Assembly: GCF_037078405.1 (NCBI RefSeq)
Contig: NZ_JAYMGZ010000002.1
Span: forward strand, 124,001-188,000
DNA: 64,000 nt
Direction of reading: 5' to 3'
Source of the DNA: Haloarcula sp. DT43
Lineage (GTDB): Archaea > Halobacteriota > Halobacteria > Halobacteriales > Haloarculaceae
Shown: positions 1 to 64,000 of the stretch, in pieces
Numbering within the stretch: the first letter of the stretch is position 1
Layout of the letters: the number at the start of each line of letters is the position of its first letter
Program-made: the position numbers and the translations under genes
The notes under the pieces: model-generated
What the model was told of the DNA's origin: nothing
The model's input: only the letters and a program-made list of their open reading frames with translations
The model's database searches: none

Positions 1-944
1 ACGGCGGGTACCTCGACGCGGTCCAGCACGTCCTTGACGACGGTCGCGGGGTCGACGCCGCGGACGCCCGCGTCGGCGGTCAGCACGAGCCGGTGGGCGA
101 ACGCCGCCACGGCGACGCTGGTCACGTCGTCCGGCACGGCGTAGTCGCGCCCGTCCAGCACCGCGGCGGCGCGGGTCGCCTCGAACAGCCGCTGGATGCC
201 ACGGGGGGAGACGCCCACGTCCACGCGGTCGTCCTCGCGGGTGGCCCGCCCGAGTTCGACCACGTAGTCCCTGAGCTTCCCGTCGACGGTGACCGACTCG
301 ACGGCCCGCTGGAGCGCGGGGATGCGCTCGCCGTCGATGACGCTGGTGACGCTCGGGGCCTGTGCCGTCCGGTCGGCCCGCCGGTCGATGAGTTCGCGCT
401 CGCCGCCGAAGTCGGGGTAGCCCATCGACGTCTTGACGATGAAGCGGTCCCGCTGGGCCTCCGGCAGGCCGAAGGTCCCCTCCTGCTCGACGGGGTTCTG
501 CGTGGCGATGACGAAGAACGGCTCTGGCAGGTCGTGAGTCACGCCGTCGACGGTCACCTGCTTCTCGCCCATCGCCTCCAGCAGGGCGGCCTGGGTCTTG
601 GGCGGCGCGCGGTTGATTTCGTCGGCCAGCACGACGTTGGCGAAGACGGGGCCGGGCTGGAAGTCGAACTCGCCGGTGGCCTCGTTGAACACGTTCGAGC
701 CGGTGATGTCGGACGGCAGCAGGTCCGGCGTGAACTGCACCCGCTTGAAGGAGAGGTCGAGCGCCGTCGCGAACGACCGGGCGGTGAGGGTCTTCCCCGT
801 GCCGGGCACGTCTTCCAGCAGGACGTGCCCCCGGGCGAGAATCCCGGTCATGACGGTTTCGAGGAAGCGGTCGTCGGCGATGACGGCACTGCCGACGGCG
901 TCGAGAATCTGTCGGCTGGTTCGTCCGGCAGTGTCGTGGTCCAT
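1..944 (-). CDS. MoxR-family AAA+ ATPase, C-terminus cut by window edge
   Basis: This is a MoxR-type AAA+ ATPase, a chaperone-like ATPase that usually acts with von Willebrand factor A proteins on maturation of complexes or membrane proteins. The Walker A motif GTGKT is near residues 48-52, followed by Walker B (LADEINR, near residue 108) and the family stretch PPKTQAALLEAM. The reading frame is open to base 1, so about 314 residues are visible and the C-terminal lid is incomplete. The ATG at 942-944 begins MDHDTAGRTS. The target is unknown because its usual partners (DUF58 and vWA proteins) would lie left of the window. Confidence 0.9.
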   Translation of the reverse strand, partial: MDHDTAGRTSRQILDAVGSAVIADDRFLETVMTGILARGHVLLEDVPGTGKTLTARSFATALDLSFKRVQFTPDLLPSDITGSNVFNEATGEFDFQPGPVFANVVLADEINRAPPKTQAALLEAMGEKQVTVDGVTHDLPEPFFVIATQNPVEQEGTFGLPEAQRDRFIVKTSMGYPDFGGERELIDRRADRTAQAPSVTSVIDGERIPALQRAVESVTVDGKLRDYVVELGRATREDDRVDVGVSPRGIQRLFEATRAAAVLDGRDYAVPDDVTSVAVAAFAHRLVLTADAGVRGVDPATVVKDVLDRVEVPA

Positions 945-1052
945 ACCGGCGTGTCGACAGCCTCCGACAAATACCCTCTCCCTCGGTTTCGCCGGCCGGC
1001 GGCCGGGCCCGTGCCACGCTATCACAATAAGAGAGTATTGCCGTAACTCTGA

Positions 1053-1061
1053 GTTATAGAT
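1053..1061 (+). promoter_or_regulatory. TATA-like box before metY
   Basis: The A/T-rich stretch GTTATAGA lies about 28-32 bases before the ATG at 1087, the spacing expected for a haloarchaeal promoter with a very short leader. It is assigned by position and composition only. Confidence 0.45.
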
Positions 1062-1086
1062 GTATGGAGATATATGCATACTGCAC

Positions 1087-2373
1087 ATGACCGACGACTA
1101 CGGATTCGGGACGCGCTGTGTCCACGCCGGCCAGGAGGAGCCGGACCCGGCGACGGGGGCACGCGCGCCGCCCATCTATCAGACCTCCTCGTACGTCTTC
1201 GAGGACGCCGATACCGCGGCCGACCGGTACGCCCTGGAAGACGACGGCAACGTCTACTCGCGGTTCGACAACCCCACCGTTCGGATGCTCGAAACCCGCA
1301 TCGCGTCGCTGGAAAACGCGGTCGACGCCGTCGCCACCGGGTCCGGGATGGCCGCCCTCGACGCCGGGACCTTCGTCCTCGCGGCCGCCGGTGACAACAT
1401 CGTGACGGCCTCCTCCATCTACGGCGGCACCCACTCGTACTTCTCGAAGGCCGCCAGCCGCCGGGGCATCGAGACCCGTTTCGTCGACACGCTCGACCCG
1501 GACGCCTACGCGGAGGCCATCGACGAGGATACTGCCTACGTCCACTTCGAGACCATCGGCAACCCCTCGCTCGTGGTGCCACCGATGGAGGACATCGCCG
1601 AGGTGGCCCACGACCACGGCGTACCGGTCTTCGTCGACAACACGTTCGGGACGCCGGCGCTCTGTAACCCGCTCGACCACGGCGTGGACCTCCTCTGGGA
1701 GTCGACGACAAAGTGGATTCACGGCTCCGGGACGACCGTCGGCGGCGTCCTCGTCGACGGCGGCTCGTTCCCCTGGGACGAGTACCCCGAGAAGTTCCCG
1801 GAACTGGGCGGCGAGAACGAGGCCTTCGGCAAGAACTTCTCCGAGGCCTTCGGCGACCGCGCCTTTTCCGTGGCCGCCCGCCAGCGCGCCCTCCGCTCGC
1901 TGGGCGACGGCCAGAAACCGTTCGACGCCTGGGCGACCCTCCAGGGGACCGAGACGCTCTCCCTGCGGATGGAACGGCACTGCGAGAACGCGATGACGGT
2001 CGCTCGGCACCTCGACGACCACCCCGAGGTCGCCTGGGTCACCTACCCCGGGCTGGAGAGCCACGAGACCCACGACCTCGCGTCGGAGTACCTCTCGGGC
2101 GGGTACGGCGGCATCGTCACCTTCGGACTGGAGGCCGGCTACGACGCCGGGCGGCGGTTCTGCGAGGAGACCGACCTCGCGCAGTTCCTCGCCAACATCG
2201 GCGACGCGAAGACGCTGGTCATCCACCCGGCCTCGACCACCCACGCCCAACTCAGCGAGGCGGAACAGCGCGCCAGCGGCGTCACGCCCGACCTGGTCCG
2301 GATGAGCGTCGGCATCGAGGACCCCGAGGACGTCGTCGCGGACATCGACGACGCCATCGCCCGTGTAACATGA
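1087..2373 (+). CDS. metY: O-acetylhomoserine sulfhydrylase (PLP-dependent)
   Basis: This enzyme of the Cys/Met-metabolism PLP family converts O-acetylhomoserine plus sulfide (or a thiol) to homocysteine or methionine in the cytoplasm. It is 428 residues, the usual MetY length. The PLP lysine is K209 in [10 protein letters not shown], and TRCVHAGQ at the N-terminus is typical. The ATG at 1087 (MTDDYGFGT) is preferred over the in-frame ATG at 1060, because it begins the conserved N-terminus and fits the TATA box. It overlaps metX by 4 bases (ATGA), so the two are translationally coupled and make successive steps. A cystathionine synthase or lyase role is less likely given the metX neighbour. 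Confidence 0.93.
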
Positions 2374-3572
2374 ACGTCGAACACGACACCCTCTCGCTGG
2401 GCGAGTTCGAGTTCGACTCTGGGGAGACGATTCCCGACCTCGAAATCACCTACGAGGCCTACGGCGAGTTCGACGGCGACAACGCGGTGCTGGTCTGTCA
2501 CGCGCTGACCGGTAGCGCCCACGTCGCCGGCCGCGACCGCGTCGACAGCGCCGACCAGGCTCGCGCCTGGTGGGACGACATCGTCGGGCCGGGCAAGGCC
2601 ATCGACACCACGGAGTACTACGTCGTTTGCGCGAACGTGCCCGGTTCCTGTTACGGCTCGACGGGGCCGAAAAGCGAGCACCCGGAGACGGGCGAGCCCT
2701 ACGGCACCGACTTCCCGCCGGTCACCGTCGGCGACTGGACCGAGGCCCAGCGCGCCCTGCTGGACGAACTCGGGATTCCGCACCTCCACGCCGTCGTCGG
2801 CGGCAGCGTCGGCGGCATGAACGTCATCGAGTGGGCCAAGCGCCACCCCGACCACGTCGACCGCATCGTCCCCATCGCCGCCGCCGCGCGGCTGGACACG
2901 CAGTGTCTCGCGCTCGATGCCATCGCCCGCCGGGCCATCACGACCGACCCGAACTGGAACCAGGGCCACTACTACGACGGCGACCCGCCCAGCGACGGCC
3001 TGGCGCTGGCCCGCCAACTGGGCCACGTGATGTACCTCTCGAAGGCGTCGATGGAGCGCCGCTTCGGCCGCCGCGCCGCCGGCCGGGACGCCGTCCGCAC
3101 GTTCCCCACGGACGCCGCGGGCGCGTTCTTCCCGTACCGCGACGTGGAGTCGTACCTCGACTACAACGCCGAGAAGTTCACCGAGCGGTTCGACGCCAAC
3201 AGCTACCTCTACCTGACGCGGGCGATGGACAACTACGACCTCGCCGCCGGGTTCGAGTCCGACGCCGACGCGCTGGCGGCCTTCGACGGCGAGGCGCTCG
3301 TGATGTCCTTTACCGCCGACTGGCACTTCACCACCCAGCAGGCCGAGGCGCTGGCCGACTCGCTCCGGGACGCCGACGCGAACGTCGCCCACCACGTCAT
3401 CGACTCCGACCACGGCCACGACGCCTTCCTCGTCGAACCGGACAACGTCGGCCCGCCGCTGTCGGACTTCCTCGACAGCGGCGTCGCCGGCAAGGCCGTC
3501 ACCGACTCCGTCGTCGAGGACAGCCAGGAGAGCGACTTCGCGCCGGTCCACAACAGCCTCTTCTCGCGGTGA
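2370..3572 (+). CDS. metX: Homoserine O-acetyltransferase
   Basis: This alpha/beta-hydrolase-fold acyltransferase transfers acetyl from acetyl-CoA to L-homoserine, the first committed step of methionine synthesis by direct sulfhydrylation. It is 400 residues. The nucleophile elbow GGSVGGM lies near residue 145, with the acid in TADWHFTT and the base in [10 protein letters not shown] near the C-terminus, giving a Ser-Asp-His triad. The start ATG overlaps the metY stop. The frame is open far upstream, but that part is antisense-like shadow of metY. An O-succinyltransferase activity cannot be excluded from sequence alone. Confidence 0.93.
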
Positions 3573-3612
3573 GCGCCGCGCTCGCCCACACCGGCCGCCG
3601 TGTGCCACGCTA

Positions 3613-3620
3613 GTATTTAT
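3613..3620 (+). promoter_or_regulatory. TATA-like box before the zinc-ribbon gene
   Basis: GTATTTAT sits about 28-35 bases before the ATG at 3648 and is the only A/T-rich block in the short gap after metX, so the zinc-ribbon gene probably has its own promoter. Confidence 0.45.
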
Positions 3621-3647
3621 CACACCTCGACCCGACAGTAACTCTGT

Positions 3648-3950
3648 ATGAGCGACATGACCACGAACATCGAAAGTGACGAGTACTCGTTCGGACAGAC
3701 GGTGTACGACGAGGACGGCACCGCGCTCGGGACCATCCGCGGGTTCGACGAGCACGGCTTCTACGTCACGGTCGAGGACGGCATCGAGGCGCTGTCGAGC
3801 GAACACCTCAGCGCCGGGGCCGCGGGTGAGGCCGAACTGATGTGGCGCTGCTGGGAATGTGGCGAGATGGGACAGATAGAGGACATCCCCGAGGAGTGCC
3901 CGTCCTGTGGCGCACCGAAGGAGGACATCTACTACTGGCAGGAGGACTGA
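3648..3950 (+). CDS. Small zinc-ribbon (rubredoxin-like) protein
   Basis: This 100-residue cytoplasmic protein has an N-terminal half (about 10-60) that looks like a small beta-barrel, PRC-like, with repeated Gly turns. The C-terminal zinc ribbon has Cys68, Cys71, Cys84 and Cys87 (CWEC...CPSC). It resembles the haloarchaeal DUF7130 / rubredoxin-like group by memory. A metal-binding or redox role is an inference. It follows metX with its own TATA box and no overlap. An alternative start is the ATG at 3657. Confidence 0.75.
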   Translation: MSDMTTNIESDEYSFGQTVYDEDGTALGTIRGFDEHGFYVTVEDGIEALSSEHLSAGAAGEAELMWRCWECGEMGQIEDIPEECPSCGAPKEDIYYWQED

Positions 3951-3993
3951 GCCGGGCCGTTGCCGGCCCCGTCTGCTGTCTGCAGAGTCGGCA

Positions 3994-4548
3994 CTACGCT
4001 CGTTCGAACCGCTCCGCCGTGGCCGGTCCGACTGCCTCCCGAACCGTCTCGGCGGCCGACGGCGGGAGCGAGAACCGCAGCGTCGTCCAGTCCCGTTCGA
4101 CGACCGCCCGTCCGTCGTCGTCACAGACGACCGCGTACACCAGCGACTCGCCGTAGACCCGCGCCAGCGCGTCGAACGTCCCCGCCGTCAGCGGCACCGT
4201 CCCGGTCGTGTGCGTGTCGGTAGCTGACACGTCGGTGTGGCCCGCAATCGTCTCGACGGCGAACCGCTCCCCGACGGGCGGGTCCCGCCGCCCGACGCCG
4301 AGGTGGACGAACGCTTTTTCCGGAGCCCGCGGTGACGCGTCCAGCACCGCTGCGAGCACGTCCAGTCCGACCGCTTCGTCGGGGTCAGATAGCTCGAACC
4401 GCTGTGTGGTCTCGTCCTGTGGCCAGGTTGGTCCCGGCTCGCCGCCGCCGAGTCCCTCCCACGCCGTGACAATCGTCTCGGTCAGTTGGTCGATACCAAT
4501 CTCGTCGATGGCCCGGACTACCGCCTCGGCGTCGTCGGAGTCGCCCAT
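3994..4548 (-). CDS. Haloarchaeal protein of unknown function
   Basis: This 184-residue soluble acidic protein has no signal peptide, membrane segment or recognisable catalytic motif. The sequence reads like a two-part alpha/beta domain with a conserved-looking C-terminus (LPPSAAETVREAVGPATAERFERA region). The ATG at 4546-4548 (MGDSDDAEAV) is chosen. The longer frame back to 4794 would run through the divergent ketopantoate reductase gene. It is divergent from panE across 87 bases. I do not recognise a function. Confidence 0.6.
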   Translation of the reverse strand: MGDSDDAEAVVRAIDEIGIDQLTETIVTAWEGLGGGEPGPTWPQDETTQRFELSDPDEAVGLDVLAAVLDASPRAPEKAFVHLGVGRRDPPVGERFAVETIAGHTDVSATDTHTTGTVPLTAGTFDALARVYGESLVYAVVCDDDGRAVVERDWTTLRFSLPPSAAETVREAVGPATAERFERA

Positions 4549-4635
4549 GGCCGCCCGTTCGTCGCTCGCGGCCAAGTGCGTGCTGGTTCCCCCGCCGGTG
4601 ATGGATTTTTGTCCGGGCCCGCCCTGTCCGTCGGT

Positions 4636-5517
4636 ATGGACATCGCCGTCGTTGGGGCCGGGAGCCTCGGCAGCCTCGTCGGTGGCCTGCTCGCCCGCGA
4701 ACACGACGTGACGCTCGTGGGCCGGGAGCCACACGTGGATCGGGTCGCCGAGCGCGGTCTCTCCGTGGTCGGGACCGAGTCGTTCCGGGTCCATCCGAGC
4801 GCGCGGACGACGGTTCCCCAGAGCGCCGACCTCGCGCTGGTGGCGGTGAAGGCCTACGACACCGCCGACGCCGCCGCGGCCCTCGCTGACTGCGCGTTCG
4901 ACGCCTGCCTCTCACTCCAGAACGGGATGGGAAACGAGGAGACGCTCGCCGCCGCACTCGACTGTCCGGTGCTCGCGGGGACGTGCTCCTACGGCGCGCG
5001 GCTCCGGGAGCCGGGCACCGTCGCGTTCACCGGCCGCGGCGAGGTCGTGCTGGGGGACCGCGACGGCGGCCAGTCAGCGGTCGCCGACTGGGCGGGCGCG
5101 GCGTTCCGGGCCGCCAGCGTCGAGACGACCGTCGCGACCGACATGCCGACGCGGCTCTGGGAGAAGCTCGCGGTCAACACCGGCATCAACGCGGTGACGG
5201 CGCTCGCCCGCGTGGCGAACGGTGCGCTGGCCGACCCGCCGGCCGACGGCCTCGCCGCGGACGCGGCCCGGGAGACGGCCGCCGTCGCCCGCGAGCAGGG
5301 CGTCGACCTCTCCGACGAGCGCGCGGTGTCGCTCCTCGAAGGGGTCGTCGGCGACACCGCCGCCAACCGCTCGTCGATGCTCCAGGACGTCTCGGCCGGC
5401 CAGCGGACGGAAATCGACGCCATCAACGGCTACGTCGCCGACACCGCGACGGCACCGGTCCCGGTCAACGAGACGCTCGCCGCCCTCGTGCGGACGTGGG
5501 AGCGACACCGCGGGTAG
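4636..5517 (+). CDS. panE: 2-dehydropantoate 2-reductase (ketopantoate reductase)
   Basis: This reductase uses NADPH to reduce 2-dehydropantoate to pantoate for CoA synthesis. The dinucleotide motif GAGSLG is at residues 7-12. The catalytic lysine is K177 in LWEKLAVNTGINAVTAL, the KxxxN pattern of the family. It is 293 residues, as usual. The ATG at 4636 puts the Rossmann beta-strand at residue 1; the frame extends upstream to 4486, but that overlaps the divergent gene. Some PanE-like paralogues act on other 2-oxoacids, so specificity is inferred. Confidence 0.85.
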   Translation: MDIAVVGAGSLGSLVGGLLAREHDVTLVGREPHVDRVAERGLSVVGTESFRVHPSARTTVPQSADLALVAVKAYDTADAAAALADCAFDACLSLQNGMGNEETLAAALDCPVLAGTCSYGARLREPGTVAFTGRGEVVLGDRDGGQSAVADWAGAAFRAASVETTVATDMPTRLWEKLAVNTGINAVTALARVANGALADPPADGLAADAARETAAVAREQGVDLSDERAVSLLEGVVGDTAANRSSMLQDVSAGQRTEIDAINGYVADTATAPVPVNETLAALVRTWERHRG

Positions 5518-5703
5518 CGTGGTGGACCCGACATCAGCGCCCATCGGCGCTCGGTGCCCGTGTCACCGGCCTCAGTGGGGATGACACAACCGCTAAATAC
5601 AGCGTCGCCGATGGCTCTCATATGACCGCACGAACCGCCGGACGGCGTCTCAGAGCGTCGCGCCGTCCTGCTGGCGGACCTGCACGGCTCGGAGGGGACT
5701 GGT

Positions 5704-6879
5704 ATGACAGCGAGTGACGCCGCCGGTACCCGAATCGTCGACTACGAACTGTTCGAGGTGCCGCCGCGGTGGCTGTTCCTGCGACTGGAGACGGCCGACG
5801 GCACCGTCGGCTGGGGCGAACCCGTCGTCGAGGGGCGGGCCCACACCGTCCGCGCCGCCGTCGAGGAACTGCTCGACAGCTATCTCGTCGGGGAGAACCC
5901 CGAGGACATCCAGGACCACTGGCAGGCGATGTACCGCGGCGGCTTCTACCGCGGCGGCCCGGTCCTGATGTCGGCCATCGCCGGCATCGACCAGGCGCTG
6001 TGGGACATCAAGGGCAAGCAACTGGGCGCGCCGGTCCACCAGCTCCTGGGGGGCCAGGCCCGGGGCCGCATCCGCGTCTACCAGTGGATCGGCGGCGACG
6101 AGCCGTCGGACGTGGCCGACGCCGCCCGCGAGCAGGTCGAGGCCGGGTTCACGGCGCTGAAGATGAACGCCACGCCCGAAATCGAGCGGGTCGACACCCC
6201 GGCGACGGTCGAGGCCGCCGCGACCCGGCTCCGGGAAGTGCGCGAGGCCGTCGGTCCCGAGGTCGACATCGGCGTCGACTTCCACGGCCGCGTGACGAAG
6301 CCGATGGTCAAGCGGCTGGCCTCGGCGATGGAGCCCTACGACCCGATGTTCATCGAGGAGCCGGTCCTGCCGGAGCACAACGACGCGCTGCCGGCGCTTG
6401 CGGCCCACACTGACATCCCTATCGCCACGGGCGAGCGGATGTACTCGCGGTGGGACTACAAGGAGGTGTTCGAGGACGGGGCCGTCGACGTGATTCAGCC
6501 CGACCTCTCACACGCCGGCGGCATCACCGAGGTGTACAAGATAGCGTCGATGGCCGAGGCCTACGACGTGGCGATGGCCCCCCACTGCCCGCTCGGCCCC
6601 GTCGCGCTGGCCTCCTGTGTCCAGGTCGACGCCTGCTCGCCCAACGCCCTCATCCAGGAGCAGAGCATCGACATCCACTACAACGAGACCTCCGACGTGC
6701 TCGACTACCTGGCCGACCCGTCGGTGTTCGACTACGAGGACGGCTTCGTCACCGTGCCGACCGACCCCGGCCTTGGAATCGAGATTGACGAGGCGTTCCT
6801 CCGCGAGCAGTCCCAGCAGGACGTGGACTGGCACAACCCGGTCTGGCGACACGACGACGGCAGCGTCGCCGAGTGGTAG
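5704..6879 (+). CDS. Sugar-acid dehydratase of the enolase superfamily (galactonate/gluconate dehydratase type)
   Basis: This mandelate-racemase/enolase family enzyme has 391 residues. Mg ligands are Asp192 (DFHGR), Glu218 (FIEEPVL) and Glu244 (TGERM), spaced 26 and 26, and the C-terminal barrel has the APHCPLGP motif. From memory the sequence closely parallels E. coli D-galactonate dehydratase along its length. In haloarchaea such enzymes dehydrate gluconate or galactonate to 2-keto-3-deoxy acids for the semi-phosphorylative Entner-Doudoroff route, which agrees with the KDPG aldolase at 37439. Exact substrate is not decided. The ATG at 5704 is used; a short upstream ORF from 5621 is not convincing. 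Confidence 0.88.
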   Translation: MTASDAAGTRIVDYELFEVPPRWLFLRLETADGTVGWGEPVVEGRAHTVRAAVEELLDSYLVGENPEDIQDHWQAMYRGGFYRGGPVLMSAIAGIDQALWDIKGKQLGAPVHQLLGGQARGRIRVYQWIGGDEPSDVADAAREQVEAGFTALKMNATPEIERVDTPATVEAAATRLREVREAVGPEVDIGVDFHGRVTKPMVKRLASAMEPYDPMFIEEPVLPEHNDALPALAAHTDIPIATGERMYSRWDYKEVFEDGAVDVIQPDLSHAGGITEVYKIASMAEAYDVAMAPHCPLGPVALASCVQVDACSPNALIQEQSIDIHYNETSDVLDYLADPSVFDYEDGFVTVPTDPGLGIEIDEAFLREQSQQDVDWHNPVWRHDDGSVAEW

Positions 6880-6983
6880 GCCGACTCGCCGTCCGCGGTT
6901 CTCGCGGACCCGGTCGCGACGATTGACGGCGCGGCCACGTACCAAAGGAAAGGGCTCATATCCCGCGCCCGATAGGTACCTGT

Positions 6984-7643
6984 ATGGCCTCCTCCACGTC
7001 GTGGAAGCGCGATTTCGCGAGCGGGCTCATCGTCCTGTTGCCCCTGCTGGTGACGGTTTACGTCATCCTCTATCTCTACTCCATCCTCGCGTCCGCGGCG
7101 GTCATCCCGGCAATCGACGCCGAACTGCTGGGGGCGCTCGGGCTCCCTTCGGGCACCACCGCCGTCGAACTCGCGCGAGTGTTCACGACGCTGATTATCT
7201 TCGTGCTCATCGTGTTCTCCATCGGGTACCTGATGCGGACGGCCTTCGGCGACATCGTCGAGCGGGCCATCGACGACGCGATGAACCACGTCCCCGGGCT
7301 GCGGGTGGTGTACAACGCCTCGAAGATGGCGGTCGAGACGGCCGTCTCGGGGACCGAGGACCTCCAGAAGCCGGTGAAAATCGAGGTATGGGACGGGATG
7401 CGGATGACGGCGTTCAAGACGGGCCAGACGACCGACGACGGCCGCGACGTGCTCTTCCTGCCGACCGCGCCGAACATCACGACCGGCTACGTCGTCGAGG
7501 TCGAACCCCACCGCTACGAGGAAGTCGACGAGCGCGTCGAAGAAGCGCTGACGCGCATCCTCAGCGCCGGGTTCGGCGACACGGACCGCAGCAACGCGAC
7601 GCCGATTCCGGTCGCGGACGAGGAGGAACTCGCGGACGACTAG
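6984..7643 (+). CDS. DUF502 family membrane protein
   Basis: This 219-residue protein has two strong membrane segments (about residues 13-35 and 60-85), each preceded by charged residues, and a soluble C-terminal domain with PTAPNITTGYVVEVE. It matches the DUF502 family, whose start (SWKRDFASGLIVLLPLLVTVYV) is very recognisable. The family has no proven function. It is inner-membrane by prediction and monocistronic, with the ATG at 6984 following an A/T-rich patch (CTCATATCC). Confidence 0.85.
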   Translation: MASSTSWKRDFASGLIVLLPLLVTVYVILYLYSILASAAVIPAIDAELLGALGLPSGTTAVELARVFTTLIIFVLIVFSIGYLMRTAFGDIVERAIDDAMNHVPGLRVVYNASKMAVETAVSGTEDLQKPVKIEVWDGMRMTAFKTGQTTDDGRDVLFLPTAPNITTGYVVEVEPHRYEEVDERVEEALTRILSAGFGDTDRSNATPIPVADEEELADD

Positions 7644-7652
7644 TAGCGCCGC

Positions 7653-8585
7653 TCAGACGTAGCGGAACCACTCTTCGCGGTCGCCGCTCTCGATGACGTC
7701 GAAGAAGGCCGACTGGATGTCGTCGGTGACCGGCCCTTTCGTCCCCTCGCCGATTTCGTTGTCGTCGACGCTCCGGATGGGCGTGACCTCCGCGGCCGTG
7801 CCGGTGAAGAACAGCTCGTCGGCGGTGTACAGTTCGCCCCGGGAGATGGTGGCCTCCTCGTGGACGGTGTAGCCCATCTCCTCGGCGAGCGTGATGGCGG
7901 TGTTGCGGGTGATGCCTTCGAGGATGCTCTCGGCCAGTCCGGGCGTGTAGATTTCCCCGTCGCGGACCACGAAGACGTTCTCGCCCGGCCCCTCGGCGAC
8001 GTTGCCCTCCTTGTTCAGGACGATGGCCTCTGTGTAGCCGTTCCGGCGGGCCTCCTCGCCGGCGAGCATGCTGTTGACGTACAGGCCCGTGGTCTTGATG
8101 TTGGTCGGAATCTGGCTGGAGGCGTGTTTGCGCCAGGACGACACCATCACGTCGACGCCGTCCTCCAGGGCCTCCTCGCCCAGATACGCGCCCCAGGGCC
8201 AGGCCGCGATGGTGGTCTTCGTCGGGCAGTTCTTCGGGCTCACGCCCAGCGAATTGAAGCCGTAGTAGACGATGGGGCGGATGTAACACGACTCGAAGCC
8301 CTCGGAGCGGATGAGCTCCGTCGTCGCCTCGGTGAGTTCCGCTTTGCTGAACTCGATGTCGAGGTCGTAGGGCTTGGCGGACTTGTACAGTCGGTCGAGG
8401 TGCTCCTCCCAGCGGAAGATGGCCGGGCCCTGTTCGGTGTCGTAGCAGCGGACGCCCTCGAAGACGCCGGTCCCGTAGTGCAGCGCGTGGGTGAGGACGT
8501 GAGTCTGTGCGTCCTCGAAGTCGACGAACTCGCCGTCCATCCAGATGCGGTCGGCCCCCTCGAACATCTCCGGGCGGTCGCTCAT
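7653..8585 (-). CDS. ilvE: Branched-chain amino-acid aminotransferase
   Basis: This fold-type IV PLP aminotransferase makes Leu, Ile and Val from their 2-oxo acids with glutamate. It is 310 residues. The PLP lysine is K164 (NIKTTGLYVNS), with the family pieces HYGTGVFEGVRCY and FFTGTAAEVTPI (phosphate binding). The ATG at 8583-8585 overlaps, as ATGA, the stop of a 25-codon ORF upstream, which itself begins about 25 bases from a TATA-like box; ilvE may therefore be translated by coupling. It converges with the DUF502 gene, 9 bases apart. Confidence 0.93.
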   Translation of the reverse strand: MSDRPEMFEGADRIWMDGEFVDFEDAQTHVLTHALHYGTGVFEGVRCYDTEQGPAIFRWEEHLDRLYKSAKPYDLDIEFSKAELTEATTELIRSEGFESCYIRPIVYYGFNSLGVSPKNCPTKTTIAAWPWGAYLGEEALEDGVDVMVSSWRKHASSQIPTNIKTTGLYVNSMLAGEEARRNGYTEAIVLNKEGNVAEGPGENVFVVRDGEIYTPGLAESILEGITRNTAITLAEEMGYTVHEEATISRGELYTADELFFTGTAAEVTPIRSVDDNEIGEGTKGPVTDDIQSAFFDVIESGDREEWFRYV

Positions 8586-8659
8586 CGGCCGCCCCTCCCT
8601 GTGAGCCGGCAGTCGCGGTGCCCGCGGGTGATGCCCCCTGCTGTCTCGTCGTGTGTCAT
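8582..8659 (-). CDS. Possible 25-residue leader ORF coupled to ilvE
   Basis: This ORF of 26 codons (begins MTHDETAGG, ends TGRGGR) starts at the ATG 8657-8659. Its TGA overlaps the ilvE ATG as ATGA. A TATA-like GTTTAAG at 8681-8687 is about 25 bases upstream of its ATG, so transcription would begin near this ATG and the ORF would be leaderless. It is not enriched in Ile, Leu or Val, so classical attenuation is not indicated. It may be a coupling leader or merely a chance ORF in a 75-base leader. Confidence 0.35.
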   Translation of the reverse strand: MTHDETAGGITRGHRDCRLTGRGGR

Positions 8660-8680
8660 ATCTACTCCATTGATTCCCGT

Positions 8681-8687
8681 GTTTAAG
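8681..8687 (-). promoter_or_regulatory. TATA-like box for the ilvE leader transcript
   Basis: The minus-strand CTTAAAC lies about 25 bases before the leader-ORF ATG at 8659 and about 100 bases before ilvE. It is the best TATA-like match in the gap between ilvE and the RDD gene. Confidence 0.4.
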
Positions 8688-8735
8688 AGTGTTGACGGTC
8701 CGCCCGGCCGCGTCCAGCGCCTTACCGGGTCCACC

Positions 8736-9164
8736 CTAGCTGGAGCGGACGACGACCGTGTCCGCGACGATGTCGCCGAGCCGTTGCTTGCGGTCCGTGA
8801 CGAGCACGGCGACGATGCCGATGAGGTAAAAGGCCGGCAGCACGTCGACGATTCGCAGGAGCGTCCGTATCGCCGCAGGCCCGTACTCGATGGGGTCGCC
8901 GTCCTCCGTCACGACGACGATGCCGAGTGCCATCTTGCCGATTGTCTGTCCGTAGGTCCCTTCGAGGTAGATGTAGTAGCCGAAGCCGATGAGGAGGCCG
9001 AACAGGCTCCCGAGGACGGCGAGCCGGACCTGCCCGAGCACCCCGGTGATAGCCGACGAGACGACACCGATGAGTACGATGTCGATTATTATCGCGACGA
9101 TGCGCCGCCAGACCACGTCGCCCTCGGTGCCCATCTCGGGCCGCGGGCGTTCGAACCAGGCCAT
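8736..9164 (-). CDS. RDD-family small membrane protein
   Basis: This 142-residue integral membrane protein has three hydrophobic segments (around residues 22-45, 46-68 and 95-120 from MAWFERP). It carries the RDD hallmark pieces: VVWRRIVAIIIDIVL near the N-terminus, TYGQTIGKMALGIVVV in the middle and DRKQRLGDIVADTVVV at the end. RDD proteins are proposed to transport ions or osmolytes, and function here is unknown. The ATG at 9164 is preferred over 9185 because MACQPES adds nothing conserved. Confidence 0.8.
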   Translation of the reverse strand: MAWFERPRPEMGTEGDVVWRRIVAIIIDIVLIGVVSSAITGVLGQVRLAVLGSLFGLLIGFGYYIYLEGTYGQTIGKMALGIVVVTEDGDPIEYGPAAIRTLLRIVDVLPAFYLIGIVAVLVTDRKQRLGDIVADTVVVRSS

Positions 9165-9281
9165 ACTCTCCGGCTGACACGCCACTGATATAAATCCGGG
9201 CTAGCCGGCAGTTTCGTATCCGTCCCGAACATCACACGAGAAGCTCGGCGAACGCCCAGGCGGGCGATTGCTGCCCTCGCG

Positions 9282-9956
9282 TCACTCGAACCGCTCTAGC
9301 AGGCTCGCGCCCTCGACGTAGACCAGCCCCTCGCGCTCGGCGTAGGCCCGTGCCGCCGCCGGGGGCAGCGCCGCGCCGGTCTCGTCGTCGAGCATCTCGC
9401 AGACGACGGCGGCCTCGGGCAGGTCGGCCGCGGCGGCGAGTTCGAGCGCGAGTTCGGTGTGGCCCTCGCGGTCGGCCAGGCCGCCCGGGGCCGCCCGGAG
9501 GAGGTGGACGTGGCCCGGCGACCGGAACGCCTCGCTGAAGCTCGCGGGGTCGGGGTCCGTCGCGGCGGCGGCCAGCTCGCGGATGGTCAGCGACCGGTCC
9601 TCGTCCGTGATGCCGGTGAACGTGTCGCGGTGGTTCACCGTTAGCGAGAACGAGGAGCGCTCGTCGTAGGCGAGGTCGTGGTCGGCCGCCGTCGGGTGGT
9701 CGAGCACCTCCTGCATGAACGGCAGTTCGAGCGCGTCGGCGACGCGGTCCGAGAGCGCGACGCAGACGAGTCCGCCGGCGTCGTTGCGCATCCGGGCGAC
9801 GGCCTCGGGGCTGACGGCCCCGGCCGGGTAGACGAGGTCCGTCTCGCCCTCGCGGTCGGCGGCGTCGTGGACCAGCACCGGCTCGCCGCGGGCGAAGGCG
9901 GCGACGGCGTCGGTCACGCTGTCGGCCTCGACGGCGGCGTCCTCACTCCGAGACAT
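9282..9956 (-). CDS. ribB: 3,4-dihydroxy-2-butanone 4-phosphate synthase
   Basis: This enzyme converts ribulose 5-phosphate to 3,4-dihydroxy-2-butanone 4-phosphate plus formate for riboflavin synthesis. It is 224 residues. The acidic active-site loop DREGETD is at residues 34-40, with [11 protein letters not shown] and EGHTELA further on. There is no fused GTP cyclohydrolase II domain, as usual for archaea. It overlaps the upstream rbkR by 14 bases, so a regulator/kinase and a pathway enzyme are co-transcribed. Confidence 0.92.
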
Positions 9957-10641
9957 GCACTATCACCTCGTCGCCGTCGGCCAGTTCCAGCACCTCGCGG
10001 AGCTTCTCCGGCGCGATGATTTCGAGTTGCTCCTCGCCGTGGTGGGTCCGCTCGGGCGCGATGACGTGGGCCGGCTCGTACTCGCCGTCGCTCCCCTCTA
10101 TCGAGGCGGGGTAGCAGTACGCGGGGCCGTAGGTCCGCTCGTCGTCCTCCCAGCCCTCGATGGTGACCGGCTCGACGGCGCTCATTCGCGCCCGCTTGCG
10201 GACGCTCTCGGCCGTGAGTTCGAGGTTGAGCGTGCCCGCGAACGGCTCGTACCCCAGCCGCTCGATGAACTGCTCCATGTAGCCCGGCAGCGTGATGTAG
10301 TGTCGACCCTCCCCCATCCCGGAGGTGACGACGCCGGTCAGGTCGACGCCGGCGTCGGACTCGAAGATGCGCCGGTAGTCGGCGTACTCCGACTGGAGGC
10401 GGCGCTCGCCGTCGCCGGTCAGCTCCACCTCCTGGCCGTCGCTGACCATGTCCCGCGAGAGGAACCCGGCGTCTTCGAGCCGCTGGAGCCGCCGCGAGGC
10501 GGTCTGGTTCGACGCGTCCAGCCGGTCCCCGAGGTCGGCACAGGACACTTTCGTCGGCTCGTCGAGCGCGCCGTCGAGGGCGAGCAGTTTCAGCGTCGCC
10601 AGTTCGTCCCGACCGACGCCCTGTCCCGTTGATTCAGCCAT
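9943..10641 (-). CDS. rbkR: CTP-dependent riboflavin kinase with N-terminal HTH regulator domain
   Basis: This bifunctional protein is about 232 residues. Residues 1-90 are a winged helix ([28 protein letters not shown] region). Residues 95-232 are the archaeal riboflavin kinase barrel ([38 protein letters not shown]). The kinase makes FMN from riboflavin using CTP. RbkR proteins are known regulators of riboflavin genes, so autoregulation of this rbkR-ribB operon is likely but inferred. The ATG at 10641 is used; the frame continues to 10692, but those residues precede the conserved HTH. Confidence 0.88.
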
Positions 10642-10811
10642 ACGCCGACGTAGGGAGTCCCGCCGGATAAGCATACCGAAGATGGAATGCATCCCACTTT
10701 TGGAACGGCTAGAAACTACGTCGCAGTTGGCAACGGGCGCGTACCACGCACTTGGGCCGGACGCAACTTAAACTGCCGGCGAACGCGTTCGCGGCCCGCA
10801 CGCTGTCTGCT

Positions 10812-10828
10812 GTGCCGCCGAGCGGCAC
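10812..10828 (-). terminator. Perfect 7-base-pair hairpin directly after the taw1 stop codon
   Basis: GTGCCGC, a three-base loop and GCGGCAC form a perfect stem that begins on the base next to the taw1 stop (10829-10831). No T-run follows within 20 bases. It could aid 3-prime-end formation or mRNA stability. Confidence 0.35.
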
Positions 10829-11809
10829 TCAGTACTCCACGAGCGGGTCCTGTTCCCAGAACTCGCTGGACTTCTCCAGTTTCGGGACCCACGTGTTCTC
10901 GTCCTCGGCCAGCATCGCCACGCGGGAGTCCTCAACTTCCTTCAGCACGTCGTGGTCGGGCAGGTACTCGCCCAGTTCCTCGGTGAACGCTCTGACCTCG
11001 CCGTGCTCGGGCATCGAGTCGCGGTCGAGGCGGCCCCGCGAGTGGCCGACGTGCATGTACGCCTTCATCTCGACGAAGTCCGCGTCGGCCCGGTCGCACA
11101 TCGCCGCGTACCACTCGGGGTGGTGCATGTTGTGCCCCTTCACGAGCGTCGTCCGGATGACGGTGCGGGTGTCGTCTTTTTCCGCCAGCACGTCCAGCGT
11201 GTCCACGAGCGAGTCCCAGGCGTCGTCCTCGACGGCCTTCACCGTCGAGTCGAACGTCCGCCGGTCGGCGGCGTCGACGGAGACGTACAGCTGTGTGGGG
11301 TCACACCGCTCCAGCATCTCCGTGTTCGTGCCGTTGGAGACGAGGAACGTCGTGATGTCGCGGTCGTGGAACTCCTCGATGAGCTCCGGCAGGTGGGGGT
11401 ACAGCGTCGGCTCGCCGTCGAGCGAGATAGCGACGTGGCGTGGCTCCATCGCCTGGTCGAACACCTCGCGGGGCACCTCGTCGTTGCCGCCGAAGCCCGA
11501 CAGCAGTTTCCGCTGGAGTTCCACGGAGGCGTCGGCGACCGCCGCGGGGTCGTCCCACTCCACGTCCCCGAGTTCGTACGCGTGGCCCGCGTGGTCGCGC
11601 CAGCAGAAGACACAGCGCTCGTTGCACTTGACGACCGGCGTCATCTGGATACAGCGGTGGGACTCGATGCCGTAGAAGATGTACTTGTAACACTTCCCCT
11701 CCCCGCGCAGCGCGTTCTTCGTCCAGCCGCAGGTCTGGGCGGCCGTGTGGTTCTCGCTGTGGTAGGCCGGGTCCGACACCTGCTTGGGACCGCCGTCAGC
11801 GTCGCTCAT
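10829..11809 (-). CDS. taw1: tRNA 4-demethylwyosine synthase (TYW1/Taw1)
   Basis: This radical-SAM enzyme condenses N1-methylguanosine-37 of tRNA-Phe with pyruvate to form 4-demethylwyosine. The radical-SAM cluster ligands are Cys62, Cys66 and Cys69 (KCNERCVFCW), and Cys27, Cys40 and Cys53 provide the second iron-sulfur cluster typical of the archaeal enzyme. It is 326 residues and lacks the flavodoxin domain found in eukaryotic TYW1. A perfect hairpin follows its stop. It appears to be monocistronic. Confidence 0.94.
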   Translation of the reverse strand: MSDADGGPKQVSDPAYHSENHTAAQTCGWTKNALRGEGKCYKYIFYGIESHRCIQMTPVVKCNERCVFCWRDHAGHAYELGDVEWDDPAAVADASVELQRKLLSGFGGNDEVPREVFDQAMEPRHVAISLDGEPTLYPHLPELIEEFHDRDITTFLVSNGTNTEMLERCDPTQLYVSVDAADRRTFDSTVKAVEDDAWDSLVDTLDVLAEKDDTRTVIRTTLVKGHNMHHPEWYAAMCDRADADFVEMKAYMHVGHSRGRLDRDSMPEHGEVRAFTEELGEYLPDHDVLKEVEDSRVAMLAEDENTWVPKLEKSSEFWEQDPLVEY

Positions 11810-11883
11810 TGGGCACGGGTTCGACAGCCAGCGGCAAAAACTCCCGGATGTTGTGCGTCAGCCAGTCCGCTCCGCCGGACACC

Positions 11884-12021
11884 TCAGGTCAGTTTGACGA
11901 TGGGGTTGCTCATGTGGTGGCCGACGACGTTCCCGTTCTCCATGATTCGGTCGTAGCCGTCGGCGTCGACTTCGATTCGCGTCTCGCTGTCCTTCTGCAT
12001 CAGATAGAGCGTCTTGTTCAT
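11884..12021 (-). CDS. 45-residue haloarchaeal microprotein
   Basis: This small ORF runs from ATG 12019-12021 to TGA 11884-11886 and encodes MNKTLYLMQK, then DSETRIEVDADGYDRIMENG, then NVVGHHMSNPIVKLT. The balanced hydrophobic and acidic pattern looks coding. It is soluble, with no cysteines. It lies upstream of taw1 on the same strand, 75 bases away, and divergent from the zinc-ribbon gene at 12167. Function is unknown. Confidence 0.6.
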   Translation of the reverse strand: MNKTLYLMQKDSETRIEVDADGYDRIMENGNVVGHHMSNPIVKLT

Positions 12022-12166
12022 ACACGTGTGGATGCCCCTGAGGGGCAAGACCGGAACTACTAGCTGTATAGGCCCGCGCCATGACGTATGCTATATGTAT
12101 TAAATCCCGCCGGAGATGTAGCTCAGCCGGAAGATTTTGGGGGCTGCGGACAGTGAGTGCGCTAGT

Positions 12167-12334
12167 ATGAGGGTGATTGACACGGTATCCGAACTGTTCG
12201 GTTCGGGGGACCCCCACTACCGGTTCCGCTGTGACGACTGCGGGACCGAGTTCGCACAGCGCGCGGCGGCGGTCGAGGACCTGACCTGTCCGGACTGCGG
12301 TGCCGGGGCGGTGCGGCCGGCCGAGGCGGCGTGA
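12167..12334 (+). CDS. 55-residue zinc-ribbon microprotein
   Basis: The protein starts MRVIDTVSELFGSGDPHYRF and has two CxxC knuckles, CDDC near residue 22 and CPDC near residue 42, a FYRCDDCGxxF-like ribbon. The ATG at 12167 follows a 70-base leader. It belongs to the large class of haloarchaeal small zinc-finger proteins. A regulatory or RNA-binding role is conceivable but unproven. It converges on the AhpD-like gene, only 5 bases apart. Confidence 0.65.
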   Translation: MRVIDTVSELFGSGDPHYRFRCDDCGTEFAQRAAAVEDLTCPDCGAGAVRPAEAA

Positions 12335-12339
12335 GCGGG

Positions 12340-12912
12340 TCAGCGGCCCAGGTCGTAGAACTCGTCGTTCGGGCGGATGTCGGCGAGGTGCGCCAGGCGG
12401 TTCGAGAGGTTGAAGAAGGCGGCGACGCTGCCGATGTCCCAGATGGCCCGGCGGCTGTAGCCGTGTTCCGCCAGCCGCTCGAAGTCCGCTTCCTCGATGC
12501 GGGCGGGCGACTCGGTCAGCTTCACCGCGAAGTCCAGCATCTCCCTGTGGGTCTCGTTGATGTCGGCCGTCCGGTGGTTCGCGGCGACCTGCTCGGCGAG
12601 TCTGGGCGCGTCGGCGTAGATACGCAGGAGTGCCCCGTGGGCGACGATGCAGTAGAGACAGTCGTTGACGCCGCTGACGGCCACGATAATCAGCTCGATT
12701 TCCTCGCGTTCCAGCGCCGTCTCCTCGACCAGCGCGTCGTGATAGGCGAAGAACGCCCGGAAGTGCGAGGGGCGGTACGCCAGCGCCGGGAAGATATTGG
12801 GCGTGAAGCCGGCGCGGTCGGTCTCCTCCGCGATACGGTCCTGGAGGTCTTCGGGGAGGTCGTCCACGTCGGGCGTCTCGAACCGACGCATCACCGTGTC
12901 GGGGTCTACCAT
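12340..12912 (-). CDS. AhpD-like peroxidase-related protein
   Basis: This 190-residue carboxymuconolactone decarboxylase/AhpD family member has Cys85 and Cys88 (CLYC) plus His92, the AhpD proton-relay signature ExxxxxxxxNDCxYCxxAH. Such proteins reduce peroxides or organic hydroperoxides with a thiol partner. The ATG at 12910-12912 starts MVDPDTVMRRFETP. The longer frame to 13371 is shadow of the next plus-strand gene. The electron donor is unknown. Confidence 0.85.
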   Translation of the reverse strand: MVDPDTVMRRFETPDVDDLPEDLQDRIAEETDRAGFTPNIFPALAYRPSHFRAFFAYHDALVEETALEREEIELIIVAVSGVNDCLYCIVAHGALLRIYADAPRLAEQVAANHRTADINETHREMLDFAVKLTESPARIEEADFERLAEHGYSRRAIWDIGSVAAFFNLSNRLAHLADIRPNDEFYDLGR

Positions 12913-13060
12913 ATCACACGTCGGTCCGCCCCCGGCTTGAAAGTTCGCCGCCTGCCTGGTCATGGCCGCCGAGAACCGGCGTATAGTTCTTGCGGGGACG
13001 TGGCAGGGGGTCGAACAGCCACGCCGGCTCTTTTGACGCCCCGAGCGACCTCCCGGGTGC

Positions 13061-13534
13061 ATGTCGACGACTACGGAAACGACGCGGACGTACGATTTCG
13101 GGACCGGCAACTGGAAAGCTGGCGTGCTCGGCGGCATCGCCGGGGGCGTCGTCATGGGGGCGCTGATACTGCTGATGAACCCGCCGACACTCGCCGTCGC
13201 AATCCCGTCCCTGTACGGGCTCGCGCCGCCGCCGAGTCCCGGGGCCGGGCTCGTCGTCCACCTCTCGCACGGGGCCGTGCTGGGCGTGGTCTTCGCCGGG
13301 CTTGCGAGTGCACTGGCCCTGGACACGTCCGGGCAACTGCTCGGACTCGGCGTCGGCTGGGGCGTCGTCACGTGGGCAATCTTCGCCGCGCTCGTGATGC
13401 CGGTCTGGCTCGGCGTCGTCGGCTCGCCGGCCTCGCCGCCGTTCCCGAACTTCGCGCTGCCGTCGCTGCTGTGGCACGTCGTCTACGGGGCCGTCCTCGC
13501 CGTCGTCTACGCCGCGACCGCCGACCGGCTCTGA
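13061..13534 (+). CDS. Four-helix membrane protein, unknown function
   Basis: This 157-residue protein has four hydrophobic segments, around residues 20-41, 64-88, 92-118 and 132-152, with Gly-rich packing (GVLGGIAGGVVMGALILL). It resembles the small haloarchaeal DUF6789-type membrane proteins from memory. No charged catalytic residues lie inside the helices. It converges with the HTH gene 12 bases downstream. Confidence 0.65.
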   Translation: MSTTTETTRTYDFGTGNWKAGVLGGIAGGVVMGALILLMNPPTLAVAIPSLYGLAPPPSPGAGLVVHLSHGAVLGVVFAGLASALALDTSGQLLGLGVGWGVVTWAIFAALVMPVWLGVVGSPASPPFPNFALPSLLWHVVYGAVLAVVYAATADRL

Positions 13535-13546
13535 CAGACTCTCCCG

Positions 13547-14044
13547 TTACTCCTCCTGAAACACGGTCCACTGGCGTTCGTCGGTCCCGGCGTCGGCTAT
13601 CGCCTCGACTTTCTCGCGCTGCAGGCCGTCCAACTGCACGGTGGCCAGCCGGACCCACGCCAGGAACTCCCCGCGGAGCCGCTCCCGCACGACGTCGGGC
13701 GGCTGTGGCGTGTAGACGTACACGTGCCCGCCCGCCGGCCTGATGCGACGGCGTTTCTCGACGACGCCGAACTCGGCGAGGTGATTGAGGTGCCGCGCGA
13801 CGACGCTGCGGTCGTAGCCTATCCGCTCGGCCAGTTCCGCCACGGTCAGCTCCCCGCCCTCCATCACACAGAGACAGACGTCCAGTTCGGTGCCGGACAT
13901 GTCGAAGACGGTCCGCAGCAGGGTCTCCAGCGACGGTTCGGCTGCCGCTGTCTCCGCCGTCCCGACCGTCTCCATCGGCCCGTCACAGCACTCCGGGCGG
14001 GTGTCGCCGATGCCGACGCCGCCGCAGGTCGCACACTCGAACAT
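13547..14044 (-). CDS. Zinc-containing winged-helix transcriptional regulator
   Basis: This 165-residue predicted DNA-binding protein has an N-terminal Cys cluster (CATC at 4-7 and CC near 19-20). The middle is a winged HTH (LTVAELAERIGYDRSVVARHLNHLAEFGVVEKRR), followed by a helical tail. It resembles MarR/TrmB-like regulators. The ATG at 14044 starts at the Cys cluster. A GTG at 14128 would add 28 residues of low conservation value. The combination suggests metal or redox sensing, which is inference. Confidence 0.7.
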   Translation of the reverse strand: MFECATCGGVGIGDTRPECCDGPMETVGTAETAAAEPSLETLLRTVFDMSGTELDVCLCVMEGGELTVAELAERIGYDRSVVARHLNHLAEFGVVEKRRRIRPAGGHVYVYTPQPPDVVRERLRGEFLAWVRLATVQLDGLQREKVEAIADAGTDERQWTVFQEE

Positions 14045-14214
14045 CCGCGGTTCGTCAGCGGGGGTGTCATGCAATCGGTTACTCGCCCCGCCCGTAGAAG
14101 CTTGAGGTATGGTGATGGTAACCGACACGGGCCCCTGCGGGCCGCGGTCCCGCCCCCGTGAGAGCGCTGTTAGTCCAAAGGTCTAAGCCCTCCCGGGACC
14201 GAATACGAGTCACT

Positions 14215-14589
14215 ATGAGCACAGACACAGAGGACGCCAACGACCTGCGCGAGCGAATCACGAACTTCCTGCGCCGTAACTTCCCCCAGATTCAGATGCA
14301 CGGCGGGAGCGCGGCCATCGAGGAAATCGACCGCGAGGAGGGCAGCGTCACCATCCGCCTCGGCGGGGCCTGTTCCGGCTGTGGCATCTCGCCGATGACC
14401 ATCCAGGCCATCAAGACGCGCATGACCAAGGAAATCCCGGAGATAAACGAGGTCACCGCCCGGACCGGCATGGACCAGCAGGAAGGCATGGCCGGCGGCA
14501 GCGGCGGCATGAGCCCCTCTTTCCCCGGCGAGTCCCGCGGCGGCGACGTCGGCGGCGACGACGACGAAGGCCCCGAAGCGCCGTTCTGA
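14215..14589 (+). CDS. NifU C-terminal-domain iron-sulfur carrier
   Basis: This 124-residue Nfu-type protein delivers Fe-S clusters to target proteins. The NifU domain covers residues 10-85 with the cluster-binding Cys53 and Cys56 ([10 protein letters not shown]). The tail from 90 onward is Gly/Asp-rich and probably disordered. The ATG at 14215 is chosen over 14158, which would add residues unlike the family. A T6 run follows the stop. Confidence 0.88.
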
Positions 14590-14604
14590 GGTCAGCTCTC
14601 GCTC

Positions 14605-14610
14605 TTTTTT
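14605..14610 (+). terminator. T-run after the NifU-domain gene
   Basis: Six consecutive T residues occur 16 bases after the TGA, the simplest form of archaeal transcription terminator. Confidence 0.5.
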
Positions 14611-14743
14611 AGAGTCGTGGTCAGCCGCGGCTGTGACGATTCCACGTGGGGTCCCGGAACCGCGTTCGCAGCTCCGGACGCCGAGACACGGACCGCACCG
14701 GCGAGTCACACACGTTAAGACGACGGGGGCAGACGGCGGGGAT

Positions 14744-15289
14744 ATGGAGACGGTCGACACGGTCGTCTGGGCGCTGTGGGCGATGTTGCCGGCGTACGTC
14801 CCGAACAACGCCGCGGTGCTCGCCGGCGGCGGCAGACCGATAGACGGCGGTCGGACCTGGGGCGGCCGGCGGGTGCTGGGCGACGGCAAGACCTGGCGCG
14901 GGACGCTCGTCGGGACCGCCGTGGGAACGGTTCTCGCGCTCGGCCTCACACAGGCCGCGCCCGCCGTGAGCGCCGTGCTGGGTGCGGACCTGCCGACGTT
15001 TCCCTTCCGCGCGGGGCTCGGTCTCGCCTTCGGCGCGATGCTCGGGGACATCGGTGCGTCCTTCCTCAAGCGCCGGACGGGCCGGGAACGCGGGGCCGCG
15101 TTCCCCGGCCTTGACCAACTGGATTTCGTCGTCGGAGCGTTGCTCTGTGCGCTCGTGGCCGCGCCGTCGTGGTTCACCGCCACGTTTCCCCTCCCGGTGC
15201 TCGCCGTCGTCGTCGTCGCGACGCCGGTGTTACACGTCGTCACCAACGGCATCGCCTACCTGCTCGGGCTGAAAAACGAACCGTGGTAG
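14744..15289 (+). CDS. carS: CDP-archaeol synthase
   Basis: This membrane enzyme adds CMP from CTP to digeranylgeranylglyceryl phosphate, activating archaeal lipid precursors for polar headgroup addition. It is 181 residues with four or five membrane helices. The family pieces [18 protein letters not shown] and the loop [13 protein letters not shown] are present, as is [15 protein letters not shown] and the DQLDF segment. The ATG at 14744 gives the usual short N-terminus. Confidence 0.92.
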
Positions 15290-15332
15290 GCGACCCGTAA
15301 ACCTACGTGTCCAGCGCGCGATACCGCTCGTG

Positions 15333-15605
15333 ATGGCCCTGACAAACGCCCTCCCGGTCGTCGGCCGCGCCCCGCCGACCGTTCGACGCGCGACAGTCGC
15401 CGGCCTGCTCTGTACGGCGGTCTTCCTGCCCGCGATGTACGTCCTCCTGCACGCGTACCTGGCTCTCACGATAAGCGTCGGTCCCGTCGATACGTTGGAG
15501 GGGCTGCTAGACTTCGCCCTCGTCGCCGGGGGCGCGACGACGTTCCTCGCGGGGTTCGTCTCGCAGTTCGTCACCGAGACGCTCCTCGCCGAGACGCCCG
15601 CGTGA
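15333..15605 (+). CDS. Small two-helix membrane protein, unknown function
   Basis: This 90-residue protein begins MALTNALPVV; a GTG immediately before this ATG is an alternative. Hydrophobic segments fall near residues 22-42 and 58-78, and the last one is glycine-rich. There is no conserved motif that I recognise. It lies between carS and hemC, and its stop (15603-15605) is 53 bases before the hemC ATG. Confidence 0.55.
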   Translation: MALTNALPVVGRAPPTVRRATVAGLLCTAVFLPAMYVLLHAYLALTISVGPVDTLEGLLDFALVAGGATTFLAGFVSQFVTETLLAETPA

Positions 15606-15658
15606 CGGCGAACCGACGAAGAAGTGCGTTTTTACGCGCTGACCGTGGAGTGTCGGGT

Positions 15659-16795
15659 ATGACAACACGCGGGGAGACACTGCAACTGGCGACGCGGGGC
15701 TCTGACCTCGCGTTGCGCCAGGCGGCGACGGTCCGGGATTCGCTGAGCAGTCGCCGGCTGGCGGTCGAACTCGTCGAGGTGGAGACGACGGGCGACCAGA
15801 TTCGGGACGAACTCATCCACCGGCTCGGCAAGACCGGCGCGTTCGTCCGCAGCCTCGACGAGAAGGTGCTAGCGGGCGAACTCGACGCGGCGGTCCACTC
15901 GATGAAGGACATGCCGACCGAACGGCCCGACCGCCTCGTCGTCGCGGCGGTCCCCGAGCGGGCCGCCGCCGAGGACGTGCTGGTGACGCCCGACGGCCGC
16001 TCGCTGGAGGAACTGCCCGAGGGCGCGACCGTCGGCACGTCGAGTCTGCGCCGGCGCGCCCAACTGCTGGCCGAGCGCGGGGACCTCACCGTTGAGCCGC
16101 TCCGGGGCAACGTCGACACGCGCATCGCCAAACTGCTGGCCCCGTCGCTCCAGCGGGACCACCAGGAGCGCCACGAGGCCGAACAGGAGCGCAAGGGCGA
16201 CGCCGACGAGGAAGACCACCCCTACGACCGCACGGTCGAGGAGTGGTTCGACGACCTCACCGAGTTCGAGCGGCGGGCGATGGAGCGGGACCCGGACGTG
16301 GCGTACGACGCCATCGTGCTGGCGAAGGCGGGCCTCTACCGCGCCGACCTCACGCGCTACGTCGAGATGTCCGACCTCGACCCCGACCGGTTCGTGCCGG
16401 CCCCGGGTCAGGGCGCGCTGGCGGTGACCGCCGTCGACGGCGACCTCGCGCTGGACATCAAGGACCGGCTGGACGACCCACAGACCCGCGTCGAGACGAC
16501 CGTCGAGCGGACGATTCTCGAAGAACTCGGCGGCGGCTGCGTGGCGCCCATCGGCGTCCACGCCACCCTCGAAGGGGGGGTCGTCCACACGCGGGTGCGC
16601 GTCCTCTCACGGGACGGCACGGAGGAGGTCTCCGTCGGCCGCGACGTCCCGGCCGAGCACCACATCGACGCGGCACAGGACCTCGCGGCGGAACTCGCCG
16701 AGCGAGGAGCCGACGACCTCATCGCCGAGGCCAAGCGGGACTCGCCGGGCGCGGACGACGACGCTTCGACGGCGCGGGAGGACGACGAGGAATGA
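15659..16795 (+). CDS. hemC: Porphobilinogen deaminase (hydroxymethylbilane synthase)
   Basis: The enzyme polymerises four porphobilinogens to hydroxymethylbilane. It has active-site Asp84 (SMKDMP), the dipyrromethane-carrying Cys294 (GGGCVAPIG) and NVDTR at 151-155. It is 378 residues, longer than the usual 310. The excess is a charged, acidic insertion at roughly residues 161-215 between the NVDTR strand and YDAIVLAKAGL, plus an acidic tail. The ATG at 15659 follows a short T-rich leader. The stop overlaps the cobA start (ATGA). Confidence 0.94.
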   Translation: MTTRGETLQLATRGSDLALRQAATVRDSLSSRRLAVELVEVETTGDQIRDELIHRLGKTGAFVRSLDEKVLAGELDAAVHSMKDMPTERPDRLVVAAVPERAAAEDVLVTPDGRSLEELPEGATVGTSSLRRRAQLLAERGDLTVEPLRGNVDTRIAKLLAPSLQRDHQERHEAEQERKGDADEEDHPYDRTVEEWFDDLTEFERRAMERDPDVAYDAIVLAKAGLYRADLTRYVEMSDLDPDRFVPAPGQGALAVTAVDGDLALDIKDRLDDPQTRVETTVERTILEELGGGCVAPIGVHATLEGGVVHTRVRVLSRDGTEEVSVGRDVPAEHHIDAAQDLAAELAERGADDLIAEAKRDSPGADDDASTAREDDEE

Positions 16796-17553
16796 CCGAC
16801 ACCGCACCCGGCAAGGTGTACCTGGTCGGGTCCGGCCCCGGCGACCCTGACCTCCTGACGGTCAAGGCAAAGCGCCTGCTGGAGGAGGCCGACGTGGTGT
16901 TACACGACAAGCTCCCCGGCCCCGAAATCATCGGGATGATTCCCGAGGAGAAGCGCGAGGACGTGGGCAAACGCGCCGGCGGCGAGTGGACGCCCCAGGA
17001 GTACACTAACGCACGGCTGGTCGAACTGGCCGAAGAGGGCAACACGGTCGTCCGGCTGAAGGGCGGCGACCCGACGGTCTTTGGCCGCGGTGGCGAGGAA
17101 CTGGCCCATCTCGCGGAGAACGACATTCCGGTCGAGGTCGTCCCCGGCATCACGAGCGCCATCGCCGGCCCCGAGGCCGCCGGCATCCCGGTCACGCACC
17201 GGGACTACACCTCCTCGGTCTCCTTCGTCACCGGCCACGAGGACCCCACGAAAGACGAGTCGGCCGTCGACTGGGAGGCCCTGGCCGCGACCGGCGGCAC
17301 GCTGGTCGTCCTGATGGGCGTCGGCAAACTGCCCCAGTACACCGAGGCCCTGCGCGAGGCGGGGCTGGACCCCGACACCCCGGTGGCGCTGGTCGAACGC
17401 GCGACTTGGCCCGACCAGCAGGTCGCCACCGGGACGCTGGCGACCATCGTCTCGGTCCGGGACGAGGCCGGCATCGAACCGCCTGCCATCACCGTCATCG
17501 GCGAGGTGGCCGGCGAGCGCGAGCGGGTGATGGAGTTCCTGGAGGGGTACTGA
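16792..17553 (+). CDS. cobA: Uroporphyrinogen-III C-methyltransferase (SUMT)
   Basis: It methylates uroporphyrinogen III twice with S-adenosylmethionine to give precorrin-2, the branch point to siroheme, archaeal haem and cobalamin. It is 253 residues. SAM-site motifs include YLVGSGPGDPDLLT near 10-23, RLKGGDPTVFGRG, and VPGITSAIAGPEAAGIPVTHR. There is no fused CysG or HemD domain. It is coupled to hemC in front and to hemD behind (TGATG). Confidence 0.94.
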   Translation: MTDTAPGKVYLVGSGPGDPDLLTVKAKRLLEEADVVLHDKLPGPEIIGMIPEEKREDVGKRAGGEWTPQEYTNARLVELAEEGNTVVRLKGGDPTVFGRGGEELAHLAENDIPVEVVPGITSAIAGPEAAGIPVTHRDYTSSVSFVTGHEDPTKDESAVDWEALAATGGTLVVLMGVGKLPQYTEALREAGLDPDTPVALVERATWPDQQVATGTLATIVSVRDEAGIEPPAITVIGEVAGERERVMEFLEGY

Positions 17554-18335
17554 TGCGCGAGGAACCGCGTCTCCGCGTGGCCGCGTTCCGCCCGGCCGAC
17601 GACCGCCTCGACGACGCGGTCGAACTCATCGAATCCCTCGGCGCGGACCCCGTCCCGGACCCCATGCTGGCCGTCGAGCCGGCGACCGGCGACGCTGGCG
17701 ATGCCGACGACGACCAAGTCACGCCACGCACCGACGCCGACTACGTCGTCCTGACGAGCAAGACCGGCGTCGAACTCGCCGCCGCGGCCGGCTGGGACCC
17801 CGGCGAGGCGACGGTGTGTGCCATCGGCGAGTCGACCGCCGCGGCGCTCCACGAGGCCGGCTACGGCGTCGACATCATCCCCGCCGAGTACTCCTCGACG
17901 GGACTGGTCGACACGCTGGCCGAGGCGGTGGCCGGCGCGAAGGTCGAGGTCGCCCGCTCGGACCACGGCTCGGACGTGCTGACCGACGGGCTAGAGGCGG
18001 CCGGCGCGTACGTCCACGAGACCGTCCTCTACCGGCTGGTCCGCCCGCCTGAATCCGGCGATTCGGCGGCTCTGGCGGCCGATGGCGACCTCGACGCGGC
18101 GCTGTTCACCTCCTCGCTCACCGTCGAGCACTTCCTCGATGCGGCCGCCGAGCGCGGGGTCCGCGAGGCCGCCGTCGACGGGCTGAACGAGGCGACCGTC
18201 GGCGCTATCGGCGAGCCGACGCGGGAGACGGCCGAGGCCGCCGGCATCGCGGTCGACGTCGTCCCCGAGCAGGCCGACTTCGAGGCGCTGGCCTGCGAGA
18301 CCGTCGAGGCAGCCGCCCCGACTCACCACGAGTAA
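17553..18335 (+). CDS. hemD: Uroporphyrinogen-III synthase
   Basis: This enzyme cyclises hydroxymethylbilane with inversion of ring D. It is 260 residues. HemD is weakly conserved, and recognition rests on the two-lobed pattern (VVLTSKTGVELAAAA; TVCAIGESTAAALHEAGY; FTSSLTVEHFLDAA; VGAIGEPTRETAEAAGI) and on its place as the last gene of hemC-cobA-hemD. The ATG at 17553 shares one base with the cobA stop. Confidence 0.9.
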   Translation: MREEPRLRVAAFRPADDRLDDAVELIESLGADPVPDPMLAVEPATGDAGDADDDQVTPRTDADYVVLTSKTGVELAAAAGWDPGEATVCAIGESTAAALHEAGYGVDIIPAEYSSTGLVDTLAEAVAGAKVEVARSDHGSDVLTDGLEAAGAYVHETVLYRLVRPPESGDSAALAADGDLDAALFTSSLTVEHFLDAAAERGVREAAVDGLNEATVGAIGEPTRETAEAAGIAVDVVPEQADFEALACETVEAAAPTHHE

Positions 18336-18351
18336 CCCGGCTGCGGGCCGG

Positions 18352-19077
18352 TCACTCCGCCGCTTCTCTGGCGGCCTCTCGTCCCTCGACCTCGGCCCGG
18401 AGCGTCGCCAGTTCGTTCTCGACGGCCCGCTCGCTGGAGAGGCGGTCGAGTTCCTGGTCAATCGAATCGCCCTCGTCGAGGACGGATTCGAGCTGGCCGC
18501 TCGCTTCGAGTTCCTCCAGCGCGGCCGCGCGGGCCTCCATCTGCTCGGTGCGCTCCGTCGCGCGCTCGATGGAGCGGTGGACGTCGGCCATCGTATCGCC
18601 GGCACCGGTAAAGGCCTCCGAGACCCGCGCCGACGCCTCGGCGGCCTGATAGCGGGCCTTCATGGTCTCTTTCTTCGTGCGGAACTGCTCGACCTGGCTG
18701 CTGAGTTCGGCCCGCTTCCCGACCAGCCGGTCCTGCGTCTCCTGTAAGTCGTCAATCTGGCCCGACAGCTCCGTAATCTGGCTGACGTTGACCTGCTTTT
18801 TCTCCAGCGCTCGGCGCGCGAGGTCCTCGCGGCCCTCCTGCAGGGCGGCCCGGGCCTGGGTGTCGTGTTTCTCGACGTTGGACCGCAGGCGCTGGCGGTG
18901 TATCTCCAGGCGTTTCTTCTGGGTCGTCACGTCGGCGATACCGCGGGTCACCTCCTGTAGCTCGTCACGCATCTGTTCGTAGGAGTAGTCCAGTTCCGCC
19001 GCCGGGTCCGACGTGCGGTTGAGCAGGGCGTTGAGCTTGGCCCGGACCGCGAACGCGAACCGCCGGAGCAGGCTCAT
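18352..19077 (-). CDS. PspA/IM30-family coiled-coil protein
   Basis: This 241-residue ESCRT-III-related membrane-associated protein starts MSLLRRFAFAVRAKLNALL, an amphipathic helix. An almost continuous coiled coil follows from residue 30 to 235, rich in Gln, Glu, Arg and Ala, with few prolines. In bacteria PspA maintains membrane integrity under stress. The ATG at 19075-19077 is chosen; the long upstream frame is antisense shadow. It converges with hemD, 16 bases apart. Confidence 0.85.
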   Translation of the reverse strand: MSLLRRFAFAVRAKLNALLNRTSDPAAELDYSYEQMRDELQEVTRGIADVTTQKKRLEIHRQRLRSNVEKHDTQARAALQEGREDLARRALEKKQVNVSQITELSGQIDDLQETQDRLVGKRAELSSQVEQFRTKKETMKARYQAAEASARVSEAFTGAGDTMADVHRSIERATERTEQMEARAAALEELEASGQLESVLDEGDSIDQELDRLSSERAVENELATLRAEVEGREAAREAAE

Positions 19078-19293
19078 CGCGCTCGCTCCCGACCGCCCGC
19101 GTCTCGAATCGGTCCCGCCCGTGGCTCGGCTGTGACAGCGTGCATAGCCCCTCGTATGACTGACACCATTATAATAACAGGGTGCCACCCGGCGTGAATC
19201 GGGACGAACGGCCGACGCCGGCGACCCTCCGCGGCGATTCGACCGTCGCGCCTGGTTAATTGATGATGCTCGGGGCCCAACCAACCGACGACG

Positions 19294-19830
19294 ATGAGAC
19301 GGAAACCGCTCGCCGCCGTGCTCTTGCTCGCTGTCGTCGCCGGCGCGGTCGCCGTCGGCACCGGCCCGCTCCAGGACGCCGGGGAGGGCACGGCTGTCCC
19401 GAGCGAGACGACCGGGAGCGCCGCCGACGCCGGCGGCGGTGGCGACGCCGAGGACGGCAGTGACGCCGAGGATGGCACGGCCGGGACGCCGCCGTTCGGG
19501 TTCACTGTCGGGGCCATCGAGGAGTGCGGGCGGACCTGTCGGGACGTGACCTCGACGCTGACGAACCGGCAAAACAGCACGGCCGCGGACGTCACCGTCG
19601 CCACGCGGATTTACGCCGGCAACACCACCGACGGCGACGTGGTCTGGGAGGGGTCCGAAGCCGTCGGGACACTCGCCCCGGCGGGGTCGTACACCACGAC
19701 CCGGCGCGTCGACCTGTCGTTCGGCGACGCCGTCGCCATCCGACGGGCGGGCGGCTGGATTACCGTCCGGACGACCGTCGAGACCGCCGACCGGTCCGTC
19801 ACGCTCACCAGCCAGCGGCAGGTCGCCTGA
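19294..19830 (+). CDS. Secreted or membrane-anchored protein with single N-terminal helix
   Basis: The first 25 residues (MRRKPLAAVLLLAVVAGAVAVG) form a signal peptide or anchor without a lipobox cysteine. A low-complexity Gly/Asp/Thr linker (about 30-65) leads into a beta-rich domain with one Cys pair (ECGRTC) and NxT sequons. The end reads as an Ig-like or CARDB-type fold, seen in many haloarchaeal surface proteins. Function is not known. Confidence 0.65.
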   Translation: MRRKPLAAVLLLAVVAGAVAVGTGPLQDAGEGTAVPSETTGSAADAGGGGDAEDGSDAEDGTAGTPPFGFTVGAIEECGRTCRDVTSTLTNRQNSTAADVTVATRIYAGNTTDGDVVWEGSEAVGTLAPAGSYTTTRRVDLSFGDAVAIRRAGGWITVRTTVETADRSVTLTSQRQVA

Positions 19831-19866
19831 CGGGTCGTCCCATCGAGCGACCGCACGTCTGAACGT

Positions 19867-19873
19867 TTTTATC
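19867..19873 (+). promoter_or_regulatory. TATA-like box before the DHH phosphoesterase gene
   Basis: TTTTATC lies about 26-32 bases before the ATG at 19899, the expected spacing for a leaderless or short-leader transcript. Confidence 0.5.
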
Positions 19874-19898
19874 CCGGTGCGCACCAATCTCCGGTACG

Positions 19899-21362
19899 AT
19901 GACTACGACCGGCCCCGTTCCGGCGCTCGCAGACCGCGCGGCCGCCTGTGCCGACCGACTCCGGGCGGCCGACCGCGTCCTGCTCGCGTCCCACATCGAC
20001 GCCGACGGGCTGACCAGCGCCGCCATCGCCACCGCGGCGCTGTCGCGGGCCGGTATCCCCGTCGAGACGGTGTTCAAGAAGCAACTCGACGCGGCCGAAA
20101 TCGAGAGCATCGCGGTCCGCGAGTACGACACCGTCCTGTTCACCGACTTCGGCTCGGGCCAGCTCGACGTCATCTCCGAGCACGTCGCCGCGGGCGACTT
20201 CGAGGCGGTCGTTGCCGACCACCACCAGCCGTCGGACCCGGAGGACTGCCACCCCGACGCGGTCGTCGACACCGACGGCTACGCCGACTTCGAGACGCAC
20301 CTGAATCCCCTCCTCGAAGGCATCAACGGCGCGTCGGAGCTCTCGGGTGCGGGCGCGGCGTACGTCCTCGCCCGCGCACTTTCGACCGGAGAGACGGACA
20401 ACCGCGACCTCGCCGCGCTGGCGGTCGTCGGCGCGGTCGGGGACATGCAGGCCGTCGGTGGCGAACTCGTCGGGGCCAACGCCGGCATCGTCGAGGACGG
20501 TGTCGACGCCGGCGTCCTCGAAGAGGGCACCGACCTCTCGCTGTACGGCAAACAGACCCGCCCGCTGCCGAAGCTGCTCGAATACGCCACCGAAGTGCCG
20601 ATTCCGGGCATCTCGAACGACCAGGCCGGCGCGACCCGGTTCCTGGAAGGCCTCGGCGTGGACCTGAAAGCCGACGGGGAGTGGCGGACGTGGGCGGACC
20701 TCTCCGACGACGAGCGCCAGACCGTCGCGAGCGCGCTGGTCCGCCGGGCGGTCGAGCGCGGCGTGCCGGCCGACAAGATAGAGACGCTCGTCGGCACGAC
20801 CTACACCCTGACCGCGGAGCCGCGCGGGACGGAACTCAGGGACGCGAGCGAGTTCTCGACGCTGCTGAACGCCACGGCCCGCTACGAGCGGGCGGACGTG
20901 GGGCTGGCGGTGTGTCTCGGCGAGCGCGACGCCCCGCTGGAGCGGGCGCGGACGCTGCTGTCGAACCACCGCCGAAATCTCTCGGACGGGCTGTCGCTCG
21001 TCAAGGAGCGCGGCGTCACGCAGGCGGGGGCGGTCCAGTGGTTCGACGCGGGCGACGCCGTCCGCGAGACCATCGTCGGTATCGTCGCCGGGATGGCGCT
21101 GGGCACCGACGGCGTCGACTCGGACAAGCCAATCGTCGCCTTCGCCAGCACGGACGACGACGAGACGAAGGTGTCCGCGCGGGCGACCGGCCCGCTCGTG
21201 GGCCGTGGCGTGGACCTCTCGGTCGTGATGCGCGAGGCCGCCCAGTCGGTCGGCGGCGACGGCGGCGGCCACGACATCGCGGCGGGGGCGACCATCCCGG
21301 CCGGCGAGGAATCGGCCTTCATCGACGCGGCCGACGGGATTATCAGCGACCAACTCTCGTAG
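19899..21362 (+). CDS. RecJ-like DHH/DHHA1 phosphoesterase
   Basis: This 487-residue protein of the RecJ/GAN superfamily has Mn-binding motifs SHIDADGLTS (Asp34, Asp36), FTDFGSG (Asp83) and ADHHQ (Asp107, His108-109). The C-terminal DHHA1 motif is GGDGGGHDIAAGA near residue 455. Family members are 5-prime to 3-prime single-stranded DNA exonucleases or oligoribonucleases, some bound to GINS at replication forks in archaea. DNA versus RNA preference cannot be read from the sequence. Haloarchaea carry several paralogues. Confidence 0.85.
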   Translation: MTTTGPVPALADRAAACADRLRAADRVLLASHIDADGLTSAAIATAALSRAGIPVETVFKKQLDAAEIESIAVREYDTVLFTDFGSGQLDVISEHVAAGDFEAVVADHHQPSDPEDCHPDAVVDTDGYADFETHLNPLLEGINGASELSGAGAAYVLARALSTGETDNRDLAALAVVGAVGDMQAVGGELVGANAGIVEDGVDAGVLEEGTDLSLYGKQTRPLPKLLEYATEVPIPGISNDQAGATRFLEGLGVDLKADGEWRTWADLSDDERQTVASALVRRAVERGVPADKIETLVGTTYTLTAEPRGTELRDASEFSTLLNATARYERADVGLAVCLGERDAPLERARTLLSNHRRNLSDGLSLVKERGVTQAGAVQWFDAGDAVRETIVGIVAGMALGTDGVDSDKPIVAFASTDDDETKVSARATGPLVGRGVDLSVVMREAAQSVGGDGGGHDIAAGATIPAGEESAFIDAADGIISDQLS

Positions 21363-21457
21363 CCGAGAGGAGCCGAACTCCCCGGCAGGGAGCGGGCGAC
21401 TCCCAACGCCAGTATCAGCAATAAGAGCTATACGTCCGCTTCTCCGAACACTCCACG

Positions 21458-21691
21458 ATGGACTCCCGGGGCCTGTTCGACCTCGTGCTCGTCGTCGTCG
21501 CCGGCCTGCTGGCCTACACCGAGACGTTCGGCTTCGCGAACCCGCGGACGACACTGGAAGAGATACTCGCGGCCGTCGCCGGCCTTGACGTCCGCGTCTT
21601 CCTCGTCCTGGGCGGCATCTTCGGTATCTGCTTCGTCGCGTACCTCACCATGTACCTCCCGCAGAAGGACGCACGGTCGATACAACGCTGA
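21458..21691 (+). CDS. Two-helix membrane protein, unknown function
   Basis: This 77-residue protein starts MDSRGLFDLVLVVVAGLLAY and has two hydrophobic helices (about 7-25 and 48-68) with a charged loop between. It has no cysteine motif. A TATA-like patch (AATAAGAG) precedes it. I do not recognise a family. Confidence 0.55.
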   Translation: MDSRGLFDLVLVVVAGLLAYTETFGFANPRTTLEEILAAVAGLDVRVFLVLGGIFGICFVAYLTMYLPQKDARSIQR

Positions 21692-21703
21692 ACATCGGGT
21701 CAT

Positions 21704-21710
21704 CTTTATC
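21704..21710 (+). promoter_or_regulatory. TATA-like box before the acidic 105-residue gene
   Basis: CTTTATC lies 24-30 bases before the ATG at 21734, typical promoter spacing. Confidence 0.45.
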
Positions 21711-21733
21711 CCCAGCCCCGCACGGTTCTGGCA

Positions 21734-22051
21734 ATGACCGAGTTCGACCCCGAGAAGTTCGAGGACAAGTACGCGAACTACTTCCCGGAGCTCCAGAAGG
21801 CCTACAAGAACGCCTTCGAGCGGATGAACGACGCGTACGACTCCGAACTGGTCCACGCCATCGACCAGCAAATCCTCAACGAGTCCGAGCCGTTCTACGA
21901 GGACGGGGCCTTCACCGTCGAACTGCCGGATGACCCGACCGAGCGGCTCTCGGCGGTCATCGTCGACGACGAGAAACTCGACGCCGTCCTCGCCGAGTAC
22001 GTCGACGAGATAGAGCGCGAACTGCGCCGCGTGTTCGACGTCGACGACTGA
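21734..22051 (+). CDS. Small acidic soluble protein (DUF5783-like)
   Basis: This 105-residue protein begins MTEFDPEKFEDKYANYFPELQ and is mainly helical with many Asp and Glu and no cysteines. It appears to be a conserved haloarchaeal protein, possibly the DUF5783 family, and I cannot assign a function. It has its own promoter and no operon partner. Confidence 0.65.
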   Translation: MTEFDPEKFEDKYANYFPELQKAYKNAFERMNDAYDSELVHAIDQQILNESEPFYEDGAFTVELPDDPTERLSAVIVDDEKLDAVLAEYVDEIERELRRVFDVDD

Positions 22052-22099
22052 CCGCGTTCGCCGCGGTTCGGGGCTTCCGGCGGAACGCCCGTAGACGCC

Positions 22100-23155
22100 C
22101 TACTCGTCGGGCGTCTCGGTCGGCTCGGGCGTCGACTCCGGAACGGTGGGCGGGACGCCGCCACCGCCCGTGCCGGCACCGGGGAACGCGCTGCCGGGAC
22201 CGGACGCGCCGGCCTCCTGGGGCTGTGGCGCGTCGGCGGGCGATTTCTCGCCCGACACGAGGAAATCGAGCAGGTTCCCGACCAGTCGCTCGTTGTCGGC
22301 CCGGTAGAGGAACTCCTGTGTGAGGACGTTCGTGTCACCGACGGCGACGACGTTGCCCGAGCGGGCGACAACGCCGTAAGTGTCCTGTCGCCGGGTCTGT
22401 GACAGCGTCGTCCGTTCTGTCGCCGTGACGACGGCCTCGCCGCCCTGGACGGGCACGGCGGCGTAGAAGACCGTCCGGTCGACCCCCTCCGTCAGCGCCG
22501 TCTCGCTCGCGGGCGTCGCGGGGACGCTCCGGTAGTTGGTGTCGTACTCGTGCATGTTGTACAGGTAGCCGTTCCCGTACGCGAGGCCGTACTGGCTCGT
22601 CAGCGGGGCCATCGGTTTGGTCACGCTGTCGGTGCCGACCGGGCTGAGAAGGCCCAGTCCGGCGGTGCTCGCCTGGGACGGCTCGTTCAGCAGGAGGACG
22701 CGTCCGCCGGCGTCGCTGAATGCGGCCAGGCCGTTCAGCTCGCTCTCCGTGTAGCGTTGCTCCGCGCCGAGGACGACGAAGGCGTCGGCCGAACGGAGCG
22801 ACGCGTTGAGTGGACGCCCGTTCTGTCGCTCGCCGACGTGGTACCGCACCGTCGCGCCGTTCTCGGTCAGCGTCGACACGAGCGGCGTGAGCGCCTCGCG
22901 GTCGATACTCCCGGCGTGGGCCACGTCGATGACGACGACCTGCCCGGACGCGTCGGCCGACATCGAGAGGTCGCCGCTCTCGGCCGGCGGGGTCGCGACG
23001 GCTCCGTCGCTGTTGAACGACGCGGCGTCTACCTGGGCCACGTCGGGGGCCGGCTGCCCGCCGCCGCCGCCCACCGCGACGGTCCCGACCAGCACCGCGA
23101 GCGCGACGACAGCGGCGAAAAAGCCCGCACGGGCGAGCGCACTCTGGCCCGCCAT
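22100..23155 (-). CDS. Membrane-anchored surface protein with GldG/DUF4350-like domain
   Basis: This 351-residue protein has a single N-terminal helix (about 8-32). The extracytoplasmic alpha/beta domain resembles the ABC-associated GldG or DUF4350 domain (VVIDVAHAGSID...; SADAFVVLGAEQRYTESELNGLAAFSDAGGRVLLLNEPS). The tail is Pro/Gly/Thr-rich. It begins one base after the sppA-like stop, so the two share a transcript. A carbohydrate or peptide-binding role is only a guess. Confidence 0.6.
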   Translation of the reverse strand: MAGQSALARAGFFAAVVALAVLVGTVAVGGGGGQPAPDVAQVDAASFNSDGAVATPPAESGDLSMSADASGQVVVIDVAHAGSIDREALTPLVSTLTENGATVRYHVGERQNGRPLNASLRSADAFVVLGAEQRYTESELNGLAAFSDAGGRVLLLNEPSQASTAGLGLLSPVGTDSVTKPMAPLTSQYGLAYGNGYLYNMHEYDTNYRSVPATPASETALTEGVDRTVFYAAVPVQGGEAVVTATERTTLSQTRRQDTYGVVARSGNVVAVGDTNVLTQEFLYRADNERLVGNLLDFLVSGEKSPADAPQPQEAGASGPGSAFPGAGTGGGGVPPTVPESTPEPTETPDE

Positions 23156-23156
23156 C

Positions 23157-24083
23157 TCAGGCCCCTCCCGTCGCGGTGGTGTTAGCGACGACCCGCTGGT
23201 CCTCCGGCGTGCCGTATATCATGAGGAAGTGGACCGAATCGACGCCGCGGAAGGTGTACGGTGCGCCGTCGGCGGCGACAGCCGCGCTCCCGTCGGCTCC
23301 ACTTCCCCCGCTGAGGACGAGCAGTCCCTGCGCGCTCGCGGGATTGTGATACACCACCTGGTACTCCGAGAGGCCGGCGGCGTCGGCCGCGCCGGCTATC
23401 GCGGCTTCGAGCCCGCCGACCTCGTCGGCGTAGCCGGTCTGGACCGCGCGACCGCCGTTGTAGACGGACGCCTCGGCGACGGTCTCCCGGGAGACTTCGA
23501 GCCTGTCGCCGCGTTCGGTCATGACCGCGCCGACGAAGGAGCGTTTCATCGATTCCAGGCTGGCGAAGTACTCGTCGCGCGTCATCCCCTGGTGGGCCTT
23601 GTCGGGCCCGGTCGTGGCGGCGGAACTCAGGCCGTCGCTGGGCGCGGTGCCGATGACGCCGACGTGGCCGACGATGCTGGCCGGCGTCACGTAGATGCGG
23701 TCGCTCGGGACCGCGGTGTAGTACGCGCCGGAGGCGGCGTACTGGTCGACGCTCGTGTACACCGGCTTCTCCGCCGCGAGCCGCTTGACGGCCAGATACA
23801 TCGACTCGCTGGAGGCGGCGCTGCCGCCCGGACTGGACACCCGGAGGACGACCGCTTCAACCGATTCGTTGCCCCGGAGTTCCCGCAGCGTCTGTATCGT
23901 GTCCTGCGAACTGGCGCTGGTTATCGTTTCGTCGATGTTCACCACAGCGACGTACTGTTCGTCGCCCTCGGCGACCGCCGCCGCGTACGGCACGACGGCG
24001 GCACCGACGAGCACCGCGATGACCGCGAGTACCGTGTACGACTGGAGGGCCGTTGCCACCCGTCTATCGATTGGGTTGTTCAT
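23157..24083 (-). CDS. sppA: S49-family signal peptide peptidase (SppA-like)
   Basis: This 308-residue membrane-bound serine protease clears cleaved signal peptides. The N-terminal helix spans residues 14-36. The S49 fold has the motif VSSPGGSAASSE near 83-93. The nucleophile is Ser118 (YAASGAYY) and the general base candidate is Lys162 (GPDKAHQGMT), spacing similar to bacterial SppA. The ATG at 24081-24083 (MNNPIDRR) is preferred over the frame start at 24107, since the extra eight residues include unconserved cysteines. Confidence 0.82.
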   Translation of the reverse strand: MNNPIDRRVATALQSYTVLAVIAVLVGAAVVPYAAAVAEGDEQYVAVVNIDETITSASSQDTIQTLRELRGNESVEAVVLRVSSPGGSAASSESMYLAVKRLAAEKPVYTSVDQYAASGAYYTAVPSDRIYVTPASIVGHVGVIGTAPSDGLSSAATTGPDKAHQGMTRDEYFASLESMKRSFVGAVMTERGDRLEVSRETVAEASVYNGGRAVQTGYADEVGGLEAAIAGAADAAGLSEYQVVYHNPASAQGLLVLSGGSGADGSAAVAADGAPYTFRGVDSVHFLMIYGTPEDQRVVANTTATGGA

Positions 24084-24206
24084 GCGACAACACGGGTCCG
24101 CTGACACGTCGGCGTAATAAAATCACAGTCCGAACTACTGGCCCGGAAGTCGCCCCGCCGGAGCGACATGGGAAGTTTCCTTACTATCGACCTGCAACCG
24201 GCGACT

Positions 24207-26186
24207 ATGGACCAACGAAAGCCGCCAGCCACCGAAGAGGGCTGGTACGCGCTGCACGACTGCCGGAGCATCGACTGGGACGCCTGGCGCGAGGCCCCCC
24301 AGCGAGTCCGCGACCGTGCACTCTCGGAGGGGATTGGCTTCCTCGACGCCTACGAGGCCGTCGAGGACGCCGAGGAGGGCCAGACGGCGGTGTACACCGT
24401 CATGGGCCACAAGGCCGACATCATGATTCTCCACCTGCGGCCGACGATGAGCGACCTCGATGCGGCCGAACGGCACTTCGAGCAGACGGAGTTCGCTGCC
24501 TTCACCGAGCAGGAGTTCTCCTACGTCTCCGTGACGGAGGCGTCGGGCTACACCGAGAAGTCCCGCGAGTACTTCGAGGGCGAGGTCGACGACGACTCCG
24601 GGCTGGCACAGTACATCCAGGCCCGGCTCCACCCCGACGTGCCCGACGAGGAGTTCGTCTGCTTCTACCCGATGAGCAAGCGCCGCCAGCCCGACCAGAA
24701 CTGGTACGACACGTCCTTCGAGGAGCGGGCGGCCCACATCAAGCGCCACGGCGACATCGGCCGCGGCTACGGCAGCGAGGTGAGCCAGATGATAGCCGGC
24801 TCCATCGGCTTCGACGACTGGGAGTGGGGCATCACGCTCTGGAGCGACGACATGCGCAACATCAAGGAGTTGCTGACCGAGATGCGCTTCGACCCTTCGA
24901 CCTCGCAGTTCGCGGAGTTCGGCCCCTTCTACGTCGGGCGGCGGTTCGACCCCGCCGACCTGCCGGCCGTCCTCGCCGGCCAGCGGGTCCCGACCGACGA
25001 CGAGTCGGCCCCCGAGACGCCGGCGGACGTCGCGGGCCACGACCACCCGGCCGGGGCCGGCGCGAGTCACGGCCACGCCGGGGACTCGGCCGCGAGCGAC
25101 GCGGAGGCGACACACGGCGGCGACACCGGCGGCCACGGCGGTGCCCATCCGGGCAGTGCGGGCGAGGGCGACCATCCCCACTCCGAGGCGTCGGCCGACG
25201 ATGACGACTCGGGGTCGTCGGGTAGCTCGGGCGGCCGGCCGGACGTCTCGGCCGACTTCGAGGAGGTCGACGACGCCGAACAGCGGCTCGGCCGACTGGG
25301 GCTCCACGAGGGCGAGGCGTACGACGCCGGCGACTACGCGCTGGTGTTTCACTCGTCGGCGGACGCGGAGGACATCGTCGACGACGTCTCGGACCTCGAG
25401 AGCAGCTTCGACCACTACGACCGCCACGTCCGGACGGCCGTGCGCGCCGACAGCGGCCAGACCTACGTCGTCAGCATCTGGACGGCGAAAGACGCCGCCG
25501 AGACAGCAGCCGGGTTCCTGAAAGACATCGACGGCGTCGAAGAGCAACTCGGCGGTCCGCTCGGCGAGGCCGACGACGGCGAAGACGACCCCCAGACCGC
25601 CGAGTCCTCGCAGTCCATCCGCGAGACGCTCGAATCGGCGGGTGTCTACGCCGGCCAGCCACACGGCGAGGACGTGTACGCGCTGGTCGTCTACTCCGAG
25701 GCCGACGCCGAGACGCTCGATTCGGAGGTCGCGGACCTCCGGAGCGCGTTCGAGCGCTACGACACGCACGTCCGGACCACGGTGTACGGCGACGGCGACC
25801 TCGCGGCCGTCGCGTCGCTGTGGGACACCGAGGACGCCGCGGGGACCGCCAGCGACTACCTCACCGACCTGCCCGGCGTCGTCGGCCGCCACGGCGAGGG
25901 CGACGGGTTCGGGACGATGGGGATGTTCTACACGGTCAAGCCCGAATACCGCGAGGACTTCGTCGAGAAGTTCGACACCGTCGGCGGCCTGCTCGAAGGG
26001 ATGGACGGCCACCGCGAGACCTCGCTGCTTTTCAACCACGACGACGAGAACGACATGTTCATCGCGAGCCAGTGGGATTCGCGGGAGGACGCGATGGCCT
26101 TCTTCCGCTCGGACGACTTCTCGGAGACGGTCGACTGGGGCCGGGACGTGCTGGCCGACCGGCCGCGGCACGTGTTCCTGGCCTGA
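24207..26186 (+). CDS. pitA: Chlorite-dismutase-family haem protein fused to three ABM-like modules (PitA)
   Basis: The 659-residue protein has five parts. Residues 5-250 form a chlorite-dismutase/coproheme-decarboxylase domain with likely haem ligand His181 (KRHGDIGRG). Residues 275-330 are a His/Gly/Asp-rich linker. Two related repeats follow, near 358-452 and 478-570, each with a DALVxYS...SxFExYDxHVRTxV...WxxxDAA pattern. Residues 575-659 are a C-terminal monooxygenase-like domain (FIASQWDSREDAMAFFRS). Haloarchaeal PitA proteins are known to have this fused form. Haem decarboxylation is a possible role. The ATG at 24207 begins the conserved domain; 24168 is an alternative. Confidence 0.85.
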   Translation: MDQRKPPATEEGWYALHDCRSIDWDAWREAPQRVRDRALSEGIGFLDAYEAVEDAEEGQTAVYTVMGHKADIMILHLRPTMSDLDAAERHFEQTEFAAFTEQEFSYVSVTEASGYTEKSREYFEGEVDDDSGLAQYIQARLHPDVPDEEFVCFYPMSKRRQPDQNWYDTSFEERAAHIKRHGDIGRGYGSEVSQMIAGSIGFDDWEWGITLWSDDMRNIKELLTEMRFDPSTSQFAEFGPFYVGRRFDPADLPAVLAGQRVPTDDESAPETPADVAGHDHPAGAGASHGHAGDSAASDAEATHGGDTGGHGGAHPGSAGEGDHPHSEASADDDDSGSSGSSGGRPDVSADFEEVDDAEQRLGRLGLHEGEAYDAGDYALVFHSSADAEDIVDDVSDLESSFDHYDRHVRTAVRADSGQTYVVSIWTAKDAAETAAGFLKDIDGVEEQLGGPLGEADDGEDDPQTAESSQSIRETLESAGVYAGQPHGEDVYALVVYSEADAETLDSEVADLRSAFERYDTHVRTTVYGDGDLAAVASLWDTEDAAGTASDYLTDLPGVVGRHGEGDGFGTMGMFYTVKPEYREDFVEKFDTVGGLLEGMDGHRETSLLFNHDDENDMFIASQWDSREDAMAFFRSDDFSETVDWGRDVLADRPRHVFLA

Positions 26187-26201
26187 ACCGCGGGCCGGCT
26201 G

Positions 26202-26960
26202 TTACCGGTCGGCGACGAACCGGAGCCGCCGGTAGTCGGCAACCCAGCTGTCGCCGTCGTACAGGGTCGGCCGGAGCCGCTCCTCGACGGCCGACAGCAC
26301 CGCGTCCCGCTCGGCGTCGTCGACAGCGGCGAAGAACTCGTCGCCGAACATCCCGAGCCAGTTCCGGAGCCCGTCCTCGCCCCCGTCCAGCGGCGTCGGC
26401 CGGTCGAACAGCCGTGCGAGCCGTAGTTCGAGGCCGTGGCCCTCGACCCGCGGCGCGTACTCGCCGATGCTCGGGAAGTACCACGGGTGGGCGGCGTCGT
26501 ACCCGCGGGCGTCGAGTTCGGCGCCGACCGCGTCGGTTATCGCCGCCACGTTGTCCGCCCCGCCGAACTCAGCGACGAACCGGCCGGTCCCGGTCAGCGC
26601 GTCGGCGACCGTCGACAGCACCGCGTCGTGGTCCGGGCCGGGAATCCAGTGCAGCGCCGCGTTCGAAAACACTGCGTCGAACGGCCGCTCGGCGGCGTAG
26701 GACCGCACGTCCACCCGCTCGAACGTGAGGTCCGGATAGGCCTCCCGGGCCCGCGTGACCATCTCCGGCGACGCGTCGATACCGACCACTTCGGCACCTC
26801 TGTCCGCGATTTCCGCCGTCAGGTGGCCGGTGCCACAGCCGACGTCCAGCACCCGCTCGCCCGGCTGTGGGTCCAGCAGGTCGACGACCGACTGGCCGTG
26901 CTCGTGGACGAAGCCGTGGCCCTCGTCGTAGTCGTCGGGGTCCCAGTCGTTGCCTGTCAT
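26202..26960 (-). CDS. Class I SAM-dependent methyltransferase (trans-aconitate methyltransferase-like)
   Basis: This 252-residue cytoplasmic methyltransferase has motif [16 protein letters not shown] near residue 37, motif II acidic EVVGIDAS and motif [12 protein letters not shown]. The last is the signature of the Tam and cyclopropane-related small-molecule methyltransferases. Substrate is not known. It converges with pitA, 15 bases apart. Confidence 0.8.
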
Positions 26961-27008
26961 GCACTGAGTGACTGTCGACGTGGGACAAAAGGATGCCGCC
27001 GGTGAGCC

Positions 27009-27437
27009 TCAGTCGTCGTCCTCGGTGGTCGTCCGGTCGATGTCCTTCTCGCCGAAGTAAATCTCCGCCCCGTCCTGTGCCACCTTCTCGGCGAGGACGG
27101 CGCATTTCACCCGCATCGGTGAGATGTCGACGCCGAGCATCTCCGTGATGTCGTCGCGGTCCATCGCCTGCAGGTCCTCGATTGCCATCCCCGCAAGCTC
27201 CTGTGAGAGCATCGACGCGGAGGCCTGTGAGATGGCACAGCCGTCGCCCTGGAAGGCGACCCGCTCGATGGTCTCCTCGCTGTCGTCGAGGACGACGTCC
27301 ATTCGTATCTCGTCGCCGCACATCGGGTTCTCGCCGACGTGGGTGAACGTGGCGTCCTCGATTTCCCCGTAGTTCCGGGGGTTCTTGTAGTGGTCGAGGA
27401 TTTGCTGCCGGTACATGTCCGAGCCACCGATACCCAT
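27009..27437 (-). CDS. sufU: SUF-type iron-sulfur/sulfur-transfer protein SufU
   Basis: This 142-residue member of the IscU/SufU family has Cys40, Asp42, Cys67 and Cys112 (NPMCGDE, GDGCAIS, MRVKCAVL), the zinc- or cluster-binding set of SufU. SufU accepts persulfide sulfur from SufS. It lies downstream of sufS on the same strand, but 320 bases of repeats intervene, so it may need its own promoter. Confidence 0.9.
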   Translation of the reverse strand: MGIGGSDMYRQQILDHYKNPRNYGEIEDATFTHVGENPMCGDEIRMDVVLDDSEETIERVAFQGDGCAISQASASMLSQELAGMAIEDLQAMDRDDITEMLGVDISPMRVKCAVLAEKVAQDGAEIYFGEKDIDRTTTEDDD

Positions 27438-27462
27438 AATTGAACTACGATACGGCTGTCAG

Positions 27463-27479
27463 TCGGAAAAGGCTTCCGA
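27463..27479 (-). other. Short hairpin upstream of sufU
   Basis: TCGGAA and TTCCGA flank a five-base loop, giving a perfect six-pair stem just outside the distal palindromic element and 26 bases from the sufU start. It may be the older terminator of sufS. Confidence 0.4.
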
Positions 27480-27480
27480 G

Positions 27481-27559
27481 CCACCTTTTTCCACGGGGGC
27501 ATCGCGCTCGTCAGGGGCGAACGCTCAACCCCCGTAGAAAACGTGGGCGAAAAAGGTGG
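27481..27559 (-). repeat. Palindromic element E1 (79 bases), distal copy at the sufS locus
   Basis: Outer inverted repeats CCACCTTTTTC (27481-27491) and GAAAAAGGTGG (27549-27559) are a perfect 11-base pair. The core holds CGGGGG and CCCCCG arms and differs from the cores of E2 and E3. The host-side arm overlaps by two bases a 23-base hairpin at 27558-27580, which has one mismatched pair. Confidence 0.85.
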
Positions 27560-27580
27560 GATCTCACTCCGTTCGGTCCC

Positions 27581-27653
27581 AGAGAGACGATTACGCGAAC
27601 AGCTGCCGGGCGTCGTCGATGGCCGAAACGAGCTTGTCCACTTCCTCGCGCGT
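27581..27653 (-). repeat. Duplicated 3-prime end of sufS
   Basis: Bases 27591-27653 are identical at 63 of 63 positions to the sufS end at 27758-27820, including the TAA. The flanking 3-prime sequence TCGTCTCT is also copied, with a two-base insertion. Without a start codon or upstream frame, this is a gene fragment. It sits between elements E1 and E2. Confidence 0.95.
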
Positions 27654-27662
27654 ATCGCGAGA

Positions 27663-27749
27663 CCACCTTTTTCATCGTTGGGTCGCCTGTGGCGACCACG
27701 CCTCGAAAAACGTGGGCGAAAAAGGTGGGACCTCACTCCGTTCGGTCCC
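27663..27749 (-). repeat. Palindromic element E2 plus stop-proximal hairpin (87 bases) after sufS
   Basis: Outer arms are CCACCTTTTTC (27663-27673) and GAAAAAGGTGG (27718-27728). An inner perfect hairpin GGTCGCC-TGT-GGCGACC spans 27681-27697. The last two bases of the right arm start a hairpin with GGGACC and GGTCCC stems around an 11-base loop (27727-27749). On the host strand the order is sufS stop, hairpin, T-rich arm, core, A-rich arm, so it could also terminate sufS. Confidence 0.9.
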
Positions 27750-27757
27750 AGAGACGA

Positions 27758-29005
27758 TTACGCGAACAGCTGCCGGGCGTCGTCGATGGCCGAAACGAGC
27801 TTGTCCACTTCCTCGCGCGTGTTGTAGATATAGAAGGAGGCCCGCGCGGAGGCGGGGACGCCCATCTTGTCGTGCAGCGGCTGGGTGCAGTGGTCGCCGG
27901 CCCGGATGGCGACGGCGGAGTCGTTGAGAATCGAGGAGAGGTCGTGGGCGTGGACCGAATCGAGGTTGAACGCGACCAGGCCGCCCCGTGCCGTCCCCGC
28001 GGGCGGGCCGTAGGTCTCCACGTCGCCCTCGTCCTGGAGCCGTTCCAGTGCGTACTCGGCGAGCTGTTCCTCGTGGCGCTGAATCCGCTCCATCCCGATG
28101 TCGTCGAGGTAGTCACAGGCCTCCGCCAGCGCGATGCCCTGGCAAATGACCGGCGTGCCGGCTTCGAACTTCCACGGGAGGTCGTTCCAGGTGGCGTCCT
28201 CGAAGGTGACCTTCTGTATCATCTCGCCGCCGTAGAGGTACGGCTCCATCTCCTCTAAGAGGTGTTTCTTGCCGTAGAGGACGCCGATACCGGTCGGGCC
28301 GGCCATCTTGTGGCCGGAGAATGCCAGGAAGTCGGCGTCGATGGCCTCCACGTCGACCGGGCGGTTCGGGACCGACTGCGCGCCGTCGACGAAGATGTAG
28401 GCGTCGTGGTCGTGGGTGATGTCCGCAAGCTCCGAGACGGGGTTGACCGTCCCGAGCGTGTTCGAGACGTGGACGACGCTGACCATCGCGGTGTCGTCGG
28501 TGATGATTTCCCGCGCGTGGTCCATGTCGAGCGTGCCGTCCTCGTCGACGCTGATGTAGCGGCAGGTCGCACCGGTCTTCTTGGCGATTTGCTGCCAGGT
28601 CACCAGCGAGGCGTGGTGTTCCATCTCCGTGAGCACGACCTCGTCCTCGGGGCCGAGTTCGTTCAGGCCCCAGGCGTAGGCGACGAGATTCTCGCTCTCC
28701 GTGGTGTTCTTCGTGAAGATGATTTCCTCGCGTTCGCCCGACGCGCCGACGAACTCGGCGACGCGGTCGTGGGCGTCCTCGTAGGCGACGCTGGCCTCCT
28801 GGCTGAGCTGGTGAAGCCCGCGGTGGACGTTGGCGTTCGTCGTCCGGTAGTAGTCGGCGATGGTCTCGACGACCGGCTCGGGCGTCTGCGTGGTGGCCGC
28901 GTTGTCGAGGTACACCACCTGCTCGCCGTCGAACTCGCGTTGGAGGATGGGGAAGTCCTCGCGGATGCGTCCCACGTCCAGGAGTTCGGATTCAGAGTGT
29001 CCCAT
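27758..29005 (-). CDS. sufS: SufS-type cysteine desulfurase
   Basis: This PLP enzyme takes sulfur from cysteine for Fe-S and related sulfur-transfer pathways. It is 415 residues. PLP Lys233 is in FSGHKMAGPTGIG, the persulfide Cys373 is in IRAGDHCTQPLH, and there is an extended SufS-like lobe. Its natural partner sufU follows at 27437. Its last 63 bases are copied once downstream. It has no sufBCD neighbour in the window. Confidence 0.94.
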   Translation of the reverse strand: MGHSESELLDVGRIREDFPILQREFDGEQVVYLDNAATTQTPEPVVETIADYYRTTNANVHRGLHQLSQEASVAYEDAHDRVAEFVGASGEREEIIFTKNTTESENLVAYAWGLNELGPEDEVVLTEMEHHASLVTWQQIAKKTGATCRYISVDEDGTLDMDHAREIITDDTAMVSVVHVSNTLGTVNPVSELADITHDHDAYIFVDGAQSVPNRPVDVEAIDADFLAFSGHKMAGPTGIGVLYGKKHLLEEMEPYLYGGEMIQKVTFEDATWNDLPWKFEAGTPVICQGIALAEACDYLDDIGMERIQRHEEQLAEYALERLQDEGDVETYGPPAGTARGGLVAFNLDSVHAHDLSSILNDSAVAIRAGDHCTQPLHDKMGVPASARASFYIYNTREEVDKLVSAIDDARQLFA

Positions 29006-29049
29006 TACCTCCAGACAGGGACTCGACAGGCAACATTCCTTCGGTTCAC

Positions 29050-29514
29050 CTAGAACTCTGTGTCCCCCTCGCCCGACTCGGCCGCGGCGGCCATCGCGTG
29101 CTGTTCGCGGTACGTCTCCAGCAGGTAGTTGTCCCAGACGAGGTCACAGAGGACGTGGGCGTACAGGACGAGGGCGGTAAACAGCGCCAGCGGTTCGGAG
29201 ACGAGCCAGAGGGCGCCGACCGCGACGCCGCCGATGAGATGGTGGCTGAGGAGTCGCTGGAGCGGCCAGAGGTCCTGCGGGTCGAATATCTCGTCTTGGC
29301 CGCTGACGACGAGCCGCGGAGTCCGGAGACAGCGCCGGAGCGCGGCCCAGTCCCCGGTCTCCAGTCGAGCCACGGCGAAGTGGTCGATATCGATGGCGAC
29401 GCCGACGACGACCGCGTAACCGACGGCGGCCCACCACGGCAGCGGGACCGGCAGGACGGCGAGGCCGGCGGCTCCGACGGCCGCCGAGACGAGCGCGTGC
29501 TCTCGGGAGTACAT
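29050..29514 (-). CDS. Membrane metal-dependent hydrolase-like protein (LexA-binding/YdjM-like)
   Basis: This 154-residue protein begins MYSREHALVSAAVGAAG and has three or four membrane helices with conserved HAL, DIDH and HHLIGG pieces placed at helix ends. This is the pattern of the inner-membrane DUF457 and YdjM hydrolase-like families. A catalytic role is not shown. The ATG at 29514 is preferred over 29556, because it begins the conserved YSREHAL motif. Confidence 0.7.
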   Translation of the reverse strand: MYSREHALVSAAVGAAGLAVLPVPLPWWAAVGYAVVVGVAIDIDHFAVARLETGDWAALRRCLRTPRLVVSGQDEIFDPQDLWPLQRLLSHHLIGGVAVGALWLVSEPLALFTALVLYAHVLCDLVWDNYLLETYREQHAMAAAAESGEGDTEF

Positions 29515-29566
29515 ACGCGTCTGTCGGCGGGCGTGTGCAAAGACTGTCGGGGTCACGCGGGCCCGG

Positions 29567-29857
29567 CTACATCCAGAGCAGCTGCGCGTGGCGCGTCTCG
29601 CCCAGGTCGAGGACGTTCTCCTCGTCGACGAAGCCGTGGTCGACGGCGACGCCGACGGCGTCGTCGCCGACGATGTTGGCGACCGAACAGCGGGCGAGGC
29701 TGTCGACGATTTCGTCCTCCGTGGCCGACTGACCGCCGTAGAACTCCTCGTCGACGGTCAGGGACACGGGGCCGTTCTCGAAGGTCTCCCCCATGATGTC
29801 CGGGTCACAGACCGAGACGAGCAACCCTTCGTCTGTGTCGCGCTCGTTGAGTATCAT
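29567..29857 (-). CDS. DUF424-family small protein
   Basis: This 96-residue archaeal protein has the DUF424 layout: N-terminal strand MILNERDTDEGLLVSVCD, then the LSLTVDEEFYGG-like loop and C-terminal GFVDEENVLDLGETRHAQLLWM. The family is widespread in archaea, beta-rich and of unknown function, possibly translation-linked. Its ATG overlaps the TPR gene stop by 4 bases (ATGA). Confidence 0.8.
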   Translation of the reverse strand: MILNERDTDEGLLVSVCDPDIMGETFENGPVSLTVDEEFYGGQSATEDEIVDSLARCSVANIVGDDAVGVAVDHGFVDEENVLDLGETRHAQLLWM

Positions 29858-30582
29858 TCGAGCAGCTGCTGTTCGGCCTCTTCGCGCATCTCGTCGACTT
29901 CCTCGGCCAGTTCCTCGGCGCGGTCGAACTCGCCTATCTCTTCGAGTGCGCGGGCCTTCTCTTCGAGCACGTCGGCGTTCCGGAAGCCCAGGCGGACGGC
30001 GTTGTCGAACGCTTCGATGGCGTCCTCGGCCAGCCCGCGCTCCAGCAGGAAGAAGCCGCGGTTGTACCAGCCCTCGCCGAAGCGGGGGTCGATTTCGACG
30101 GCGCGCTCGGCGTGTTCGAGCGCCTGCTCGGAGCGACCGGACTGCCAGAGCGCGTACGCGAGGTTCGTCTCCGCCGTGGCGGCGTGGTCGGACTCCTCGT
30201 CGAAGTTGAGCGCCTCCTTGTACGCGCCGATGGCGGCGTCCCACTCTTCGAGCTCCGCGTGGGCCGCGCCCTTGTTCGTCCAGGCCTCCTGCTCGAGCCG
30301 CTCGTCGTCCGTGTACTGAGCGACTCGCTCGAAGGTCTCGGCGGCCTGTTCGTGGCGGTTGATGTGCATGTACTCCAGGCCGACGTCGAGCAACTGCTCG
30401 GGGTCGACGGCGTCGGAGGAGACGTTCCGCTGGTCCAGCAGGTCGGTGACGACACGGGAGTCGACGGGGTCGACCTTGTCCGGGTCCACCTCGAACTCCG
30501 GGGGTTCGAGGTCGAACCCCTCGTAGGGGTCGTCGAACCCCTGGCCCTCGGAGAAAGAGTGGTCGTCGTCGTGGTCTGTCAT
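29854..30582 (-). CDS. Tetratricopeptide-repeat protein
   Basis: This 242-residue protein has an acidic disordered head (1-40) followed by four or five TPR units from about residue 65 to 235. Each has the W-L-G-Y-A-F-A-P pattern, for example EEWDAAIGAYKEALNFD and FGEGWYNRGFFLLERGLAEDAIEAFDNAV. TPR proteins act as scaffolds. It is translationally coupled to the DUF424 gene, and these two are probably a functional pair. Confidence 0.85.
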   Translation of the reverse strand: MTDHDDDHSFSEGQGFDDPYEGFDLEPPEFEVDPDKVDPVDSRVVTDLLDQRNVSSDAVDPEQLLDVGLEYMHINRHEQAAETFERVAQYTDDERLEQEAWTNKGAAHAELEEWDAAIGAYKEALNFDEESDHAATAETNLAYALWQSGRSEQALEHAERAVEIDPRFGEGWYNRGFFLLERGLAEDAIEAFDNAVRLGFRNADVLEEKARALEEIGEFDRAEELAEEVDEMREEAEQQLLE

Positions 30583-30746
30583 ACCTCCTGATTGACGGCC
30601 AATCCGGTTAAGGGCTACGTCCACGGCTCGCCAGGATGTGGGTGGCCTGTGGCGGGATTTCGGGGTGCGCCCGTCTGCCGATGCTGGACGCGTCTCCATC
30701 TCGGTTGCCCGGTGCTTTCTTGCCGACCGGCCGGGAACGCCCGGCC

Positions 30747-31310
30747 ATGTCCAAGCGCCTGTTCGTCAGCGTCGACCTCGACGGGCTCGGGGACGCTGTG
30801 GCGGCCGTTCAGGACCGCTTCGACGGCGTGCCCGGTCTCCGGCTGACCGACCCCGAACAAGCCCACGTCACGCTGCAGTTCCTCGGCGACACCGACCCGG
30901 CCCGCGTCGACGACGTCGTCGCCGCCCTCGAAACCGCGGTCGACGACAGCGGCGTCACCCCGTTCGTGGCCGAGTTCGGCGGGCTGGGCGTCTTCCCGTC
31001 GCTGTCCTACATCAGCGTGGTCTGGGTCGGCGTCCGCGAGGGTCGGGGGGACACGGAACTGACCGCGCTGCACGAGGCCGTCGAGGCCCGGACCGTCGAG
31101 CTGGGGTTCGACCCCGCTGACCACGCGTTCACGCCCCACGCGACCGTCGCCAGGATGGACCACGCCGGCGGCAAGGAGACGGTACAGGACGCCGTCGAGA
31201 ACGGCGACCCCGACGTGGGCCGCCTGCGAGTCGCGGCAATCAGACTCAAGGAGAGCGAACTGGGGCCCGACGGGCCGACGTACCGGACCATCGCGTCGGT
31301 GCCGCTGTGA
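30747..31310 (+). CDS. thpR: RNA 2-prime,3-prime-cyclic phosphodiesterase
   Basis: This 2H phosphoesterase of 187 residues opens 2-prime,3-prime-cyclic phosphates, as in LigT/ThpR used in RNA repair. The two HxTx motifs are HVTL near residue 40 and HATV near residue 133. The ATG at 30747 (MSKRLFVSVDLD) starts the conserved strand; the longer upstream frame is not family-like. Confidence 0.9.
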   Translation: MSKRLFVSVDLDGLGDAVAAVQDRFDGVPGLRLTDPEQAHVTLQFLGDTDPARVDDVVAALETAVDDSGVTPFVAEFGGLGVFPSLSYISVVWVGVREGRGDTELTALHEAVEARTVELGFDPADHAFTPHATVARMDHAGGKETVQDAVENGDPDVGRLRVAAIRLKESELGPDGPTYRTIASVPL

Positions 31311-31508
31311 GCGCGAGCCACCGGGCGGTCCGGGCCGATGCGTGGCGACGCACCGGACACGGACCGTGTCACGACCCCGCGGGCGGTGCGAGTGCCGCAC
31401 GAACACCGCATATTATTCTGAAACTGATACTAACGACGATATAAGAGGCCGGCGGTCGCGACTGTCACATCACTGTCCAGTCTTCGAATCGGGCACACGG
31501 TCGGGTGT

Positions 31509-31522
31509 TTAGGCCGACCAAA
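31509..31522. promoter_or_regulatory. Putative metal-regulator operator before the ZIP gene
   Basis: TTAGGCCGACCAAA is an imperfect 14-base palindrome about 25 bases upstream of the TATA-like TTTTTATC of the ZIP transporter gene. It recalls DtxR/SirR/Idr-type haloarchaeal sites of the TTAGG...CCTAA class. The assignment is from resemblance and position. Confidence 0.35.
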
Positions 31523-31542
31523 ACAAATCAGGTTAGTGACAA

Positions 31543-31550
31543 TTTTTATC
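31543..31550 (+). promoter_or_regulatory. TATA-like box before the ZIP transporter gene
   Basis: TTTTTATC lies 24-31 bases before the ATG at 31574, so the transcript is probably leaderless. Confidence 0.5.
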
Positions 31551-31573
31551 GGGCCGTGCGGCGTAGTTCCGGT

Positions 31574-32386
31574 ATGGTCGCCGTCGAGAACGTTGCGTTC
31601 GTGTTCGTCGCGGGGTTGCTCACGGCGCTCGCCACCGGCCTCGGCGCGATACCGTTCTTCCTCGTCGACGAGTTCTCGGACCGGTGGAACGTCCTGCTGT
31701 GGGGGCTGGCCTCGGGTATCATGGTCGCCGCCTCGCTGTTCGGCCTCGTCCGCGAGGGGCTGGCCTACGGGTCACCGCTGCTCATGGTCCCCGGACTCGT
31801 CGCCGGCGTCGTCCTCGTCGTCGTGGCCCACCGGGCGCTGGAGGACTTCGACCACTCGCCCAAAGAGTTCGAGCGGGCCGACTTCAAGAAGCTCCTGCTG
31901 ATTCTGGGGATTCTGACGGTTCATAGCTTCCCGGAGGGCGTCGCGGTCGGCGTCTCCTTCGCGGAACTGGGACTGGCGTCGACCACGCCCGACTCCGTCG
32001 TTGGCATCGCCGGCGTCTCCGTCCCGCTGCTCGCGGTGTTCATGACCGTCGCCATCTCCATCCACAACGTCCCGGAGGGGACTGCCATCGCCATCCCCCT
32101 CCGCTCGCTGGGGGTCAGCGAGTGGAAGATGGTCTGGTGGGCGGTGTTCTCCTCGCTGCCACAACCGCTCGGGGCCGTCATCGCGTACTACTTCGTCACG
32201 CTGGCGAAGGCGTTTCTCCCCTTCGGCTTCGGCTTCGCTGCCGGGGCGATGGTGTTTCTCGTGCTCACCGAGTTCGTCCCCGAGGCGCTGGAGTACGGGA
32301 ACGACCTGCCGGGCGGGGGCAAGCGTGAACTCACCGCCGGCGTCGCCGTCGGCGTACTAGCTATGGTCCCGCTGGCGTTCGTCTAG
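31574..32386 (+). CDS. ZIP-family divalent metal transporter
   Basis: This 270-residue membrane protein has eight predicted helices. Helix 4 has HSFPEGVAVG and helix 5 has HNVPEGTAIAIP, the ZIP metal-binding signatures, and a histidine-poor acidic loop near 95 has EDFDHSPKEFERAD. It probably takes up zinc, iron or manganese. The ATG at 31574 follows a TATA-like box and a candidate metal operator. It overlaps the convergent lipoprotein gene by four bases. Confidence 0.88.
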   Translation: MVAVENVAFVFVAGLLTALATGLGAIPFFLVDEFSDRWNVLLWGLASGIMVAASLFGLVREGLAYGSPLLMVPGLVAGVVLVVVAHRALEDFDHSPKEFERADFKKLLLILGILTVHSFPEGVAVGVSFAELGLASTTPDSVVGIAGVSVPLLAVFMTVAISIHNVPEGTAIAIPLRSLGVSEWKMVWWAVFSSLPQPLGAVIAYYFVTLAKAFLPFGFGFAAGAMVFLVLTEFVPEALEYGNDLPGGGKRELTAGVAVGVLAMVPLAFV

Positions 32387-32898
32387 AAGGGGAGCCGGTT
32401 CCGGATGACGGTGAGGTCGACGAACGCGGTCAGCGGGTCGCCGAACTCCTCGACCCGCGTCTCCATCCGGTAGTTCGAGTAGTCGACGGCGAAGAAGTAC
32501 GGGCCGGGTTCGTCGAGGGCCTCCCGTGCGCCGCCGTCGTCCGTCGACGCTTCGTAGATGTCGGCTCCCTCTGGCTGGACCGCCTTCTGGCTGAACTTGG
32601 GGTTCCCCGGCGGCGTCTCGTCGGGCTCTCGCCCCTTGATGTAGGCGTCGTACCGCTCGAACTGCGAACGGTCGGTGAAGAAGTACACGCTGAACGGGGT
32701 CTCGGACTTGACGATGTAGCGAATCTCGCCGCTGGGGTCGGACACGTCCGGGATGTCTGCTCGTATCCATGCCCCCTGTGGCTCGACCCTGACGTCCCGC
32801 TGTACGCTGACGACGACCTCACCGCCACCACCCATACACCCGGTGCCGACGGCCGCCGCCCCGACACCTGCTGTCTGGAGGAATCTCCGGCGCTTCAT
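32383..32898 (-). CDS. Tat-exported lipoprotein, unknown function
   Basis: This 171-residue protein has Tat and lipobox features in MKRRRFLQTAGVGAAAVGTGC, with the lipid cysteine near residue 21. The mature part is beta-rich (IRADIPDVSD; YFFTDRSQFERYDAYI) and contains no known catalytic motif. It is anchored to the outer face of the membrane. The ATG at 32898 is used, because the frame start at 32925 adds residues before the twin-arginine motif. Confidence 0.68.
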   Translation of the reverse strand: MKRRRFLQTAGVGAAAVGTGCMGGGGEVVVSVQRDVRVEPQGAWIRADIPDVSDPSGEIRYIVKSETPFSVYFFTDRSQFERYDAYIKGREPDETPPGNPKFSQKAVQPEGADIYEASTDDGGAREALDEPGPYFFAVDYSNYRMETRVEEFGDPLTAFVDLTVIRNRLPF

Positions 32899-32988
32899 CC
32901 ATTGATAATCAGGCCACTGTGCCACTTAGTTCTACGTCCGCAGTTACAGCCGCTGATAACGCGCTGCGACCGGCTCGAAAAGGAAGGA

Positions 32989-32996
32989 ATTTAAAC
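32989..32996 (+). promoter_or_regulatory. TATA-like box for the ribosomal protein operon
   Basis: ATTTAAAC lies 26-33 bases before the rpl39e ATG, giving a leaderless or nearly leaderless mRNA for rpl39e-rpl31e-tif6. Confidence 0.55.
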
Positions 32997-33021
32997 CACG
33001 GCGCGGAACAAGCACCATACC

Positions 33022-33174
33022 ATGGGTAAGAAATCGAAGGCTACGAAGAAGCGGCTGGCCAAACTCGACAACCAGAACAGTCGAGTCCCGGCCTGGGTCA
33101 TGCTCAAGACGGACCGCGAGGTCCAGCGCAACCACAAACGACGCCACTGGCGGCGCAACGACACTGACGAATAA
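33022..33174 (+). CDS. rpl39e: Large-subunit ribosomal protein eL39
   Basis: This 50-residue basic protein begins [19 protein letters not shown] and ends in the RR(H/N)W(R)R-type eL39 tail. It lines the nascent-peptide exit tunnel. Its TAA stop shares one base with the rpl31e ATG, so the two are coupled. Confidence 0.95.
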
Positions 33175-33452
33175 TGAGCGCCAGTGACTTCGAGGAGCGT
33201 GTCGTCACCGTCCCGCTCCGAGACGCACGAGCCGAACCGAACCACAAGCGCGCGGACAAGGCGATGGTCCTCATCCGCGAGCACCTCGCCAAGCACTTCT
33301 CTGTCGACGAGAGCGCCGTCCGTCTGGACCCCTCCATCAACGAGGCGGCCTGGGCCCGCGGTCGCGCCAACACGCCGAGCAAAATCCGTGTTCGCGCCGC
33401 CCGCTTCGAGGAAGAGGGCGAAGCCATCGTCGAAGCAGAGACCGCAGAGTAA
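33174..33452 (+). CDS. rpl31e: Large-subunit ribosomal protein eL31
   Basis: This 92-residue eL31 protein near the tunnel exit has the pieces [23 protein letters not shown] and [28 protein letters not shown]. It is coupled to rpl39e. Its acidic tail ETAE is typical for halophiles. It is followed at two bases by the TTG start of tif6. Confidence 0.95.
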
Positions 33453-33454
33453 CG

Positions 33455-34120
33455 TTGCTCCGCGCGGCTTTCTCCGGGTCGTCGTACGTGGGTGTGTTCG
33501 CCCGTGCGACCGACGACTGTGTGCTGGTTCGCCCCGACTTAGACGAATCGCTGCTCGATGACCTGAGCGACGAACTCGACGCTCCGGCCGTGCCGACGAC
33601 CGTCGGCCACTCCGGGACCGTCGGCGCGCTCGCGACCGGCAACGAGAACGGGCTGGTCGTCTCCGAGCGCGTCCGGGAGACGGAAATCGAGCGGATTCAG
33701 GACGCCGTCGACGTGTCCGTCACGCGGTTGCCCGGCCGGATAAACGCCGCCGGCAACGTCGTCTGCTGTAACGACTACGGCGCGTACGTCCACCCCGACC
33801 TCTCGCGGGAGGCCGTCCAGGCAATCCGGGACGGACTGGACGTGCCAGTCGAACGCGGGGTCATCGCCGGCGTCACGACCGTCGGGACCGCCGCCGTCGC
33901 GACCAACAAGGGCGTGCTCTGCCATCCGAAGGCCACGGACGGCGAACTCGACGCCCTCGAAGACGTCCTTGACGTGCCCGCCGACATCGGGACCATCAAC
34001 TACGGCGGCCCGCTCGTTGGCTCCGGGCTGGTCGCCAACGACCACGGCTACGTCTGTGGCTCGGACACGTCCGGGCCGGAACTGGGCCGTATCGACCAGG
34101 CGCTCGGGTACATCGACTGA
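33455..34120 (+). CDS. tif6: Translation initiation factor aIF-6 with TTG start
   Basis: This 221-residue ribosome anti-association factor has the five-fold pseudosymmetric alpha/beta repeat pattern ([36 protein letters not shown]) of the eIF6 family, with start [16 protein letters not shown]. No ATG or GTG is available near the conserved N-terminus, so the TTG at 33455, two bases after the rpl31e stop, is the start. It is the third gene of the operon. Confidence 0.94.
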
Positions 34121-34132
34121 GTTTCTCCCCGC

Positions 34133-34306
34133 TCAGGACGGGTGCTGGTGGCTGAGTTTCTCCGCGACCACGCCCGGAACGGGCAGCCCGCAGTCCCCAC
34201 ACGCCCAGGACCGGCTGGTCCCGCCACGCTCCAGCGACAGGTCCTGCCTGAACCGCAGGGTCGCACCGCACTGGCACCGGTAGGTCGTCTCGCTCATGCC
34301 CGACAT
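34133..34306 (-). CDS. Small zinc-ribbon protein
   Basis: The 57-residue protein starts MSGMSETTYRC; an in-frame ATG three codons later at 34297 would give 54 residues. Cys pairs are CQC near 11-13 and CGDC near 36-39. The order Y-R-C-x-C-G-A-x-L-R-F...W-A-C-x-x-C-G is ribbon-like. It is divergent from the similar gene at 34393 across an 86-base A/T-rich gap. Confidence 0.6.
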   Translation of the reverse strand: MSGMSETTYRCQCGATLRFRQDLSLERGGTSRSWACGDCGLPVPGVVAEKLSHQHPS

Positions 34307-34392
34307 ACGTGCTGCCCCGGCAAATCCGTCGGGGTCGCTGACCATGATAGCTCGTGTCAAAGGATAATATAGTGTGTGCCCAACTAGCACAC

Positions 34393-34530
34393 ATGGGCCA
34401 ACGAAACCCACCCGCCGAAGACCAGAACAGCCTCGTCTGCCGGAAGTGTGACTACTCCACAGCGGTGCTCCGGCCGTCCTGTCCCGAGTGCGGGGGCGAT
34501 ATGGTGTACGCACCGGCGTCCGAGGAGTAG
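34393..34530 (+). CDS. 45-residue zinc-finger microprotein
   Basis: The protein starts MGQRNPPAEDQNSLVCRKCD and has two CxxC pairs, CRKC near 16-19 and CPEC near 31-34. It belongs to the small haloarchaeal zinc-finger proteins, of which a few have been linked to stress adaptation and biofilm formation in Haloferax. The gap upstream contains AATATAG and related A/T runs that could serve both divergent genes. Confidence 0.62.
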   Translation: MGQRNPPAEDQNSLVCRKCDYSTAVLRPSCPECGGDMVYAPASEE

Positions 34531-34633
34531 TCTAATCGGCCGTTTTCCCGTCGTGTGTCCGAGCCCGCGTCGCGTCCGCCGCGGGACGGGCGGAAGGGGA
34601 AGATACTTCCCTGCCCTGCCCGCACCTCAGTGT

Positions 34634-34807
34634 ATGAGCACGTACACTGTTCGCGGTAGTTTCCCGGCCCGAGACGGCCCACAGGAGTTCGAGAAGGAGG
34701 TCGAAGCGCCAAACGAGGACGTCGCCGAGGAGCGCGTCTACAGCGACTTCGGCTCCCAGCACAACCTCAAGCGCACGCAGATCACAATCGAGGAGGTGGC
34801 AGCATGA
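34634..34807 (+). CDS. rplX: Large-subunit ribosomal protein LX (eL20 family)
   Basis: This 57-residue archaeal LX protein begins MSTYTVRGSFPARDGPQEFEK and ends LKRTQITIEEVAA, matching the family exactly in length and pattern. It overlaps the prefoldin gene by four bases (ATGA). It is in the conserved archaeal order LX-prefoldin alpha-FtsY. Confidence 0.92.
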   Translation: MSTYTVRGSFPARDGPQEFEKEVEAPNEDVAEERVYSDFGSQHNLKRTQITIEEVAA

Positions 34808-35265
34808 TGGGCGGTGGCGGCGGTGGCGGCGGCGGTCAGATGCAGCAGGTCGCACAGGAGATAGAGCAGATGGAGCAGGAAGTCGACGCCATCGACGAGG
34901 AAATCGAGCGCCTCCGCGACAAGCAGTCGGACATCGACGAGGCCATCGAGGCCATCGAGACGCTCGACTCCGGCTCCACGGTGCAGGTCCCGCTCGGCGG
35001 CGACGCCTACATCCGCGCGACCATCGAGGACATCGACGAAGTCGTCGTCTCGCTGGGCGGCGGCTACTCCGCCGAGCGCGAGCAGGACGGCGCTGTCGAC
35101 ACACTGGAGACGAAAAAGGAGACGCTGGACGACCACATCAGCGACCTGGAAGACGAGAAGGCCGAAGTCGAGACCGAGATGGAGGAGCTCGAACAGCAGG
35201 CCCAGCAGATGCAACAGCAGCAGATGCAGCAGATGATGCAACAGCAAGAGCAGGACGACGAGTAA
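34804..35265 (+). CDS. pfdA: Prefoldin alpha subunit
   Basis: This 153-residue chaperone subunit binds nascent proteins and hands them to the thermosome. It has two long coiled-coil helices (about 12-50 and 90-145) around a beta-hairpin pair (GSTVQVPLGGDAYIRATIED). The N-terminus is glycine-rich and the C-terminus is Gln/Met-rich. It is coupled to rplX and followed by ftsY after six bases. Confidence 0.93.
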   Translation: MMGGGGGGGGGQMQQVAQEIEQMEQEVDAIDEEIERLRDKQSDIDEAIEAIETLDSGSTVQVPLGGDAYIRATIEDIDEVVVSLGGGYSAEREQDGAVDTLETKKETLDDHISDLEDEKAEVETEMEELEQQAQQMQQQQMQQMMQQQEQDDE

Positions 35266-35271
35266 GGCCGC

Positions 35272-36468
35272 ATGTTCGACGGACTGAAGGACAAGCTCAG
35301 CGGGTTCACGAGTGACGTCGAGGAAGACGTCGACGAGGGCGCACTCGACGCCGAGGAGGAAGACGCCGACGGCGCGGACGAGGACGCGCCCGACCCGGCA
35401 GACACAGCCGAGTCCCCGGCGGACGCGGCCGGCGACGACGCCCAGGCGACCGAGCCTGCCGGGGAGCCGTTCCCGCCGGCCGAAGACGCGGACGAAGCCC
35501 TCGATGAAGCGGACGACGCCGACGCCACGGAGGCCGGCCCGGCGACCGAGGACGACCCCGACGCCGGAGACGACGACGACGGCCGCGGCCTCGCCGCCAA
35601 GGCGAAGCTCATGGCGACCGGCAAGACGGTCATCGAGGAAGAGGACCTGCAGGGACACCTCGACGACCTCGAACTGGCGCTGCTCTCCAGCGACGTGGAG
35701 ATGAGCGTCGCCAACGAGATTCTCGACGGCGTCAAGGAGAACCTCACGGGCCAGACCCGGCGACGGCTCTCCAGCACGGGGAACCTCGTCCGGGACGCGC
35801 TCCGGGAGTCGCTGTACGACGTCATCAACGTCGGCCAGTTCGACTTCGACGAGCGGGTGCAGGACGCCGACAAGCCCGTCACAATCGTGTTCACCGGCGT
35901 CAACGGCGTCGGGAAGACGACGACCATCGCGAAGCTCGCCCGGTACTTCGAGGACCGCGGGCTCTCGACGGTGCTGGCAAACGGCGACACCTACCGCGCC
36001 GGCGCGAACGAGCAACTCGAGAAGCACGCCCAGAACCTCGACAAGAAGATAATCACCCACGAGCAGGGCTCGGACCCGACGGCGGTCATCTACGACGCCG
36101 TCGAGTACGCCAAGGCCAACGATGTCGACGTGGTGCTGGGCGATACGGCCGGCCGGCTCCACACCTCCGACGACCTGATGGCCCAACTGGAGAAGATAGA
36201 CCGCAACATCGACCCGGACATGACGCTGTTCGTGGACGAGGCTGTCGCCGGCCAGGACGCCGTCAACCGGGCGCGCGAGTTCGACGACGCCGCCGAGATA
36301 GACGGGGCGATACTGACGAAGGCCGACGCCGACCCGCAGGGCGGCGCGGCCATCTCCGTCGCACACGTCACCGGGAAGCCGATACTCTTCCTGGGGACCG
36401 GTCAGGACTACGGCGACCTCGAACCGTTCGACCCCGAGGAAATCGTCGACAGCCTCATCGGCGAGTAG
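35272..36468 (+). CDS. ftsY: Signal recognition particle receptor FtsY
   Basis: This 398-residue SRP GTPase docks ribosome-SRP complexes at the membrane. Residues 14-105 form a very acidic, disordered A domain. The N domain is about 108-195 and the G domain starts near 202, with P-loop Lys215 (GVNGVGKTTT), DTAGR and TKAD. The C-terminal FLGTGQDYGDLEPFD motif is typical. It is in the operon with LX and prefoldin. Its partner SRP54 is at 39953. Confidence 0.95.
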   Translation: MFDGLKDKLSGFTSDVEEDVDEGALDAEEEDADGADEDAPDPADTAESPADAAGDDAQATEPAGEPFPPAEDADEALDEADDADATEAGPATEDDPDAGDDDDGRGLAAKAKLMATGKTVIEEEDLQGHLDDLELALLSSDVEMSVANEILDGVKENLTGQTRRRLSSTGNLVRDALRESLYDVINVGQFDFDERVQDADKPVTIVFTGVNGVGKTTTIAKLARYFEDRGLSTVLANGDTYRAGANEQLEKHAQNLDKKIITHEQGSDPTAVIYDAVEYAKANDVDVVLGDTAGRLHTSDDLMAQLEKIDRNIDPDMTLFVDEAVAGQDAVNRAREFDDAAEIDGAILTKADADPQGGAAISVAHVTGKPILFLGTGQDYGDLEPFDPEEIVDSLIGE

Positions 36469-36944
36469 CGCTCGGACGCTCCGAACATTTTTGCCGCCAC
36501 TCGCGGGCTGTGAGAGTTCGGTCAGCATGCCCTGCGAGCGAGGGCGGCCGAGTCTACGGGACTTCGACTGGGACAGCACCGACCACGCCAAGCGCAACGG
36601 GACCGAACTGCACCCACACGAGAGCGGTTAGCGACGAGGGAGAGTTATCCCGTTGTTAACCGGCAGTCCGGCCGACGCCGACCGTGACGCGGTCATCCGG
36701 CCGGGCCGCGGGGCAATCAGCAACGCGCTCCGGCGACGGATACCTATGCGTTCGATAACCGCCTGGAGCCGACCCCAAGACACCGCTCCGACGCCGCTGT
36801 ACCCCGGTTCCGATCCGGAGCGAGCTGTTTACATGTCCTTTGCCACGCGGTCGGGTTTGGGCGTGGCTAATCCGCACTGTCGCTGCCCGCCAGATGCTTA
36901 GCAGGTCATTCATAAACTGCCCCGGTGGTCTCCGGGCAAACGCT
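36469..36944. other. Gene-poor stretch with one marginal ORF
   Basis: After ftsY comes a T-rich patch (CATTTTTGCC near 36488) that may end transcription. A 34-codon ORF at 36527 is the only candidate gene. The rest has no repeats, T-runs, tRNA features or strong TATA box that I can find, apart from GTTGTTAAC near 36652. Confidence 0.5.
36527..36631 (+). CDS. Marginal 34-residue ORF
   Basis: It would encode MPCERGRPSLRDFDWDSTDH followed by 14 more residues, rich in charged residues but without a domain. It starts 58 bases after the ftsY stop on the same strand. The sequence looks more protein-like than nearby frames, but no homology can be shown here. Confidence 0.25.
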   Translation: MPCERGRPSLRDFDWDSTDHAKRNGTELHPHESG

Positions 36945-37385
36945 ATGAGACGACTCACATCCCGACGGAACGTCATCAAACTCGCGGGCGGCGCACTCGT
37001 GGCGCTGGCCGGCTGTGGCGGCTCCGACGGCGGCGGCACGCCGACCGATGGCGGTGGGGCCGAAGCCCCGGGCACGCCCACGGCCGAAGAGACCGACGCG
37101 ATGACCGAAACCGGTACCGAACCGGCGATGGAAACCGAGACGGAGGCGGAGACCGGAACCGAGACGGTGACCGACGACTCCGGCGTCGACACTCCCGAAA
37201 ACGAGACCGAGATGCCGGGTAACGAGACCGACGGACCCGGTAACGTGACCGAGATGCCAGGCAACGAGACCGACGGACCCGGTAACGTGACCGAGATGCC
37301 AGACAACGAGACGGCTATCCAAGACAACGAGACAGCGATGCCGGGCAACGAAACGGCGACGGCCGCGAACGAAACCGAAGAGTGA
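36945..37385 (+). CDS. Tat lipoprotein made largely of N-glycosylation sequon repeats
   Basis: This 146-residue protein has the twin-arginine segment RRNVIKLAGGALVALAGC with lipid cysteine near residue 25. Residues about 30-80 are Thr/Glu-rich. The rest is a repeating NETxxPGNVTEMPG pattern with eight NxT sequons at intervals of six to ten residues. The repeat DNA near 37205-37310 is tandem. It has no catalytic domain. It may be a glycosylated surface spacer. Confidence 0.65.
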   Translation: MRRLTSRRNVIKLAGGALVALAGCGGSDGGGTPTDGGGAEAPGTPTAEETDAMTETGTEPAMETETEAETGTETVTDDSGVDTPENETEMPGNETDGPGNVTEMPGNETDGPGNVTEMPDNETAIQDNETAMPGNETATAANETEE

Positions 37386-37438
37386 GCCGCTGACGCCGGT
37401 ACGCCCGTCTCGGCTGGGGACCGACCCGCGGTCCGCCG

Positions 37439-38089
37439 TTACTCCCGGGCGGCCTCGACGGCGGTGACGAACTCCGCGGCCTGTTCGCGGACGCCGTCCA
37501 TGTCGTCGTTCTCGATTGCCTCGTAGTTGACCAGCGCCGAGCCAGCGCCGACGGCGACCGCGCCGGCGTCGAAGTACTCCTCGACGTTGTCGACGGAGAC
37601 GCCGCCGGTCGGCATGATTGGCACGTCGCCCAGCGGCCCCTGCAGCGCGCCGATGTGGCCCGGGCCGACCGTCGAGGCGGGGAACATCTTCAGGATGTCA
37701 GCGCCCGCTTCCATCGCGTCGGCGGCCTCCGTCGGCGTCATGACCCCGGGGATGGCGAGGACGCCCTCGCGGTTGCACACGTCGATGACGTCCTCGTTGA
37801 GGTTCGGCGCGAGGACGAACTCCGCGCCGGCCTCGATGACGTTGCGGGCGGCGGCGGCGTCCATGACAGTGCCGGCCCCGACGATGGCGTCGGTGTCGTC
37901 GAGGGCCTTGTCGACGGCCGCAATCATGTCCGAACAGCGCTTCGCGTCGGCGGTCAGTTCCAGCGCCGTGACGCCGCCCTCGTGGACCGCCGTCGCCACG
38001 TCGACCATCTTCTCCTCGGGGATGCCACGGAGGACGGCCGTGACCCCGCTGTCTACGAGTTGCTGCTGGACCACTTGTTTACTGGTCAT
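37439..38089 (-). CDS. eda: 2-keto-3-deoxy-6-phosphogluconate aldolase
   Basis: This 216-residue class I aldolase has Schiff-base Lys134 (ADILKMFPAST), proton-transfer Glu44 (ALELTAD) and the phosphate loop GGVSVDN. It splits KDPG into pyruvate and glyceraldehyde 3-phosphate in the semi-phosphorylative Entner-Doudoroff route. The supply enzyme may be the dehydratase at 5704, together with a KDG kinase elsewhere. It is not in an obvious operon here. Confidence 0.92.
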   Translation of the reverse strand: MTSKQVVQQQLVDSGVTAVLRGIPEEKMVDVATAVHEGGVTALELTADAKRCSDMIAAVDKALDDTDAIVGAGTVMDAAAARNVIEAGAEFVLAPNLNEDVIDVCNREGVLAIPGVMTPTEAADAMEAGADILKMFPASTVGPGHIGALQGPLGDVPIMPTGGVSVDNVEEYFDAGAVAVGAGSALVNYEAIENDDMDGVREQAAEFVTAVEAARE

Positions 38090-38124
38090 ACCCGACGGTG
38101 CGAGCGGTGGGGAGAAAAAACGTG

Positions 38125-38409
38125 CTACTCCGGGTGTCGGGTGTCGTCCGACCCCACCCGAGTGGTGTCGTCGGGGTCGGGCGCGGAAGACTCCGGCAGC
38201 AGGTCGACCACGAGCGTCACCGCCGCCGCCAGCGCGACCAGGCCGCCGGCGACGCCCGTCACCGTGAACAGTACGTCCTCCTGGTAGCCGGTGACGACGT
38301 AGCCGATGTCCGCGAGCGTGACGAGGCCGATACCCAGCGTGAACGCGATGACTTGGAGCCAGCGGCGGATGGAGCGAGAACGCGATTCGGCGTCAGTCTC
38401 GGAGGGCAT
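38125..38409 (-). CDS. Small two-helix membrane protein
   Basis: This 94-residue protein has an Arg-rich N-terminus, two hydrophobic segments (about 18-40 and 48-70) and an acidic tail. It lies between KDPG aldolase and cupin genes on the same strand, but with gaps of 35 and 54 bases. I recognise no family. Confidence 0.55.
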   Translation of the reverse strand: MPSETDAESRSRSIRRWLQVIAFTLGIGLVTLADIGYVVTGYQEDVLFTVTGVAGGLVALAAAVTLVVDLLPESSAPDPDDTTRVGSDDTRHPE

Positions 38410-38463
38410 ACCTACCGTTCTGGCCCATTTCTCATCAGTCCAGCGGCCGGGACGCGGCCGGAC

Positions 38464-38838
38464 TCACGTCTCGGGCTCGTAGGGCAGCGCGATGTCGGTC
38501 GGCGGCGCGCCGACGCCGAGCACCGTCACTGGGTCGTCGGCGTCGGCGGGGTTGTGCGCGCGGTGTGGGCTCTCCGGCTCGGCGACGAAGGTCTCGCCGG
38601 CCGACACGACGTACTCCCCGTCGGGCGTCTCGACGTGGAGCGTCCCGTCGAGCACGTAGAACAGTTCCTCGCGCGTCTCGTGGTAGTGGTAGGTCCGCGA
38701 GAGGTCCTCGCTGGGGGCCATCTCGTAGGTGGCCGCGTGGAGCGCGTGGAGTTCGGCGGCGTCGGAGATGCCCCGCCGGTCACAGGGGTAGTCCTCGGTC
38801 TCCGGCAGGTCCTCGGGGTCGAGGTGGTGATAGCCCAT
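38464..38838 (-). CDS. Cupin-domain protein
   Basis: This 124-residue single-domain cupin has metal ligands in HYHETREELFYVLDG (two His, one Glu) and a third His in PHRAHNPAD, plus GETFVAEPESPH. Small cupins bind metal and act as oxygenases, isomerases or sensors. The substrate is unknown. The ATG at 38838 (MGYHHLDPED) is used; upstream frame is shadow of the carrier gene. Confidence 0.82.
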   Translation of the reverse strand: MGYHHLDPEDLPETEDYPCDRRGISDAAELHALHAATYEMAPSEDLSRTYHYHETREELFYVLDGTLHVETPDGEYVVSAGETFVAEPESPHRAHNPADADDPVTVLGVGAPPTDIALPYEPET

Positions 38839-38882
38839 ACCGTCGGTGGGGGCGTCGGGGGCAAAAGCGTGGCTACGGCCCC

Positions 38883-39791
38883 TCAGCCGAACAGCCAGAC
38901 CAGCACCGAGAGGGTCCCGATAGAGACCACGGTCGAGGTGAAGACGTTCAGCGAGGCAAAGGCCGCGTCCCCGCCCAGCTCCGTCGTGTAGACGTACGTC
39001 GAGACGGCGGTGGGCGCGCCGAACATCACGACCGCCGCGCCCAGAACTGTCGCGTCGACCGACAGCGTGGAGTACACCAGCCACGCCAGCGCCGGCATCC
39101 ACAGCACCTTCAGCCCGACGACGCTGACGGTCTTCTGCAGATCCGACAGCGGCAGGTCCGTGTCCAGCGTCGCGCCGATACACAGCAGGGCGACGGGCAG
39201 GGCCAGTTCAGCCGGCGGGCCGAGCACAGCGATGAACGGCTCCGGTACCGGCAGCGACAGGACCGACGCCGCGATACCGGCCGCGAGCGCGACGAGCACC
39301 GGGTTCGTCACGAGTTCCTTGCACTCCCCCAGCAGCGACGCGTCGCTCCCGTTGATGCGGACCAGCAGGAACACCGTCACCGGGACGTGGGTCACCGCGC
39401 CGATGCCGAGGATAACGCTGGCGACCGCCGTCGCGTCGCTGCCCATCGTCTCCGCCACCAGCGGGAGTCCGAGAAACCCCATGTTGCTGTGGTAGGACTG
39501 GACGACCGACACGCTCCGGCGACCCGCCGACTCAAGCCGCCTGTGGACGACCCAGCCCAGGACGACCGTCAGCGCGATGACGGCCCAGAAGCCGACCAGC
39601 AACGCCGGCGAGATAATCTCCCTGAGCGGGCGGTTGTACGTCGACCGGAAGATGAGCGCCGGCAGCGCGACGGAGAACACCAGCGTGGTGAGCAGTTCCG
39701 TCCGTCGCTCGGTCAACAGCCCGATGGACCCGGCGGCGACGCCGGCCGAGAGGAAGGCGACCATGAATCCGAGCTGCCCGAGGACGGCCAT
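38883..39791 (-). CDS. Auxin-efflux-carrier (AEC) family transporter
   Basis: This 302-residue integral membrane protein has nine or ten helices, PIN/AEC fold, with the pair of broken helices near residues 105-130 (SYHSNMGFLGLPL) and 250-275. AEC proteins carry organic anions such as malate or malonate. The neighbouring cupin and aldolase genes suggest sugar acid or carboxylate metabolism, but this is weak inference. Confidence 0.85.
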   Translation of the reverse strand: MAVLGQLGFMVAFLSAGVAAGSIGLLTERRTELLTTLVFSVALPALIFRSTYNRPLREIISPALLVGFWAVIALTVVLGWVVHRRLESAGRRSVSVVQSYHSNMGFLGLPLVAETMGSDATAVASVILGIGAVTHVPVTVFLLVRINGSDASLLGECKELVTNPVLVALAAGIAASVLSLPVPEPFIAVLGPPAELALPVALLCIGATLDTDLPLSDLQKTVSVVGLKVLWMPALAWLVYSTLSVDATVLGAAVVMFGAPTAVSTYVYTTELGGDAAFASLNVFTSTVVSIGTLSVLVWLFG

Positions 39792-39952
39792 GTTGTCGCC
39801 CAGTCGGCTCGAACTCTTGACCCTTTCGCCACAGCGGAACGCGAAATTTAATCATGTAGTTTCCGCGCGGCTGGCGAGATTCCGCTCTCGGCCAGGGCCT
39901 GGCGGCCCGACAACAAGCCTTTACCCGCGTGGTCGCGTACCTCGCTCCAACA

Positions 39953-41359
39953 ATGGTACTCGACGATTTGGGGAGTTCGCTCCGGGGGACCCTCGACGAC
40001 CTCAGGGGGAAGTCCCGGCTCTCCGAGGAGGACATCGAGGACATCGTCAAGGAGATTCAGCGGTCGCTGCTCCAGGCCGACGTGGACGTGGGGCTCGTCC
40101 AGGACCTCTCTAGCAGCATCGAGACGCGCGCGCTGGAGGAGGAACCGCCGGCGGGCACGACCCCGCGGGACTGGGTCCTGCGCATCGTCTACGAGGAACT
40201 GGTCGAACTTGTCGGCGAGTCCACCGAACTGCCGCTGGAGGAACAGACCATCATGCTCGCCGGCCTCTACGGGTCGGGGAAGACGACGACGGCCGCGAAG
40301 ATGGCGTGGTGGTTCTCGACGAAGGGGCTCCGGCCGGCTATCATCCAGACCGACACCGACCGCCCCGGCGCGTACGACCAGGCCAGGGAGATGGCCGAGC
40401 GCGCCGAGGTGGAGTTCTACGGCGACCCCGACGAGGACGACCCGGTGAAAATCGCCCGCGAGGGCCTCGCCGAGACGGAGAGCGCCGACGTGCGCATCGT
40501 CGACACGGCCGGTCGCGACGGCCTGAACGAGGAACTCATCGAGCAGATAGAGCGCATCGAGCGGGAGGTCCAGCCCGACCGGAACCTCCTGGTGCTGGAC
40601 GCCGCGATGGGCCAGAGCGCAAAGAGCCAGGCTGCGGACTTCGAGGCGGCCATCGGTATCGACGGCGTCGTCATCACCAAGCTCGACGGGACGGCGAAGG
40701 GTGGCGGCGCGCTCGCCGCCGTCAACGAGACGGACTCGACTATCGCCTTCCTCGGCTCGGGGGAGACCGTCAAGGACATCGAGCGCTTCGAGCCGTCCGG
40801 GTTCATCTCCCGGCTGCTCGGGATGGGCGACCTCAAACAGCTCACCGAGCGCGTCGAGCGCGCGATGGAGGAGACCCAGGAGGGCGACGACGAGGACTGG
40901 GACCCCGAGGACATGCTGGAGGGGCAGTTCACCCTCAAGGACATGCGCAAGCAGATGCAGACAATGAACAACATGGGACCGCTCGACCAGGTGATGGACA
41001 TGATTCCCGGCCTGGGCGGCGGTCTGATGGACCAGCTCCCGGACGACGCGATGGACGTGACCCAGGAGCGGATGCGCGACTTCGACGTCATCATGGACTC
41101 GATGACCGAGGAGGAACTGGAGAACCCCCGCGTCGTCGGCCAGTCCCGGACCGAACGCATCTGCCGCGGTTCGGGCAAACCCGAGGAGCGGGTCCGTGAA
41201 CTGCTCCAGCAGCACAAGCAGATGGAGCAGATGCTCAAGCAGTTCCAGGGCATGGGCGACGGCGACATGGAGCGGATGATGAAACAGATGCAGCAGGGCG
41301 GCGGTGGCGGCGGCATGGGCGGTATGGGCGGCGGCGGAATGGGACCGTTCGGTGACTGA
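39953..41359 (+). CDS. srp54: Signal recognition particle protein SRP54
   Basis: This 468-residue SRP GTPase binds 7S RNA and signal sequences. N domain 1-90; G domain from 95 with P-loop Lys110 ([10 protein letters not shown]), DTAGRDG and [11 protein letters not shown]. The M domain from 320 is Met-rich and ends in a Gly/Met tail ([11 protein letters not shown]). The start ATG at 39953 gives [13 protein letters not shown], the family N-terminus. It works with FtsY at 35272. Confidence 0.96.
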
Positions 41360-41408
41360 CGCCGCTGTGTCGAGCCGCGGGCCGTGATACCCCGCGTGAT
41401 TTTGATGA

Positions 41409-41416
41409 TTTATATC
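41409..41416 (+). promoter_or_regulatory. TATA-like box before the universal stress gene
   Basis: TTTATATC lies about 53-60 bases before the ATG at 41468, implying a 25-30 base leader. Confidence 0.45.
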
Positions 41417-41467
41417 CGAAATACGGGCCAGAACTAAGGGTTGGCCCGTCGTACGGACGAAGCGAGC

Positions 41468-41866
41468 ATGTACGAAATTGTCGCTGGGATAGACAAGAGT
41501 GAGGCTCGTGGGACCGCCATCGCGGAAGCGATAACCGAGATACCGATGGACGCCAGCCAGGTCCGGGTCACACTGCTGCACGACTTCGAGGAGAACCCCG
41601 AGGGCGCGTCGGTCGACCAGGTGTCCTCCGTGCGCCGGGCACGGGAAGTTCTCGAAGACGCCGGCGTCGAGGTGACACTGGAGGAGTCGAGCGGCGAACC
41701 CGCCGACGCCATCCTCCGACTGGCCGACGAGCAGGACGCCGACATGGTCGTCGTCGCCGGGCGCAAGCGGACGCCGACGGGCAAGGTGCTGTTCGGTAGC
41801 GTCACACAGAGCGTGATTCTGGGCACGGACCGTTCCGTGCTCGTCTGTAGCGGCGAAGAAGACTGA
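41468..41866 (+). CDS. Universal stress protein (UspA family)
   Basis: This 132-residue single-domain UspA protein has an N-terminal strand YEIVAGIDKS and the ATP-binding signature GRKRTPTGKVLFGSVTQSVI, close to the GxxGxxxxGS(V/T) consensus. It probably binds ATP and forms dimers. It has its own promoter. Its stress role is family-based. Confidence 0.88.
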   Translation: MYEIVAGIDKSEARGTAIAEAITEIPMDASQVRVTLLHDFEENPEGASVDQVSSVRRAREVLEDAGVEVTLEESSGEPADAILRLADEQDADMVVVAGRKRTPTGKVLFGSVTQSVILGTDRSVLVCSGEED

Positions 41867-41873
41867 GCCGCAG

Positions 41874-42557
41874 TCAGACCCCGTACACTTCTGCGACCCG
41901 TTCGGCGAGCGGCTCCGGGTCCGTCCGGCCGGTGATTCGCTCGACGGGCTCGCCGTCCTCGAACAGCACGACGGCGGGGGCCGCGTTGACGCCGACCGAG
42001 CGGCAGAACTCGGGTGACTGCTCGCCGGCGATGCCGCCGACCGGAACGCCCTCGGGGAACGCGGCCAGGACCTCGTCCAGCTCGCCCTTCATCGCTTCGC
42101 AGGGGTCACAGAACAGTTTCCAGACGGTGACGACACACCGGTCGTGGGCGTCGACGAAGGCCTCGTAGCTGTCGTCGCCCAGGTGTTCGACCCCGTCCGG
42201 CACCGGCGTCTCCGGGCCGAGTTCGGTCGCCATCTGTGCCATCGTCGTCAATTCCACGGTGGTGTAGTCCCCGTCGACGGCCGACCGCAGGGCCAGGAAC
42301 GTGGCGAACTCCTCGCGGGACACGTCCAGTTCGGCGACCCGCTCGGCGGCTTCGGTCGCCGAATCGAGGCCGAACACGTCGGCGACGGACTCGTGGAACT
42401 CCGCGTCGGCCATCGTGACGTACGTGTCGTAATACACCTCGCGGTCGGCCTCGAACGCCGCCGTCGTGCTGACTTCGTCCGTCTCCGCGTCGATGGCGAC
42501 GACGTCCTCCGACTCCAGTGCGTCGAGCAGCGCCTCGGGGGATTGTGCGTCCGCCAT
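41874..42557 (-). CDS. Thioredoxin-like protein at the end of the liv operon
   Basis: This 227-residue two-part protein has an N-terminal helical domain (1-120) with no known match and a C-terminal thioredoxin fold (130-225) with active site Cys150-Asp-Pro-Cys153 and the cis-proline region NAAPAVVLFEDG. There is no signal peptide. It begins on the base after the livF stop, so it is co-transcribed with the ABC importer. It may act in cytosolic redox control. Confidence 0.82.
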   Translation of the reverse strand: MADAQSPEALLDALESEDVVAIDAETDEVSTTAAFEADREVYYDTYVTMADAEFHESVADVFGLDSATEAAERVAELDVSREEFATFLALRSAVDGDYTTVELTTMAQMATELGPETPVPDGVEHLGDDSYEAFVDAHDRCVVTVWKLFCDPCEAMKGELDEVLAAFPEGVPVGGIAGEQSPEFCRSVGVNAAPAVVLFEDGEPVERITGRTDPEPLAERVAEVYGV

Positions 42558-43301
42558 TCAGACACCTAGATACTTGTCGCGGGTCTCCTGGTCGTTTTGC
42601 AGTTCCTCGGCGGGCCCCTCGAAGACCACCTGGCCGCGGTCCAGCACGTAACACCGGTCGGCTATCTTCATCGCCGCGACGGCGTTTTGCTCGACCAGCA
42701 GTATCGTCGTGCCGTCCTTGCTGATGCGCTTGATTGCGTTCTCGACGGACTGGATGATTTGCGGAGCCAGCCCCTCGTACGGCTCGTCGAGCATCAGCAG
42801 GTCGGTGCTCTGGTGGAGCGCGCGGGCGATGGCGAGCATCTGCTGTTCGCCGCCCGAGAGCGTCCCGGCCTTCTGTGACCGGCGCTCGTCCAGTCGGGGG
42901 AAGTACTCGTAGATTTCCTCGGTCGACATCCCCTCGTCGCGGAAGTCGAGGTTCCGCCCCCAGGTGTTCGACTTGTTCCGGACCGTCTCCGCGAGGTGCA
43001 GATTCTCCGCGACCGTGAGGTCAGTGAACACGCGCCGTTCCTCCGGCACCAGCGAGATACCGCGGACGGCGATGTCCTCCGGCGGGTCGTTGGTGATGTC
43101 GGTCCCGGCGAACTGAATCGTGCCGCTCCGGACGTCCGGCGGCGTCGCGCCGGAGATACACCGGAGCGTCGACGTCTTCCCCGCCCCGTTGCGGCCCAGC
43201 AGGGCGGTGATTTCGCCGTCGTCGACGCTCATCGACACGTCCTGGATGATGTGGCTCTCGCCGTAGTAGCCGTTGATGTTATCCACGTCGAGCAGCGTCA
43301 T
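42558..43301 (-). CDS. livF: Branched-chain amino-acid ABC transporter ATPase LivF
   Basis: This 247-residue ATPase has Walker A GRNGAGKTST near 36-45, signature LSGGEQQMLAIARAL and Walker B LLMLDEPYEGL. The short form and the AVRGISLVPEERRVF segment are typical of LivF. Start ATG at 43299-43301. It overlaps livG by four bases. Confidence 0.93.
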   Translation of the reverse strand: MTLLDVDNINGYYGESHIIQDVSMSVDDGEITALLGRNGAGKTSTLRCISGATPPDVRSGTIQFAGTDITNDPPEDIAVRGISLVPEERRVFTDLTVAENLHLAETVRNKSNTWGRNLDFRDEGMSTEEIYEYFPRLDERRSQKAGTLSGGEQQMLAIARALHQSTDLLMLDEPYEGLAPQIIQSVENAIKRISKDGTTILLVEQNAVAAMKIADRCYVLDRGQVVFEGPAEELQNDQETRDKYLGV

Positions 43302-44056
43302 TCCTCGACACCTCCGAGGTACGCTTCCTGCACGGCGGGGTCGTCCTGCACTTCGTCGGGGGTCCCCTTTGCGATGACCGATCCGCGGTTGAGGACGACG
43401 ATGCGGTCGGAGATGTCGAAGACGATTTCCATGTCGTGTTCGACCAGCAGGAAGGTCAGGTCCAGTTCCTGCTTGACCCGCTTGATGAGTTCGACCGTCG
43501 ACTTGGTCTCGTCGGGGGACATCCCGGCGGTCGGCTCGTCCATCAGGAGCATGTCCGGCTCGGCGGCCAGCGCGATGCCGAGTTCGAGCCGTCGCTTGTT
43601 CCCGTAGTCGAGGCTGTCGGCCTGGTTCTCCCGCTCGTCGTACAGCCCGACCGATTCGAGCACCTCGTTGGCCAGCTCCTCGACGGCCGGGTAGCTGTTC
43701 TCGTGCCGGAAGAAGTTGAACCGGAACGAGCCGTGTTCGGCGGCCAGCGCGGCGATGGTGGCGTTCTCCTTGACGGTCAGCTCCGGGAAGATAGAGGCCG
43801 TCTGGAAGGACTTGCTCATCCCCCGTTGGACGACCTCGTGTGGGTCCATCCCGAGGATGGAGTTCCCCTGGAACGCTATCTCGCCGTAGCTCGGTTCGAG
43901 CCGCCTGGTGACGAGGTTGATGAACGTCGATTTCCCCGCACCGTTGGGGCCGATGAGGCTCACGCCCTCGCCCTGCTCTATCTCCAGGTCGACCTCGTCG
44001 ACGGCCGTGAGGCCGCCGAACTGCTTCGTGAGCTGCTGTGTTTCGAGGACCGTCAT
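43298..44056 (-). CDS. livG: Branched-chain amino-acid ABC transporter ATPase LivG
   Basis: This 252-residue ATPase has Walker A GPNGAGKSTF near 37-46, Walker B LLMDEPTAG and the LivG-type RGMSKSFQTASIFPELTV loop. The ABC signature region LDYGNKRRLELGIALA is a variant of LSGG, as usual for LivG. It is coupled to livM and livF. Confidence 0.93.
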   Translation of the reverse strand: MTVLETQQLTKQFGGLTAVDEVDLEIEQGEGVSLIGPNGAGKSTFINLVTRRLEPSYGEIAFQGNSILGMDPHEVVQRGMSKSFQTASIFPELTVKENATIAALAAEHGSFRFNFFRHENSYPAVEELANEVLESVGLYDERENQADSLDYGNKRRLELGIALAAEPDMLLMDEPTAGMSPDETKSTVELIKRVKQELDLTFLLVEHDMEIVFDISDRIVVLNRGSVIAKGTPDEVQDDPAVQEAYLGGVEE

Positions 44057-45144
44057 TCGTCCTCACCACCGACGACCATCCTGCGGACGTAGTCGATGCC
44101 GCCCCAGATACCGTCGGGGAAGAGGACGACGGCGACGACGAACACGACGCCGAGGATGAGGTGCCAGAAGGGCCCCAGCGTCGGGAACCCGCTGACGATG
44201 TTCTCGATGTACAGGTACAGCCCGGCACCGAACAGCGGGCCGAACAGCGACCCGACGCCGCCGAGCACGGTCATGATGACGATGCGCCCGGACTCGGTCC
44301 AGTACAGCGACTCCAGGGGGACGTAGTTCCCCTCGATGGCGAACAGGCTGCCGGCGATGCCGGCGAAGGCCGCGGAGATGATAAACGCCATCAGCTTGTA
44401 CCGCCAGACGTCGAGGCCGACGAACTCCGCCCGCCGCTCGTTCTCCCGAATCGCGCGGAACACAGTCCCGTACGGCGAGTGGAGGATGCGGTTGGCCATC
44501 GCCACCGACAGCACAGTCATGGCGGCGACGAACACGTACAGCATGTTGTCGACCAGCATCGACAGCGGGAACGGCACGCCGCCGTGGATGTCGATGACGC
44601 CCAGCAGGCTGCCGATGTCGACGGAGGTGAAGCCGTTCTCCCCGTTCGTGAGGAAGGCAAGCGGCGACGCCGCCAGATAGAACGACATCTGGCCGAACGT
44701 CAGCGTCAGGATGGCGAAGTAGATTCCGCCGCGGCGCAGCGACAGGAACCCGACTATCCACGCCAGCAACACCGCAAACGCCGTGCCGGCGAGCAACACC
44801 AGCAGCGGCGAGCTACTGACGCTCGCGCTGAAGATGCCGGCGGCGTAGGCCGCGCCGCCGAAGAAGACGGCGTGACCGAACGACAGCAGGCCGGTGTACC
44901 CCAGCAGGATGTCGAACCCGACGGCGAAGATGCCGTAGATGAGCATCAGCGTCGCCAGCTGCGTGTAGCCGTCGAGGAAGTTGTTGAACAGGAACGGGAA
45001 GACGGCCACGCCCACCACCGTGAGCAGGACCGTCGATATCTCCCGGTCGCGGAAGTTGGCCCACCGGTCGGCGAAGCCGCCGGAGACCTCCGCGTCCGCG
45101 TCGGCCGCCGCCGTGGCGGTCGCGTCGCGCGGTTCGTCGCTCAC
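44053..45144 (-). CDS. livM: Branched-chain amino-acid ABC permease LivM
   Basis: This 363-residue permease has about ten membrane helices and the conserved loop AIRENERRAEFVGLDVWRYKL (the EAA-like motif of LivM). The N-terminal 30 residues are Ala/Asp-rich and cytoplasmic. The start is GTG at 45142-45144, overlapping the livH stop (GTGA). Confidence 0.92.
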   Translation of the reverse strand: MSDEPRDATATAAADADAEVSGGFADRWANFRDREISTVLLTVVGVAVFPFLFNNFLDGYTQLATLMLIYGIFAVGFDILLGYTGLLSFGHAVFFGGAAYAAGIFSASVSSSPLLVLLAGTAFAVLLAWIVGFLSLRRGGIYFAILTLTFGQMSFYLAASPLAFLTNGENGFTSVDIGSLLGVIDIHGGVPFPLSMLVDNMLYVFVAAMTVLSVAMANRILHSPYGTVFRAIRENERRAEFVGLDVWRYKLMAFIISAAFAGIAGSLFAIEGNYVPLESLYWTESGRIVIMTVLGGVGSLFGPLFGAGLYLYIENIVSGFPTLGPFWHLILGVVFVVAVVLFPDGIWGGIDYVRRMVVGGEDE

Positions 45145-46100
45145 GAGACCTCCACCTCCGAGCCCAGCAGACCCTGCGGACGCACCAGCAGGACCAGCGC
45201 CGCGAGCGCGTAGATGCCGACCTGGCTCCAGGCGGCGTAGCCGGTCTGGATGAGAAGCACCTGTAAGGTCCCCAGCATCAGCCCGGCCACGACGGCCCCC
45301 TCTATCTTCCCGACGCCGCCGATGACGACGGTCAGGAACGCCGGGACCAGCTGTTCGGTCCCGATGTTGGGATTGACGTTAGCGAGCGGGCCGCCGACGA
45401 CGCCGGCCACGCCGGCGAGGGCGGCACCGATGCCGAAGACGACGAGGTACGGCCGGCTCAGCCGGATTCCCAGGAGCCGGACCATCTCGCCGTCGAGGGT
45501 CCCGGCCTGGACGATGAGCCCGAAGTCGGTGTACTCGACGAGGGCGTACACGCCGAGGACCAGGACCGCCGTGATGGCGATGACGCCGAGCCGCCAGCGC
45601 GGGAAGTTCCCGACCACGGGCAACGCGATGGGACCGGACGCCCACGAGGGCTGTGGGAACGGCTGGCTGCTCCCGCCCAGCAGCGCCCGGAGCGTCTCCT
45701 GGACGATGATGGCGAGCCCGAAGGTCACGAGAATCTGGTCGGTGTCGGGGCGCTCGTAGAACGCCTGCGCGACGAACCGCTCCATCAGGAGCCCGACGAT
45801 GAACACCACGATAGGCACGATTACCAGCGCGGCGATAAACCCGAGTCCGATGCCGTAGGACTGGATGCCCCACTCCGCCAGCTGCCCGTTGTTCAGCGGG
45901 ACCTGTCCCGTGATGAACAGTCCCAGATACGCGCCGACGAGGTACAGCGCCCCGTGGGCGAAGTTGACGAACTTCAGCGTCCCGAGGATAATCGACAGTC
46001 CGACCGCGAGCAGGACGTAGATAGCACCCTGCTGCAACCCGTTCAGTAGGATGGTGAGGATATCCGCGAGCAGCGTCACGTCGAACGCCCCCCACCGCAC
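45141..46100 (-). CDS. livH: Branched-chain amino-acid ABC permease LivH
   Basis: This 319-residue permease has eight or more helices and the LivH opening ILLNGLQQGAIYVLLAVGLSIILGTLKFVNFAHGALYLVGAYLG. It has the C-terminal GGVGKIEGAVVAGLMLGTLQVL. GTG at 46100 is taken as start; GTG at 46079 also fits and would leave seven fewer residues. It follows the binding-protein gene after 112 bases, which hold an A/T-rich patch (CTATAAATC). Confidence 0.9.
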   Translation of the reverse strand: MRWGAFDVTLLADILTILLNGLQQGAIYVLLAVGLSIILGTLKFVNFAHGALYLVGAYLGLFITGQVPLNNGQLAEWGIQSYGIGLGFIAALVIVPIVVFIVGLLMERFVAQAFYERPDTDQILVTFGLAIIVQETLRALLGGSSQPFPQPSWASGPIALPVVGNFPRWRLGVIAITAVLVLGVYALVEYTDFGLIVQAGTLDGEMVRLLGIRLSRPYLVVFGIGAALAGVAGVVGGPLANVNPNIGTEQLVPAFLTVVIGGVGKIEGAVVAGLMLGTLQVLLIQTGYAAWSQVGIYALAALVLLVRPQGLLGSEVEVS

Positions 46101-46212
46101 TCTTCTCGTACGAATTCTGAATTTCTAATCATGTATTTCTGGTGTATCACGTAAGGCGAACTCATGCACTATAAATCATGAGGGGTACGGCACCCTCCCC
46201 GAACTGCGGCCG

Positions 46213-47607
46213 CTATTCGTCCCCGTACTCACCGAGTTCGCACTCCGCGGCCGGGCCGGAGTCACAGCCGTAGCCGACGTCGTCTCGGGACGTGATTTCG
46301 ACGATTTCGATGAAGTTCCCGCCACCCTGTTCGCTCTCCGGGAGTCCCCGGGCGACCGGAATCGCCCGCTGGGCCTGGTGGTCGCAGCCGCGCATCGTCT
46401 CCTCGCCCATGCCGATGTTGCTGTATTCGTAGTCTTCCAGTTCGCGGATGACCTCCGGCGGGTAGAACGTCCCCGCCCGCTCGGCGGCGGCCGCGTACTG
46501 GAGCGTCTGGGCGTAGGCGAGCTGGGCCGGTCCGGAGGGGACGCGGTCGTACTCGTCCTGGAACGCCTGCGTGAAGGCGTTCGAGGGCTCGTTGTCTATC
46601 TGGGAGTCCCAGGCAATCGTCCCGAAGATTCCCTCGATGGCACCGCCGGCGGCCTGGGCCATCGGCCGGTTGTACAGCGGAACGACGATTTCCATGTCCT
46701 CGTCGATGCCCGCGTCGACGGCCTGGGAGACTGAGTTCGCGCCGTCCAGCCCGTAGTGGTTCAGCACCAGCACGTCGGCCCCCGAGTTCGCGGCCTCTGA
46801 GAGGTACGAGGAGAAGTCGGAGGTACCCAGCGGCGTCGGGACGCTCTCGACCTGCGACCACCCGATATCGGAGAGGAATTGATTCATCGACTCCTGCTGG
46901 GTCTGACCCCAGGAGTAGTCGGCGTACAGCTGGTAGAAGGAGTTGTCCGAGCCGTACTCGCTTTCGAGCACCGGGGCCAGCGCCTGCCCGGTCATGTAGG
47001 CGTTGAACATCTCCCGGAACCCGTACCGGGCGCAGTCCTTTCCGGTCGTGTCGTTGGAGTGGGTCAGACAGGCCATGAACATGACCCGCTCCGTCTGACA
47101 GAGGCCCTGGACGGCGATGGCCACAGCACTGGAGGAGCCGCCCGAAATCATCACCACGTTGTCGCGGTTTATCATCCGTGAGGCGGACTGTCGGGCGGTG
47201 TCGGCGTCTGTCGCCGTGTCGCCGTTTACCGACTCAACTGTGTAGCCGAGGACGCCGTCGCCGCTGAGGTCCTCGAAGCTGTCCACCCAGCCACCCCCGT
47301 TGTTGAGGTGCTGCTGGGCCAGTTCGTAAGCCCGGAGCTCGTCTTGCCCCTCCGAGGAGTACGGGCCCGATTGCGGGACGTTGAACCCGAACGTGACCGT
47401 GTCGCCCTCGACCGGAAAGTTCCCGAGCGCGGGGTAGTCGTCGCCACCGTCGCCACCTCCGTCACCGCCACCGTCGCCGCCGTCACCGCCGCCGTCACCA
47501 CCGTCGCCACCGGAGCAACCGGCCAGTCCCGTCAGTCCTGCCACACCTGCGACGCCCGTACTCTTCAGCAACTGTCGTCGGTTGACCGTACTGCCATTAG
47601 TTGGCAT
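46213..47607 (-). CDS. livJ: Branched-chain amino-acid-type ABC substrate-binding lipoprotein
   Basis: This 464-residue type I periplasmic-binding-like protein has a Tat signal with NRRQLLKSTG and a lipobox ending LAGC, followed by a Gly/Asp linker of about 25 residues. The Leu/Ile/Val-binding fold has FNVPQSGPYSSEG and VVMISGGSSSAVAIAVQGL. Amide or urea-type ligands are also taken up by this family, so the amino-acid ligand is inferred. ATG 47607 is preferred over 47634, as it is nearer to the twin-arginine motif. Confidence 0.88.
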   Translation of the reverse strand: MPTNGSTVNRRQLLKSTGVAGVAGLTGLAGCSGGDGGDGGGDGGDGGGDGGGDGGDDYPALGNFPVEGDTVTFGFNVPQSGPYSSEGQDELRAYELAQQHLNNGGGWVDSFEDLSGDGVLGYTVESVNGDTATDADTARQSASRMINRDNVVMISGGSSSAVAIAVQGLCQTERVMFMACLTHSNDTTGKDCARYGFREMFNAYMTGQALAPVLESEYGSDNSFYQLYADYSWGQTQQESMNQFLSDIGWSQVESVPTPLGTSDFSSYLSEAANSGADVLVLNHYGLDGANSVSQAVDAGIDEDMEIVVPLYNRPMAQAAGGAIEGIFGTIAWDSQIDNEPSNAFTQAFQDEYDRVPSGPAQLAYAQTLQYAAAAERAGTFYPPEVIRELEDYEYSNIGMGEETMRGCDHQAQRAIPVARGLPESEQGGGNFIEIVEITSRDDVGYGCDSGPAAECELGEYGDE

Positions 47608-47708
47608 GTTCCATACGGTGTCTGAATCCATCATAATAGTTTCGGTAAGTTAACCAGCGATTTCACATCTACTCCCCGACATGTCACGGCAGAACGGCGG
47701 TCCGTAGA

Positions 47709-47715
47709 CTTATTT
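47709..47715 (+). promoter_or_regulatory. TATA-like box before the lipoprotein gene
   Basis: CTTATTT lies 24-30 bases before the ATG at 47739, giving a likely leaderless transcript. Confidence 0.45.
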
Positions 47716-47738
47716 CGACCTGAATGGTTTGTTATACC

Positions 47739-48581
47739 ATGGCGTGGAAACTCCGGCAGGCGCTGCTCGTCGTCGCCGTCGTCGTCACCGCCGGCTGTGG
47801 GGGGTTCGGGCTCGGCGGTGACGGGTCGTCGTCGTCGGCGGTGACCCCCGCGCCGGTGCCCACCGGGTCGGCCAGCACGTATCCGCCCGGCATCGGGCCG
47901 ACGGGCGTCACCAGTCCGTCGCTGCTCGGGGCCGCCCACGCCGCCCGCCTCAACGGGACCGGGTACACGCTGACGACGGCCCGGACCGTCAGGTACGCAA
48001 ACGGGTCGTTGCGGTCGTCGCTCCGGGTCCGCGTCGCGCTGGATTCGAACCGGACGCACCTGGCGACCATCTCCGTCCGCGGGGACGCGGCCCCGGTGCT
48101 CCTCGGCCGGCCGCCGGCGACCGCGTCGTTCTGGTCCGACGGCGACACGTACCTCCGCCGGCTCTCGCGGGACAACCGCACCGTCTACAACGAGTACGAC
48201 CCGCCGGACAGCTACGCCGGGACGTGGCAGTACTGGGTCCACACCGCGGCGCTGAACGGCCGTCCCGCCGCGGACGTGGCCCGGACCGTCGCGCCGTTCC
48301 ACACGCGGACCTCGCGGTCCCAGCAGTCCGGCGAGACGATCTACGTCGTCAGGGGCGACCGACTCCGGGAGAACACGACCGCGTGGGCGGGCCGGGAGAA
48401 CGCGACGCTCGTCGCCCGCGTCACCCCGGCCGGACTCGTCCGCGAGTCCCGGACCGAGTACGCGACGACGGCGGCGGGCGCACCGGTCACCGTGACCAGG
48501 ACTGTCGCCTTCGATGCGGTCGGGAACACGACGGTGGGGCCGCCGCCGTGGCGCGACAGAGCGCTGTCGACCGACGGCTGA
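47739..48581 (+). CDS. Secreted lipoprotein of unknown function
   Basis: This 280-residue protein starts MAWKLRQALLVVAVVVTAGC with a Sec-type lipobox. The mature part has repeated RTVRYANGSL and TRTVAFDAVGN strands and a VYNEYDPPDSYAGTWQYW region, typical of the haloarchaeal DUF7537-type beta-rich lipoproteins, though the family assignment is from memory. It is probably surface-exposed. Confidence 0.62.
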   Translation: MAWKLRQALLVVAVVVTAGCGGFGLGGDGSSSSAVTPAPVPTGSASTYPPGIGPTGVTSPSLLGAAHAARLNGTGYTLTTARTVRYANGSLRSSLRVRVALDSNRTHLATISVRGDAAPVLLGRPPATASFWSDGDTYLRRLSRDNRTVYNEYDPPDSYAGTWQYWVHTAALNGRPAADVARTVAPFHTRTSRSQQSGETIYVVRGDRLRENTTAWAGRENATLVARVTPAGLVRESRTEYATTAAGAPVTVTRTVAFDAVGNTTVGPPPWRDRALSTDG

Positions 48582-48595
48582 GAGTATCGGGGGGC

Positions 48596-48601
48596 TTTTT
48601 T
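48596..48601 (+). terminator. T-run after the lipoprotein gene
   Basis: A run of six T residues, preceded by six G residues, occurs 14 bases after the stop codon and matches the simplest archaeal terminator. Confidence 0.5.
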
Positions 48602-48624
48602 CGCTCGCCGTTGTTCGCCCTGCA

Positions 48625-49203
48625 ATGACTGTCCGCGAGGTGGCACTCGAAGCCTACCGGGAGTCGCTCCCGGTGCTGGCGCTCAGTGCGGTCGGTGGCC
48701 TCTTCGCGGGCGTCGTCCTCGGCGGCATGGACGCGGAGCTGCAGGACGTCGCCGGCCTGCTCGTGCTCGTCCCGGCGCTGCTTGCCACTCGGGGGAACGT
48801 CTACGGCTCGCTGGGCGCGCGCCTGGGGTCGGCGCTCCACCAGGGGCTCATCGACCCGACCTTCTCCTTCGACGACGACCGCATCAACGCCGCCGTCGCC
48901 GCGGCGCTGGCAAACGGCGTGCTCATAAGCGGCGTCGCCGCGGTGCTGGCCGTCGCCCTGCTCGCGCTGGTCGGTCGCCCGTCGGCCTCGCTCGGGACGC
49001 TCGTCGCCATCGCGCTCGTCGCCGGCCTCGTCTCCGGCCTGCTGCTGACCCTCGCTGTCGTGTCGGTCGTGTTCGTCGGCTACCGGCGCGGACTCAATCC
49101 CGACACGCTCGCCGGCCCGGTCGTGACGACGACGGGCGACGTGGTCGGCGTCGCGACGCTGCTGGGCGCGACCCGCCTCGTCCTCGCGCTGGGGGGTGGC
49201 TGA
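48625..49203 (+). CDS. MgtE/SLC41-like membrane domain, first half
   Basis: This 192-residue five-helix protein is a single MgtE-type transmembrane domain without the cytoplasmic N and CBS domains. The conserved loop LLVLVPALLATRGNVYGSLGARLGSALH and the helix PVVTTTGDVVGVATLL carry the residues that line the MgtE pore. It is immediately followed by a second, similar half (49204), so the two probably pair. It may transport divalent cations such as Mg. Confidence 0.8.
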   Translation: MTVREVALEAYRESLPVLALSAVGGLFAGVVLGGMDAELQDVAGLLVLVPALLATRGNVYGSLGARLGSALHQGLIDPTFSFDDDRINAAVAAALANGVLISGVAAVLAVALLALVGRPSASLGTLVAIALVAGLVSGLLLTLAVVSVVFVGYRRGLNPDTLAGPVVTTTGDVVGVATLLGATRLVLALGGG

Positions 49204-49770
49204 GTGACGGAGTTCGCCTCCCAGTGGTCCGTCTCCGGCATCGTCAGGACGATGTTTCCCATCCTGGTCGTGCTCACCGCCATCGAACTCGGGAGCGGCC
49301 TCGTGCTCGATACCTTCGAGGGGACGCTGCTGCAGTACCCCTCGCTGCTCGTGCTCGTCCCGGTGACAATCGGGATGGCGGGGAACCTCGGCAGCATCCT
49401 CGCCGCGCGGCTCTCGACGGCCTTTCACCTCGGGGTGCTGTCCTTTTCGGCGACCGACGACCGGCTGGCCGGCAACGCCGTCGCCACCGTCGCGCTCGCG
49501 GTGACGCTGTTCCCGCTCGTCGGTGTCGGCGCGTGGCTCCTCCAGACCGCCATCGGCGGGGCCGCGCTCCCGCTCCGGACGGTCGTCCTCGTCGCGCTCG
49601 TCAGCGGGAGCCTGCTGGCGGTCCTGGCCGTCGCCGTGACGACGGTGACGACCTACGCCGCCTACCGCTTCGAACTGGACCCCGACGACGTGGTCATCCC
49701 TGTCGTCACGAACGTCTGTGACGTGCTCGGCGTGGTGGTGCTGTTCGGTGCCGTCCGCGTGTTCGTGTGA
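49204..49770 (+). CDS. MgtE/SLC41-like membrane domain, second half
   Basis: This 188-residue paralogue of the preceding gene has LLVLVPVTIGMAGNLGSILAARLSTAFH and PVVTNVCDVLGVVVLF in equivalent places. It starts with GTG directly after the previous stop (TGA-GTG). With its neighbour it would form the two-domain transporter that is one chain in bacteria. Its stop overlaps the start of the next gene. Confidence 0.8.
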   Translation: MTEFASQWSVSGIVRTMFPILVVLTAIELGSGLVLDTFEGTLLQYPSLLVLVPVTIGMAGNLGSILAARLSTAFHLGVLSFSATDDRLAGNAVATVALAVTLFPLVGVGAWLLQTAIGGAALPLRTVVLVALVSGSLLAVLAVAVTTVTTYAAYRFELDPDDVVIPVVTNVCDVLGVVVLFGAVRVFV

Positions 49771-50891
49771 GCCGGGACCGCAGTACGGCCCCGGCGGCTG
49801 ACGCTACCGATGGGCCTTTGCGGGACAGGCCGCTACGTCGGGCCGTGCAGTCGCTCGTCGCCGCCGTCCTCGGACATCCGGCAGTCGCTGTCCTCGGTGA
49901 GGTCGCCGTCCGCGTCCTGCGTATCACCGTCTTCCTCTCGCTGGGCGTGTTCCTCGCGGAACTGGCCGTGGCGTTCGGCCTCGTCGAGAAGATCGCCGTC
50001 GTCTCCCGCTATCTCACGTCGCCGGCGAACCTCCCCGACGAGGTCGGGACCGCCATCCTGACGACGACGGCCTCGACGACCGCCGGCTACGGTATGCTCG
50101 CCGACTTCCGGGAGTCCGGCGTGCTGTCCGACCGCGCGACGCTCGTCGCCGTCACCATCAACACCTTCTTCGGGTTCGCCCAGCACATTATCACGTTCTA
50201 CGCGCCGATTCTCGTCCCCATCCTCGGCCTCCGTGTCGGGGTGCTGTACGTCGCCACCCGCGGGCTCGTCGCGCTGGCGATTACGCTGACCGGCATCGCT
50301 GCCGGCGCGGTCCTCCTGGACCCGGCCACCGTCGGCCGGTCGGGAGCCGGTGCGGGTCCGACCCCCGACGGCGGGACGGCCGACGACCCGGCCGACGTGT
50401 TCGACGAGCGCCCGTCCACCCGCCGGGCGGCCGTCAGGTCGGCGGTCGATGCGACGGCCGAGAAGGTCCGCGACATCCTGCCGCGGCTGGCGGCCATCTA
50501 CGCCATCGTCTCGCTGCTGGTGGCCTACGGCGACGAACTGCTAGCGCTGGCTGGCAGCGACGGCGCGTCCCTGACCGCTGCCGCCGACGGGTTCGCCGGG
50601 CTGCTCGGCCTACCCGGCGCGGCCATCCCCGTCATCGCCGCCTACGCGCTCGACACGACCTCGGGGGCGACGGTCATCGCGCCGCTCATCCGGAACGGGA
50701 CCTTCACCGCCCGGACCGCCGTGGCGACGATGCTCGTCGGCGGCATCATCTCCTTCGCCGTCTCGACGTTCAAGCGCTCGATTCCCTTCCAGTACGGCAT
50801 CTGGGGCCGGGAGTTCGGCTCGAAGGTTATCGTCGTCAACACGGGGCTGAAAATCGTCTGGATAGCGCTGGCGCTGGTCGTCCTGCTGTAG
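49767..50891 (+). CDS. Nucleoside-recognition/gate-domain membrane protein
   Basis: This 374-residue membrane protein has about eight helices and the Gate or nucleoside-recognition pattern (VFLAELAVAFGLVEKI; TTASTTAGYGMLADFRESGVLSDR; ALDTTSGATVIAPLIRNG). It has a Gly/Asp-rich loop around 190-215. The GTG start overlaps the MgtE-like stop (GTGA). The substrate is unknown; co-transcription with the MgtE halves suggests ion-linked transport. Confidence 0.78.
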   Translation: MSRDRSTAPAADATDGPLRDRPLRRAVQSLVAAVLGHPAVAVLGEVAVRVLRITVFLSLGVFLAELAVAFGLVEKIAVVSRYLTSPANLPDEVGTAILTTTASTTAGYGMLADFRESGVLSDRATLVAVTINTFFGFAQHIITFYAPILVPILGLRVGVLYVATRGLVALAITLTGIAAGAVLLDPATVGRSGAGAGPTPDGGTADDPADVFDERPSTRRAAVRSAVDATAEKVRDILPRLAAIYAIVSLLVAYGDELLALAGSDGASLTAAADGFAGLLGLPGAAIPVIAAYALDTTSGATVIAPLIRNGTFTARTAVATMLVGGIISFAVSTFKRSIPFQYGIWGREFGSKVIVVNTGLKIVWIALALVVLL

Positions 50892-51626
50892 TCACTCGAA
50901 CGAGTAGGCCATCATCACCTCGTCGACCTGCTCGCCGTCCACGGTGTAGTGGTTCCGGCGGATGCCCTCGGTGTGCCAGCCGTGTTCTTCGAGGAACACC
51001 ATCGCGTTCTCCGTTATCGCCGGCACGCTGTTGTACAGTTTCCGGTAGCCGTTGGCGCGTGCCCAGTCCAGCCCGCGTTCCATGAGCTGGCTGCCGATGC
51101 CCCGGCCCCGGTGTTCCTCTCTGACCCCGACGGTGAGTTGGGCCGTCTCGCGGAGCTTGTCCAGTTGCGGGATGTCGAGGTGACACCAGCCGACGACCGC
51201 ACCGTCGACCGTGGCGACGAAGAACACCCGCGATTCGACCGTGTTGTGCCGCGTGACGGCGTCCTCGTACAGCAACTGCTCGGCGATGCTCTCGGCGACG
51301 ACGTAGGTGCCGCCGCTGGAGACGTTCCGAATCGTCTGGACGAGCCCCTCGAAGTCGTCGTTGCGGGCCGGCCGAATCGTGTAGGTCAGCCCGCCCGTGG
51401 TGTGTTGCTCGACGGAGCCGACGTCGAGCGCCAGCGTCAGAGTCCCGCCGTCGTCCTCGAGGTACCCCTTCGACAGGAGGTGTGTCAGCGTCTCTTCGAA
51501 GACCTCCGGCGACAGGTCCACCGCCTCGCGGACCCGGTGTCGCGCCGCCGTCCCGTGGCGCTCGACGTACTGGTACACCGCCATCGCCGCGCTCGTCTCG
51601 AAGGTCGGCCGTTCGACAGCGTCCAT
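50892..51626 (-). CDS. Winged-helix GNAT acetyltransferase
   Basis: This 244-residue two-domain protein has an N-terminal wHTH (15-75; HRVREAVDLSPEVFEETLTHLLSKGYLEDDG). The C-terminal GNAT fold (80-240) has the acetyl-CoA motif VGVREEHRGRGIGSQLMERGL and the FLEEHGWHTEG strand. Such proteins may acetylate a target and bind DNA or use the HTH for interaction. The start ATG is at 51624-51626. It is convergent with the gate-domain gene; their stops abut. Confidence 0.82.
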   Translation of the reverse strand: MDAVERPTFETSAAMAVYQYVERHGTAARHRVREAVDLSPEVFEETLTHLLSKGYLEDDGGTLTLALDVGSVEQHTTGGLTYTIRPARNDDFEGLVQTIRNVSSGGTYVVAESIAEQLLYEDAVTRHNTVESRVFFVATVDGAVVGWCHLDIPQLDKLRETAQLTVGVREEHRGRGIGSQLMERGLDWARANGYRKLYNSVPAITENAMVFLEEHGWHTEGIRRNHYTVDGEQVDEVMMAYSFE

Positions 51627-51728
51627 ACCTGGTCCATCCGTTGGCAGATTCTTAACAATTGTTATTTGGTAACATGATTCAAAGATGCGTGGAAGCGCCG
51701 GTCGAACAGTCCCGTCGAGCGCGACGGT

Positions 51729-52622
51729 TCAGGTCGTGTCCGGAATCGGGTCGGAGATGACGACGGCGTCGCCCTCGACGACGCAGTTCCCCTCGGCGTC
51801 GTCGACGGCCGTGGTCAGGCGGAAGCGGTCCTCCCTGATGCGCTCGACGACCTCGCAGTGGGCCGTGACCTCCTCGTCGATGTCCACCGGGCCCTGGTAG
51901 CTCAGCTCCTGGGAGAGGTATATCGTCAGCCCGGGCAGGCGCGCCAGGGCGGCGCTGATGAGTCCGGACACGAGCGTCCCGTGGACGATTCGGCGACCGA
52001 ACCGCGTTCCCTCGGCGAACTCCGCGTCGAGGTGGAGCCGGTTCGTGTCGCCGCTCGCCTCCGCGAAGGCCTCCACGTCGGCCTCCGTTATCGTCTTGCT
52101 GAACCGGACGTGGTCCCCGACGTCGATGCCGTCGGCGGTCCCGTAGCTCTCGAAGGTCCAGTCCTCGTCCTCGTACAGCGTGTCCGGCCGGGTGAACCGC
52201 TTTCGCTGCGACGGCTCGGCGTCCGGCCCGCCCGTCCGCGAGAGGTGCGGGATGTAGTCCGAGAGGTCGGTCGTCGTGACGATGCCGACCAGCGACCCGT
52301 CCTCGACGACGGGCAGTTTCTTGATATTGTTCGTCCGCAGTCGGTCGACGGCGGTTTCGATGTCCGCGTCGGGACCGATCGTCACCAGCGCTTCGGCCAT
52401 CACGTCGCCGACCGATAGCGCCCTCGTGTCCCCTTCGGCCGCGGTGACCGCGACGATGTCGCTCTCCGTGATGATACCGACGCAGGTGCCGTCGGCCTCG
52501 ACGACGAGCGAGCCGATGTCCTCGTCGCGGAGGCGCTTCGCCGCCTCGATGACGGGGGCGTCGGGGCCGATGGTCTTGACCGGTGTCCGCATGATTTCCC
52601 TGACTGGCAGCGGGACGAGCAT
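51729..52622 (-). CDS. CBS-pair/MaoC dehydratase fusion
   Basis: This 297-residue fusion has two CBS motifs in residues 1-125 (VREIMRTPVKTIGPDAPVIEAAKRL; VGDVMAEALVTIGPDADIETAV). A linker follows, then a MaoC/hotdog enoyl-CoA hydratase domain from about 165 with the catalytic segment SGDTNRLHLDAEFAEGTRFGRRIVHG. CBS pairs usually bind adenosine nucleotides, so activity may be controlled by energy charge. The ATG at 52620-52622 begins MLVPLPVREIM. The substrate is not known. Confidence 0.83.
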   Translation of the reverse strand: MLVPLPVREIMRTPVKTIGPDAPVIEAAKRLRDEDIGSLVVEADGTCVGIITESDIVAVTAAEGDTRALSVGDVMAEALVTIGPDADIETAVDRLRTNNIKKLPVVEDGSLVGIVTTTDLSDYIPHLSRTGGPDAEPSQRKRFTRPDTLYEDEDWTFESYGTADGIDVGDHVRFSKTITEADVEAFAEASGDTNRLHLDAEFAEGTRFGRRIVHGTLVSGLISAALARLPGLTIYLSQELSYQGPVDIDEEVTAHCEVVERIREDRFRLTTAVDDAEGNCVVEGDAVVISDPIPDTT

Positions 52623-52707
52623 TGTACCGGAACCCAGACCTGGCAGACCTATAAGTCCGCCCGGCGACACCGGTACCCTTGTGTCGTCGGCCGCCGACAG
52701 CCGGACA

Positions 52708-53643
52708 ATGCGCCGGCTCGCGTTCGCTCTCGGCATCGCCCTCGCGGTCGCCGCCGGCTGTAGCGGCCTCGCGGGACCGCCGTCACAGCCGGCCGGGACC
52801 GCCGTCGACGGCCAGTCGGCGGACCTCCCGGCGGCCGCTGTCACCGTGACCGTCACGGCCGTCGTCGACGGCGACACCGTACAGATAGCCTACGGCAACG
52901 GCACCGGCGACACGGTCCGGCTCGTCGGCGTCGACACCCCCGAAGTCCACGCCGAGAACGACCCCGCGGAGTTCGAGGGCGTCCCCGCGACGGCCGCCGG
53001 CGCGTCGTGCCTCCGCGGGGCCGGCACGAACGCGTCGTCGTTCGCCAAGCAGCGCCTCCTCGGCGAGTCGGTCGGGCTCGCCTTCGACCCGAACGTGGAC
53101 CGGCGGGGCTACTACGACCGGTTGCTGGCGTACGTCGTCCTCGACGGGACGCTGTTCAACTACCGACTCGTCGAGACCGGACACGGGCGCGTGTACGACA
53201 GCGAGTTCACGCGGGCCGAGCGGTTCTACGCGGCCGAGGACGCCGCCCGTGCCGACCGGCACGGGCTCTGGCGCTGTACGGACCCGGGCGCGGCGACGCG
53301 GACGGGTACCGACGGCGGGCCGGTCGAAATCACGGACATCAACGCCGACGCCGCGGGCAACGACAACGAGAACCTGAACGACGAGTACGTCACGCTCACG
53401 AACGCCGGCGACGCGGCGCTGGACCTCTCCGGCTGGACGGTCAGCGACGCCGCGGGCCACCGGTACGCGTTCGCGGCCCTGACACTCGACCCGGGCGCGT
53501 CGGTCACGCTCCACACCGGAAGCGGGACCGACACCGACGCCGACCGGTACTGGGGGCGGACCGGGGCGGTCTGGAACAACGGCGGCGACACCGTCGTCGT
53601 CCGGAACGCCGACGGCGAACCCGTCGCGCGGCGGTCGTACTGA
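52708..53643 (+). CDS. Secreted lipoprotein nuclease with lamin-tail-like domain
   Basis: This 311-residue protein has a Sec lipobox signal (MRRLAFALGIALAVAAGC). A staphylococcal-nuclease domain (about 45-205) has VVDGDTVQI, RLVGVDTPEVHAEND and DRRGYYDRLLAYV, with catalytic Asp, Arg and Glu in place. A C-terminal lamin-tail domain (about 215-311) has DEYVTLTNAGDAALDLSGWTVSD and GDTVVVRNADGE. It likely degrades extracellular DNA. A 19-residue acidic linker joins the parts. Confidence 0.85.
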   Translation: MRRLAFALGIALAVAAGCSGLAGPPSQPAGTAVDGQSADLPAAAVTVTVTAVVDGDTVQIAYGNGTGDTVRLVGVDTPEVHAENDPAEFEGVPATAAGASCLRGAGTNASSFAKQRLLGESVGLAFDPNVDRRGYYDRLLAYVVLDGTLFNYRLVETGHGRVYDSEFTRAERFYAAEDAARADRHGLWRCTDPGAATRTGTDGGPVEITDINADAAGNDNENLNDEYVTLTNAGDAALDLSGWTVSDAAGHRYAFAALTLDPGASVTLHTGSGTDTDADRYWGRTGAVWNNGGDTVVVRNADGEPVARRSY

Positions 53644-53658
53644 CCGCGCGACGTGACA

Positions 53659-53666
53659 GTATAAAC
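53659..53666 (+). promoter_or_regulatory. TATA-like box before the molybdopterin gene
   Basis: GTATAAAC lies 23-30 bases before the ATG at 53689, so the transcript is likely leaderless. Confidence 0.55.
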
Positions 53667-53688
53667 CGCTCCAGTGCCAACAGATACC

Positions 53689-54744
53689 ATGGTTATCCGC
53701 CGGGTGACGCCGACGCCGCGGGCGGTCGACTGGGGGCTGTTCGCGGCGGTGACCGCGCTGCTCGCCACCGGTGTCGCCACTATCTTCGCCGGCACCCCCA
53801 GCAGCGCGTGGGTCATCGACCTCCACGCGCTCTCGGGCGTGGCCCTGATTCTCCTGTTGCCGGTGAAGCTCCGCCGGGTCGCCCGCCGCGTCGCCCCGTC
53901 GCGGCTGACCGGCACCCGCGTTCTCTCGGTCGTCCTGGCCGCGGTCGCGCTGGGCGCGCTCGCCACCGGCGTCTGGTGGGTGTTCGGCGGCACGCTCGAC
54001 CTCGGCCCCTGGGGGCTGTTTCACCTCCACGTCGCCCTCGGTCTGCTGGTCCCGCCGCTGTTGCTGGTACATCTCCGTGCCCGGTTCTACTCCCCGGCAC
54101 AGGTGACCCGCGGCGGCCGCCGGGACGCCCTCCGGTACGCCGGGCTGGTGACCGCCGGGGCGCTCCTCTGGCGCGTCCAGGGCCCGGTCAACGACGCGCT
54201 GGACTCGGCCGGCGCGGACCGCCGCTACACCGGCTCGCGCGAGGAGGGAACCGACGACGGCAACCGGTTCCCCGTCACCAGCTGGGTCGCGGACGACCCG
54301 GACCCGGTCGCGGCGGCCGACTGGTCGCTGTCGGTCACCGGCCGGGTCGCAAGCGAGGCCAGCTACGCTGCCAGCGAACTCTCGCCGGCGGCGACCGAGT
54401 CGGCGGTCCTCGACTGCACGAGCGGCTGGTACTCCGGCCACGAGTGGCAGGGGGTTCGGGTCGGCGACCTGCTCGACGCCGCCGACCCCGACGCCGCGGC
54501 GGCGTGGGTCCAGTTTCGGTCGGTCACCGGCTACCGGTGGAGCCTCCCGCTCCCGGAGGCCCGCGACGCCGTGCTGGCCACGCACGTCGACGGCGAGCGC
54601 CTGGCCCACGGCCACGGCTACCCCCTCCGGCTCGTCGCCCCCGGCCGACGGGGTTTCCAGTGGGTGAAGTGGGTCGAGTCGGTCCGGGTCAGCGAGCGCC
54701 GCGAACTCGGCGAGTGGCTCGCGATATTCGTCAGCGGGCTCTGA
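53689..54744 (+). CDS. Membrane-anchored SUOX-family molybdopterin oxidoreductase
   Basis: This 351-residue protein has four membrane helices in the first 165 residues with His pairs (DLHALSGVALILL; FHLHVALGLLVPPLLLVHL), like a cytochrome b561-type module. The C-terminal sulfite-oxidase-type domain has the Mo ligand Cys243 (DCTSGWYSGHEWQG) and LPLPEARDAVLATHVDGERLAHGHGYPLRLVAPGRRGFQWVKWV. The electron acceptor is unknown. Bacterial MsrP has separate chains for these roles. Confidence 0.85.
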   Translation: MVIRRVTPTPRAVDWGLFAAVTALLATGVATIFAGTPSSAWVIDLHALSGVALILLLPVKLRRVARRVAPSRLTGTRVLSVVLAAVALGALATGVWWVFGGTLDLGPWGLFHLHVALGLLVPPLLLVHLRARFYSPAQVTRGGRRDALRYAGLVTAGALLWRVQGPVNDALDSAGADRRYTGSREEGTDDGNRFPVTSWVADDPDPVAAADWSLSVTGRVASEASYAASELSPAATESAVLDCTSGWYSGHEWQGVRVGDLLDAADPDAAAAWVQFRSVTGYRWSLPLPEARDAVLATHVDGERLAHGHGYPLRLVAPGRRGFQWVKWVESVRVSERRELGEWLAIFVSGL

Positions 54745-54836
54745 ACGCCGCTTTCACCGCTCGAAAGCGGAGCTTACCGCCCCCACCTGTCACTGAAGCT
54801 ACCACTAACGAAGTACCGTGTCGCGGTAGCGTGGGT

Positions 54837-55181
54837 ATGAACTGGCGACAGCCCGCCCGACGCCCCGCCCAGTCGAACGCCGTCGTCGCCCTCTGGGCAG
54901 TGGCCGTCGCCTTCTTCGGCGTCGGCGACCTCGTCACGACGGTCGTCGGCTACAGCGTCACCGGCGTGACGGAGCTGAGCCCGGTCGTCAAACTACTGCT
55001 GGAACGGCACGCGCTGCTCGCCCTGACCGGCCTGAAAGTGGTCGCGTTCCTCGGCTTCTTCGCCGTCTGGAAGTACGTCTCCTGGCCGTACTCCGCCGGC
55101 GTCCCGCTCGGGCTCGCGCTGCTGGGCGTCGCGGTGACGATATGGAACACCGGCGTCATCCTCGTCGCCGTCACCGGCTGA
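54837..55181 (+). CDS. Three-helix membrane protein (DUF5658-like)
   Basis: This 114-residue protein has helices near 20-45, 58-78 and 88-112. The GDLVTTVVGYSVTGVTELSPVVK stretch is shared with DUF5658-like proteins. It has no catalytic residues in the membrane. Its gap upstream (92 bases) has no strong TATA box. Confidence 0.6.
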   Translation: MNWRQPARRPAQSNAVVALWAVAVAFFGVGDLVTTVVGYSVTGVTELSPVVKLLLERHALLALTGLKVVAFLGFFAVWKYVSWPYSAGVPLGLALLGVAVTIWNTGVILVAVTG

Positions 55182-55186
55182 GGAGT

Positions 55187-56107
55187 CTACCCGTCCAGGC
55201 TAATCTCCAGGGTCGCCGATTCGCCCTCGTTGAGGCTGACCGTCTCGTGGTTACGGTACTCCTGCTCTTCGAGCGACCCGGAGTTGAATTTCGTCTCGCC
55301 ATCGGGGAGCAGGTAGCCGGCCAGCGTGACCGTACAGGGTTCCGACGTGGCTGATTCGAGCGTCACGTCGACACCCGCAGTGTTGGTGGACTCGTCGAAG
55401 CCAAGCCCCTTCCAGCTGACCGTACAGCCGTCCACCGATTGACCGTCGTTGTCGGATTCGAGCCCCGTGAGGTTGCTCCCGTCCTCACAGACGCTGAAGT
55501 CCTCGAACTTCCGCTCGCCGTACGGGCCTTCCTCGCCGAAGTCGATGATAGCATCGCCCTCCACGAGGTCTATCTGGTAACACTCCCGCGCGCTCCCGCA
55601 AAACGAGACGTTGCTGATTGCCGCCTGTTGGCCGCCCGGGTTCGTCGGCGCGCACAACTCATCCCCCTCCGGGTCGTCGTCGTACGTCGCCGTGTCCGGT
55701 CCGCCCTTCACGCACACCTGCTCGACCACGTCGTCGGTGCTGAACGAGAAGCAAGTGACCTCGCCCTCTTCTTTCTCGGTCACGCTCTCGATTGTCACGC
55801 TGAAACTGTCCCCGTCTGACCCGAAGGTGTAGGTCTCACCGGCTTCGGGCGCACCCTCGATTTTCCCGCAGAACGTCCCTTCGGGGCAGCCGTCACAGGT
55901 ACACGGACCGACGCCGTTGTTGCCGTTCCCGTTGTCACCACCGTTCCCGTTGTTGCCGTTCTTTCCGTTCCCGTGACCCGGTTTCGCAGCACCGACCCCC
56001 GTTCCGAGCAACGCGGTCGCGGCTCCACCGCCGATGACACCGAGGAGGCGGCGGCGGTCGATAGACGCTGCGTGGCCTGTTTCATCAGCCCCTGTCATGT
56101 GGGACAT
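55187..56107 (-). CDS. Tat-secreted cysteine-containing protein, unknown function
   Basis: This 306-residue protein has a Tat signal with DRRRLLGVIGGGAATALLG and no lipid cysteine. A Gly/Asn-rich spacer of about 20 residues (GKNGNNGNGG) leads to the motif CTCDGCPEGTFC, then a beta-rich domain with at least eight further Cys residues that could form disulfides. It starts MSHMTGADE; the ATG at 56098 is an alternative. It is probably a secreted protein of unknown role. Confidence 0.6.
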   Translation of the reverse strand: MSHMTGADETGHAASIDRRRLLGVIGGGAATALLGTGVGAAKPGHGNGKNGNNGNGGDNGNGNNGVGPCTCDGCPEGTFCGKIEGAPEAGETYTFGSDGDSFSVTIESVTEKEEGEVTCFSFSTDDVVEQVCVKGGPDTATYDDDPEGDELCAPTNPGGQQAAISNVSFCGSARECYQIDLVEGDAIIDFGEEGPYGERKFEDFSVCEDGSNLTGLESDNDGQSVDGCTVSWKGLGFDESTNTAGVDVTLESATSEPCTVTLAGYLLPDGETKFNSGSLEEQEYRNHETVSLNEGESATLEISLDG

Positions 56108-56212
56108 TCACATTCATGCACGCTTAGTTATGTGAGAGCTATTCCGCTCCCGTGAGAGTACTGTCGGCTTATCTCGGCCTGGCTTCAATGGGGCGTCCGC
56201 CGCGTCCCTTGG

Positions 56213-56833
56213 CTACAACAGCGCGTCGATGGTCGCCCACAGGCCCGGCATCCCGTCCTCGCCCGACTCGTAGTGAATCGGGACGAAGCCGGCGTTTCGC
56301 GCGCCTTCGACGTCGGTCTCGTACTCGTTGCCGACCATGACGTACTCCTCGGCCGGTAGTTCCTCGCGGACCCGGTCGAACGGCGCGCTGTCGGGCTTGT
56401 GCGCACCGACCTCGTAGGAGGCGACGAAAAAGTCGAAGAAGTCGGCCAGCCCGTGGTGGTCGAGCTTGCCGACCTGCCAGTCCCGCGGGCCGTTGGTGAC
56501 GACCGCGAGCCGGTTGTCGGCGGCGAGTGCGGGCAGGCTGTCCCGGGCCGCGTCGGGCACTGTCGTCGACGCGTACTCGGTCTCCCTGAGCGTCCCGACC
56601 AGCGCGTCGAGGTCCGCGTCCGCCCCGGCCGCCTCGACGACGGCGGCCATCGACCGGCGGTGTGGCTCCGGTTCCAGCGCCTCGAAGGCCGTGTAGAAGG
56701 CGTCCTTGCTGACGGCGCGGAGCTCGTCCGTGTACTCGATGCCGTGGGCCTCGACCGTCCTGCGGACGATGTTCTCGTACGGCTCCGGGTAGTGGACCAG
56801 CGTGTCGTCGAGGTCGAAACAGATGGTCGTCAT
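56213..56833 (-). CDS. HAD-superfamily hydrolase
   Basis: This 206-residue phosphatase-type HAD has motif I CFDLDDTLVHYP (Asp7, Asp9), motif II VVTNGPRDWQ, motif III Lys in AHKPDS and motif IV VGNEYETDVEGARNAG. The cap domain is helical. It is close to archaeal phosphoglycolate or pyrimidine phosphatase types, but its substrate is unknown. It overlaps the UPF0201 gene by four bases (ATGA). Confidence 0.86.
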   Translation of the reverse strand: MTTICFDLDDTLVHYPEPYENIVRRTVEAHGIEYTDELRAVSKDAFYTAFEALEPEPHRRSMAAVVEAAGADADLDALVGTLRETEYASTTVPDAARDSLPALAADNRLAVVTNGPRDWQVGKLDHHGLADFFDFFVASYEVGAHKPDSAPFDRVREELPAEEYVMVGNEYETDVEGARNAGFVPIHYESGEDGMPGLWATIDALL

Positions 56834-57249
56834 CTGTCGTCGGAGACCGGCTTGCCGTCCTCTGTCGGCGGCGCGACGTAGTCGATGTACTCCTCGGCCG
56901 TCGGCTCGTGGACGGTCACGTTCACGTGGATGTCGCCCAGTTCCGAGGGGTCGCCGACCGCGAAGTTGATGCGCCCCTCGAAGGCCGCCTGCTTCTTCAC
57001 GTCGAACGCGAAGGTGTCCCCCGCCAGATTGTCGAAGAAGACCGACCGGGCCGTATCGAGGATTTCCCGCCGGTGGAGGAGCTCGGAGAACCCGTCCATC
57101 GTGTGGACTTCGGCGACGAGCGCGCCCTGCTGGTGGGACGGGTCGGCCTCCGGGAAGAGGTTCCGGACCGCGTCGGCGACCCGGTCGGTCACCTCGGTGT
57201 CGTTGACCGGGGCTTCGATGCGGACGTCGACGGAGTAGACGGCGCTCAT
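56830..57249 (-). CDS. UPF0201-family protein
   Basis: This 139-residue archaeal protein has DVRIEAPVNDTEVTDRVADAVRNLFPEA and RREILDTARSVFFDNLAGDTFAFDVKKQAAFEGRINF. It has an RNA-binding-like alpha/beta fold from structural work on relatives, as I recall. UPF0201 and UPF0200 occur together or fused in other archaea. Here they are adjacent with a four-base overlap. The function is unknown. Confidence 0.84.
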   Translation of the reverse strand: MSAVYSVDVRIEAPVNDTEVTDRVADAVRNLFPEADPSHQQGALVAEVHTMDGFSELLHRREILDTARSVFFDNLAGDTFAFDVKKQAAFEGRINFAVGDPSELGDIHVNVTVHEPTAEEYIDYVAPPTEDGKPVSDDR

Positions 57250-57809
57250 CGGTCCAGCGCCTCCGGTCCGTCCCGAATCAGCGTGCGGATTTTCCGCTGG
57301 AACGCGGCCAGCGTCTCCGTGTTCTCGATGGTCAGGTCGGCCATCTCCATGGCCTCGCCCATCCCGAACCCGAGCTCGCGGTCATCGCGGTCCTCCAGGG
57401 ACTCGCCGCCGTCGGCCGCCGAGGCGTCGCGCCCGCGGAGGTCCAGGCGGTCGGCCCGAAGCTCGAACGGGGCGTCGATTTCGACCAGCAGGAACGCGTC
57501 GCCGAAGGCCGACGCGAACGCCTCGGCCTCCACGTCCGACCGGATGCCGTCGACGAGAACGGTGTCGCTCGATTCGAGTTCCGCCTCTATCATCGGTAGC
57601 GAGCGCTCCGCGATGGCGGCGGGCCCGTTCTCCGCCCGGAGCGCCTTCGCCACGGTCCCGTGGTCCGCGGCGGGGTCTAACCCGCGGTCGCGGCACTCCT
57701 CGCGGATGACGTCGCCCATCGTCACGACCGGCACGCCCATCTCGGCGGCGACGTTCGCTGCCTCGCTTTTCCCGCTGCCCGGCAGCCCGACGATACCGAT
57801 AACTGTCAT
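57246..57809 (-). CDS. UPF0200-family P-loop kinase-like protein
   Basis: This 187-residue protein has Walker A GLPGSGKS at 8-15, VVTMGDVIREECRDRG and VLVDGIRSDVEAEAF. It resembles nucleoside-monophosphate kinases and dephospho-CoA kinase, but the family is of unproven activity. The ATG at 57809 puts the P-loop at residue 8; 57836 is an alternative. It overlaps the UPF0201 gene. Confidence 0.83.
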   Translation of the reverse strand: MTVIGIVGLPGSGKSEAANVAAEMGVPVVTMGDVIREECRDRGLDPAADHGTVAKALRAENGPAAIAERSLPMIEAELESSDTVLVDGIRSDVEAEAFASAFGDAFLLVEIDAPFELRADRLDLRGRDASAADGGESLEDRDDRELGFGMGEAMEMADLTIENTETLAAFQRKIRTLIRDGPEALDR

Positions 57810-57854
57810 TGCCGGGCGTAGTCGAGCGGCGGGCAAAAGCCCTCCCGTTCGGCC

Positions 57855-58697
57855 TCACCGTTCGCGGACGACGACGAACTCCGCGAGGTCCCGGAGGTAC
57901 TCCATCGACTGGGAGTCCGGCGCGTCGACGGTCGACAGCGACTCCAGGGCGGCGTCGGACTCGGCCCGGGCCCGCTCGTTCGCCTCCTCGGTCGTCAGCT
58001 CCGTCACTTCGACCAGCGACGGCCGCTCCATCTCCGCGTCGGTCCCGGCCGGCTTGCCCAGGGTCTCGGCGTCGGCCGTCGCGTCGAGCACGTCGTCGCG
58101 CATCTGGAACGCTACGCCGACCCGCTCGGCGTACTGGCCGACCGCCTCGACCGTGTACGGGTCCGAGTCGGCGGCAATCGCGCCCAGTTCCGCCGCCGCG
58201 CGGAACAGCGCCCCGGTCTTCCGGCGGGCCAGCTCCATGTACTCCGCCTCGTTGGACGGCTCCGCGACCAGCTCCATCGCCTCGCCCTCGCCCAGTTCGA
58301 CCATCGACTCGGAGACGGTCTGCATGGCGCGCTCGTCCGTCGAGAAGAGGTCGAACGCCTCGCCGAGCAGGCCGTCGGAGGCGATGATGGCCGGGCCGTG
58401 GCCGAAGGCCTGCCACGCCGCCGGGGTCCCCCGTCGGAGCTCCGACTCGTCGATGATGTCGTCGATGACCAGCGAGGCGTTGTGGACGAGTTCGATGCCG
58501 ACCGCGAAGTCGACGGCGTCGGCCGGCTCCCCGCCCAGCGCCTCACACACCAGCACCGTCACGGTCGGCCGTACCCGCTTTCCGCCCGAGAGGGCCACGT
58601 GGCGGACTTCCTCGGCGAGCTCGTCCGGTTCGACGCTGTCGAGGACGGCCTCCAGTCGCTCCTCGACCTGGTCCCGCCGGCGCTCGAGATACTCCAT
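57855..58697 (-). CDS. idsA: Trans-isoprenyl diphosphate synthase
   Basis: This 280-residue prenyltransferase has first aspartate motif DDIID at 79-83 and second DDVLD at 201-205, with GGKRVRPT at 38-45 and GEAFDLF. It builds C20 or longer chains for archaeal lipids, quinones or carotenoids. It is shorter than the roughly 340-residue main geranylgeranyl synthases, so chain length is open. Start ATG 58695-58697. Confidence 0.88.
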   Translation of the reverse strand: MEYLERRRDQVEERLEAVLDSVEPDELAEEVRHVALSGGKRVRPTVTVLVCEALGGEPADAVDFAVGIELVHNASLVIDDIIDESELRRGTPAAWQAFGHGPAIIASDGLLGEAFDLFSTDERAMQTVSESMVELGEGEAMELVAEPSNEAEYMELARRKTGALFRAAAELGAIAADSDPYTVEAVGQYAERVGVAFQMRDDVLDATADAETLGKPAGTDAEMERPSLVEVTELTTEEANERARAESDAALESLSTVDAPDSQSMEYLRDLAEFVVVRER

Positions 58698-58758
58698 TAC
58701 CGCCCCCTTAGGACTAGCGTAAAAAGTACCTTGTCACCCGCGGTTCGGTGCGTGGCGG

Positions 58759-59709
58759 CTACCGGAACCGTTCGGTGAGCGCCGGGACGACCTCGAACAG
58801 GTCGTCCTGGATGCCGTAGTCGGCGATGTCGAATATCGGCGCGTTCGGGTCGGTGTTGATGGCGACAATCGTCTCGGAGCCTTTCATCCCGGCGACGTGC
58901 TGGACGGCCCCGGAGATGCCGATGGCGATGTACACGTCCGGCGTGACGACTTTCCCGCTCTGGCCGACCTGGCGGTCCTTCTCCAGCCAGCCGTTGTCGA
59001 TGAGCGGCCGCGACCCGGCGACCGTCGCATCGAGCGCCGCCGCGAGGTCGTAGATGATGTCCAGGTTCTCCTCCTCCTCGATACCGCGGCCGACCGACAC
59101 CAGCACGTCGGCGTCGGTGATGTCGACGTCGCCGCCGCCGACCTCCTCGAAGCCCTTGACGGTGGACCTGACCGCGCTCTCGTCGACGGTCGCGTCGAAG
59201 GCCTCGATTGCAGCGTCACCGTCCGTTTCGATTGTCGGCCACTCGGCCGGTCGGACGGTCACCGCGGCCTGCTCGGCGTGGACGTCGATTGTCGTCTCGA
59301 CTTTCGAGCCGTACAGTTCCCTTGTGGCGGTGAGTCCGTCCTCGGCGTCGACGCCGACCACGTCGGTCACGAGCGGCCGGTCGAGACGGTTGGCCACCGC
59401 CGGCGCGTAGTCGAGGCCGTTGACGCTGTTTGGCATCAGGAGAACCGTCGGCTCCACCTCTTCGGCCAACTGGGTGACGACCTGCGTGTACACGTCGTGG
59501 TTGAACTCCTCGCCGACGTCGACGGTGTGGACGGTGTCGACGCCCTCGCGGTTCAGCTTCGCTCCGAACGTCTCGACGTCGCCGCCGATGACAGCGGTGT
59601 GGAGCTCGCCGCCCAGGTCGTCGACGAGGTCGCGGCCGGCCGCCAGCTGCTCTAGGCTCACCAGCCGCAGTTCCCCGCGGCGGTGTTCAGCGATAGCCAG
59701 AACCGACAT
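58759..59709 (-). CDS. etfA: Electron transfer flavoprotein alpha subunit
   Basis: This 316-residue FAD-binding subunit has the C-terminal FAD motif VSVGRGIEEEENLDIIYDLAAAL...AGSRPLIDNGWLEKDRQVGQSGKVVTPDVYIAIGISGAVQHVAGMKGSETIVAINTD in outline. It passes electrons from dehydrogenases to a quinone reductase. The start ATG shares one base with the etfB stop. It is the second gene of etfB-etfA. Confidence 0.94.
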   Translation of the reverse strand: MSVLAIAEHRRGELRLVSLEQLAAGRDLVDDLGGELHTAVIGGDVETFGAKLNREGVDTVHTVDVGEEFNHDVYTQVVTQLAEEVEPTVLLMPNSVNGLDYAPAVANRLDRPLVTDVVGVDAEDGLTATRELYGSKVETTIDVHAEQAAVTVRPAEWPTIETDGDAAIEAFDATVDESAVRSTVKGFEEVGGGDVDITDADVLVSVGRGIEEEENLDIIYDLAAALDATVAGSRPLIDNGWLEKDRQVGQSGKVVTPDVYIAIGISGAVQHVAGMKGSETIVAINTDPNAPIFDIADYGIQDDLFEVVPALTERFR

Positions 59710-60494
59710 CAGTTGGTCACCCCCTTCTCTTCGAGCAGTGCAGCGAGCTCGGCCGCCGTCTCCTCGGGACTCCCCTCGAACACCGTCGCTTCGCCCTCCG
59801 TCTCGGGCTCGTACAGCGAAGTCTGTTCCAGCGGGCTCGCTATCCCGGCCGCGTCGAGGCCGAGGTCGGCCAGGTCGTACTCGGCGAGTTCCTTGCTCTG
59901 GGCCTGCCGGATGCCACGGAGGCTCGCGTATCGAGGGTCGTTGATACCGGTCTGTATCGTCAGCACCGCCGGGAGCTCGATGTCGGTGAGCTCCTCGACG
60001 CCGCCCTCCAGCTCCCGGTGGACGCTGGCGACGCCCGCCTCCAGGTCGAGGTCGTTGACGACCGCACCCCACTCCATGCCGAGCTTGTCGGCCAGCGTGA
60101 CGCCGGTCGCCCCGAACCCGTCGTCGGCGGACTGGACGCCGGTCAGCACCAGGTCGGGGTCCTCCTCGGCCGCGACGGCGGCCAGCACCTCGGCTTTCGT
60201 CTCGGGGTCCAGCAGGCCGGCCGCCTCCAGCGCCTCGTCCCAGACGCGGACCGCACGGTCGGCCCCCTTCGCCAGCGCCTGCCGGATGGTCTCGTCGGTT
60301 TCCGACGGACCGATGGTGACGGTGACGACCTCGACGTCGTCGCCGGCCTCCTTTATCTGGACGGCCTCCTCGACGGCGTACTCGTCCCACTCGTTGAGGT
60401 CGGCCGTGACGTACCGGTCGTCGATTTCGAGTCCGTCGATTTCGAACTCGTCGTCCACGGCTGCCACCTCCTTCACCGTGACAAGGATTTTCAT
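59709..60494 (-). CDS. etfB: Electron transfer flavoprotein beta subunit
   Basis: This 261-residue subunit begins MKILVTVKEVAAVDDEF. It has LNEWDEYAVEEAVQIKE, GADRAVRVWDEALEAAG, and VLTGVQSADDGFGATGVTLADKLGME as in the family. The ATG at 60492-60494 is preferred over the frame start at 60545. It forms the heterodimer with etfA. The FixC/FixX-type partner is not in this window. Confidence 0.93.
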   Translation of the reverse strand: MKILVTVKEVAAVDDEFEIDGLEIDDRYVTADLNEWDEYAVEEAVQIKEAGDDVEVVTVTIGPSETDETIRQALAKGADRAVRVWDEALEAAGLLDPETKAEVLAAVAAEEDPDLVLTGVQSADDGFGATGVTLADKLGMEWGAVVNDLDLEAGVASVHRELEGGVEELTDIELPAVLTIQTGINDPRYASLRGIRQAQSKELAEYDLADLGLDAAGIASPLEQTSLYEPETEGEATVFEGSPEETAAELAALLEEKGVTN

Positions 60495-60573
60495 ACCCTG
60501 CAGTGCGACCGGGCGGCGAATAAACGTTTCCGAACCAGAAACCACGCCCAGGTCGTTTACAGCCGCGTCCGGG

Positions 60574-61665
60574 TCACTCGTCGAAGTCGGTGATGTCCTC
60601 GTCCGGGAAGGAGATGAGGTTCTCCCGGCCGATACGAAGCTTGTCGATGCGGCCCTCCTCGTCCATCGAGGAGAGCAGTTGTGACACCTTCGCGTTCGAC
60701 CAGCCGGTCTCGGAGACGATGCGGGCCTGCTTCATCCGCCCGCCGTTCTCCTCGAGGAGTCGCTCGACGCGCTCCTCGTCGCTCAGGAGTTCGACGTCGA
60801 CCTCCTCCGAGTCCGTCGTGTCGCTCGTCGGCGCGGCCGTTCCGGCGCTGTCGCCGCCGTCGTCGTCGGCCGTCGCCGACGGGAGTCCGTCGGCGTAACC
60901 CGTCCTGAACATGTAGCCGACGGCACCGACAAGCAGTACGAGCAACACGACCCCGCCGAGCCAGACCGAGTCGACGCCGCCGAACGCCGACCCGGGGGTG
61001 TCCGTCGGCGTCTGCGTGTTCGGCTGCTCGCCGGTGTACACGACGGACAGGTACCCCGGCTCGAACGTCCGCTGTCCCTCGAAGACGAGCTTCCCGTCGG
61101 TGACGGCGCTGGGGGCGCTCTCGACCCCGTATCCGGGCGGCGGGGAGATGACGAGCCGCTGGTCGGCGGTCAGCGTCCCGAACCACGTCCCGTCCGTGGC
61201 GTTGAACGCGTCGCCGACGACGATGTTCTCGCCGTCGACGGTCGCGAAGTTCGTCCACGTGAACTCGAGGATGAGCTGCCCCTTCCGGTCGGACACCTCG
61301 TAGCGGCGGTCGACGCCGGTGATGGACATCTCGCGGCCGGTGACGGTGCTGGCCTCGGCTCTTGCTTCCCGGAACGCCGGCAGCCACACCGCCTGGTCGT
61401 CCTCGGCCGCGAACTGTTCGCCGGTGTCTCTGAACGCCTCGGTCTCGTTTTCTTCGAGCGCGTAGGTGTCCGTTATCGTCCACCTGGCGTCGCCGTTGGA
61501 TTGTATCGCCAGGGCGAACGTCGTGTTCTCCGCAACCGGTGCCGGCGTCCCGGTCGTCTGCTGCGCGACGACGGGGTCCGTCGCAGCCGCTGTCGCGAGC
61601 GGCGGGGTCGCCACCAGCGCAACCAGGACAAGGAGGAGGAGGGCACCTGATACCCGCGGGGTCAT
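60574..61665 (-). CDS. Membrane-anchored winged-helix protein with extracellular domain
   Basis: This 363-residue protein has a signal peptide (MTPRVSGALLLLVLVALVATPP), a beta-rich outside domain (about 45-215), one membrane helix near 235-256 (WLGGVVLLVLLVGAVGYMF) and a cytoplasmic wHTH near 290-350 (LLEENGGRMKQARIVSETGWSNAKVSQLLSSMDEEGRIDKLR). It resembles haloarchaeal DUF7345/DUF7343 proteins. A membrane-bound transcription regulator is inferred. It is divergent from the secreted-protein gene at 61814. Confidence 0.78.
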   Translation of the reverse strand: MTPRVSGALLLLVLVALVATPPLATAAATDPVVAQQTTGTPAPVAENTTFALAIQSNGDARWTITDTYALEENETEAFRDTGEQFAAEDDQAVWLPAFREARAEASTVTGREMSITGVDRRYEVSDRKGQLILEFTWTNFATVDGENIVVGDAFNATDGTWFGTLTADQRLVISPPPGYGVESAPSAVTDGKLVFEGQRTFEPGYLSVVYTGEQPNTQTPTDTPGSAFGGVDSVWLGGVVLLVLLVGAVGYMFRTGYADGLPSATADDDGGDSAGTAAPTSDTTDSEEVDVELLSDEERVERLLEENGGRMKQARIVSETGWSNAKVSQLLSSMDEEGRIDKLRIGRENLISFPDEDITDFDE

Positions 61666-61813
61666 TCTCGTTCATCGATGAACGTCCTGGGGGCAAAACC
61701 CTTTCCATCCACAAATAAAACGTCAGCGCGCGTTTTGAAAGGTCTCGTGCTCTCTCAGCTAATAGCAGAGATATGGAGAATGGGGGGATTTTTGTACGGC
61801 GGGCGAGTAACCG

Positions 61814-63052
61814 ATGCTGATGCGTCCCCTCCCCGCAGTCGGTGTGATCCTCCTCATGGTCGTCTCGGTGGCCGCTCCGGTGGCCGGGTTCGCCCCGCCG
61901 GCACAGACCGCCGACGGCAGCGGTCAGTTGCCACAGATCACGGCCGTCGACAACACGACGAACCACCTGGCAATCCCGGCCAGCGACGTCATGTCGACGA
62001 CGTACAACCGGTCTTCGCTCGACGTCGGCGTCGCGGTCGCGGCCGGGTCCCGCGACATCCGGAGCGACTACGCGACGACGAACTTCGAGCGGCAGTTCTT
62101 CCAGCAGGACAGCGAACTCGCCCGCGACCGCCTGGTCGACGAGACGCTGACCGACATCGAGAGCCAGCGGACGGACCTGGAACGACGGCACCGGGTCGCA
62201 ATCCAGCGGTACGCCAGCGGTGCGATAACCGCCACGGAGTTCCTGCGACAGCGCGCGCTGGTCGACGCCGAGTCCCGGCAGCTGGCCGACCGGCTCGAAC
62301 GGGTTCGGACGGCCGCCGGCACCGCGCCGGACTACTCGCTGTCGCCGGACCAGCGCTTCCGGCTGGAGAACAACCGGGGCGTGCTCAGGACGTACCGCGG
62401 CCCGATAAGCCAGCGCATCAGCGCCGAAACCGCTGGGACGACCGAGCCCCACGCAGTGTACGTCGAGGCGTCCGCGGAGGGCTACATGCTGTCGACGGTC
62501 GCCGACGGGCGGTACACGCGCGAAACGTACCTCGGTCAGGACCGCGAGCCGACGGCGGTTGACCAGTTCGCCCAGACCGACGACCCCCTCGGTGCGGTCA
62601 ACACGCGGGCGGAGAGCCTCTACCCGTGGCTCTACAGCGAGCAGTACCCGTCCGTCCAGGCCTACGGCCGGAGCGCGATATACCAGATTCAGGCCGACCA
62701 CCCGAACGGACAGTTGACCGCCTACCTCGACGGCGGCACGACGAACGTCTTCTACGAAACCCAGCACCTCGAACTGACGACGGTCGACCGGTCGGAGGTG
62801 GCGACGAACGTGAACGGGTCGGTCCGCGTCCGCGTCCAGCAGTCCTTCGAGTCGGGACCGCTGCTACTCACGGTCACCGACAACAGCACGGGCGCTACGA
62901 CGGACGCGACCGTCCGGATAAACGGCAAGCGAATCGGAACCACCGGCGCTGACGGCGCTCTCTGGACGGTCGAACCCCGCGGGCAGTACACGGTCACCGC
63001 CACCACGCAGGCCGGCGACCGCGTGCGGGTCCCTGTCAGCGGGGCGGCGTAA
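61814..63052 (+). CDS. Secreted protein of unknown function
   Basis: This 412-residue protein has a signal peptide (MLMRPLPAVGVILLMVVSVAAPVAG). The first part (about 55-200) is helical with charged repeats (RDIRSDYATTNFERQFFQQDS; ERRHRVAIQRYASG). The second part is beta-rich and ends in a fold like a DUF7096/Ig-type domain (TVRINGKRIGTTGADGALWTVEPRGQYTVTA). An ATG at 61820 is an alternative. With the divergent membrane HTH gene it is a common haloarchaeal pairing. Confidence 0.7.
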   Translation: MLMRPLPAVGVILLMVVSVAAPVAGFAPPAQTADGSGQLPQITAVDNTTNHLAIPASDVMSTTYNRSSLDVGVAVAAGSRDIRSDYATTNFERQFFQQDSELARDRLVDETLTDIESQRTDLERRHRVAIQRYASGAITATEFLRQRALVDAESRQLADRLERVRTAAGTAPDYSLSPDQRFRLENNRGVLRTYRGPISQRISAETAGTTEPHAVYVEASAEGYMLSTVADGRYTRETYLGQDREPTAVDQFAQTDDPLGAVNTRAESLYPWLYSEQYPSVQAYGRSAIYQIQADHPNGQLTAYLDGGTTNVFYETQHLELTTVDRSEVATNVNGSVRVRVQQSFESGPLLLTVTDNSTGATTDATVRINGKRIGTTGADGALWTVEPRGQYTVTATTQAGDRVRVPVSGAA

Positions 63053-63100
63053 GCAAAGTGGACGACTGAGGGCGGCCCGGTGGCCGTCTCACGCCTGCCG

Positions 63101-63158
63101 TCACTCGGGCACTTGCGCAATCGTCGTAATCGCACACGGACTACCGGGCCGGGACTGC
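63101..63158 (-). repeat. Duplicated 3-prime end of the UbiE-like gene
   Basis: The 58 bases match 63255-63312 at 55 of 58 positions, offset 154. In the host frame the three differences are Arg to Cys, a silent Glu change and TAA to TGA. The copy has no start codon. It lies distal to element E3 from the gene. Confidence 0.95.
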
Positions 63159-63162
63159 CGTA

Positions 63163-63249
63163 CCACCTTTTTCCGGTTCGGGTGACCGTCGGCCACCACT
63201 CACCGCAAAAACGTGGATGAAAAAGCGGCCACTCACTTCACTCGTGGCC
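63163..63249 (-). repeat. Palindromic element E3 plus hairpin (87 bases) after the UbiE-like gene
   Basis: Outer arms are CCACCTTTTTC (63163-63173) and GAAAAAGCGG (63219-63228). An inner hairpin GGTGACC-GTC-GGCCACC (63181-63197) has one mismatch. A host-proximal hairpin GGCCAC...GTGGCC with an 11-base loop spans 63227-63249. Total length and internal positions equal those of the 27663-27749 unit; the 66-base parts match at about 47 of 66 positions. Confidence 0.9.
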
Positions 63250-63254
63250 GAGGG

Positions 63255-63875
63255 TTATTCGGGCACTTGCGCAATCGTCGTAATCGCACGCGGACTACCG
63301 GGCCGGGACTGCTGGATGTGGTGTTCGAACTCCTCGAACCCGGCCTCGGTGAACATCCTATCGGCCTCTTCCTCGTCGTAAAACAGCATGATGGCGTCGG
63401 CCATCTTCTGGAAGACGGTCGAGTTGGGGTAGTCGGGGCCGACGATGAGGACCCGGCCGCCGGGCTTCGTCAGCCGCCGGCACTCGGCGAGGGCCTCGAC
63501 GGGGTTGGGCCAGTACTCGATTGAGCCCGAGGACCACACGACGTCGAAGCTATCGTCCTTGAACGGTAGCCGCTCGGCGTCGCCGAGGTGGTAGCGGACG
63601 TCGCCGAACTTGCCGAACTTCTCGTAGGCTTTGGAGAGCTGGTGGGGGCTCTGGTCGAGCCCGTACACCGTGTCGACGTGTTCGAGGAGCCCCTCGGTGG
63701 CGAAGCCGGTGCCACAGCCGACGTCGAGAACCCTGTCGTCGGGCGAGAGGTCGAGCATGTCGATTGCCTCGTCGCGCATCCGCTCGTCCCAGATGAAGGG
63801 GTTGATCTGGTCGTACACCTTCGAGAGGTACTTGTAGAACGTCCGCGCGCGGGCTTTGTTCTCGAGGACTCCCAT
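63255..63875 (-). CDS. UbiE/VTE3-like methyltransferase
   Basis: This 206-residue class I methyltransferase has motif [15 protein letters not shown] at 49-62, motif II YGLDQS and a motif IV-like DVVWSSGSIEYWP. The C-terminal ADRMFTEAGFEEFEHHIQQ resembles the plant tocopherol/plastoquinone methyltransferase type. A role in menaquinone methylation is plausible but inferred. The gene ends in a TAA, five bases before the hairpin of E3. Confidence 0.86.
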   Translation of the reverse strand: MGVLENKARARTFYKYLSKVYDQINPFIWDERMRDEAIDMLDLSPDDRVLDVGCGTGFATEGLLEHVDTVYGLDQSPHQLSKAYEKFGKFGDVRYHLGDAERLPFKDDSFDVVWSSGSIEYWPNPVEALAECRRLTKPGGRVLIVGPDYPNSTVFQKMADAIMLFYDEEEADRMFTEAGFEEFEHHIQQSRPGSPRAITTIAQVPE

Positions 63876-64000
63876 CGCCGTCGGTTTGGGGCTTGGCGGT
63901 CATAATTCCCCGGATTTCGGCCGGTCCGTCACGCGCGGAAACTTCGCAACTACCAAATAGCCGCTCTGGCAACGCTCACATGATTAGAGAATGCCACGGC

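Follow-up and report, generated by a model that had tools for sequence, protein, structure and literature searches.

Two neighbouring repeat elements, E1 and E2, lie between the sufS and sufU genes in a 64,000-nucleotide stretch of a Haloarcula genome (the whole of the DNA analysed, here called the window), and both belong to a dispersed family of hairpin-built elements found at gene ends in the Haloarculaceae. The account that we consider probable is that of a family of hairpin modules, putatively acting as two-way terminators, in which template switching at the linkers between hairpins gave rise to the E1/E2 doublet. The family is unnamed and extends across one archaeal genus and beyond. Two of its traits, namely the separate exchange of hairpins at conserved joints and, at one site in three, the copying of adjacent gene ends, are, like the family itself, undescribed in the open papers searched. 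Located beside many genes, the elements provide a natural record of the ways in which duplications in archaea may arise from hairpins and short repeats. They also carry a warning for annotation, in that the gene-end copies resemble pseudogene fragments and elements at the same site can seem unrelated despite their common position.

The elements of the window

E1 (27481-27559; 79 nt) consists of CCACCTTTTTC, a first hairpin of the CGGGGG...CTCAACCCCCG type and the conserved linker AAAACGTGGGCGAAAAAGG (27538-27556), at which the duplicated block begins; its hairpin 2, GGGATCTCACTCCGTTCGGTCCC, occupies 27558-27580. Next comes a non-coding copy of the sufS 3' end (27583-27653; 71 nt, 100% identical to 27750-27820) and then a 9-nt filler, ATCGCGAGA (27654-27662), which separates the gene-end copy from E2. 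At most such junctions in the family, the gap between copy and element is 0-10 nt. E2 (27663-27728; 66 nt) also starts with CCACCTTTTTC, carries a short first hairpin of the GGGTCGCC...GGCGACC type and contains the linker at 27707-27725, followed by its own hairpin 2, GGGACCTCACTCCGTTCGGTCCC, at 27727-27749. All of these features are given for the + strand, and the two flanking genes are on the - strand: a sufS-type cysteine desulfurase (Aminotran_5; 27758-29005), whose 3' end is the source of the copied stretch, and a sufU/iscU-type scaffold protein (NifU_N; 27009-27437), the next gene downstream in transcription.

A prior sequence-only reading of this locus had reported the two elements at these places and lengths, and its coordinates were reproduced. 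The common block and adjoining hairpin that it described in both elements are likewise real: a 48-nt block running from the linker into hairpin 2 (27538-27585 versus 27707-27754) is 98% identical, next to the perfectly matching gene-end copy. Moreover, the 20-mer AACGTGGGCGAAAAAGGTGG occurs twice in the window where shuffles predict 0.01 occurrences, and so it is not a chance repeat. The reading also described shared outer arms; one correction applies to the right arm, GGTGG, most of which belongs to the start of hairpin 2 (GGGAYC...GGTCCC). Its view of the two cores as unrelated holds as well, since they align with an identity of 0.57 against 0.49 in shuffles; the cores are alike in build and composition, with no convincing sequence homology.

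The same window contains a third family member, E3 (63163-63250, + strand), which the earlier reading had missed. E3 is made up of CCACCTTTTTC, a hairpin 1 of the form CCGGTTCGGGTGACC...GGCCACCACTCACCG, the linker AAAACGTGGATGAAAAAGC and hairpin 2. Beside it, at 63105-63158 on the + strand, is a 54-nt non-coding copy of the 3' end of the adjacent gene (63255-63875, - strand), with one mismatch to 63259-63312. We take this gene, by sight from its sequence, to encode a methyltransferase-like protein.

The sufS end has also been copied in other species, again downstream of sufS (L068, L071, L072, L074, L075, L077 and L064). A different hairpin pair, GTTCTG..CGAAC..GTGAG..CAGAGCCAGCGAGACGAG..CTCGCC, interrupts the copy in those loci, always at the same position, GACGAC / GC; L075 has the arrangement in tandem.

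Build and distribution of the family

The build CCACCTTTTTC - hairpin 1 - AAAACGTGGGCGAAAAAGG - hairpin 2 is common to the 152 parsed copies; hairpin 2 is often followed by GAAACC - hairpin 3 - GTATGC, and in larger copies, further conserved linkers connect additional hairpins. In the arms, CCAC-C-TTTTT pairs with AAAAA-CG-TGG, and AAAAAGG is usually followed by CC or CG. Copy counts rest on pattern searches. The 17-nt linker AACGTGGGCGAAAAAGG, with at most one mismatch allowed, was found in 31 of 32 Haloarcula genomes, at up to 17 copies each, versus none for the reversed control; the sole genome lacking the linker is 71% complete. More copies are present in Halorientalis, Halomicrobium, Salinibaculum, Halosimplex, Halovenus, Halorhabdus and one Halohasta. 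Viral contigs gave 17 pattern matches, and the plasmid collection searched gave no match. Bacterial matches to a 16-nt pattern lacked the family build and were taken as chance.

Two further arrangements were seen among the copies. In several loci (L036, L092, L096, L110, L116 and L133), modules of two or more hairpins are inserted in the linker at AACG/TGGG, with ACG on both sides; the two-hairpin module of L036 is absent from the matching site L126. In addition, the same tRNA-like gene end (CAAATCCCAGTCCTGGCG) lies directly before the elements of L027, L044, L097, L148 and L235, which represent five species and five different cores.

Exchange and stepwise change of hairpin cores

The sequence-only reading had proposed comparing core trees with flank trees, but the cores are as a rule just 19-56 nt long and thus too short for formal trees. 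The comparison was therefore run on distributions of identity. Two copies counted as a same-site pair when the alignment of their left flanks reached the element at a nearly equal offset (n = 116, with an offset of 0 in 87). The median identity of hairpin-1 cores was 0.63 in these pairs and 0.62 in unrelated pairs (n = 11,358), while an identity of at least 0.90 was reached by 18% of the same-site pairs versus 0.5% of the unrelated ones. Given a minority of same-site pairs that are highly alike and a median equal to that of unrelated pairs, a site keeps its core for a while and then loses it.

Core types also recur at unrelated sites, with identities of 0.90-0.96 for long cores. The recurrence of cores with different flanks, which had been suggested as a check, was thus found, together with different cores at one site. 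The E1 core type (CCACGGGGGCCTCGCGCTCGCC...GCGCTCAACCCCCGTACA) is present at several other sites in several species, including one on another contig of its own genome. The E1 site itself has three core types in three species (the genome of the window, G000, along with G023 and G027): the left boundary, on the sufU side, matches in all three, and G023 and G027, which also have a two-hairpin module and hairpin 2 on the right in common, carry cores of two other types. The G023 core at this site is identical at 50 of 51 positions to a core beside a different gene of G023. Furthermore, the replacement of hairpin 1 at a site is separate from that of hairpin 2. Among same-site pairs (related pairs are counted, and the events are not independent), hairpin 1 differed and hairpin 2 was the same in 11, the reverse was true in 8, both were the same in 7 and both differed in 41.

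Where might the incoming cores originate? No donor for the E2 core was found in its own genome, where the best matches are partial or below 80%. Across all genomes, high-identity core pairs within a genome number 8 against 4.8 expected, which is not significant (p 0.12), and exchange may therefore run between cells rather than within one.

Compensatory substitution alters the stems as well. In two ungapped core sets, 94.7-95.2% of stem cells are paired, and changes on both sides of the stem affect 28 cells in each alignment as compared to 6.6 in shuffles, with none of 500 shuffles reaching 28. Hardly any variation is seen in the internal loop (TCG opposite CTC) of either set. The sequence-only reading had set cassettes against hairpin-driven divergence; cassette-like exchange of cores is supported, but the two are not alternatives, since stepwise change occurs too. 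Stepwise divergence in relatives, which the reading had named as telling against its proposal, is indeed seen at some sites, and the recurrence of core types stands regardless.

Gene-end copies and doublets

A third of the family copies have the end of the adjacent gene, or rarely its start, duplicated at their left end. With a score of at least 60 as threshold, the stretch to the left of the element matches the stretch to the right in 48 of 148 copies, compared to 8 of 2,861 control pairs. The gene-end copies are 38-235 bp long (median 78) and end a median of 5 nt from the element. Many of them start at or near the stop codon, those of one gene group start at the start codon, and the copies of tandem units start in the linker or hairpin 2. 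At one gene, that of L085, the junction GTCGTCC-GAGT-CCACC is identical in 8 species, whose cores largely differ; the junction in G022 is another one, and both copy and element are absent from about 21 genomes. In each species, the copy resembles that species' own gene. Sequence exchange between the two would lead to this resemblance and would also permit clean loss.

The sequence-only reading had argued that a simple tandem duplication would have copied the core, and within its limits the argument is correct. This is what happened in most other doublets (L079, L081, L083, L085 and L201), in which the whole unit is repeated and the cores are equal. In E1/E2, L086 and L279, the cores differ; here the unit starts inside the element, at the linker. 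The arrangement of E1/E2 fits a repeated unit that runs from the E1 linker through hairpin 2 and into sufS, with the E2 core at the junction behind the 9-nt filler; with such a unit, the E1 core was never copied. The doublet belongs to the same type of event as L039, L241, L204 and L181, in which the left unit consists of linker-like sequence plus hairpin 2, or of hairpin 2 alone, and has no hairpin 1. Tandem repetition can go further: L079 (in G017) has three units of 186 bp, each an element with its gene-end copy.

Possible pathways of core exchange and gene-end copying

Template switching at the common linkers would explain both the core exchange and the gene-end copies. During replication or repair, a new strand would leave its local template at the linker common to all copies and proceed on another copy, thereby taking over the hairpin of that copy. 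If the strand then returned to the other arm, the core alone would be exchanged. If it returned further back, in the gene end, then the gene end, linker and hairpin 2 would be copied again and a foreign core would be left at the junction, and the E1/E2 doublet would be the outcome of such a return. A broader version, which we advance tentatively and at somewhat less than an even chance, is that hairpin modules are interchangeable genome-wide and that their joints are template-switch points, so that one process reshuffles terminator hairpins and copies host gene ends without any dedicated transposase. Several observations count against template switching. The E2 core has no donor in its own genome and within-genome core pairs are not significantly enriched, as described above; the common linker is only about 17 bp, which is short for ordinary homologous recombination; and the filler before E2 is not accounted for.

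Perhaps, instead, an ordinary tandem duplication copied the core, and gene conversion later replaced one core from another site. Same-core doublets are common, single elements exchange cores too, and haloarchaea are polyploid and carry out gene conversion. However, the left units without hairpin 1 (L039, L241, L204 and L181) imply that the duplication began inside the element and that no core needed replacing, and we give this sequence of events about one chance in four. Only slightly less likely is transposition, with hairpin 1 and its inverted ends (CCAC...GTGG) being a very short element that an unknown enzyme mobilises, the gene-end copies being very long and variable target duplications, and the unlike cores at one site reflecting repeated insertions. 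The left end is well defined (CCACC), copies adjoin unrelated genes, and a two-hairpin module occupies L036 but not the matching site L126. But we know of no transposase that makes target duplications of 38-235 bp, and a single base would have to have been hit repeatedly, with no target sequence in common, to give the different cores that occupy exactly one position in up to seven species. Moreover, one IS200-type transposase gene was found in the genome, and the arms do not flank it. Precedent for short mobile repeats in haloarchaea does exist, as Haloquadratum has such repeats without target duplication, as well as 'SwitchRepeats' (PMC3119063).

Rapid hairpin-driven divergence in place, in which E1 and E2 began with one core and were made unlike by palindrome correction and compensatory change, draws on the strong compensatory signal and on sites with stepwise variants. 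In G006, G031 and G012, the element at the gene end corresponding to that of E3 differs from E3 (G000) by few, partly paired changes, and the pairs G013/G017 and G019/G009 at the L085 gene end look stepwise in the same way. Drift in place cannot, however, produce the recurrence of complex cores with common unpaired features (such as CTCAACCCCC opposite GGGGGCCTCG), nearly unchanged, at many unrelated sites; in addition, doublets of clearly recent origin have equal cores. We consider this explanation improbable. Even less credit is due to a conserved structured regulatory RNA that is neither a mobile nor an exchangeable DNA element: the internal-loop sequence is conserved and the stems covary, but a search with 1.1 kb found no Rfam match up to E = 1, the sites adjoin unrelated genes on both strands, and there is much gain and loss between species.

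A putative role in termination

The likeliest role of the elements is that of a putative two-way terminator at gene ends, because T-runs (T5) on both strands adjoin GC-rich hairpins. A rough call of the flanking genes places 45 copies in convergent, 76 in co-directional and 13 in divergent gene intervals, the last of which count against the overall explanation. In Haloferax volcanii, T-stretches and one tested hairpin stop transcription (PMC7237163). The family resembles such archaeal terminators in its T5 runs directly after stop codons and its GC-rich hairpins; it differs in being a repeated sequence family with exchangeable parts, for which termination is putative.

Comparison with known repeats

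The family was compared with several known classes. MITEs have terminal inverted repeats in common with a full transposon and a target duplication of short, fixed length; the elements here have CCAC...GTGG ends and duplications that vary from 38 to 235 bp, and a parent transposon was sought via PF01797 only. Elements derived from IS605 (PATEs) have near-terminal palindromes, no inverted ends and no target duplication, whereas inverted ends and gene-end duplications are both present here. The absence of an Rfam match likewise sets the family apart from known structured RNAs.

REP elements (GTAG-/CGTC-tagged; PMC3733652) are also short intergenic palindromes, often downstream of genes, with possible terminator function and alternative complementary residues in their stems. 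The family, in contrast, is larger, with several hairpins and conserved joints, and does not flank the IS200-type transposase found. Instead of a GTAG tag, the 152 parsed copies have the ends CCACC and AAAAAGG, with CGTC only inside some cores, and the one PF01797 (Y1) gene in the genome has no arms in its 2.2-kb locus. A plain IS200/REP identity was dropped on these grounds. The repetitive hairpin-forming and double hairpin elements of mitochondria (PMC2800124) similarly have one or more hairpins, are dispersed between genes and show few complementary changes. These elements come from other organisms and have other sequences, and it is their stems that are conserved, whereas the joints and internal loops are conserved in the present family.

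The nearest known kind is the short mobile repeats of Haloquadratum walsbyi (SMR-A/SMR-B; PMC3119063), compared here by description. These too are haloarchaeal repeats of about 80-110 bp with inverted ends and no transposase, and they tend to nest in other palindromes. The 'SwitchRepeats' provide a further parallel, in that two strains have, at a given position, either two distinct repeats or a single repeat in opposite orientations (PMC3119063). We do not place the family among the SMRs, which it resembles only in size and nesting: an identity above 95% is common among SMR copies, which make no target duplication, while the family described here combines unlike cores with conserved joints and has duplicated gene ends in a third of its copies.
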